A stretch of 32,110 nt of DNA from Bacilli bacterium (lineage in GTDB: Bacteria; Bacillota_I; Bacilli_A; RF39; UBA660): the NCBI GenBank assembly GCA_017936845.1, contig JAGBES010000011.1, positions 1-32,110 of the forward strand, given 5' to 3'. Positions 1-32,110 of the stretch are shown here, piece by piece. The notes beneath the pieces are model-generated. The model was given only the letters and a program-made list of their open reading frames with translations, was not told where the DNA came from and did not search any database. Every line of letters begins with the position of its first letter. The first letter of the stretch is position 1. The position numbers were made by a program, and so were the translations under genes.

Positions 1-59
1 TCTTTTTCTTCTTTTGTCCAACATTTATTTTTTCCGCCATTTGGTCTCCCACGTGACAT
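1..59 (-). CDS. IS3-family OrfA-like transposase, N-terminus only (partial)
   Basis: Only the first 19 codons lie in the window; the gene runs off the left edge. The visible peptide begins MSRGRPNGGKNKCW and continues TKEEK. This Gly-Arg-Pro-Asn-Gly-Gly start followed by W-[ST]-x-E-E-K resembles the N-terminus of the helix-turn-helix OrfA proteins of IS3-type elements, which bind the insertion sequence ends. An AAAGGAG ribosome site sits 8 bases before the ATG, and a TGATATAAT extended -10 lies at 81-86. An imperfect 12-base inverted repeat around 98-128 may be the element's terminal repeat. The family call rests on a short peptide from memory; another small DNA-binding protein is possible. 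Confidence 0.45.
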   Translation of the reverse strand, partial: MSRGRPNGGKNKCWTKEEK

Positions 60-80
60 ATTTATCATCTCCTTTATTAA

Positions 81-128
81 ATTATATCAAAAATAAAAGT
101 ATACACTTTTTTTGTGTACACTTTTATC
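81..128 (-). promoter_or_regulatory. Extended -10 promoter and inverted repeat, possible IS end
   Basis: Reading the minus strand, AAAAGTGTACAC, seven A residues and GTGTATACTTTT form an inverted repeat with one mismatch, followed by TGATATAAT (-10 at 81-86) and the transposase-like start. Terminal repeats just upstream of orfA are usual for IS3 elements. The repeat may equally be a terminator or operator. Confidence 0.35.
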
Positions 129-179
129 TTACAACTTCATTAACTTTATTCTAGCTTTTTTTATTTTATTTAATAAATA

Positions 180-911
180 TTAAATCCATCCCATATCTTC
201 AAATGACATTTGACCATCTATATCTTTGTTTTTCTTTTTTACTTTTACTTTTGGTTTATCTACTTTTTCATCTTTTTTTATCTTTTCTTGTTTTTCTATT
301 TTTTGATATTTTTTTATTTCTTCTTGTTCTTCTTTTCTTTGGTTATAAGCTATAAACATAGCTAAATCTCTTAAACTTTTATATTTTAGCTTATAAGTTT
401 TATTTTTTTTATCGTAACTAAATAATTCTAGTTTAATAAATGAATTTATTGTTTCATCAAATTCTTCTTCTAATTCTCTTTCTATTTCTCTATTAAATTT
501 TACATAGTTAAGATAATTTCTAATTAAAATAATATTAGTTCCTTGTAAATAACTATTTCTATAACGATTACATAGTTTTTCTAGGAAAACATAATCATTT
601 TTCTTTGATTTTAAATAATATGTTATGTATTCAATATCAAAATATTTTTTATCATCTTCATATGTTAATCCATACATTAAAGTTTTTACTTCTTTATTAT
701 AATTATAAATAATGGATAATCGTTTATTAAATTCTGTTTCTTTTATTAATTTATAATTTAAAAGTGTTTCTTTTAAGTGTGTTTCATCTCTAAAGTAACT
801 TGTAAATTCTACTATATCAATTAAAGATTTATATTTTAAGTTATTAAAATTAGGTATTTTATTAAATTCTATTATTTTTTGTTTATCAACAGTTAAATAG
901 TAATTAGCCAT
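180..911 (-). CDS. Uncharacterised protein with Lys/Glu-rich tail
   Basis: I do not recognise this 243-residue protein. It has no signal peptide or membrane segment. Residues 1-185 look globular and rich in Tyr, Asn and Leu. Residues 190-230 are a highly charged Lys/Glu linker. The last eleven residues (GQMSFEDMGWI) form a short hydrophobic tail that resembles, without fully matching, sliding-clamp-binding peptides (Q-x-[ML]-x-F type), so a replication or repair link is conceivable. It has its own strong promoter (TTGACA, 16 bases, TATAAT) and an AGGAGGGG ribosome site 5 bases before ATG. It is monocistronic, lies beside a possible insertion sequence, and is divergent from the ZIP transporter. 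It may be mobile-element cargo. Confidence 0.75.
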   Translation of the reverse strand: MANYYLTVDKQKIIEFNKIPNFNNLKYKSLIDIVEFTSYFRDETHLKETLLNYKLIKETEFNKRLSIIYNYNKEVKTLMYGLTYEDDKKYFDIEYITYYLKSKKNDYVFLEKLCNRYRNSYLQGTNIILIRNYLNYVKFNREIERELEEEFDETINSFIKLELFSYDKKNKTYKLKYKSLRDLAMFIAYNQRKEEQEEIKKYQKIEKQEKIKKDEKVDKPKVKVKKKNKDIDGQMSFEDMGWI

Positions 912-932
912 ATTACCCCTCCTGTTTCATTT

Positions 933-960
933 ATTATAATCAAATAAATATTTTTGTCAA
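933..960 (-). promoter_or_regulatory. Sigma-A promoter of the 180-911 gene
   Basis: TTGACA (960-955), a 16-base spacer and TATAAT (938-933) on the minus strand, about 20 bases before an AGGAGGGG ribosome site. The -35 matches consensus exactly. Confidence 0.75.
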
Positions 961-1014
961 GGTAGCCCATACTTTTAGTAAAAAAGCACATATTTTAAAA
1001 TAGGGGTTGATTTC

Positions 1015-1818
1015 ATGATTAATTATCTTAGTAATCTAGATCATACTATAGAGGCTTTGATTGCTACATTATTTACTTGGGGTGTAACAGCTATGGGTGC
1101 TAGTATTGTTTTTTTCTTTAAAAAAGTAAATAAAAATGTAATGGATGCAATGCTTGGATTTTCTGCAGGAGTTATGATTGCAGCATCATTTTGGTCACTT
1201 CTATCGCCTTCTATTGAAATGGCAGAAAATTTAAACATGATTGCTTGGCTAATAGCTTTCTTAGGATTCTTTAGTGGTGGTTTACTCCTTTTTATAGGAG
1301 ATAAAGTATTTTTAATATTTGATAAAAAAATGAAAAAAGTAAAGAAAAAATCAAGTTTTAAGAGATCTTTAATGTTAATTATTTCAATAACACTTCATAA
1401 TATTCCAGAGGGTTTAGCTGTAGGAGTTGCTTTTGGTTCTTTAAAATATGGATTAGATGGTGTTACGCTTGGCTCTTGTTCTTTACTTGCGCTTGGTATT
1501 GGGCTTCAAAATTTTCCAGAAGGAACTGCTGTAAGTGTACCCTTAAGACGTGAAGGAATGAGTAGAAAAAAATCTTTCTTTATTGGTCAATTAAGTGGTA
1601 TAGTAGAACCAATCTCAGGTGTAATTGGAGCTTTATTAGTTTTAAAAGTAAGACTTTTATTACCATTTTTACTTGCTTTTGCAGCAGGTGCTATGATATA
1701 TGTTGTTATAGAGGAATTAATTCCAGAAAGTCAAACAAATAAAAGAAAAGACCTTATGGCCTTATTTAGTTTAATTGGCTTTTCAATTATGATGATTTTA
1801 GATGTTGCATTAGGATAA
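1015..1818 (+). CDS. ZIP-family divalent metal transporter
   Basis: This 267-residue integral membrane protein has about eight hydrophobic segments and belongs to the ZIP (ZupT/GufA-like) family, which moves Zn(II) and other divalent metals into the cytoplasm. The two signature metal-site helices are present: HNIPEG at about residues 128-133 and QNFPEG at about 165-170, where the second His position is Gln. EELIPE at about 233-238 supplies the third acidic motif. A short Lys-rich loop (about 104-117) sits where the cytoplasmic loop of the family is expected. It starts at ATG after an AGGGG ribosome site. It is the only clear plus-strand protein gene in the window and meets the oxidoreductase tail-to-tail with no gap. 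Family confident; metal specificity unknown. Confidence 0.93.
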   Translation: MINYLSNLDHTIEALIATLFTWGVTAMGASIVFFFKKVNKNVMDAMLGFSAGVMIAASFWSLLSPSIEMAENLNMIAWLIAFLGFFSGGLLLFIGDKVFLIFDKKMKKVKKKSSFKRSLMLIISITLHNIPEGLAVGVAFGSLKYGLDGVTLGSCSLLALGIGLQNFPEGTAVSVPLRREGMSRKKSFFIGQLSGIVEPISGVIGALLVLKVRLLLPFLLAFAAGAMIYVVIEELIPESQTNKRKDLMALFSLIGFSIMMILDVALG

Positions 1819-1834
1819 TCATTTATCCTTTTTT
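1812..1834 (+). terminator. Intrinsic terminator of the ZIP gene
   Basis: AGGATAA, loop TCAT, TTATCCT, then a T run (829-834). The stem contains the ZIP stop codon and overlaps the last codons of the opposing oxidoreductase gene. Confidence 0.8.
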
Positions 1835-3225
1835 ATTTTAATATTATACTTGCTTGGTCCTTTTATAGCATTTCCTTCTAAATCAAATCTTGATGCGTGG
1901 CATGGACAATCAAAAGTTAATTCTTCTTCATTAAAAAGTAGATTACATTTAGCATGTGGACATTTTCTTTTTACAATATATTCTTTATCATCTTCTTTAT
2001 AAATCATAGCATCTATTCCATTTATTTTTGTATATTTAATCTTACTATTTTTATTTGTAAAACCTTCATAATATCCCTTTAATGTACTAAAAGTATCACT
2101 TAATATTCTTAGTTTTTTCTTAGATCTTTTTGGATCAAATAACTTAACATATTCATTTTTTTTATTATGTATTAAATCACTTATTATTTTTCCACTTAAA
2201 ACACTATTAGTCATTCCCCATGTATTATAACCAGTTGAAATTAAAAAATCTTTTTTCATATATCCAATATATGGTATATAATCATTTGTTATAATATCTA
2301 TATTACTCCATATATAATCTGGCTTTTTATCTATTTTATTTAATAGATTATTAAAATGCGTTTTATCATCTACTTCATTACATAAACCATGTGTTTCGCT
2401 TAAATATATAACATTATCTTTATAGTTTCTCATTGATGTTGTAGGTTTATTATAACTAATTAAAGATATATTATCTATTTTTTCTTTAAATGAAACTAAA
2501 TATGATTTTTCTAAAAAACATTTTAATGGAAAAAAATATGGATATATAAAATATGGATAATGAGTTGCTAAAACTATTTTATTAGCTATTATTTTATTAG
2601 TTTTTGTACTACATATATATTTATCATCTTTATATTTTATATCTATTATATTTGTATTTTCATATATTTTATTTTTATCTATTAAATTAAGTAATCTATC
2701 TATATATTTAATTGGATTAAAATGATAAGTATCATCTACACTAATTGAATATAAATATTTAAGTACTTTCATATCATTTTCATATACTTTAATATTATTT
2801 TTTTCTAGAAATTGTTTTAATAGTTTAATATTTTCTATATCTTCTTTTTTATCTGTAAAAACATATGATTTTGTTTTTGTAAAATCACATTCAATATTGT
2901 TATTATTTATTATTTCTTTTATAATTTCTATTGCTTCTATTTGTGATTTTAAATATAATGAAGCTGTTTTTTCATCATAATTTTTAATTATATTATTATA
3001 TATATTATCCTGAAAATATGTTAATTTACCAGTAGTATTTAGTGTTACTCCACTTCCTATTTTATTTCTTTCTACTAGTATAACATCTTCATCTTTCAAA
3101 TTATAAAGAATATTTATACCTGTTATTCCTCCACCTATTATTAATATATCTGTTTTTATATCAGAAGAAAGTTCTTTATAATTCTTATTTATTTTTGTAT
3201 CACTCCATATACTTTTATTTTTCAT
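1819..3225 (-). CDS. FAD-dependent oxidoreductase with C-terminal Rieske [2Fe-2S] domain
   Basis: This 468-residue protein has an N-terminal dinucleotide-binding fold (DILIIGGGITG from residue 26) of the D-amino-acid-oxidase/glycine-oxidase superfamily. A Rieske iron-sulfur domain forms the last 60 residues, with ligands C422-P-H424 and C440-P-C-H443. FAD-DAO proteins with a fused Rieske tail occur in Bacillota (for example Bacillus YhfW). Their substrates are not established; electron transfer between FAD and the cluster is the presumed role. No export signal is seen, so it is probably cytoplasmic. ATG follows TAGGTGATAAA. It sits downstream of two intrinsic terminators and so is probably separately transcribed. 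Domain call firm, reaction unknown. Confidence 0.9.
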   Translation of the reverse strand: MKNKSIWSDTKINKNYKELSSDIKTDILIIGGGITGINILYNLKDEDVILVERNKIGSGVTLNTTGKLTYFQDNIYNNIIKNYDEKTASLYLKSQIEAIEIIKEIINNNNIECDFTKTKSYVFTDKKEDIENIKLLKQFLEKNNIKVYENDMKVLKYLYSISVDDTYHFNPIKYIDRLLNLIDKNKIYENTNIIDIKYKDDKYICSTKTNKIIANKIVLATHYPYFIYPYFFPLKCFLEKSYLVSFKEKIDNISLISYNKPTTSMRNYKDNVIYLSETHGLCNEVDDKTHFNNLLNKIDKKPDYIWSNIDIITNDYIPYIGYMKKDFLISTGYNTWGMTNSVLSGKIISDLIHNKKNEYVKLFDPKRSKKKLRILSDTFSTLKGYYEGFTNKNSKIKYTKINGIDAMIYKEDDKEYIVKRKCPHAKCNLLFNEEELTFDCPCHASRFDLEGNAIKGPSKYNIKIKKDK

Positions 3226-3268
3226 TTTATCACCTATTTTATTATGATGATATTTTTTTATTTAATAC

Positions 3269-3293
3269 AAAAAAATAAGAAAACTTCTTATTT
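3269..3293 (-). terminator. Intrinsic terminator-like hairpin upstream of the oxidoreductase
   Basis: On the minus strand AAATAAGAA, loop GTT, TTCTTATTT and seven T residues. It lies about 45 bases before the oxidoreductase start and about 55 bases after the aspS terminator. It is either a second terminator or a leader attenuator. Confidence 0.65.
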
Positions 3294-3350
3294 TAATATT
3301 TAATTATAAAAATTGTTATCTCATTTATGCTTTCAATACTAAAGTTATAT

Positions 3351-3413
3351 AAAAAAATATAGTTTTTTAAATGAACTTATATACTTTTTTATAAATTCAT
3401 TTTTAAACTATAT
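3351..3413 (-). terminator. Terminator of the AAA-AAA-hisS-aspS operon
   Basis: Arms ATATAGTTT (413-405 side) and AAACTATAT (365-357 side) close a long AT hairpin with an inner AATGAA/TTCATT pairing. Seven T residues follow on the minus strand, immediately after the aspS stop codon. Confidence 0.75.
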
Positions 3414-3420
3414 CTTTACT

Positions 3421-4734
3421 TTAAGGATCTAATCTATTTGGTCCTCTAAAGATAAATTGTGCATTTTTTATTGTTAATCCTAATAATAACATTGTAAGTC
3501 TATCAATTCCTATTGCGAATCCACCATGTGGTGGGCAACCATATTTAAAGAATTCTAGATAAAATTTAACATCTTCTTTAAGTCCTTTTTCATTAGCATT
3601 TTTAACTAATTCATCATATCTATGTTCTCTTTGTGCACCACTTGTTATTTCTGTACCTCTCCATATTAAATCATATCCTTGAAGTACTCCATCTTCATTT
3701 CTCATATGATAAAATGGTCTTTTGGTAGCTGCATATCCTACTATAAAAATAAATTCACTATTATATTTTTCTAAAGCAAATTTATATGTTAATTTTTCTG
3801 CCTCAGCATTCATATCACCAATATCTTCTGTTGGTATTTCAAAATCATATCTTTCATGTAATTCTTGATATAAATCTTTAAGTTTTATTCTTGGAAATGG
3901 CTTAGTTGGTATTATTACTTCTTTATCAAATACTTCTTTTATTTTTTCACCATATTTTTCTTTTACTTTTGAAAGACCAGCTATAAGTAGGTCTTCTTCT
4001 AAATCCATTACATCCTCATAAGAATCTATATATGAAAATTCTAAATCAAATGAAGTAAATTCAGTAGCATGTCTATTTGTATTTGAATTTTCAGCTCTAA
4101 ATGCAGGAGCTACTTCAAATATTTTAGACATTCCTGCTGCCATAGCCATTTGTTTATAGAATTGTGGAGATTGAGCTAAATATGCTTTTCTATCAAAATA
4201 TTTTACTTCAAATACTTCACTACCTGATTCAGAAGCTGCTCCTATTAATTTTGGAGTATGAATTTCTGTAAAATCATTTTGATATAGATATTCTCTCATA
4301 GCTTGTACCATTGTTGATTCTATTTGACGAATTAACATATTTTTTTCATTTCTTAAATCTATCCATCTATAATCTAATCTTGTATCTATATTAACTCCTT
4401 CTAAATTATTATAATCAAATGGTAAATTTAAAGCTTTACTAGTAACTTCTATTTTAGTTGGTATTAATTCTATTCCTCCTAATTTTACTGCTTCATTTTT
4501 TGTTAATTTTCCTGTTATTTTTACTGTACTTTCAACAGTTATATCATTCATTATTTCAAGTAATTCTTTGTTTTGTTCTTCACTTTTTTCTATAGTCATT
4601 TGTACTTTACCTGTACTATCTCTTAAAATTACAAACATTACCCATTTTTTATCTCTTATAGTATCAATAAAACCACTAAATTCTATTTCTTTATCTATAT
4701 AGTTATTCAATTCATTTACATATATTTTTTTCAT
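3421..4734 (-). CDS. aspS: Aspartyl-tRNA synthetase, archaeal/eukaryotic-type
   Basis: Class II synthetase that charges tRNA-Asp. The N-terminal OB-fold anticodon-binding domain spans about residues 1-105. The catalytic domain follows, with the motif 2 region FRAENSNTNRHATEF, then GTEITSGAQREHR and motif 3 GGFAIGIDRL. At 437 residues it lacks the large GAD insertion of ordinary bacterial AspRS (about 590 residues), so it is the short archaeal-type form, known in some Bacillota. Such enzymes are often non-discriminating and also make Asp-tRNA-Asn for GatCAB; the sequence alone does not settle this. Its ATG overlaps the hisS stop (ATGA), implying translational coupling. The C-terminus is RGPNRLDP rather than the RDPxRLxP that I expect for the family. 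Confidence 0.93.
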   Translation of the reverse strand: MKKIYVNELNNYIDKEIEFSGFIDTIRDKKWVMFVILRDSTGKVQMTIEKSEEQNKELLEIMNDITVESTVKITGKLTKNEAVKLGGIELIPTKIEVTSKALNLPFDYNNLEGVNIDTRLDYRWIDLRNEKNMLIRQIESTMVQAMREYLYQNDFTEIHTPKLIGAASESGSEVFEVKYFDRKAYLAQSPQFYKQMAMAAGMSKIFEVAPAFRAENSNTNRHATEFTSFDLEFSYIDSYEDVMDLEEDLLIAGLSKVKEKYGEKIKEVFDKEVIIPTKPFPRIKLKDLYQELHERYDFEIPTEDIGDMNAEAEKLTYKFALEKYNSEFIFIVGYAATKRPFYHMRNEDGVLQGYDLIWRGTEITSGAQREHRYDELVKNANEKGLKEDVKFYLEFFKYGCPPHGGFAIGIDRLTMLLLGLTIKNAQFIFRGPNRLDP

Positions 4735-6008
4735 ATATCTTCCTCTTCTATTTTTTCATCTAAAAAATCTAATATTTCTTCTTCTTTTACTTTATATTCT
4801 TTCTTATTTAAATTTTCTTTGACTGTTAATATTTTGCTATTTATTTCTTCTTCTCCAATTATTATTATATATTTTGGATTTAATCTATCTACTTGTTTAA
4901 AATTTGCTTTAATATTTCTATTCATATAATCTATATCTGTTTTAAATCCATTCATTCTTAAATCTTGACATAGTTTATAAGAATATTCTTTTTCATTTTC
5001 ACTCATTGGTATTATATATATATCTAAGCCATTATCTTCTATTTTTATATTTTCTGCTTTTATAGCATTTAATAGTCTTTCAAGTCCTAAAGCAAATCCA
5101 ACAGCAGCTGTTTTTGGTCCACCTAGTGTTTCTACTAAACCATTATATCTTCCTCCACCACATAATACATTATTGCTTCCAAATCCATTTATATCTGCTT
5201 CTACTTCAAATACTGTATTTGTATAATAGTCTAATCCTCTAACAATATTAGGATCTACTTTATAATCTATTTCCATTACTTCTAAATATTCTTGTACTTT
5301 TTTGAAATGATTAAGTGATTCTTCATTTAAATAATCTATTATTTTAGGAGCATTTTTCATACATTCTTTATCATGATCTATTTTACAATCTAGTATTCTT
5401 AAAGGATTTTTTAAAAATCTATTTTTACAATCATCACATAAATCATCTATATGTGGTTTAAAATGTTCTATTAATGCTTCTTTATATTTTAATCTTGATT
5501 CTATATCACCTAATGAATTAATACTTACTTTTATACCTTTAAGACCTATTAATTTATATAAATTTACAGGTATACTTATTATTTCTGCATCTAACATTGG
5601 ATCGTTTGATCCAAATACTTCTACACCAAATTGATAAAATTCTCTAAATCTTCCTGATTGTGGTCTTTCGTATCTATACATAGGACCATAATACCAATTT
5701 TTTACAGGAATATTAGGGTCAGCGTATCTTTTATTTTCAATAAAACTTCTTACTACTCCAGCTGTTCCTTCTGGTCTTAAAGTCATAGATCTATCTCCAC
5801 GATCTTTAAAATCATATGTTTCTTTAGAAACAATATCACTTGTTTCTCCTACACCTCTATGAAATAGTTCACTTGCTTCAAAAAGTGGTGTTCTCACATA
5901 TTCATAGTTATATTTATCCATTAACGCTTCTATTAATTTTTCTATATATTTTATTTCTTTATTATTTTCTTTATAAACATCATATGTTCCTTTTGGCTTT
6001 TGTATCAT
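4731..6008 (-). CDS. hisS: Histidyl-tRNA synthetase
   Basis: Class II synthetase of 425 residues, the usual length, that charges tRNA-His. Seen in order: the KPKGTYDV start, motif 1 region, motif 2 block with MYRYERPQSGRFREFYQFG, the histidine-specific RGLDYYTNTVFE motif, the Gly-rich GGGRYNGLVE block and motif 3 (AVGFALGLERL). A C-terminal anticodon-binding domain spans about residues 330-415. It follows the ClpX-like gene by 31 bases with an AAGGAGTG ribosome site, and overlaps aspS by four bases. Its expression should depend on the T-box at about 9022-9216, since I see no terminator or strong promoter between the genes. Confidence 0.96.
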   Translation of the reverse strand: MIQKPKGTYDVYKENNKEIKYIEKLIEALMDKYNYEYVRTPLFEASELFHRGVGETSDIVSKETYDFKDRGDRSMTLRPEGTAGVVRSFIENKRYADPNIPVKNWYYGPMYRYERPQSGRFREFYQFGVEVFGSNDPMLDAEIISIPVNLYKLIGLKGIKVSINSLGDIESRLKYKEALIEHFKPHIDDLCDDCKNRFLKNPLRILDCKIDHDKECMKNAPKIIDYLNEESLNHFKKVQEYLEVMEIDYKVDPNIVRGLDYYTNTVFEVEADINGFGSNNVLCGGGRYNGLVETLGGPKTAAVGFALGLERLLNAIKAENIKIEDNGLDIYIIPMSENEKEYSYKLCQDLRMNGFKTDIDYMNRNIKANFKQVDRLNPKYIIIIGEEEINSKILTVKENLNKKEYKVKEEEILDFLDEKIEEEDI

Positions 6009-6039
6009 ACTATCACTCCTTATTTATTATATCAAATTT

Positions 6040-7527
6040 CTACTTTAATTTATATATCTTAGGGTTATTTATAGTTTCATCTGTTAATATTACTTCTCTA
6101 TATTTACTATTACTTGTCATTATTTGCCATCTTAGTTCATTAATAGATTCTTCTATTATTCTTTTTAATGATCTTGCTCCTGTATCAAGTAAAATACTTT
6201 TCTCTGCGACCTTTTTTATATATTCATCTGTATAATTAAATTCTATATTATAATTATCTTTAAAGAAGTTTTTATAAAATAATAATGGACTATTTATTGA
6301 ACTTGTTAATATTTCTATTAATGTATCTTCATCTAAATCATTCATTATTGATAATATAGGAAATCTTCCTATAAACTCATTAGGCATCATACCTATTTTA
6401 GTAAAATCATCTAATGTATAATTTCTATTTTGTTTTTCTTTTGTATTATTAAAACCTATTATACTTTTATCTTTATATTCTAAAATATTAGTAAATGCTC
6501 CTAGAGCATATATAGATAATTTTGATGTATCAAAGCGATAAGTTCTATTGTTATATTTTACATTAAATTCTGTTCCATCTAGAAATGGTAATAAAGAATT
6601 TAATACTCCTCTACCAGCTACATCATCATTACTTGAACTTCCTTTTTTATCTATTTCATCTAGTGCGACTATTCCTCTTTCAGCAATTTCTAAATTTCCT
6701 TTTGCTAATGCTAAAAGAGGTGCTAGTATATTACCCTCTATTGTTCCTCCAACATATCCAGCTACTGTTATTTGCGTTGAATCTGTTCTTATAAATGGTC
6801 TATCTACTAATTTTCCTATAGTTCTAATTATTTCTGTTTTTCCTGTTCCTGTTTTTCCTACTATTAAACATCTGTTTCTCTCACTTGGCCTTTTAGCATA
6901 TTCATCTATTTGAATGGATGTTAAAATATCTCTTATTACATGATCTTGTCCTTTTACTACTTTTCTTGTTTCATCATATAAGTATTTTATATCTAAGCTT
7001 TTTGTTTCTAATTTAAAAATATCTTCTAATTCTTTTTGTTTTTTTTCGTGACTTTCTACACTGTATTTTTCATCATATATATTAAGTAGTCTTGTTATAT
7101 TTTCTTTCATTTTTATATAATCTGTTTTATTATCTAAGTTTTTGAAAAATTCATAATTTATTTCTTTTTCTTCTTTTAAATTTTCTAAATCTATTTGATG
7201 TATATCTAATTTTCCTATTTTATAATTATATTCTGTTATATAAATTATCCTACTATAATCTTCAAAATATTTTTCTAATTGTTCTTCTTTTGAATAAATA
7301 CTTGAATCATAAAATTTATCTAATCCTTCTAAAACTATTTCATTATCAAAGCAATATTTATTTTCACTTTCTATTAATTCTATTGATGGTATTTGATTTC
7401 CATTTTCTTTTATTAATCTATTATGTTCTATTTCTCCTACTATAGAACACAATGGTTTATATAAGTTATATATGCCCTCTTCTAATACTATTTTTTCCAT
7501 TAAAATAGCACAATACTTTTTTTTCAT
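6040..7527 (-). CDS. ClpX-type AAA+ ATPase with novel N-terminal domain
   Basis: This 495-residue protein has a ClpX/HslU-type AAA+ module from about residue 185: Walker A GKTGTGKT (224-231), a GYVG pore loop (258-261), Walker B IVALDEID (286-293), GRFP (387-390) and the sensor-2 block GARSLKR (about 446). An IGF tripeptide (357-359) sits where ClpX carries its ClpP-docking loop, so pairing with ClpP is plausible. The ClpX zinc-binding domain is absent. It is replaced by about 180 residues that resemble the N-terminus of the next AAA+ protein upstream (7537-9003). Likely role: ATP-driven unfolding or remodelling of an unknown substrate. It lies between that gene (9-base gap) and hisS in the T-box operon. 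Confidence 0.88.
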   Translation of the reverse strand: MKKKYCAILMEKIVLEEGIYNLYKPLCSIVGEIEHNRLIKENGNQIPSIELIESENKYCFDNEIVLEGLDKFYDSSIYSKEEQLEKYFEDYSRIIYITEYNYKIGKLDIHQIDLENLKEEKEINYEFFKNLDNKTDYIKMKENITRLLNIYDEKYSVESHEKKQKELEDIFKLETKSLDIKYLYDETRKVVKGQDHVIRDILTSIQIDEYAKRPSERNRCLIVGKTGTGKTEIIRTIGKLVDRPFIRTDSTQITVAGYVGGTIEGNILAPLLALAKGNLEIAERGIVALDEIDKKGSSSNDDVAGRGVLNSLLPFLDGTEFNVKYNNRTYRFDTSKLSIYALGAFTNILEYKDKSIIGFNNTKEKQNRNYTLDDFTKIGMMPNEFIGRFPILSIMNDLDEDTLIEILTSSINSPLLFYKNFFKDNYNIEFNYTDEYIKKVAEKSILLDTGARSLKRIIEESINELRWQIMTSNSKYREVILTDETINNPKIYKLK

Positions 7528-7536
7528 AAAATCCCC

Positions 7537-9003
7537 CTAGAAACCTAATTTTTTTACTTTTTGTTTAAATAATAATGAATTTATAACATCTTCTGTTAAA
7601 TCATCTTTTGATAAGGTTTTTAATTTTTCTATATCTTCTATATTTTCTGTATTTGATGCATGTTCTAATATTATTTTTTCTAGTAATTTATCTATATATC
7701 TTCCATTACCAAAATTTTTACTTTCTTTTGCTATTCTTACTTCTCTTAGTATTTTTTCTTTTAATTCTTCTTCTACTTTAAATCCCATTTTTAAAGCTTT
7801 TTTATTAAAAATTTCTAATAATTGTTTTTCTGTATAATCTTCATATTCTAAATAATATCCTATTCTTGATGAAAGTCCAGGATTTATCTTCATAAATTTT
7901 TCCATTTCATCTTTATAACCAGCAAATATAAATACTGTTTCATGGTTTTCTAATTCTTTTAATATTTCTACTAATGCTTCATCTGCAAATTCTTGTGCAT
8001 CTGATGAAAATACATATGCTTCATCAATAAAAATTACTCCACCTTTATTTTTCTTTATAAATCTATCTGTTTTAATTGCTGTTTGACCTACATATCCAGC
8101 AATTAATTCTCTTGGTGTTATCTCAGCAAATGTATCTTTTTTTATATAACCCATATTATAGTATAATTTACCTATTATTCTAGCTACTGTTGTTTTTCCT
8201 GTTCCTGGATTACCTGTAAAAAACATATGCAGATTTGGTTCTTCTAATGTTAAATTATTTTCTACTTTTTTTCTAAAGCTTAAATATCTTTGTAGTTTTA
8301 GAATTTCTTTTTTTATATTATCTAATCCTATTAATTTATTTAATTCATCTAAAGTTTTAGTTAAATCTTTATTTTCTTCTATTTCTTCTTGTTCTTCTAT
8401 TTTTTCTGTTTTAATTCCAAACATCTGATATACTTTATCATTTGCTTCATTAATACTTTTTATGACTTTATTTATTTCTTCATCTAAATATTCATATTTC
8501 TTTTCTTTTATAATTTCACTTATTTTTTTTAAATCACTTTTAGTAAAAGATATTATTTGATCACCATCACTATCATATGATATGCTATATTCTCTAAATA
8601 AATCATCTGTATCTTTTACTTCTTTTAATACTTTTTCATTTGAAGTCAATATTTTTATTGAATCCATTTCCTCATCATAATATCCTATTGTTAATATTGG
8701 ACTTATATCATCTAAATACCTACATGCAATTTCTTCTATACTTAAATCTTTTCCATACATTTCTTCTAACATAGAAATTAACATAGGATATCCATAACAA
8801 TATTTTTCTTCTGATATAACAAAGTATGGACATTCTAAACTTTGCAATGTTATTTTTTGTCCATCATTATAATAAGTTAATTCATCAAATTCATCAGTTA
8901 AATTAATGTATCCGTTTGTTATTACACCTATTCTTTTAAAACTATATAAATTATCACTTAATTGATTTTTTTCATATAATACTGCCATATATCTTTCTTC
9001 CAT
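7537..9003 (-). CDS. CbxX/CfxQ (SpoVK-like) AAA+ ATPase with novel N-terminal domain
   Basis: This 488-residue protein has a C-terminal AAA+ domain of the CbxX/CfxQ/SpoVK type: GLDNIKKEI (226-234), Walker A GNPGTGKT (264-271), AGYVGQTA (302-309), Walker B VIFIDEA (323-329), and a GNGRYIDKL sensor-2 region. CbbX relatives remodel Rubisco, but Bacillota members have other, mostly unknown roles. Residues 1-200 are not part of the usual family. They align by eye with the N-terminus of the downstream ClpX-like protein: xxxYxAxLxEK at 4-12, then SExKYC at 64-69. An AGGAGGG ribosome site precedes ATG. It is the first gene after the T-box, so its expression should follow tRNA-Asp charging. Confidence 0.88.
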   Translation of the reverse strand: MEERYMAVLYEKNQLSDNLYSFKRIGVITNGYINLTDEFDELTYYNDGQKITLQSLECPYFVISEEKYCYGYPMLISMLEEMYGKDLSIEEIACRYLDDISPILTIGYYDEEMDSIKILTSNEKVLKEVKDTDDLFREYSISYDSDGDQIISFTKSDLKKISEIIKEKKYEYLDEEINKVIKSINEANDKVYQMFGIKTEKIEEQEEIEENKDLTKTLDELNKLIGLDNIKKEILKLQRYLSFRKKVENNLTLEEPNLHMFFTGNPGTGKTTVARIIGKLYYNMGYIKKDTFAEITPRELIAGYVGQTAIKTDRFIKKNKGGVIFIDEAYVFSSDAQEFADEALVEILKELENHETVFIFAGYKDEMEKFMKINPGLSSRIGYYLEYEDYTEKQLLEIFNKKALKMGFKVEEELKEKILREVRIAKESKNFGNGRYIDKLLEKIILEHASNTENIEDIEKLKTLSKDDLTEDVINSLLFKQKVKKLGF

Positions 9004-9021
9004 AAAAACCCTCCTAAATAC

Positions 9022-9216
9022 ATAAAAAATCTATAATTATAAGGGCGAATTAATCGCTGTGCCACCTTATTTTATAGATTTAACTACCTTTAATCTTTAA
9101 CGCAGATATACGATTTATCTTTAATTTGATGTCTTCTATATACTTTTATTAAATGTTTTCACCAACCACATTTTCTCTATTAATAATTATATATATACTC
9201 TTTCAAAAAATAATTT
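9022..9216 (-). promoter_or_regulatory. T-box riboswitch, probably sensing tRNA-Asp
   Basis: The leader contains the T-box sequence AAGGTGGCACAGCG (9068-9055). It closes with CGCCCTT (9047-9041) to make the antiterminator AAGG-[UGGCACA bulge]-GCG/CGC-CCTT. The competing terminator pairs AAATCTATA (9081-9073) with TATAGATTT (9035-9027) and ends in a T run. A GGTTGGTGAAAAC block (about 9166-9154) looks like the Stem I apical region. The bulge base after UGG is C and would pair with discriminator G73 of tRNA-Asp, not C73 of tRNA-His. The specifier region AGAAGACATC contains GAC (Asp, 9133-9131). Uncharged tRNA-Asp should allow read-through into AAA-AAA-hisS-aspS. T-box identity is firm; amino-acid assignment is inference. 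Confidence 0.9.
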
Positions 9217-9222
9217 ACATTT

Positions 9223-9251
9223 ATATTAGCATATTTTTTTTTATTATTCAA
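9223..9251 (-). promoter_or_regulatory. Promoter of the T-box operon
   Basis: TTGAAT (9251-9246), 17-base spacer, TAATAT (9228-9223) with an upstream TG (TGCTAATAT). It starts directly after the clpB terminator. Confidence 0.75.
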
Positions 9252-9278
9252 GAAAAAATAGAGAATTTTAATTCTCTA
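9252..9278 (-). terminator. clpB terminator
   Basis: Nine-base arms TAGAGAATT and AATTCTCTA with a two-base loop, then six T residues on the minus strand. The clpB stop codon (9270-9268) sits in the loop, so the hairpin includes the last codons. Confidence 0.8.
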
Positions 9279-11361
9279 TATATAATTTGTTATTATTAAC
9301 ATCTATAGTAATAATACTATTAAATTTTATTTCATCATTTATAATAGCTTTTCCTATTAATGTTTCTAAGTTTCTTGATACAAATCTTTTAATAGGTCTA
9401 GCACCAAAATCTTCATCATATGATTGATCTATTATATAGTCTTTTGCTTCTTTTGTTAAATTAATTTTTATCTTTTTATCGCTTAATCTATTTTCTATTG
9501 TTTCTATTATTTTATCTAAAATATTATATACTATTTCTTTCTTTAATGAATTAAATATTATTATTTCATCTATTCTATTTAAAAATTCTGGTTTAAAATA
9601 ATTTCTTAATTCTTGATTTACTAATTCTTTTGCATTTTCTTTATTATTAAGTATATATTCACTTCCTAGATTTGATGTCATAATTATTATAGTATTTTTA
9701 AAATCTACTGTTCTACCTTGTGAATCGGTAATTCTTCCATCATCTAGTATTTGAAGTAAAATATTTAAAACATCTTTATGAGCTTTTTCTATTTCATCAA
9801 ATAATACTATACTATATGGATTTCTTCTTACTGCTTCTGTAAGTTGTCCACCTTCATCATATCCTACATATCCTGGAGGAGCTCCAACTAATCTAGATAC
9901 AGAATGTGCTTCCATATATTCACTCATATCAATTCTAATCATATGTCTTTCATCATCAAAAAGTTCATAAGCTAAAGTTCTAGCTACTTCTGTTTTACCA
10001 ACTCCTGTTGGCCCTAAAAATATAAATGATCCAATTGGTCTATTAGGATCTTTAATACCTGCACGTGCTCTTATAATAGCTTCACTTACAAGTTTTAAAG
10101 CTTCATCTTGACCTTTTACTCTTTTTTTCATATTATTTTCTAGATTAATTAGTTTTTCTTTTTCCCCTCCTACTAATTTAGTAATTGGAATATTAGTTAT
10201 TCTAGAAATAACACTTGCTACTCCTTCTTCATCTACTGTATCTGATAAAATTTTAGATGAATCTATTTTTCTTAAGTCTTCTAATTCTTTTTCTAGTCTT
10301 GGTAATGTACCATGTCTTAATTTAGCAGCTGTTTCTAAGTCATAATTATTTTCAGCTGTTTCAAGTTCAAATTTTGTTTTTTCTATTTCTCTTTTTTTAG
10401 ATTTTATATTTTCATTTACTTTTTTTTCTGCTTCCCAATTATCTCTTAAAATAGTTTCTTTTTCTTTTAATTTTTCTATTTCTTCTTTTAGTACATTAAC
10501 TCTATTTTTTGATATATCATCCTTATCTTTTTTTATTGCTTCTAATTCTATTTTTTTCATCATTATTTTTCTTGTTAATTCATCTAATTCTTCTGGTACA
10601 GAGTCCATTTGAACTTTTATAGTTGCACATGCTTGATCTATAAGACCAATTGCTTTATCTGGCAAAAATCTATCTGTTATATATCTATCTGATAAAGTGG
10701 CAGCAGCAATTAAAGCTTTATCTTTTATATTAACTCCATGATATACTTCGTATCTTGATTTTAATCCTCTTAAAATTGTTATTGTATCTATTACAGATGG
10801 TTCTTTTACTAAGACTTTCTCAAATCTTCTTTCAAGAGCTCCATCTTTTTCTATATATTTCCTATATTCATTTAAAGTAGTTGCTCCTATTAATTTTATT
10901 TCACCACGTGCTAGTGAAGGTTTTAACATATTACTTGTATCAACAGTTCCTTCACCACTACCTACTATCATATGAATTTCATCAATAAACATAATAATTG
11001 AACCATCACTATCAGTTACTTTTTTTAATACAGCTTTTAATCTTTCTTCAAATTCACCTTTATATTTAGCTCCTGCTATAAGAGAACCCATATCTAGTTC
11101 CCAAATTGTTTTTCCTTTTAAACTATCTGGTACATCTCCTTTTATTATACGAGCTGCAAGTCCTTCCACTATTGCTGTCTTACCAACTCCTGGCTCACCT
11201 ATTAAAACTGGATTATTTTTTGTTTTTCTTGATAAAATTTGAGTAATGCTTCTAATTTCTTCATCTCTTCCTATTACAGGATCAATTTTTCCATCTCTTA
11301 CACTTTTAGTAATATCACGTCCATATTTTTCTAAAACATTTGATGTATCTTCCATATTCAT
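9268..11361 (-). CDS. clpB: ClpB-type disaggregase lacking the N-terminal domain
   Basis: Two tandem AAA+ modules. D1 has Walker A GEPGVGKT (about residues 55-62 from the chosen start); D2 has GPTGVGKT and the [14 protein letters not shown] pore region. They are separated by a coiled-coil middle domain (about 260-390) long enough for ClpB rather than ClpC. No ClpP-docking IGF tripeptide is seen. ClpB works with DnaK to extract proteins from aggregates. The usual 150-residue N-domain is missing: the protein opens only a few residues before the LEKYGRD that precedes D1. I chose the ATG at 11361 because AAGGAGGA lies 7-8 bases before it; an upstream in-frame ATG at 11379 overlaps that site. Controlled by a CIRCE/HrcA promoter. 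Confidence 0.92.
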
Positions 11362-11422
11362 AAACATTCCTCCTTCCATTTAAAAAAAGTATAATACTAT
11401 ACTTCTTTCAAATTACAATATA

Positions 11423-11451
11423 ACTATATCACTTATATTAGCACTTGTCAA
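11423..11451 (-). promoter_or_regulatory. clpB promoter
   Basis: TTGACA (11451-11446), 17-base spacer, TATAGT (11428-11423). The -35 lies inside the CIRCE operator, so HrcA binding would block polymerase. Confidence 0.85.
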
Positions 11452-11464
11452 GTGTGAGTGCTAA
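11438..11464 (-). promoter_or_regulatory. CIRCE operator (HrcA binding site)
   Basis: TTAGCACTC, nine bases, AAGTGCTAA: the classical CIRCE consensus with one mismatch in one arm. HrcA represses chaperone genes through this site. It covers the clpB -35, and its upstream arm contains the ftsK stop codon (11463-11461). Confidence 0.93.
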
Positions 11465-13671
11465 TTATCTTCATCTTTTTCTAGTTTTACTAAAACTTCT
11501 CTAGGTTTAGAACCATTGTTAGGACCTATTATTCCTCTTTCTTCTAATAAATCTATACATCTAGCAGCTCTATTATATCCTAGTCTAAATCTTCTTTGTA
11601 AAAGTGATGCACTTGCTTTTCCTTGTGTTACAACAAATTCTACTATTTCATTATATAGTGGTTCTTCTGTAGCATCTCTATTATCCATATTATCTACCAT
11701 TGTAGTTGCATGCATCTCTTCATCATCCATTGTAAGCGTCTCATCATACTTAGCTATTTGTTGTTTTATTGTGTAATCTACTACACTTTTTATTTCTTCA
11801 TCACTTAAAAATGTTCCTTGAATTCTTATTGGTGTATTTTCTCCTTGTGGTAAAAATAACATATCTCCTTTTCCAAGCAGTTTTTCTGCTCCTGATGAAT
11901 CTAATATTGTTCTTGAATCTATGTTTGATGCAACAGCAAATGCTATTCTTGATGGAATATTTGCCTTTATTACTCCAGTTATTACATCAGCAGATGGTCT
12001 TTGTGTTGCTACTATTAAATGTATTCCTGCTGCCCTTGCCATTTGTGTAATACGCATAATAGAATCTTCTACTTCTTTTGCTGCTACTAACATCAAATCA
12101 GCTAATTCGTCTATTATAACTACAATAAATGGTAAATGTCTTAATTTATCTTCTTCACTTCTTTTTTCATTTTCTTTATCTACATAGGCATTATATCCAG
12201 CTATGTTTTTTGTTTTACTATCACTAAAGATATCATATCTTCTTTCCATTTCTGATACTATTTTTTTCAAAGCTATATTTGCTTTTCTTGGATCTGTTAC
12301 TACTGGTGCTAATAAATGTGGAATTCCATTATACATTGAAAGTTCAACTTTTTTAGGATCAACTAGGACTAATTTTACTTCATCAGGTTTAGTGCGCATT
12401 AAAATAGATACAATTATACTATTTATACATACGGATTTACCACTTCCTGTTGAACCAGCTACTAAAAGGTGTGGTGTTTTATTTATTTCTGCATATACTG
12501 GTTTTCCCATTATATTTTTTCCAAGTGTTACTAATAATTTTGCATCATCATATGATGATGGAACTTTTTCAAGTATTTCTCTTATTGTTACTGATGATTT
12601 TACTTTATTTGGTATTTCTACACCTATAGTTGATTTTCCAGGTATTGGTGCTTCAATACGTACATCACGTGCAGCAAGTGCTAGAGCAATTTCTTTATTA
12701 AGACTTGCTACTTTACTTACCTTAGTACCTGACTTTATTTCCATTTCATATTGTGTTACCGTTGGACCTGGATTTATTGCAACAACATGTCCTTCTACTC
12801 CGAAATCTTTCAATACTTGTTGTAATACTTCCACATTATGATTTATTGTTTCTTTAGATTCCATACTCTTATTTTTTACTGGCTTAGCTAGTAATGATAT
12901 AGGTGGTAAAACATAACCTTTCGTATTCATTTCTTCTATATTGTTTGGTATTACCTCTTCTTTTATTTCATCTTTTACTTCTTCATCTACTCTAATTAAT
13001 TGATCAATAGATGATACAACTACTTTATTATCATTTTCATATGCTTTTTCTTTTTCTTTTATTGCTTCTTTATTAATTTGTTCTTTTCTTCTTTCTTTTG
13101 TTGTGCTAGCTTTTTCACCCATCTTTTTTACAATATCAAATATTGATATTCCTGAAAATAATACAAAACCACATACCATTAGTGTTATAAAAGCTATTCT
13201 TGTTCCATTTATATCTAACAATGAAACAAATAACCATGAAAATAATGCACCTATTATTCCTCCACCTAAGTTTGCTTTTGTTGACATATCTGATATTGCT
13301 TTAAAGAAATTACTTATTGTTTCTGTTACAATTTTTGCTCCTACTAAGTTTTTATCTTCTACATATTCCATATGTGAACATACAAATAAACCTATTAAAA
13401 ATATATATAATCCTATTAATCTTGGATTAAAAAAATCTGGCTTTTCTCTTTTTATAATCATATAAATACCAATTATAACTAATGATATTAAGAATATAAA
13501 ATCAAATGGTCCTGCTAAAAAAATGGCAAAACTACTTATGAAATGTCCTATAATACCGGTTTTAGGAATCCATCCTATAATAGCAATCATTATAAGTAGA
13601 AAACCTATTAATTCAACTGAATATCCCGTTTTTTGTTTTTTATTTTCTTTTCTTTTTTTCTTCTTTGCCAT
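11461..13671 (-). CDS. ftsK: DNA translocase FtsK/SpoIIIE
   Basis: A 736-residue septal DNA pump. The N-terminal third carries four or five membrane helices (about residues 18-185), anchoring it at the division septum. A short charged linker follows. The motor has Walker A AGSTGSGKS and Walker B VVIIDELADLM. The C-terminal winged-helix gamma domain, which reads chromosome-orienting sequences, is intact (SLLQRRFRLGYNRAARCIDLLEERG). Length matches Bacillota SpoIIIE/FtsK. ATG follows GGAGGTAAC. It is preceded by the 6S-like RNA terminator and a -10 box embedded in a 10-base inverted repeat. Confidence 0.96.
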   Translation of the reverse strand: MAKKKKRKENKKQKTGYSVELIGFLLIMIAIIGWIPKTGIIGHFISSFAIFLAGPFDFIFLISLVIIGIYMIIKREKPDFFNPRLIGLYIFLIGLFVCSHMEYVEDKNLVGAKIVTETISNFFKAISDMSTKANLGGGIIGALFSWLFVSLLDINGTRIAFITLMVCGFVLFSGISIFDIVKKMGEKASTTKERRKEQINKEAIKEKEKAYENDNKVVVSSIDQLIRVDEEVKDEIKEEVIPNNIEEMNTKGYVLPPISLLAKPVKNKSMESKETINHNVEVLQQVLKDFGVEGHVVAINPGPTVTQYEMEIKSGTKVSKVASLNKEIALALAARDVRIEAPIPGKSTIGVEIPNKVKSSVTIREILEKVPSSYDDAKLLVTLGKNIMGKPVYAEINKTPHLLVAGSTGSGKSVCINSIIVSILMRTKPDEVKLVLVDPKKVELSMYNGIPHLLAPVVTDPRKANIALKKIVSEMERRYDIFSDSKTKNIAGYNAYVDKENEKRSEEDKLRHLPFIVVIIDELADLMLVAAKEVEDSIMRITQMARAAGIHLIVATQRPSADVITGVIKANIPSRIAFAVASNIDSRTILDSSGAEKLLGKGDMLFLPQGENTPIRIQGTFLSDEEIKSVVDYTIKQQIAKYDETLTMDDEEMHATTMVDNMDNRDATEEPLYNEIVEFVVTQGKASASLLQRRFRLGYNRAARCIDLLEERGIIGPNNGSKPREVLVKLEKDEDN

Positions 13672-13683
13672 TATGTTACCTCC

Positions 13684-13706
13684 TATGATATAAAGATTAT
13701 ATCATA
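13684..13706 (-). promoter_or_regulatory. ftsK -10 box within a perfect inverted repeat
   Basis: TATGATATAA, loop, TTATATCATA: a 10-base perfect inverted repeat containing TGATATAAT, an extended -10. It lies about 10 bases before the ftsK AGGAGG. The -35 region falls in the preceding T run. Confidence 0.5.
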
Positions 13707-13712
13707 AAAATT

Positions 13713-13875
13713 AAAAAAAAACTAGAGATAGTCAATAACGATAAAACCGGTCTCCCCAGGTGGGTACAACATGTTAAGTTTAAGGATCCTTAAATTAATA
13801 AGTATTCAACAACCCTTAACAATTATGTTCCCAATCGTTATAAGTGTAGGTTTTTCTTAACAAACTATCTCTAGT
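13713..13875 (-). ncRNA. ssrS: 6S-like RNA
   Basis: A roughly 163-base transcript closed by a perfect 12-base stem: ACTAGAGATAGT (13875-13864) with ACTATCTCTAGT (13732-13721), followed by nine T residues. Further in, ATAACGAT pairs with ATCGTTAT (8 of 8) and TGTTAAG with CTTAACA (7 of 7). A TTTAAGGATCCTTAAA palindrome lies near the apex. One long rod with interior bulges, its own strong promoter, and a terminator formed by the closing stem is the architecture of 6S RNA, which binds sigma-A RNA polymerase. SRP RNA, tmRNA and RNase P motifs are absent. The identification rests on architecture, not alignment. Confidence 0.65.
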
Positions 13876-13881
13876 AATTTA

Positions 13882-13909
13882 ATTATATCATATTGTATTA
13901 TTTTTGCAA
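13882..13909 (-). promoter_or_regulatory. Promoter of the 6S-like RNA
   Basis: TTGCAA (13909-13904), 16-base spacer ending in TGA, then perfect TATAAT (13887-13882). The predicted start at about 13875 is exactly the first base of the 12-base closing stem. Confidence 0.8.
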
Positions 13910-13912
13910 GCA

Positions 13913-14266
13913 TTAATTAACTTCTTTACAATTATTTGTTAATGAATAATTGAAATTAGTGTTTTCATCTACTGTTATTTTTATAATTTGATCTTTAAAA
14001 TCATCTGCATCCATACTTATAGCATCTTCTTCTATTAATGTATTTACTTTTATGCAAAAAACATTTCCTTCTTTTATATTATATTTTGTATTGTTTCTTA
14101 CATATTCACCTGCATCTGAATACAAAACTTTTTTTTCTGCTTCTGTTATTTCATTTTCTTTTTTATCTTTTTGTTCTAGTACTTTTGGTGTTACTACAAG
14201 TGCTAATAAGCCTAGTAATAAAACAACCGCTAAAACTTCTACAAGAGTAAATCCTTTTTTATTCAT
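13913..14266 (-). CDS. Type IV pilin-like protein with prepilin signal
   Basis: MNKKGFTLVEVLAVVLLLGL is a textbook class III (prepilin) signal: short basic leader, cleavage after Gly5, Phe as new first residue, Glu at +5 and a hydrophobic helix. The remaining 90 residues form a small domain with two Cys that could form a disulfide. Substrates of this type are processed by a prepilin peptidase and assembled into pili or competence pseudopili. No such machinery is in the window, so this is an orphan. I start at 14266, after TAGGTGAT at the right spacing, rather than 33 bases upstream. It has its own promoter. Confidence 0.88.
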   Translation of the reverse strand: MNKKGFTLVEVLAVVLLLGLLALVVTPKVLEQKDKKENEITEAEKKVLYSDAGEYVRNNTKYNIKEGNVFCIKVNTLIEEDAISMDADDFKDQIIKITVDENTNFNYSLTNNCKEVN

Positions 14267-14283
14267 AATATCACCTATCTTAA

Positions 14284-14312
14284 TTATATAATCAAACATT
14301 TAATATTACAAT
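14284..14312 (-). promoter_or_regulatory. Promoter of the pilin-like gene
   Basis: TTGTAA (14312-14307), 17-base spacer, TATAAT (14289-14284), followed by a TAGGTGAT ribosome site. Confidence 0.7.
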
Positions 14313-14339
14313 AAATTTTACTTTTGTTTTACATATATT

Positions 14340-16268
14340 TTATTCTAATCCATCTATTCCTGTTATATCATCTATATCTATATTATCTTGTGTATTTTCA
14401 TCATTACTTTTTTCTTCTTCAGTATTATTTTTTATATCTGTGTTATCTTCATTTTTTATAACAGTTAATATAAGATTCGATACATTTAATATGTTGGTTC
14501 CTTTACGATAGTTTTGATATAGTACTGTTTTATCTGTTCCTTCATGTTCTATATATTTTATAGTAACTTCTAAACCTAAGCTTTTTGCTAGTGCTTTTGC
14601 TTCACTTTCTGTTTTTCCTACAAAGCTTGGTAAAGTTATTTCTTCATCACTATAATTACCTTTTCCTATTATTTTTTCTTCGTATTCTTCATCTATATTA
14701 AATTCAAAATTTTTTATTAATTTAGGATTTTCTATTCCTAAATTTATTTTCATTGCTTCTGTTACTTCTTTTATACTTCCATTATATAGAACATAATTAT
14801 ATAAATTTAGTCCTGTTCTTTTATCATATATTCTAGCATCATATCCACTTAAATGTAATTTTTTAAATCCTATTAAATCTTCTAAGTTAGCATTACTACT
14901 TTTTAGTAGAATATCTTTTCCTATATTATAAAGAGATAATATTTGATTGGTACTCATATTGGTTTCCATACTATTACTTACTTTACCTAGTAAATTACTT
15001 ATCGTATTTAGATTATTTATTTCTTTTAATTTATTTATAGTTGCTCTTAATACTAATTGTTGATTTTCTCCTCTTACAAAATCACTTCTATACCCTTTAG
15101 TCCATTTACTAGAACATTTAGAAGTATTATTTTTTCTATTACGAGATAGTGCTAATGCTTGTTCTCCATTTAATACTTGTTTTCCTTTTTCTACATATAT
15201 AGTATTTTTACCCCATTTACGATCACTATTTTGTTCACAAAAGCTATATGGAACTTCAACTTCTATTCCTCCTAATTCATCTATTATATTTACTACACCT
15301 TTAAAGTTTATTTTGACATAATAGTCTATTTTTATATCTGTAAAATTTTCGATTGTTTTTATCATACAATCTTCACCATACATTGCTGCATGTGTTATTT
15401 TATTTTTTTCATTATTTTCAAAACATGCTATGGGTACATATGAGTCTCTTGGTATACTAAGTATTGTTGTCGTTAATGTTTTAGGATTAAATGTTAATAA
15501 CATTAATGCATCTCCATTAAATGCTGCATTTTTTAAATTTTCTTTTTCACTATCAACACCCATTATTAAGATACTGAATGGTTCTCTTATAATATTTTTG
15601 TTATTAGAATTTTGTTTTATTTCTTTTTCTTTTGTATATATTATTTTAGTATCTTCTTCTAATATTTCATATTTTTCTGAATCTATATTTTTTAATTTAT
15701 TTACATATTCTGTTGGTACAAATGCATAATCTATTTCTTTATTATATAATGCTTCTATTAATTTTATATATCCATCATATTCTTTTATTTCATTTTTTAG
15801 TTTTTGTTTTTCTATTATTTCTTTTGGTAATTCATTACCTTCTATACTTGTATAATCATTTATTATTCCTATTTTTCCATTTCCAATATTCTCTATTTTA
15901 TATGATTTATTTTCTACTAATGATATTAAACTTGTTGAATAAACTACTTTATTTGTTGATAAATTACTTACTGTTTTATATGTTTTTATTATGCATTTTG
16001 AACCTATAAATAATATAAATACATATATAATTGTAATAGGTATTAATTTAAAATATTTGGAATTTCTTTTATATAAATATTTTAAATATGTAAATGAAAA
16101 TCCTATTAATAGTACTATTATAATTATTGATATTAATAATCTTATAAATGTTTCTATACCTTTTAGTAATGAAAGTGCATATAACATTTTAAATGAAGCT
16201 ATTATATTTAATATAAATAATATCATTAATACTAAAGTTTTTCCTTTACATCTTTTTAAAATATTCAT
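14340..16268 (-). CDS. LytR-CpsA-Psr family protein with C-terminal PASTA domain
   Basis: A 642-residue membrane-anchored cell-envelope protein. Three hydrophobic segments occupy residues 11-105. A region of about 100 residues follows that looks like part of a periplasmic-binding fold (IEALYNKEIDYAFVPTEYV). The LCP domain begins near residue 232 (FSILIMGVDSE) and has the polyprenyl-phosphate-site markers SIPRDSYVPI, LGGIEVEVPY and ALALSRNRKN. A PASTA domain (about 543-612) and an acidic Asn-rich tail close the protein. LCP enzymes transfer wall polymers from lipid carriers to peptidoglycan; PASTA domains bind muropeptides. The combination of three parts is unusual. Own promoter at 16298-16326. 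Confidence 0.9.
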   Translation of the reverse strand: MNILKRCKGKTLVLMILFILNIIASFKMLYALSLLKGIETFIRLLISIIIIVLLIGFSFTYLKYLYKRNSKYFKLIPITIIYVFILFIGSKCIIKTYKTVSNLSTNKVVYSTSLISLVENKSYKIENIGNGKIGIINDYTSIEGNELPKEIIEKQKLKNEIKEYDGYIKLIEALYNKEIDYAFVPTEYVNKLKNIDSEKYEILEEDTKIIYTKEKEIKQNSNNKNIIREPFSILIMGVDSEKENLKNAAFNGDALMLLTFNPKTLTTTILSIPRDSYVPIACFENNEKNKITHAAMYGEDCMIKTIENFTDIKIDYYVKINFKGVVNIIDELGGIEVEVPYSFCEQNSDRKWGKNTIYVEKGKQVLNGEQALALSRNRKNNTSKCSSKWTKGYRSDFVRGENQQLVLRATINKLKEINNLNTISNLLGKVSNSMETNMSTNQILSLYNIGKDILLKSSNANLEDLIGFKKLHLSGYDARIYDKRTGLNLYNYVLYNGSIKEVTEAMKINLGIENPKLIKNFEFNIDEEYEEKIIGKGNYSDEEITLPSFVGKTESEAKALAKSLGLEVTIKYIEHEGTDKTVLYQNYRKGTNILNVSNLILTVIKNEDNTDIKNNTEEEKSNDENTQDNIDIDDITGIDGLE

Positions 16269-16297
16269 ATCATTTATTCCTCTCTATCATAAAATCA

Positions 16298-16326
16298 ATT
16301 ATACATCATTTAAAATTTTTTAACAA
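16298..16326 (-). promoter_or_regulatory. Promoter of the LCP-PASTA gene
   Basis: TTGTTA (16326-16321), 17-base spacer, TATAAT (16303-16298). It diverges from the tRNA-Cys promoter. Confidence 0.7.
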
Positions 16327-16385
16327 TAATTTAATATTATCTTACCCTTTTTTTAACAATTTTATAATTTATATCATAAAATATA

Positions 16386-16414
16386 TTGTAATAAAAAAAT
16401 TTTTTTGCTATAAT
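16386..16414 (+). promoter_or_regulatory. tRNA-Cys promoter
   Basis: TTGTAA (16386-16391), 17-base spacer, TATAAT (16409-16414) with the extended TGC before it. The predicted start is a few bases before the mature tRNA. Confidence 0.8.
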
Positions 16415-16426
16415 TAGTTTGTTCAT

Positions 16427-16500
16427 GGGTCTATAGCCAAGTGGTAAGGCATGGGACTGCAACTCCCTGATCGTTGGTTCAAATCCGACTAGGCCCTCCA
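16427..16500 (+). tRNA. tRNA-Cys (anticodon GCA)
   Basis: A full cloverleaf of 74 bases. The acceptor arm GGGTCTA pairs with TAGGCCC (one G-T), there is a D arm with AGTGGTAAGG, and an anticodon arm GGGA-CTGCAAC-TCCC. The T arm has the GTTCAAATC loop. Discriminator T and an encoded CCA follow. GCA with U73 is the expected tRNA-Cys identity set. Confidence 0.97.
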
Positions 16501-16510
16501 TAAGATATCA

Positions 16511-16538
16511 AAACTCAAATAAAAATTTGGGTTTTTTT
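16511..16538 (+). terminator. tRNA-Cys terminator
   Basis: AAACTCAAAT, loop AAAA, ATTTGGGTTT (10 pairs, one G-T), running into a seven-T tract. Confidence 0.85.
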
Positions 16539-16550
16539 ATGGTTTTATCC

Positions 16551-16579
16551 TTATAAAAACTCAAAATGAATTTTGAGTT
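16551..16579 (-). terminator. Terminator of the transglutaminase/nuclease operon
   Basis: On the minus strand ACTCAAAA, a four-base loop, TTTTGAGT and a T run, beginning at the stop codon of the 16578 gene. It faces the tRNA-Cys terminator. Confidence 0.8.
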
Positions 16580-17255
16580 ATTTACATTCAATTATATAAT
16601 ACTTACATTTTCTATACTTATATTCATTCTTTCTTTCATTAAAATATATTATTTTACAATCTTTCCAATCAAATGGATATTCTTTATCTTCTAAATCAAT
16701 TGCATATTTATCATATCCTGTTGGTTTTATTATGCGACCTTTGAGTAGCTCTTTATACCCACGAAAATATTTATAAATATCTATATTATATGTTCCTTCA
16801 TGATTTCCTTGAAAAAAAGGTTTACCTCTCCCAATAGCCAATACTAAAGTTATACAATATGTTTTATTAAATTTCTTTTGATTTACTAATTCTTGCATAA
16901 ATCTAACGTCTTTTATAAAATTAAACATTTGCTCTGAATATTGTCGATTTAAAGGAAGTTTTAATTCTATTGCATATTGCATTGAATGATCTTTTTTATA
17001 AATTGAAATATCTATTTCTTTTTTTATTAAATTATAATTTATATTAAAATGTTTTTTAGCATTTCTTTCAAATTCAATTTTATATTCTTTTCCATCAATA
17101 CAATTATTTAAAAATTTGTTTCTTAAAAAAAATCCTAATTCATGTTGAAAACTAAATTCATTATATATTTCATATTGATTTTCACATGTATAATTAAAAA
17201 ACTCCTCTATTAATTTTTCAAATTCATTTTTTTTAAAATAATCAGATACCTTCAT
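16578..17255 (-). CDS. PD-(D/E)XK nuclease-like protein
   Basis: A 225-residue soluble protein. A helical N-terminal part (FSFQHELGFFLRNKF, E39) is followed by the core KKEIDISIY (D82) and YAIELKLP (E97, K99). The order Glu, Asp, then E-x-K on neighbouring beta strands is the PD-(D/E)XK signature of restriction-type and repair nucleases. Target and partner are unknown. Its ATG follows the stop of the upstream transglutaminase-like gene by only a few bases, with AGGTGA as ribosome site; an overlapping GTG at 17264 is less likely. The two genes form one operon beside tRNA-Cys. The pair could be a defence or toxin unit, but nothing here proves it. Confidence 0.7.
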   Translation of the reverse strand: MKVSDYFKKNEFEKLIEEFFNYTCENQYEIYNEFSFQHELGFFLRNKFLNNCIDGKEYKIEFERNAKKHFNINYNLIKKEIDISIYKKDHSMQYAIELKLPLNRQYSEQMFNFIKDVRFMQELVNQKKFNKTYCITLVLAIGRGKPFFQGNHEGTYNIDIYKYFRGYKELLKGRIIKPTGYDKYAIDLEDKEYPFDWKDCKIIYFNERKNEYKYRKCKYYIIECK

Positions 17256-17260
17256 TTTTA

Positions 17261-18922
17261 TCACCTATTAGTTTTAGTTATTCTCATAACTTTTTTATTT
17301 ATATTTATTCCAGGAATTTGATGTTCTAAATCTATATATTCAAAAAAACCTTCATTAAATAAATTTTCTATTTCTTCTTTAGACAATCTAGATAAAACTT
17401 TTTTAGGAATATATGAATAATATATATTATTATTTAATGTGAATATTCCACATAGATTGATAGTATTTGAAGATTTAGAAATATTTTTAATAATAGTAAA
17501 ATTAAAATTAGTTGATAATTCATTATTATTAAATATTAGTTTTGTTAATTGATGAACATAAGACATGGCATCAACACCGATCAAATCACTTTTATTAATT
17601 TCTTGAATTAAGATTTTAAATTTATCAAATAATTCTATATTTTCTTTTTCTCTTATTAATTTATATTTTTTCATTAATTCATCAAAATTTATTAAATTTT
17701 TTTTATTTTTTATTTTTTCATCTATGTATATTTTATATACTTTTTCTAAATTTTTTTTGAATTCTTTTTGTGTATTTTTATTTATATTTTGACATATAAG
17801 ACCATTTAGTGATTTTCCTAATTTAACATTAACTATATCACTATACAATATTATTGTTATTGTTGAATCCGCTTTTACTAAATATTTACCACACTTAAAT
17901 GTTAAATCTTCATGACCACCACCAAATATGTCAGAATATGATGCATTTGTTTCATAATTTACTTCTATTTTATCTAAAAATTTAGAATATATAGCATTAA
18001 ATTCATAACATATAACACTATTATTACTTAATGTTATAGATTCTAATTTTTTAATGTTTTCATGTTTATTATTAATATTATCTTCACTATTTAAAGTATA
18101 AAATTCTTCATCATACGTAAGTAAATCACATAGTTTTAAATATATATATATAGCTTTTTCTAATTTATTTAAATCTGTAGAAATACCTTTAAATATAGAA
18201 GTTTCTAATTCAGAATTTAATTTAATTTTTTCAGAATTTACATTAAAAGTCTTATTTATTTTATTTAATGCTTGTAAATCTATTTTTCTAGATTCTAGTA
18301 ATTCATTATATCTTTCTTTTATTTCTTTTGGAATATAATATTTTTCAAATATATTATTACTTCTAAAGAATTTGATTAGTGAATATATAAAATATTCTTT
18401 AGGGATTCCAATAATTTTATCACTATTTTCAAGATTAAAAAATTTATTATATTCTTCATTGGAACATTCTAAAAAATCTATAAATAAACTTACTGGTATA
18501 TTAACATTATTATCATCAATTATATATGTAAAATAGTCATCTATATATTTAGTTTTAAAAACTTCATAACTTATATTACTTATTAATTTTTTAAATCTAG
18601 ATAATATTTGTTCATCTAATACTAATCTATCATCTGAAATGGCAATAGATAAAGCATTTAAAATATCCATTTTATAATATTTATCTATTTTTGTTACACC
18701 ATCATAGTTAACATATACAATTAATAAACTATCTATATTTTCATTAAATAAATCCAAAATATAATCATAAAAATAATCATTACTTAAAAAATCATACAAC
18801 AAATCTATAGTTATATTTTTTATACCAATTTTTTTAGAACAAATATACTTATTATGTTGCTCATCTGTTATAAAAATCATATTATCAACTACAAATTTAT
18901 TATTTATAATTCCTCTAGACAT
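17261..18922 (-). CDS. Transglutaminase-like (papain-fold) protein
   Basis: A 553-residue protein. I do not recognise the full architecture, but residues 250-360 resemble the transglutaminase-like cysteine protease core: LEKAIYIYLKLCDLLTYD, then VICYEF (C305), GGGHEDL (H337) and VKADST (D352). The Cys to His and His to Asp spacings (32 and 15) fit the catalytic triad. Such domains cleave or modify proteins, often in toxins and effectors. The N-terminal 240 and C-terminal 190 residues are novel to me. No signal peptide is seen. I start at ATG 18922 after GTGGTGA, not at GTG 18934. Its promoter is followed by a terminator-like hairpin, suggesting attenuation. It is cotranscribed with the nuclease-like gene. 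Confidence 0.7.
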   Translation of the reverse strand: MSRGIINNKFVVDNMIFITDEQHNKYICSKKIGIKNITIDLLYDFLSNDYFYDYILDLFNENIDSLLIVYVNYDGVTKIDKYYKMDILNALSIAISDDRLVLDEQILSRFKKLISNISYEVFKTKYIDDYFTYIIDDNNVNIPVSLFIDFLECSNEEYNKFFNLENSDKIIGIPKEYFIYSLIKFFRSNNIFEKYYIPKEIKERYNELLESRKIDLQALNKINKTFNVNSEKIKLNSELETSIFKGISTDLNKLEKAIYIYLKLCDLLTYDEEFYTLNSEDNINNKHENIKKLESITLSNNSVICYEFNAIYSKFLDKIEVNYETNASYSDIFGGGHEDLTFKCGKYLVKADSTITIILYSDIVNVKLGKSLNGLICQNINKNTQKEFKKNLEKVYKIYIDEKIKNKKNLINFDELMKKYKLIREKENIELFDKFKILIQEINKSDLIGVDAMSYVHQLTKLIFNNNELSTNFNFTIIKNISKSSNTINLCGIFTLNNNIYYSYIPKKVLSRLSKEEIENLFNEGFFEYIDLEHQIPGININKKVMRITKTNR

Positions 18923-18975
18923 ATATTTCACCACTTGTCATATAATTCATATTTTATTTAAACTTATTTTTTAAG

Positions 18976-19003
18976 AATATAAAAAGATTAATTAAAATTA
19001 ACC
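18976..19003 (-). terminator. Terminator-like hairpin in the leader of the transglutaminase-like gene
   Basis: GGTTAATT, two-base loop, AATTAATC and a TTTTT run on the minus strand, between the promoter (19018-19046) and the gene. It may be an attenuator or the leftover terminator of the upstream gene. Confidence 0.55.
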
Positions 19004-19017
19004 TTTATATTAAATCA

Positions 19018-19046
19018 ATTATACCTTACTAACTTTAATTAATCAA
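19018..19046 (-). promoter_or_regulatory. Promoter of the transglutaminase-like operon
   Basis: TTGATT (19046-19041), 17-base spacer, TATAAT (19023-19018). Confidence 0.7.
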
Positions 19047-19052
19047 TATAAC

Positions 19053-19598
19053 TTATTTATAAAATAATAAATATATTGATACTAATAAAAGTATTATTCC
19101 TAACAACAATATTAAATTTAAAATTTTGCTAGGTCTTATATATCTTTCAACGTAACTTTCTTTTGGTTTTAATGGATTATAATAAACGGTTGCATCTCCA
19201 TTAATTGGATATAAGTCATATAAAGGTATTTTTTTTATATTAATTATACCATTACTATAAGTTTTATATTTTAATGAATTAGGTAATTTTTCTTTATTAG
19301 TCAAATTACTGTTAATTATACTTTCCTTATTACTTAAAAAGTTTGATATTTTTTTTTGTGTTATTAATTTAAATTTAGGGCCAACAGCAGTATATCTTTT
19401 ATCATTTACATAATATTCTACAACTGGAAGATGAACATTGTTATAACTTGCAGTTGAATATCTAATTATTTTACCTATTGTTTTTTCTGAACATCTTTTT
19501 TCTTTATTTTTTCTCTTCAAATATACAAAGTACCAAACAATAAACATAGTAACCGAAAATAATAATATATATAAACCCCAAAATATATTTAAATCCAT
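19053..19598 (-). CDS. DUF3592-like membrane protein
   Basis: A 181-residue protein with one membrane helix at residues 5-27 and another at 158-179, enclosing a domain with GKIIRYSTASYNNVHLPVVE early and ATVYYNPLKPKESYVE late. That pattern (a beta-rich domain ending in a V-x-YNPxxP block) matches DUF3592-type proteins of unknown function. ATG follows TAGGTGAT. It begins 11 bases after the lipoprotein gene, so the two are cotranscribed and probably both sit at the cell surface. Confidence 0.7.
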   Translation of the reverse strand: MDLNIFWGLYILLFSVTMFIVWYFVYLKRKNKEKRCSEKTIGKIIRYSTASYNNVHLPVVEYYVNDKRYTAVGPKFKLITQKKISNFLSNKESIINSNLTNKEKLPNSLKYKTYSNGIINIKKIPLYDLYPINGDATVYYNPLKPKESYVERYIRPSKILNLILLLGIILLLVSIYLLFYK

Positions 19599-19609
19599 TT
19601 TATCACCTA

Positions 19610-20071
19610 TTAATATCCAAGTTCTTTTATAAAATCTTTAACTGTACTTTTATAACTATCTTTTACTCTTACATATAATAAAGTATTATCTACTCTACAT
19701 AAATACATATAATATCCATTACTTGTTAAAGAATACTTAGAGTAATTACTCATACTAGAAGATGATTCAGTGGATGTACTACCTTTATATCCTTCAAATT
19801 TGGTTTTGTTTGTATTAAACATCTTAGAAGCTTCACTTTTATCTTTTAAAGTATAGAATTCTACTTGCCAACCTTCAGAGCTTTTAGCTACGGTAGCTTT
19901 TTCAATAACATCATATGATGAATATTGAGAAGTAACATCAACAACAGTGTAATTATTTTCTTGTGCCTTTAATATAAAATCACTATTACTAATTACTGTT
20001 TTCTTACCACAACCTGTAAGTCCTAAGACTATAACTCCGCATAATATAATTGTTAATATTGTTTTTTTCAT
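19610..20071 (-). CDS. Small lipoprotein
   Basis: A 153-residue protein with a lipoprotein signal peptide: KK start, hydrophobic core and lipobox LTGC with Cys21 as the lipidated residue. The mature part is a small alpha/beta domain with a Ser/Thr-rich loop (about residues 98-112). No enzyme motifs are seen. ATG follows AAGGAGGAA. It heads a two-gene operon with the DUF3592-like protein. Function unknown. Confidence 0.82.
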   Translation of the reverse strand: MKKTILTIILCGVIVLGLTGCGKKTVISNSDFILKAQENNYTVVDVTSQYSSYDVIEKATVAKSSEGWQVEFYTLKDKSEASKMFNTNKTKFEGYKGSTSTESSSSMSNYSKYSLTSNGYYMYLCRVDNTLLYVRVKDSYKSTVKDFIKELGY

Positions 20072-20109
20072 AATAAATTCCTCCTTAATTATTATTTATT
20101 CTCAATAAA

Positions 20110-20137
20110 ATTATATCATAAAAATTATATTTTACAA
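20110..20137 (-). promoter_or_regulatory. Promoter of the lipoprotein operon
   Basis: TTGTAA (20137-20132), 16-base spacer ending in TGA, TATAAT (20115-20110). Confidence 0.65.
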
Positions 20138-20247
20138 ATATAAATTTTTAATTATTTTAAATCATCAAAATAAATAAACACATTAATTTACATCTTTTAG
20201 ATATAAAATCTATATAAATAAAACTTTGATAATATTTATTACAATTA

Positions 20248-20361
20248 CTAAATATTTTTAATATATCTAATTAAAGGAATAAACAATAAATATTTGATGA
20301 ATAAAACATACTTATATTCGATAAAATCTTTTAATTTCCTTGTATTTCTTGACTTTTTCAT
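20248..20361 (-). CDS. Possible 37-residue hydrophobic peptide, or gene remnant
   Basis: ATG opens MKKSRNTRKLKDF followed by a hydrophobic stretch (YVLFIKYLLFIPLI) and a basic end. A basic head plus one membrane helix resembles small type I toxins. The ribosome site is poor (AAGGAA about 14 bases upstream), and the same frame continues upstream past a stop codon with Lys-rich coding-like sequence. It could therefore be the tail of a decayed gene. Apart from this, the 550-base stretch 20072-20623 holds only the lipoprotein promoter and the RNA-like element at 20486-20577. Confidence 0.22.
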   Translation of the reverse strand: MKKSRNTRKLKDFIEYKYVLFIKYLLFIPLIRYIKNI

Positions 20362-20485
20362 ATTATGAGGCGATTCCTTACCCAATTATTTATAATGTAT
20401 TTTTTTCTTCAAAGTAGTTATTATCTTTTTAACTATATCTATAATTGATTTTGTTAATAAGTTCTAAATCATATTCTTTTTTTAT

Positions 20486-20577
20486 AAAAAAAGTTGAACA
20501 CATGTCCAACCAAATTCCTCTATGGTGCGAAAGTTCTAGTCGTTTACGAAAAATCACACTATAAAGTCTCAATTGAT
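20486..20577 (-). ncRNA. Candidate structured RNA, dispersed family copy 1
   Basis: A short unit directly after the zincin-like gene: TATAAT (20589-20584), about 90 bases, then GTTG-GACATGTGTT-CAAC and a seven-T tract. The 35-base core at 20496-20530 matches copy 2 (21681-21715) at 31 of 35 positions and shares TGTCC and TGGTGCGA blocks with copy 3. Conservation extends into the promoter side. The minus orientation is chosen because terminators of all three copies lie on that strand. No protein frame is shared. Confidence 0.55.
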
Positions 20578-20623
20578 AAATTAATTATACATCAAACAAA
20601 AAGAAATTGGAATCATTTTTATT

Positions 20624-21484
20624 TTACTTTATTAAATGTTGACCAATTTCTAACCTTTTATTATTATATTCTTCTAATGAAATATTAAATCCATAATATA
20701 ATCTTTGTTCTAAATCCATGTCTTCTTCAATTCTTTTAAAATTATCATAAAATCTACCAGTTAATTCAGATTGATTCATAAAATCAAGTATAATTCTATA
20801 TAATTCATATGTTGGAGCTATAATATCTTTACCATTGATCTTATATCCCATTAAATTTCTTAACAAATAATTTACTTTTATAATTTCATTTTTTTCTTTA
20901 TATTTTTCATCATTAATTCTCTTCATTAATTCAATTAAGTATTTAAAACTATTTATTTCCGCTTGTCTTTCTGATGGCAACAATTCATAACAATCTTTAT
21001 TAACAATTTCAGAATACATTTGATAAAATTTTAATTGTTCAATAATAGATATATATTCTTCTTTTGGAATATTATTATTATTTAATCTTTTCATTAAATT
21101 TTCTAAATAATTATTTGATTTAAAACATGTATCTAACAAATCAACTTCAAAATTCTTATTTTTTTTATCCAAACATTTTTTATGTTGATCAACATGTTCA
21201 AATTCATGTAATAATACATGCATAATTGTTGTATTATAGTCATAATAATCATTTAATTCAGATGGTAAAACAATATTTAAATTTTTATCTACTGGTGAAT
21301 AAGATCCAATATTACCATTTGATTTTTCATTTAATAGATTAATATTATCAATCATAGACTTAAATTTTCTTTGTTTGATTATGATTTCTATAATATCATA
21401 TATCGATTTTTCATCTAAATATTGCTCATTTTTCATTTTTCTTTCTAGAATACTTCTAATTTTTAATAATTCTAATTTATTCAT
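20624..21484 (-). CDS. Zincin-like protein with HExxH motif
   Basis: A 286-residue cytoplasmic protein. VLLHEFEHVDQ (residues 93-97 for HEFEH) is an HExxH zinc-protease signature of the kind found in ImmA/IrrE-like and similar gluzincins. A third ligand cannot be named with certainty; E-rich stretches follow near 150-170 (LPSERQAEINSF has a candidate Glu). The C-terminal half is helical. I start at 21484, where AGAAGGGG lies 6 bases upstream, rather than 24 bases earlier. It has a strong promoter (TTGACA, 17, TAATAT) and is followed by RNA-like copy 1. ImmA-type proteases cleave repressors of mobile elements; that role here is speculation. Confidence 0.72.
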   Translation of the reverse strand: MNKLELLKIRSILERKMKNEQYLDEKSIYDIIEIIIKQRKFKSMIDNINLLNEKSNGNIGSYSPVDKNLNIVLPSELNDYYDYNTTIMHVLLHEFEHVDQHKKCLDKKNKNFEVDLLDTCFKSNNYLENLMKRLNNNNIPKEEYISIIEQLKFYQMYSEIVNKDCYELLPSERQAEINSFKYLIELMKRINDEKYKEKNEIIKVNYLLRNLMGYKINGKDIIAPTYELYRIILDFMNQSELTGRFYDNFKRIEEDMDLEQRLYYGFNISLEEYNNKRLEIGQHLIK

Positions 21485-21508
21485 AATAACCCCTTCTTTT
21501 GATTGCAT

Positions 21509-21537
21509 ATATTAACATAAATGGTTCAAAATGTCAA
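21509..21537 (-). promoter_or_regulatory. Promoter of the zincin-like gene
   Basis: TTGACA (21537-21532), 17-base spacer, TAATAT (21514-21509). Confidence 0.75.
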
Positions 21538-21636
21538 ATTTTCGTATTACACTAGATAAATAATTGTCATATTTTTTCTTATTTTATACTAATATCTAGC
21601 CTTTTATAGAATAAATTCATCCTTTTTATTTTAATC

Positions 21637-21776
21637 AAAAAAATCAATTCTAGAAATGGAATTGATTTTTATTTAAAATTGAATACATGTCCAACAATAT
21701 TCATCTATGGTGCGAGTAAGGAGCAGGTCTAACAACTTCTAGGCAAAAGATAATAGTAAGTAATAACTTACTAACT
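21637..21776 (-). ncRNA. Candidate structured RNA, dispersed family copy 2
   Basis: It follows the nucleotidyltransferase gene. TATAAT (21788-21783) lies upstream, and the unit ends in a clear terminator: AATCAATTC, 8-base loop, GAATTGATT (667-642), then seven T. The core at 21681-21715 pairs TGAATA with TATTCA around the conserved TTGGACATG. The near-identical core in copy 1 and the shared TATAATTAATTTA promoter block show these are homologous transcription units. With the zincin promoter, this is all I see in 21485-21824. Confidence 0.58.
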
Positions 21777-21824
21777 AAATTAATTATAATACAAAAAGAA
21801 AGAAACGAGAATACCATTTCTTAA

Positions 21825-22826
21825 TTAAATGCTCCTTTGTCCATATTCTTGTTGTTGCATGATTTGTTCTATATCTTGAATAATTGTGTTATCAACTTTC
21901 TTATGTATAACATCAAAGTTATCTCTCTTACCAACGTCAATTTTATAATCTATCAACATATCAACTTTATCTTTAATTATTGATGCATCATATCTATCTT
22001 TAGGTCTTGAATTCTTTTTAGAATTATAAATACTTTCCAAACTCATCATTTGATAAGTTGATCCGTTATGTTCTCTAACTTGGTTAGAAAAACACATTTC
22101 TGTATATTCAGGTGAAAAATGATGTTCATCAACTAATAGTTCTCCATTAACATCTTGATTTTCAAAATAATATTCTTTTGTTATAATACTCATATCATTT
22201 TTTCTTTCAAATAAGAATAATCCTACACTCATTGGTGTATCACAATATGTTATCTTATACTCATGACCATTTATTTCTTTATGATCCATATTACTTACAA
22301 ATTTAAAATCACAACTACTGTCCACTAGTTCTTTTAAAGTATTTAATTGTTCTTCATTTATAAATAAATCTAAATCTCCATGATATCTTTCTAATTCATG
22401 ACCAGTCGCTAGATATCCCATTAATCCACCAGTATAATAGCAATCAAACTTCCCTTGAATTAGTTCATTAAATTTATCAAACGCTTCAATAACTAACTCA
22501 TGATTTTGTGTTAACGGCATTTGTGGATGCTCCATATTCATCCCCTTAATCCAATTTAATCTTTTAATTAAATCTTCCGCACTTTGGTATTTTTCAGAAT
22601 TCAATTTAACTAACATATCAACATTATCAAATACATCTTGAACAGTTATTGCTTTTCTAGTTACCAAGTCATTTAATGATACTAAAATTCTATCTATTGA
22701 ATCATTAATATTCATTGATAATAATTCATTTATTAATCCATTTAAAGCATTTGTGTCAGTTATATTTGCTTTACTTCCAAATGTATAAACTATTTTCTTT
22801 ATAGTTTCAATTTGTAATTCAGTCAT
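21825..22826 (-). CDS. Nucleotidyltransferase-fold protein
   Basis: A 333-residue protein with a Pol-beta-type nucleotidyltransferase core: YYTGGLMGYLATGHE (GG at 133-134), then RYHGDLDLFI with the metal-binding D151-x-D153. This arrangement is shared by antibiotic nucleotidyltransferases (lincosamide and aminoglycoside types) and by AbiEii/MNT toxins. Residues 1-120 are a helical domain I do not recognise. The third catalytic Asp is not certain. It lies 14 bases after the ASCH-kinase gene and is cotranscribed with it. RNA-like copy 2 follows. Substrate (drug, tRNA or protein) cannot be told from sequence. Confidence 0.75.
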   Translation of the reverse strand: MTELQIETIKKIVYTFGSKANITDTNALNGLINELLSMNINDSIDRILVSLNDLVTRKAITVQDVFDNVDMLVKLNSEKYQSAEDLIKRLNWIKGMNMEHPQMPLTQNHELVIEAFDKFNELIQGKFDCYYTGGLMGYLATGHELERYHGDLDLFINEEQLNTLKELVDSSCDFKFVSNMDHKEINGHEYKITYCDTPMSVGLFLFERKNDMSIITKEYYFENQDVNGELLVDEHHFSPEYTEMCFSNQVREHNGSTYQMMSLESIYNSKKNSRPKDRYDASIIKDKVDMLIDYKIDVGKRDNFDVIHKKVDNTIIQDIEQIMQQQEYGQRSI

Positions 22827-22840
22827 ATTTTCACTTCTCT

Positions 22841-23743
22841 CTATAATTTGTCTATTTTCCTTATAAATTCATTGCTTTCTTTATACCATGAATATATTCC
22901 TTTTTTTCTTTCTTTGTAAGTATTTAATTCTTCTTCTGTATAATCCCAACCATTTTTTTCATGTGATTCAATCCATCTTGAAATTGTTCTATTATAGCAA
23001 GTATCAATATCAGTTCTAATAATTATTATTTTCCCTTTTAAAATACTAATATCTTTACAGCAATGAAACTGAGCACAATCTATCACTAATATCTTATTAT
23101 TATCCTTACAATAATCAATTATTTCATTATATATTAAATCAAAATCATCAGATAAATTAGGAAGTTCTTTATATTTATTTCTAAAATACTCACCTATTTT
23201 TCTATTTAAACCAGTTGTCCCATTAAATCTTTTCTCTGAAAAAACATCATCAGTATCTATAATTTGATATTCCTCACTACTAAAATTTTCTTTTGCATAA
23301 TATGATTTACCAGAACCACTTTGACCAGTTAAATTTATTACATTATCATTTGTTAATTGTTTTATGTATGGTTCTTTATATTTATCTATTTCAATGTCTA
23401 AATCACTTGTAATATATTGAAAAGTAAATGCAACTAATTTATTATTAATTAAATTATCACCATATATTTGATTTAATAATTTAATTAATTCTTTTTCCGA
23501 ATGATTAGGCATTATTTGATTTATATTATTGCTTTTTATTAATTCTTCAATTGAATCATAGATAACTTTACCAATTATTTTAGTCTTAATATATTTTCCT
23601 TCAACTTCTTGATTATTGAAAGTAATATAATCATTTATTTGTATATTATTAGACTTTTCTTTTAGTAATCTAACTTCTATTGTCTTTTTACCAGATAACA
23701 TCCAATAATAAACTTCATTTAAAATATTATATGTGTATTCCAT
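22841..23743 (-). CDS. ASCH domain fused to a P-loop kinase
   Basis: A 300-residue protein. The N-terminal 110 residues look like an ASCH domain, an RNA/nucleotide-binding relative of PUA (YYWMLSGKKTIEVRLLKEK, then INDYITF). The second half is a small P-loop kinase: Walker A GQSGSGKS (140-147), IIDTDDVF (probable Walker B/lid Asp), VIDCAQFH and an Arg-rich lid. ASCH plus kinase suggests phosphorylation of a nucleotide or RNA end. I start at ATG 23743 after AGGTGAAAATT; a GTG three codons earlier overlaps the ribosome site. It is the first gene of a two-gene operon with the nucleotidyltransferase. Confidence 0.75.
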   Translation of the reverse strand: MEYTYNILNEVYYWMLSGKKTIEVRLLKEKSNNIQINDYITFNNQEVEGKYIKTKIIGKVIYDSIEELIKSNNINQIMPNHSEKELIKLLNQIYGDNLINNKLVAFTFQYITSDLDIEIDKYKEPYIKQLTNDNVINLTGQSGSGKSYYAKENFSSEEYQIIDTDDVFSEKRFNGTTGLNRKIGEYFRNKYKELPNLSDDFDLIYNEIIDYCKDNNKILVIDCAQFHCCKDISILKGKIIIIRTDIDTCYNRTISRWIESHEKNGWDYTEEELNTYKERKKGIYSWYKESNEFIRKIDKL

Positions 23744-23878
23744 AATTTTCACCTACTAAAAAAGTTACTATATTTAGTATATCATATTTACATGAATTAT
23801 TTTTATATTTACTTAATTTTAACATTACAATTCATATTATTTTTTCTCAAATTTCAATTATTCAAATTTATGAACACG

Positions 23879-23935
23879 AAAAAAAGGAACAGCGTTCCTT
23901 TTTCTCCCCTTAAATAATAAGGGCATTTCATTACA
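23879..23935 (-). ncRNA. Putative small RNA 3' of the Abi/HEPN gene
   Basis: TTTACA (23969-23964), 17-base spacer, TATTAT (23946-23941) predict a start at about 23935. The 57-base RNA would hold two hairpins: CCCTT/AAGGG (923-907) and GGAAC/GTTCC (898-886) with a seven-T tract at 23885-23879. It lies 60 bases after the Abi stop codon. A two-hairpin terminator of the Abi mRNA is the simpler alternative. Confidence 0.45.
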
Positions 23936-23940
23936 TATTC

Positions 23941-23969
23941 ATAATATCATATTTGATGATTATTGTAAA
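23941..23969 (-). promoter_or_regulatory. Candidate promoter of the Abi-adjacent small RNA
   Basis: TTTACA (23969-23964), exactly 17 bases, TATTAT (23946-23941), located between the Abi stop codon and the two-hairpin element. AT-rich background makes chance matches likely. Confidence 0.4.
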
Positions 23970-23997
23970 CATGTACAATAATATTTTATGCATTTTT

Positions 23998-25500
23998 TTA
24001 TTTATCATTCTTTAATTTATCAAAAAACTTTTTATCTATTCCAGTATATTTTGTATATGATCTATCAAATAGAAAATGAGTATATTTTAAACAATCATTT
24101 TTTTTTAAATTTTCATTAATCATTTCTTTCATTTCTACCTGCATATCTTTTGTTTTTTTATTTAATGAAATTAAATCTTGCTTTATTCTTTTATCATTAT
24201 CATATTTTTCACATATAGATTTTATATCAAAATCATAATTGCTATATTCTTCTAATTTATTTAATATTTTCTCATACAAATCAAATTTATTAGTAGCAAT
24301 TTTTTCAGGTCTTAAAATTATATTATATTTTTTATATACATATACTAACTCATTATATATATTTGTGTTATTGTCTAATCTATTTATTATCTTATAAATA
24401 ATATATATAACCCAAGATAAATCAATATTAGAATTTCCTGAAAAACTATTATACTTATCACTTCCAAAAAAATCTGCTAAATATGACATATAATTTGTCG
24501 TTAAAACATATTGCTCATGTTGAGTTGGTGCTTTCGGTAATAAATAATTAACTTTCCCCGTTTTCGTTGAATAGAATTCTCTAACATTAAAATTATATAT
24601 TGGTTGATTATGAGCTAAACTATTGCGCAATATACCAATAATATTTAAGATTTCACGCATCACATTTAATTTGTTCCAATATATATTTTTTTCTTCGTCG
24701 TTTTCAATATTTTTATTATCAACTTTTATTTGAGTGAAATAATTTACACAATCTTCTAAAATATTTTGTTTGTGTTCTTTATTTAAATTAATAATTAATT
24801 TAATAGTTTCACCCAAAGTCAATTCATTTATAATAATCCAATATGGAACAGAAAGTTCCTGAGCATTTTTTCTTTTTATAGGATTTGAATATTTATTAGT
24901 TTGTTTATCAAAGATTTTTTTAATCGAATTAATAGAATTCGTAATATTTTTAGGTGTTGTATCATATTGATTTATATCTGTTAAAAAAGTATCTTTAGCT
25001 TCTATTCTATTTAAATAAGAAACAAGAACATTTTTTAAGCTTTCTTCGATAATCAAAGTATAACGTAATAAAATATTTCTTAATTCATGTTCAAATTTAT
25101 ATATTCTAATAAAATCACTATACATTACTTTATTTGAATATAAATGATTATAATACTTTATATTTTTAATCTTTTCTTTCAACTCATCATCAGAATCCGT
25201 ATATTTATAACTTATGCCATATTTTGTACATATTGAAATTAAAATCTGTCTATATAAATTTTTATTTCCATAATACTCCTTAATGCCATAATTTTCTTTG
25301 TATCTATCAAGATTCAATGAATTCATTATATTATTTTCTATATCATCTATTGTTTCAATACCCATACAAAAAATATTTTTATAAGCATTTATAACCTGAT
25401 AATAACTATACTTATCAAAACATTGTTTCTTTCTTTCATCAAGAATTATCCCTTTTCTTTGTAATTTTTTCTTTAGTTTGTTATTTGTATACGATTCCAT
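23998..25500 (-). CDS. Abi family (Abi_2, AbiD/F-like) HEPN protein
   Basis: A 500-residue helical protein. The middle segment has Abi_2 hallmarks: FIRIYKFEHELRNILLRYTLIIEESLKNVL (about 130-159), a WIIINELTLGETIKLI block (221-236), and RNSLAHN with R292 and H297. The R-x4-H pair preceded by long helices is the HEPN RNase signature. Abi proteins of this type act in phage abortive infection, and HEPN RNases of this kind are considered ancestral to Cas13. The N-terminal 120 and C-terminal 180 residues are extensions. ATG follows AGGAGGTG. The gene lies directly downstream of a mob pseudogene and upstream of a putative small RNA. Confidence 0.85.
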   Translation of the reverse strand: MESYTNNKLKKKLQRKGIILDERKKQCFDKYSYYQVINAYKNIFCMGIETIDDIENNIMNSLNLDRYKENYGIKEYYGNKNLYRQILISICTKYGISYKYTDSDDELKEKIKNIKYYNHLYSNKVMYSDFIRIYKFEHELRNILLRYTLIIEESLKNVLVSYLNRIEAKDTFLTDINQYDTTPKNITNSINSIKKIFDKQTNKYSNPIKRKNAQELSVPYWIIINELTLGETIKLIINLNKEHKQNILEDCVNYFTQIKVDNKNIENDEEKNIYWNKLNVMREILNIIGILRNSLAHNQPIYNFNVREFYSTKTGKVNYLLPKAPTQHEQYVLTTNYMSYLADFFGSDKYNSFSGNSNIDLSWVIYIIYKIINRLDNNTNIYNELVYVYKKYNIILRPEKIATNKFDLYEKILNKLEEYSNYDFDIKSICEKYDNDKRIKQDLISLNKKTKDMQVEMKEMINENLKKNDCLKYTHFLFDRSYTKYTGIDKKFFDKLKNDK

Positions 25501-25561
25501 TTTACACCTCCTTTTTTATTTAAATTAATGTATTAGAACAATTATATCATTAAATTTTATT

Positions 25562-25917
25562 CTATAGTTCAAAATCATTATCTTTTTTATAATTTTCTTT
25601 ATACTCTTTTTTTATTGGTATATTATTAATCTTTTTATATTCTTTTTCAGTTATTATATTATTTTCTCTTAAATCATCTGCAACATCTTTATATTTACTT
25701 TTTAATATATTACCAAATAATCCTTTAACTCTCTCAGATATAAAATCAATAAATTCATTAACTCATTGTTTCAATGATTCTACTTTTGATAACTGAATAC
25801 CATTTTGAATGGCATTATTGTTAAAGTTTGTAAGTCTTTATTTAGCAATTTTTTTGCCTTACTTGTTTTATTTTTATCATTACAAATATGTAATGAATAA
25901 GATAGTTCTTCAATCAT
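25562..25917 (-). pseudogene. Internally deleted mob (MobV relaxase) pseudogene
   Basis: The first 20 codons (MIEELSYSLHICNDKNKT...) match the intact relaxase (MEELSYSFHLSNDKNKT). After a frameshift, NNAIQNGIQLSKVESLKQ matches its NNAIQNIKHLGK region and ends at a stop. A C-terminal-like piece follows (about FIDFISERVKGLFGNIL to DNDFEL and stop). The catalytic His region is gone. The ribosome site and upstream oriT-like region are kept, so this is the scar of a second mobilizable element. Confidence 0.82.
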
Positions 25918-25959
25918 ATATACCCCCTAAAATAGTATCTTGAATAATTAAGACAAGAT

Positions 25960-26020
25960 GTATAACTACCTAGATATTTTGACATTCTATCAAGATATGG
26001 GAGCTAAGTACACCTTAGAA
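25960..26020 (-). other. oriT-like region, degenerate second copy
   Basis: It aligns with the region upstream of the intact mob gene. Inverted repeat ATATTTTGA (25974-25982)/TCAAGATAT (25990-25998) is followed by CTAAG (26004-26008)/CTTAG (26014-26018) and AATCCG. Sequence between the arms has diverged while the arms are kept, as expected for a relaxase target. Confidence 0.6.
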
Positions 26021-26024
26021 TCCG

Positions 26025-26237
26025 TTAAACAAATGTTTCTTTGAACATTTTCTTTAGTTCCTTTTTATAATCAATTGATACTCCAATAATAAATTTATCA
26101 TATTCTTCTAGTATTAAGTAATCATTTCCTTTAACTTTTAATATATGTGGTTTAACATAAGCAAACCGACTTATCATATCTATCTTTCTATTAAGTTCTT
26201 CACTTATTTTCAAGTTTTTAGTTTCTATCTCAAACAT
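26025..26237 (-). CDS. Small uncharacterised protein
   Basis: A 70-residue protein with no recognised motif. It contains FEIETKNLKISEELNRKI followed by a beta-rich half (YLILEEYDKFIIGVSIDY). ATG 26237 is preferred to the overlapping GTG three codons upstream; the ribosome site is weak (GAGTGAT). It lies between RNA-like copy 3 and the degenerate oriT-like copy, and may be the tail of a protein truncated by rearrangement. Confidence 0.45.
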   Translation of the reverse strand: MFEIETKNLKISEELNRKIDMISRFAYVKPHILKVKGNDYLILEEYDKFIIGVSIDYKKELKKMFKETFV

Positions 26238-26266
26238 AATTATCACTCAACATTCGTTTTAAGCAG

Positions 26267-26374
26267 AAAAAAAACTAACTATTTCTAGTTAGTAAATCTA
26301 TTACTCTCAAACAAAAGTGTCCGAGTTTCCTATCAATCTGGTGCGATACAAGAGTATATTTTGAACACTTATAT
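26267..26374 (-). ncRNA. Candidate structured RNA, dispersed family copy 3 (divergent)
   Basis: It begins just after the kinase-operon terminator with TGATATAAG and ends in a strong terminator: ACTAACTA (293-286), loop, TAGTTAGT (281-274) and seven T. It shares TCGCACCA, AGGAA and GGACA blocks with copies 1 and 2 in the same order. AAGTGTTC can pair with GGACACTT (8 pairs) and TACTCT with AGAGTA (6 pairs). The two interleave, which predicts a pseudoknot. Confidence 0.5.
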
Positions 26375-26375
26375 C

Positions 26376-26411
26376 AAAAAAGATAGAATCTAATAAATAT
26401 CAATTCTATCT
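26376..26411 (-). terminator. Terminator of the ABC-F/kinase operon
   Basis: AGATAGAAT (26411-26403) and ATTCTATCT (26389-26381) form nine pairs, followed by a T run on the minus strand. Confidence 0.8.
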
Positions 26412-26445
26412 ATAGTATATCATATATATTTAAAAATTAAATAAA

Positions 26446-26952
26446 TTATTTTTGTTTTCTACTCATATAATCGTTTTCATACCAAACATCAACTTCATCT
26501 TCTGTTGGTTCTTCAAATTTTGAAACTAATTTTTTCATTAATCCTTCATCTAGATAAAAATCTGCTCCACCTTTTCCAGATTCAACTCTTTTGTTTCTTT
26601 CTTCAATTTGTTTTTTCCAATTTTCATCTGATACATGAATATAATGTAATTCTGTTTCAATATTATTTTCTTCAAAATATTGTTTTACCTTTTGTCTTTC
26701 TTCTTTACTCCAAAGACCTCTTTCATAAATAACATTTGCACCAGAATTTACTATTTCAATACATTTTTTATTCATATATTTAAGTAATCTTTCACAAAAA
26801 ATATTATAAAATTCTCCTTGTTCATTATTTATTAAATCATAAGTAGCTTCATCTGGTGAAAGAATAACAGCATTAACTTCTTCTTTCAATTTTTTTGAAT
26901 AATATGATTTACCACTACATATTTTTCCACATATTAAATATACCTTTGACAT
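26446..26952 (-). CDS. P-loop kinase-like ATPase (AAA_33/zeta-like)
   Basis: A 168-residue single-domain P-loop protein: Walker A GKICSGKS (8-15), ILSPDE (probable substrate-site Asp), NVIYERGLW (Walker B-like strand) and an Arg-rich lid (KKQIEERNKRVES). The layout matches small nucleotide or antibiotic kinases such as polynucleotide kinase, zeta toxin and chloramphenicol phosphotransferase relatives. Substrate unknown. It starts 11 bases after the ABC-F stop, so it is cotranscribed and may add to the same drug response. An AGGAGATGAT ribosome site precedes ATG. Confidence 0.75.
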   Translation of the reverse strand: MSKVYLICGKICSGKSYYSKKLKEEVNAVILSPDEATYDLINNEQGEFYNIFCERLLKYMNKKCIEIVNSGANVIYERGLWSKEERQKVKQYFEENNIETELHYIHVSDENWKKQIEERNKRVESGKGGADFYLDEGLMKKLVSKFEEPTEDEVDVWYENDYMSRKQK

Positions 26953-26963
26953 ATAATCATCTC

Positions 26964-28466
26964 CTATTCTTCTTTTATAATTCCATTTTCTGTTAATAAA
27001 TAAAGTTCATTTATAACTTCGTCAATATATTTTCTATCATGTGATACGCTTATTATAGTACCATTATATTCACTTAATACTTTTCTAATAACAGGATTTG
27101 ATAATGGACTAACATTTCTTGTAGGCTCATCAAGTATTAAAACATCACATTTATCTAATACTAATTTAACAAGAAATAGTTTTGCTTTAGTTCCATTACT
27201 TAAATCTTTAATATTACTAATCATTTCATCTCTAGTAAATTTCATATTTCCTAAAAACATTCTTGCTTTTGTAATTTCATCTTTACTACCATTAGGACAT
27301 ACAAAATCCAATACATATTTATAATTATTTAAGATGTCATCATAAGTTTGTGGCATATAACCAACCTTAATATCATTTCTATCTTTTAATTCGTTATAAA
27401 TTAATTTAATTAGTGTAGATTTACCAACACCATTTTTACCTATAATACATAAATGTGCATTGCCAACTATATCTAACTTTATGTTTTTAGATAATAACTT
27501 ATCAAATACTTTTAATTCTTCCATATTTAAATTGATTATATTTTTTGCTCTTGGTATTTCAACTTCTTCGAATGAAAAATTTATACTTTCTTCAACATCT
27601 GGTACTTCAGTTAATTCAGTTTCATCTAGTTTTCTCTCTTGTGATTTTAATGAATGCATTTTCTTTTTTAAAACTTGAGCTCCATGTGGATCTGCTCTTG
27701 TGATTGTATTTTGTTGATGTTCAACTTTTTGCATTATTCTTTGTAGTTTTTCTTGTTGTTTATTAAATTCTCTTTTTTCAGATTTTGCTACTTGTGTTTG
27801 TTTTTCAATTATTCTAAGTCTTTGTTCAACATAAGTATCGTAATCAATTTTTAATAAAGTATGTCTACATTCAGTCTTCTTTTTTATTTGTTCTAAATGT
27901 AAAATCATATTTGCTGTATTAGCTAGTAATGTTTCATCATGAGAAACATACATAATTGGCTTATTAGTATTATTAATAAATTTTTCTAACCATTCTAATG
28001 TTTCAATATCTAAATCATTAGTAGGCTCGTCTAAAAATAAGATGTCATATTCGTTTAATAGTAATTTTAAAATATTAATTTTAACTTTTTCGCCACCTGA
28101 TAATGTTTTTATTTTTTGTTTTAAAATATCATCAGTTAAATTAATCAAATCTAAGTATTTATATAAATTATTAATCTTATCATAATAATCCATTTCATCA
28201 ATAAACAAAAATTTATATACACTATTATCTAATTTATCAGTACTAATAGATTGTTCTAGATAACCAATTCTATTGCCTTTTACATTAATATTTCCGCTTA
28301 TTTCAGCATATTCACAAATACCCAAAATTGATTTTAATAAAGTGGATTTCCCGTTTCCTTCTTCACCAATAATAGCAAGTTTATCACCTTTATTTAGTAT
28401 TAAATTAAAATTTTTAATTAAATATCTATCATTAATAGATATTGTTAAATCTTTTATTTCTAACAT
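26964..28466 (-). CDS. ABC-F ATPase, ribosomal-protection type
   Basis: A 500-residue tandem ABC protein without membrane domains. The first ABC has GEEGNGKST, LSGGEKVKI, ILFLDEPTNDLD and SHDE. The charged linker (about 190-290) carries the antibiotic-resistance-domain-like tip (ITRADPHGAQVLKKKMHS). The second ABC has GKNGVGKST, a degenerate LSNGTKAKL signature and DEPTRNVSPLS. The last motif resembles clostridial ABC-F proteins that protect ribosomes from lincosamides, pleuromutilins and streptogramin A. That phenotype is inference. It is controlled by a short leader ORF (MRTLTK) and a three-segment hairpin that can hide its AGGAGG site. Confidence 0.88.
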   Translation of the reverse strand: MLEIKDLTISINDRYLIKNFNLILNKGDKLAIIGEEGNGKSTLLKSILGICEYAEISGNINVKGNRIGYLEQSISTDKLDNSVYKFLFIDEMDYYDKINNLYKYLDLINLTDDILKQKIKTLSGGEKVKINILKLLLNEYDILFLDEPTNDLDIETLEWLEKFINNTNKPIMYVSHDETLLANTANMILHLEQIKKKTECRHTLLKIDYDTYVEQRLRIIEKQTQVAKSEKREFNKQQEKLQRIMQKVEHQQNTITRADPHGAQVLKKKMHSLKSQERKLDETELTEVPDVEESINFSFEEVEIPRAKNIINLNMEELKVFDKLLSKNIKLDIVGNAHLCIIGKNGVGKSTLIKLIYNELKDRNDIKVGYMPQTYDDILNNYKYVLDFVCPNGSKDEITKARMFLGNMKFTRDEMISNIKDLSNGTKAKLFLVKLVLDKCDVLILDEPTRNVSPLSNPVIRKVLSEYNGTIISVSHDRKYIDEVINELYLLTENGIIKEE

Positions 28467-28467
28467 A

Positions 28468-28505
28468 TTATGCCTCCTTTTTTCGGCATAATCAAAGTTT
28501 ATGCC
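28468..28505 (-). promoter_or_regulatory. Three-segment attenuator before the ABC-F gene
   Basis: Segment 1 GGCATAA (28505-28499), segment 2 TTATGCC (28491-28485), segment 3 GGCATAA (28474-28468). Segment 2 can pair perfectly with either. Pairing 2:3 buries the AGGAGG ribosome site; pairing 1:2 frees it. There is no T run, so control would be translational. Confidence 0.8.
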
Positions 28506-28509
28506 ATAC

Positions 28510-28530
28510 TTATTTAGTTAATGTTCTCAT
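28510..28530 (-). CDS. Leader peptide MRTLTK
   Basis: A six-codon ORF with AGAGGTGAG at proper spacing. Its stop codon lies four bases before attenuator segment 1, so a ribosome terminating there would cover that segment. Short leader ORFs of this sort sense ribosome-stalling antibiotics before erm and ABC-F genes. Confidence 0.7.
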   Translation of the reverse strand: MRTLTK

Positions 28531-28568
28531 TTTCTCACCTCTATAACTTATTTATTAATTATATACAT

Positions 28569-29207
28569 TTAATATTTTCTAGTTTTTACTTCTTCACCAG
28601 TTAACATTCTTGGGTCATATTTTTTCATTTCTTCTTCTGTTGTATAACCAACATATGCATATGTTCCATTTAATTTATTTGAATTAAATCCATAAACTGT
28701 CATTCTAGAATGTCCTTCGATTATTAAATACTTTTCATTATTACAAGTAATTAAAATTACTGGTGGAAACTTGTTTGTTTTATTATACTCAACACCATCT
28801 AAAAATGGTTGATTAGATACTTCATATATCTCTTTTCCACTTTTTATAACTTTTGCAGCTTCTACTGGCTTAGAAGTTCCATTAGATAGTTCATTCCAAT
28901 AATCATAATCAATATAATATATATTATCTATATCGCTTTCATTTAGTTCTAGAAATTTCCATTCTTCTATATTAGGAAATCTTTCAAACAATTCTTCATC
29001 TGGATAACCTCTAAATTTTTTCATAATCTTTAATCTATCATTATTTTCTTGTTCATCTTCTATGTTACCATTTAAAATGATACTAGAATCCAAACCTAAT
29101 TCATTAATAGCATTATTTAAATCCTCATTAAATCTTTTTGAATTTAATTCTCCTTTTAAAAATTCAAGAATCATTTCTGCTTCATTTGTTTTTCTTATTA
29201 ATTTCAT
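28569..29207 (-). CDS. ParB/sulfiredoxin-like protein of a resistance operon
   Basis: A 212-residue protein. The second half (PPVILITCNNEKYLIIEGHSR, about 147-167) resembles the ParB/Srx fold, where EGHSR is the GxxR-type nucleotide-binding motif. The first half (MKKFRGYPDEELFERFPNI) is a feature of small proteins I recall near antibiotic resistance genes; function unknown. ATG follows GGAGG at ideal distance. It heads an apparent operon with ABC-F and the P-loop kinase. A strong promoter, a 25-residue leader ORF and alternative hairpins precede it, so it probably belongs to the same inducible response. Confidence 0.65.
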   Translation of the reverse strand: MKLIRKTNEAEMILEFLKGELNSKRFNEDLNNAINELGLDSSIILNGNIEDEQENNDRLKIMKKFRGYPDEELFERFPNIEEWKFLELNESDIDNIYYIDYDYWNELSNGTSKPVEAAKVIKSGKEIYEVSNQPFLDGVEYNKTNKFPPVILITCNNEKYLIIEGHSRMTVYGFNSNKLNGTYAYVGYTTEEEMKKYDPRMLTGEEVKTRKY

Positions 29208-29214
29208 TTTATTC

Positions 29215-29306
29215 CTCCATATTTTGGAGCATATAAAAACTCCCTAAGTAATAGAAAGTCTTTTGATAAAATGCACTTTAAATTTTTATAAGTTTAAAGA
29301 AAGTGC
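29215..29306 (-). promoter_or_regulatory. Alternative hairpins before the ParB-like gene
   Basis: GCACTTT (29306-29300, inside the leader ORF) pairs with AAAGTGC (29279-29273). Further on, CTCC (29229-29226) can pair either with GGAG (29243-29240) or with the GGAG of the ribosome site (29218-29215). A ribosome on the leader ORF would open the first stem. The distal pairings are only four bases long. Confidence 0.5.
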
Positions 29307-29363
29307 GATTAACCCACTATTACTATTTAATTTTAATTTTTCAATATTTACAAAATTTCTCAT
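29286..29363 (-). CDS. Leader peptide of 25 residues
   Basis: ATG opens MRNFVNIEKLKLNSNSG and ends in LSLNL with a TAA stop. AAAGGAGTG lies 9 bases upstream, stronger than most ribosome sites here. Its 3' codons form one arm of the GCACTTT stem. Likely a regulatory leader, though a small functional protein is possible. Confidence 0.6.
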   Translation of the reverse strand: MRNFVNIEKLKLNSNSGLIALSLNL

Positions 29364-29394
29364 GATTAATCACACTCCTTTCATTTGTTTAAGT

Positions 29395-29423
29395 ATAATA
29401 TATGAAAACAGCCTGATTGTCAA
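29395..29423 (-). promoter_or_regulatory. Promoter of the ParB-like/ABC-F/kinase operon
   Basis: TTGACA (29423-29418), 17-base spacer, TATTAT (29400-29395). It begins about 25 bases before the leader ORF. Confidence 0.8.
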
Positions 29424-29452
29424 TATTTTCAATATAATTATACCACACAAAC

Positions 29453-30742
29453 CTATATTTCCATACCATCATCATTATTCTTTTCTAATTCTTCTTCCTC
29501 CTCATAATAATAATCATATGAATATTGTTGTTTACTTTCTTGTTCTTTTTGTCTTAATTTTTTTCTTTCTTCCATAATATCTGGATCATAGTCATGTTTG
29601 AAAGAAAATAAACTATAATTATTGTCAAACATCTTATCAACTATATTTTGTATGAATTTAGGAAGTTTTTTAAGTACTTTTTTTAAATGAGAAATCAAAT
29701 AATTTGTTTTTTCTTCTAATTCATTATATTTTTCTTCAATGTATTTATTTTCCCACTTTAAATGATTATTTTCTTCAGTTAATTTATTTATTTGATCCTG
29801 CATTTTATTTTTAGATTTAATAACTATTTTATTATTAACTCTTCTCTTTTTATCAATTTCTTTTTTTATATCTTCTTTATCATTATTTAAATCATTAATT
29901 TCTTCATTTATTTTTTGTTTATTATCTTTTAATTCAGAAACATCTTCTCTTAATTCATTTAATTCTTGTTTTAACTTTTCGGCTTTCTCATTAAATTTTA
30001 ATCTTTCATATGCAGAGTAATCTCTATTCTTACCTTTTTCTTTTTTCTTTAATTTATTATCTTTTGAATAAGCTAGATTAAATTCTTCGATACACTTACT
30101 TCTCATTTTATCTTGAATAACTACTAATGATTCTTTTGTGAATATTGATGTTTTACCAACTTGTCTTTCCATACCTGTTTTACAATTTTCTTTTACTGGA
30201 ACTCCAACTATATGCATATGTGGCGAATTTTCATCAAAATGAATTGTAGCATTAGCAATATAAAAGTCTGGAACTATTTCTTTTAAATCCTTTAATTGAT
30301 TTTCAAATACATCTGTCATTTTATATTTTTCTTCTAATGATTTATCTTCCCAATAAGCCATATTACCAATTTCAATTATAATCTCACAAGCAAGATCATG
30401 TTTATCATCATTTGATATTTTATAAAAATAATCATCTATTTTTCTATCATCACGAACTTGTTTATTATTATAATTAATTCTTGCTTCATCAAATAAATCT
30501 AAATATAAATCTTTAACATCTTTAATAATATCATTACTACCTTTAATAGTAGTAATAAGTTCATTATTATTATCATATTGTCTTAAATTATGATGATTTA
30601 CTTTTCCTAAATGTTTTATATTTTGTATAGCATTATTATTCTTTGATGTAGTTCCAGATGGTGAATTTAATGCTTCTTGTTTTGCTTTAATTGTTTTATT
30701 TTTATCATTACTTAAATGAAATGAATAAGATAGTTCTTCCAT
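29453..30742 (-). CDS. mob: MobV-family relaxase (Mob/Pre)
   Basis: A 429-residue relaxase that nicks at oriT and pilots single-stranded DNA during mobilization by a helper conjugation system. MobV motifs are present: HNLR (51-54) and the metal-site block IHFDENSPHMHIVG (H168, H175, H177). From residue 235 to 360 the protein is a long coiled coil, as usual in Mob/Pre. The C-terminus is acidic with a Tyr-rich run. ATG follows AGGGGGA. It lies downstream of an oriT-like region and a serine recombinase, the layout of an integrative mobilizable element. A truncated relative lies at 25562-25917. Confidence 0.93.
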   Translation of the reverse strand: MEELSYSFHLSNDKNKTIKAKQEALNSPSGTTSKNNNAIQNIKHLGKVNHHNLRQYDNNNELITTIKGSNDIIKDVKDLYLDLFDEARINYNNKQVRDDRKIDDYFYKISNDDKHDLACEIIIEIGNMAYWEDKSLEEKYKMTDVFENQLKDLKEIVPDFYIANATIHFDENSPHMHIVGVPVKENCKTGMERQVGKTSIFTKESLVVIQDKMRSKCIEEFNLAYSKDNKLKKKEKGKNRDYSAYERLKFNEKAEKLKQELNELREDVSELKDNKQKINEEINDLNNDKEDIKKEIDKKRRVNNKIVIKSKNKMQDQINKLTEENNHLKWENKYIEEKYNELEEKTNYLISHLKKVLKKLPKFIQNIVDKMFDNNYSLFSFKHDYDPDIMEERKKLRQKEQESKQQYSYDYYYEEEEELEKNNDDGMEI

Positions 30743-30796
30743 ATATTCCCCCTAAATAAGAATTTGTTTTTTAGCGATGAAACCCTCAAAGACATA

Positions 30797-30863
30797 ATTC
30801 ATAACTTCCTATATATCTTGTCATAAACAAGATATGGAAGCTAAGGTCAAACCTTAGAAACCG
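30797..30863 (-). other. Probable oriT of the MobV element
   Basis: Two tandem inverted repeats: ATATCTTG (30813-30820)/CAAGATAT (30828-30835) and CTAAGG (30841-30846)/CCTTAG (30852-30857), then AAACCG. It lies 60-120 bases upstream of mob, where MobV origins usually sit, and is repeated in diverged form at 25960-26020. The nick site is not identified. Confidence 0.65.
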
Positions 30864-30921
30864 AAATAATTATCGACTTCTTTCATTCTTTACAGAACAA
30901 AACGAACCACGATAATTTATA

Positions 30922-30962
30922 AATCATTTAAATTTATATACTATATAAATTAATAAATGATT
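30922..30962. repeat. Long AT palindrome after the recombinase gene
   Basis: AATCATTTA-rich arms form an imperfect hairpin of roughly 17 base pairs between the recombinase stop and the oriT-like region. It could be a bidirectional terminator or part of the transfer origin. Confidence 0.45.
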
Positions 30963-30996
30963 GTAGAAAATATTTTATTTAAAACATTTTCTATTA

Positions 30997-32110
30997 TTAA
31001 TAATCCATTTCATTGCTTTGCAACAAAACGGGCTTATTACCATCGTCAATATCAGGTATCATTTCAAATAAATCTGGTATATCTACTTTTATATCATTAG
31101 GATTATTTTTAGTAGTAAACATACCCATACCTAATATTTCCTTTTTATCATCATCTATTTCCGTTGGAAACATTCTGATAATAACTTCTCCATTTGTAAG
31201 TGGAACTGTATCAAATTCTTCTCTATCTTTATAATAAACACCTTTATAAAATTTAACATCATAACATTCATTTAAACTTTTAAAGTGTCTATAAACTTGT
31301 TTGGCTGATAAAAATTCACTATATCTAACTTTACTATCAATTCTTATACCATTCTTTTCATATATAAATTTTCTTTTACAATCTATAAATCCATCCTCAT
31401 ATAATTTCTTAAAATCTTTAAAGAATGTTGTTCTAAAATTAACTGATTTAACAATCCAATTTTTTAATGAATCTTGTTCTACTTCTATATCATCAATATA
31501 ATTCATTATTATTCTTGCTTTATCTTCTCTTGTTAAATCATTCCAACAATCTTCTATTGCTTTATATAACATTGGTATTTTAACTTGATTTATAAAATCC
31601 ATATCTCTTTTTATCAATATATCTTCTGGTCTAAATTTTAAATCTTTTATATTTTCTTGTTCTAATATTTTTCTTTCTAATTCATTTATTGTTTTATCTA
31701 AATATTCTATCTCGCTATCATGTTCTTCTAAAGTAAATGAACCATTTATATATGCTCGTTTTACTCTTTCTTTTTTAGCATTTAAATTATTTATTTCTTT
31801 AGTTAATTTTTCTTTTGGATTTTCTAATTTATTTTTTAAAAGTGGTAAAAAGAAATTATTAACAACTGAATCATATTCAAATATATCTCCAAGTAATTCT
31901 TTTATTGATTCTTCAATAGTAGTTTCTTTAATATTGTTTTTACAATGTTCACATCCATAGTAATAATATGTTCTATCAAATTTCTTTTTATATGTTGCTT
32001 TACCACCTAGAATAGCACCACAATTTGGACATAGTAATTTTTGTAAGAATAAATATGTTTTATTTCTACTATAACTTCTAGAATTCTTCTTTTGCTGTGC
32101 TTGGCAATTT
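30997..32110 (-). CDS. Large serine recombinase, C-terminal part (partial)
   Basis: An open frame of 371 codons runs off the right edge without a start. The first visible part has a recombinase zinc ribbon, CPNCG then GCEHC about 26 residues later. A coiled-coil motif follows (about KEKLTKEINNLNAKKERVKR), and then the usual C-terminal extension (LTREDKARIIMNYIDDIEVE). These are the DNA-binding parts of large serine integrases. The catalytic resolvase domain must lie beyond the window. Such enzymes integrate and excise mobilizable elements without host factors. The frame is continuous through the TTG at 31617, which is not a real start. Mob and the oriT-like region follow downstream. Confidence 0.9.
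   Translation of the reverse strand, partial: NCQAQQKKNSRSYSRNKTYLFLQKLLCPNCGAILGGKATYKKKFDRTYYYYGCEHCKNNIKETTIEESIKELLGDIFEYDSVVNNFFLPLLKNKLENPKEKLTKEINNLNAKKERVKRAYINGSFTLEEHDSEIEYLDKTINELERKILEQENIKDLKFRPEDILIKRDMDFINQVKIPMLYKAIEDCWNDLTREDKARIIMNYIDDIEVEQDSLKNWIVKSVNFRTTFFKDFKKLYEDGFIDCKRKFIYEKNGIRIDSKVRYSEFLSAKQVYRHFKSLNECYDVKFYKGVYYKDREEFDTVPLTNGEVIIRMFPTEIDDDKKEILGMGMFTTKNNPNDIKVDIPDLFEMIPDIDDGNKPVLLQSNEMDY

Follow-up and report, generated by a model that had tools for sequence, protein, structure and literature searches.

In the accepted view, the partners of the protease ClpP are Clp/Hsp100 unfoldases, which dock onto it by a loop. CbbX, of the CbxX/SpoVK family, is a remodeller, and neither the CbxX-type motors nor the ClpB class are known to work with ClpP. 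At the level of expression, T-box leaders bring about induction by uncharged tRNA. The main contact between ClpX and ClpP is the IGF loop (PMC7112951), and in HslUV it is the C-terminal tail of HslU that docks HslV (PMC4106860).

The locus discussed here lies in a stretch of 32,110 nucleotides (the window; contig JAGBES010000011.1 of assembly GCA_017936845.1, from a member of the Bacilli). The genome behind it is a draft of 1.12 Mb in 34 contigs, 88% complete. Two neighbouring genes of the window encode AAA+ proteins, P0001 with a ClpX-type motor and P0002 with a CbxX/SpoVK-type motor, and both motors carry the same N-terminal domain. Judged from sequence, there is an even chance that the two are different kinds of AAA+ unfoldase that share one fast-evolving N-domain and feed ClpP, one through a loop and the other through a tail.

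Two AAA+ genes ahead of hisS and aspS

All genes concerned lie on the minus strand, in the order FtsK-type gene, ClpB-like gene, T-box leader, P0002, P0001, hisS and aspS. A first, sequence-only reading of the window had placed adjacent genes for a ClpX-type and a CbxX-type ATPase here, and both open reading frames are found as described. P0002 (7537–9003, 488 aa) is separated by 9 nt from P0001 (6040–7527, 495 aa), which after a further 31 nt is followed by hisS (4731–6008), identified from its translated sequence and conserved as a neighbour in relatives. Next comes an aspS/asnS-type synthetase gene (3421–4734), recognised from its reading frame and sequence, and this order is again conserved in relatives. 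Upstream of P0002 lies a gene for a ClpB-like protein of 703 aa (9268–11379) without the ClpB N-domain, since the match to the ClpB model starts only at position 148.

The T-box leader (9038–9214, minus strand) ends about 35 nt before the start codon of P0002. It scores 76.9 bits against RF00230 (E = 5e-17), short of the 93 bits of the gathering threshold; leaders that stand before genes of this kind in five loci (L069, L070, L193, L198 and L203) reach 97–117 bits. Its likely specifier codon is GAC, for Asp (9131–9133), as judged from the position in the T-box alignment; GAC also stands in the homologous leaders shown. With its leader, the GAC specifier and the hisS-aspS pair, the window resembles the T-box hisS-aspS operons of Bacillota, but differs from them by the two AAA+ genes inserted between leader and hisS. 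Because they would be the first genes on the hisS-aspS transcript behind a probable Asp T-box, both proteins are expected to be produced once charged tRNA-Asp becomes scarce. We infer this induction by uncharged tRNA-Asp by analogy with known T-box action.

A shared N-terminal domain

The sequence-only reading had aligned the starts of the two proteins by eye. This homology holds and extends over about residues 1–180. BLASTP aligns P0001 and P0002 from residue 1 (E = 8e-10) in an alignment that extends into the P-loop, and the N-regions alone reach a pairwise score of 109, where shuffled sequences average 41.5 (SD 7.4) and none of 2000 shuffles scores as high. A comparison by profiles had also been proposed, and a profile built from ClpX-type N-domains only recovers P0002 at E = 6.6e-15 and the CbxX-type protein of locus L137 at 2e-16. 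In the opposite direction, a profile from CbxX-type N-domains only has ClpX-type proteins among its matches, at 2e-11, 6e-8 and 2e-8. This second profile does not match P0001 itself, so its link to P0001 goes via the relatives of that protein. Within the window the domain comprises aa 1–182 of P0002 (8458–9003, minus strand; profile match aa 5–182, E = 3e-37, together with the alignment) and aa 1–171 of P0001 (7015–7527, minus strand; profile match aa 4–171, E = 2e-27). The YxAxLxEK start and the SE-x-KYC motif lie exactly where they had been placed. The EE/D/S pattern is present as well, but its spacing, given earlier as x8 after the EE, is EE-x7-D-x-S in both proteins.

That the domain is common to two AAA+ clades and yet unrecognised is borne out by these profile links together with the database searches. 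Among the families of Pfam and PHROGs none matches more than one of ten N-domain members, and among solved structures there is no match below E = 0.09. The sole value under 0.001, to the Pfam family GtgE, came from one of the ten members, with the others giving no match, and was treated as chance. Residues 1–170 of P0001 have no significant match in Pfam, so no zinc-binding N-domain of the ClpX kind was found; in this P0001 differs from ClpX, as it carries a different N-domain of about 170 aa instead. AlphaFold2 models of the two N-domains, calculated with the two sequences as the only input, have mean pLDDT values of 46.8 and 45.3, a confidence below any claim on the fold, though the order of elements in them is similar (strands, two helices, a strand, later helices). 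Going by other AAA+ N-domains, the shared domain would most likely capture a substrate or an adaptor. A domain common to two motor clades further represents a natural swap system for separating the contributions of N-domain and motor.

Two motors and their tripeptides

The two motors belong to different AAA+ clades, in line with the sequence-only reading: ClpX models match P0001 with 176/157 bits, and the SpoVK and CbbX models match P0002 with 203 and 185 bits.

The ClpX-type motor of P0001 covers aa 178–495 (6043–6996, minus strand). It shares with ClpX the Walker A (224) and Walker B (288) motifs, the GYVG pore loop (aa 257–260; 6748–6759), the sensor 2 GAR within GARSLK (450) and the IGF loop (aa 357–359; 6451–6459). 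Both pore loop and IGF had been pointed out before and fall into conserved columns of the family alignment. Among the 61 ClpX-type motors that carry the N-domain, the G, Y and second G of the pore loop are kept in 60, 57 and 60 proteins, and the G and F of the IGF site in 61 and 57, with mostly I, L or M at its first residue. The conservation of this G and F is about equal to that of Walker A, in 61 proteins that have otherwise diverged widely. P0001 departs from ClpX in its place in a hisS-aspS operon and in its score of 176.3 bits, against a curated ClpX equivalog cut-off of 359. None of the 117 genomes of the window's family has a ClpX above this cut-off, and no ClpX derivatives other than the diverged ClpX-type proteins were seen in them. 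A search of genome contigs with P0001 returned Paenibacillus loci only, of which the one examined looks more like HslU than ClpX.

In P0002 the CbxX motor spans aa 216–471 (7591–8358, minus strand), with Walker A GNPGTGKT at 264 and Walker B FIDEAY at 325. It shares with the CbxX/SpoVK family (SpoVK, CbbX, EccA) the AAA motor and AAA_lid_6, both above the Pfam cut-off, and its nearest solved relatives are CbbX (1.5e-43) and EccA1. All equivalog scores stay below their cut-offs, with 203 vs 423 bits for SpoVK, 185 vs 459 for CbbX and 155 vs 467 for EccA, the last matching from residue 205 only; the Pfam scan of P0002 found no TPR. Two features set the protein apart from this family. One is the shared N-domain, which takes the place of other N-terminal regions, and the other is an extra tail, in which the C-terminus KVKKLGF ends with LGF as the last three residues (aa 486–488; 7540–7548, minus strand).

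This tail is a constant feature of the CbxX proteins with the N-domain. All eight intact ones have [IL]GF at the end or within 10 residues of it, on a short stretch behind the lid (KKLGF, KQIGFHK, KHIGF, KKIGF, KNIGF, KNIGF, KTIGFK and NEIGFALTKK); a ninth protein (L196) is split into two reading frames and stands outside this count. CbxX proteins of the window's family without the N-domain stop at the lid or shortly behind it, except for a double protein (L142) described below, and one SpoVK from Bacillus velezensis and one CbbX from Paraburkholderia, examined for comparison, lack the tail. An IGF near the end also occurs in CbxX proteins from Lachnospira eligens and in those encoded on three contigs from the human gut that bear the label phage, so the tail is spread more widely than the N-domain. 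The contrast drawn by the sequence-only reading, of an unfoldase paired with a remodeller, is probably wrong: as the CbxX type ends in a ClpP-type tripeptide too, both proteins look like ClpP-feeding unfoldases. By docking a protease with the C-terminal tail of an AAA+ ring, P0002 would resemble HslU. It differs from HslUV, of which it is not a member, by the ClpP-type [IL]GF of the tail and the CbxX type of the motor.

Distribution and diversification of the N-domain

Of the 385 genomes in the window's order, 61 gave a match to the N-domain (E ≤ 0.001), all within the window's family, and in 395 genomes of the class no more than two matches, both weak, fall outside that family. This distribution is narrow and also patchy, as the domain is missing from two other genomes of the genus to which the window belongs. 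An iterated search over all fetched loci gave 76 N-domain reading frames, 61 with ClpX-type and nine with CbxX-type motors, the remaining six being short, cut or motor-less.

The sequence-only reading had proposed a two-motor system. An obligate one is not supported by these genomes, since most of those with the domain have a single such gene. Two N-domain genes occur in only four of the 61 genomes, one of which has two CbxX types (G034), leaving three with both kinds: the window genome, G221 and G023. In these the two genes are adjacent and lie beside hisS or the synthetase gene that follows it. In G221 (L216) a CbxX type is separated by 14 nt from a ClpX type, which in turn lies 78 nt ahead of hisS. 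In G023 (L225) two N-domain reading frames come after hisS and the aspS-type gene, neither with a detectable motor, and the N-domain of one groups with the ClpX type, that of the other with the CbxX type. Elsewhere a single gene occupies the place between T-box and hisS-aspS. It is of the CbxX type in L193, L198 and L203 and of the ClpX type in L068, L069 and L189; L070 shows the same placement with a protein below the N-domain threshold. Because either motor type is found alone at this address, the two look interchangeable there rather than obligate partners.

The hisS-aspS operon is a recurrent setting of N-domain genes, often directly behind an Asp T-box; in L079, L097, L222 and L234 such genes directly follow the aspS-type gene, and others lie elsewhere. 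Linkage to hisS/aspS is seen for 16 of 86 ClpX-type motors. Traced on the motor tree it requires 10 changes, at least five of them forced by well-supported branches, and it is more clustered than in shuffles. Such repeated linkage, with N-domain genes at both ends of the operon, would fit quality-control unfoldases that act on the operon's own two synthetases, for His and Asp, or on the products of mistranslation under Asp or His scarcity. We consider this explanation quite improbable, as 51 of the 60 ClpX-type N-domain genes with context are unlinked to hisS/aspS, which makes the linkage recurrent but far from universal, and a fast-evolving N-domain would be odd for binding conserved synthetases.

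How fast the domain evolves is seen in its terminal branches, whose median length is 1.08 changes per column, compared with 0.46 in the motors. The CbxX-type N-domains are compatible with one clade among the ClpX-type ones in a poorly resolved tree (p-AU 0.51), which suggests that the domain passed once between the two motor types, in either direction. A recent duplication was considered as the source of the shared domain and found unsupported, since the N-domains of P0001 and P0002 stand apart in the tree. Rapid change, together with broken or motor-less copies (L074, L196 and L225), speaks for an accessory role, not a core one.

These same traits could be read as a sign of conflict, in which accessory genes, for example against phages, ride in an essential operon while their N-domain follows a changing foreign target. 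Terminal branches about twice those of the motors, presence in 61 of 385 genomes, varied neighbourhoods and decayed copies would all fit, and so would the T-box leader, which could tie expression to the depletion of tRNA when phages or toxins attack it. We nevertheless hold this to be unlikely. Known defence families gave generic AAA+ matches only, no defence-type neighbours were recognised around the genes, and viral scans, run with P0001, P0002 and two relatives, came back empty and gave no sign of a phage origin. A role in conflict could also be combined with delivery to ClpP.

A possible route into ClpP

In the reading that we consider evenly balanced, delivery to ClpP, the AAA+ rings would unfold what the N-domain has captured and thread it into the protease. 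The ClpX type would dock ClpP by its IGF loop and the CbxX type by its [IL]GF tail, in the manner of the HslU tail on HslV. Taken further, P0002 would stand for an undescribed CbxX class of ClpP unfoldase that docks by an [IL]GF tail, with two motors that share a rapidly changing recruitment domain, serve one protease and are induced together by an Asp T-box; to this fuller version we give somewhat less than an even chance. If true, a CbxX motor with a C-terminal tripeptide tail would be another architecture, besides the loop, by which ClpP is fed. CbxX/SpoVK-like ATPases without an assignment are numerous, and for some of them this would suggest what they do. A literature search, with most subscription papers outside its scope, found none naming CbxX together with ClpP, and the few papers that have SpoVK or CbbX alongside ClpP mention no such partnership in their titles or abstracts.

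ClpP is encoded by the window genome and in 103 of the 117 genomes of its family. Three genomes that are 94–97% complete (G043, G057 and G082) have a ClpX type with an intact tripeptide and no clpP that could be found. Compared across genomes with and without clpP, the IGF falls short of a proof of ClpP dependence. Among 91 good genomes clpP is missing in nine, only about twice the expectation from incompleteness, so the genomes without it are not decisive against delivery to ClpP. As for other Clp proteins of the window genome, the ClpB-like neighbour contains no [ILVMF]GF at all, and a ClpC-like protein has VGF.

Docking by the tail is the surprising part, and the case for it is built from motif conservation and three relatives in which a GF-tailed CbxX gene without the N-domain is linked to clpP. 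In G437 a CbxX protein of 558 aa ends with TKFGF, and clpP follows after 13 nt. In G069 (L142, 6741–10252) a double CbxX protein of 972 aa, with KSKFGF near its end, overlaps by 4 nt with a second clpP gene. In G533 a CbxX protein ending with RYGFY is followed by two small YbjN-type genes and then clpP. For CbxX genes that lack the N-domain and have enough flanking sequence, clpP is near in three of four GF-tailed cases and in none of 20 untailed ones (Fisher p = 0.002, from few cases and with the tail pattern widened to allow F/Y as first residue once L142 was known). All three clpP-linked tails read FGF or YGF, looser than the classical [ILV]GF. The strictly IGF-tailed CbxX proteins without the N-domain (G470, G570, L322 and L326–L328) have no clpP near; one of them, in G470, ends with KKIGF and has two similarly placed small genes behind it.

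Could the shared domain instead serve recruitment or dimerisation in remodellers that are independent of ClpP, with an IGF inherited from ClpX and a GF tail that makes some other contact, such as one to a neighbouring subunit or to a different partner? Intact IGF sites in genomes without detectable clpP speak for it, as do the N-domain CbxX genes, none of which adjoins clpP, and the role of the solved relative CbbX in remodelling. On the other hand, inheritance alone hardly explains an IGF-site G and F that come near to the invariance of Walker A despite fast evolution, and the tail recurs as a ClpP tripeptide, with related tails sitting beside clpP in separate lineages. We therefore regard this alternative as somewhat unlikely.

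Further features of the loci

In L142 the double CbxX gene and clpP are followed by a gene for a protein of 1535 aa with weak TPR matches. L280 (5541–9144) shows the succession CbxX, two small YbjN-type genes and clpP, and L281 (5877–9232) a CbxX gene with two small genes. In L139, L141 and L143–L148 one pair of conserved genes recurs ahead of CbxX genes without the N-domain, apparently a separate CbxX system.

The neighbourhood of ClpB-like and CbxX-type genes seen in the window recurs in L136 (G034). Elsewhere in the window, a 6S RNA lies at 13715–13880 on the minus strand, with a score just over gathering. Towards the right end (29453–32109, minus strand), translations read by eye resemble a relaxase-type mobilisation protein and the end of a recombinase, which suggests that this part of the window belongs to a mobile element.
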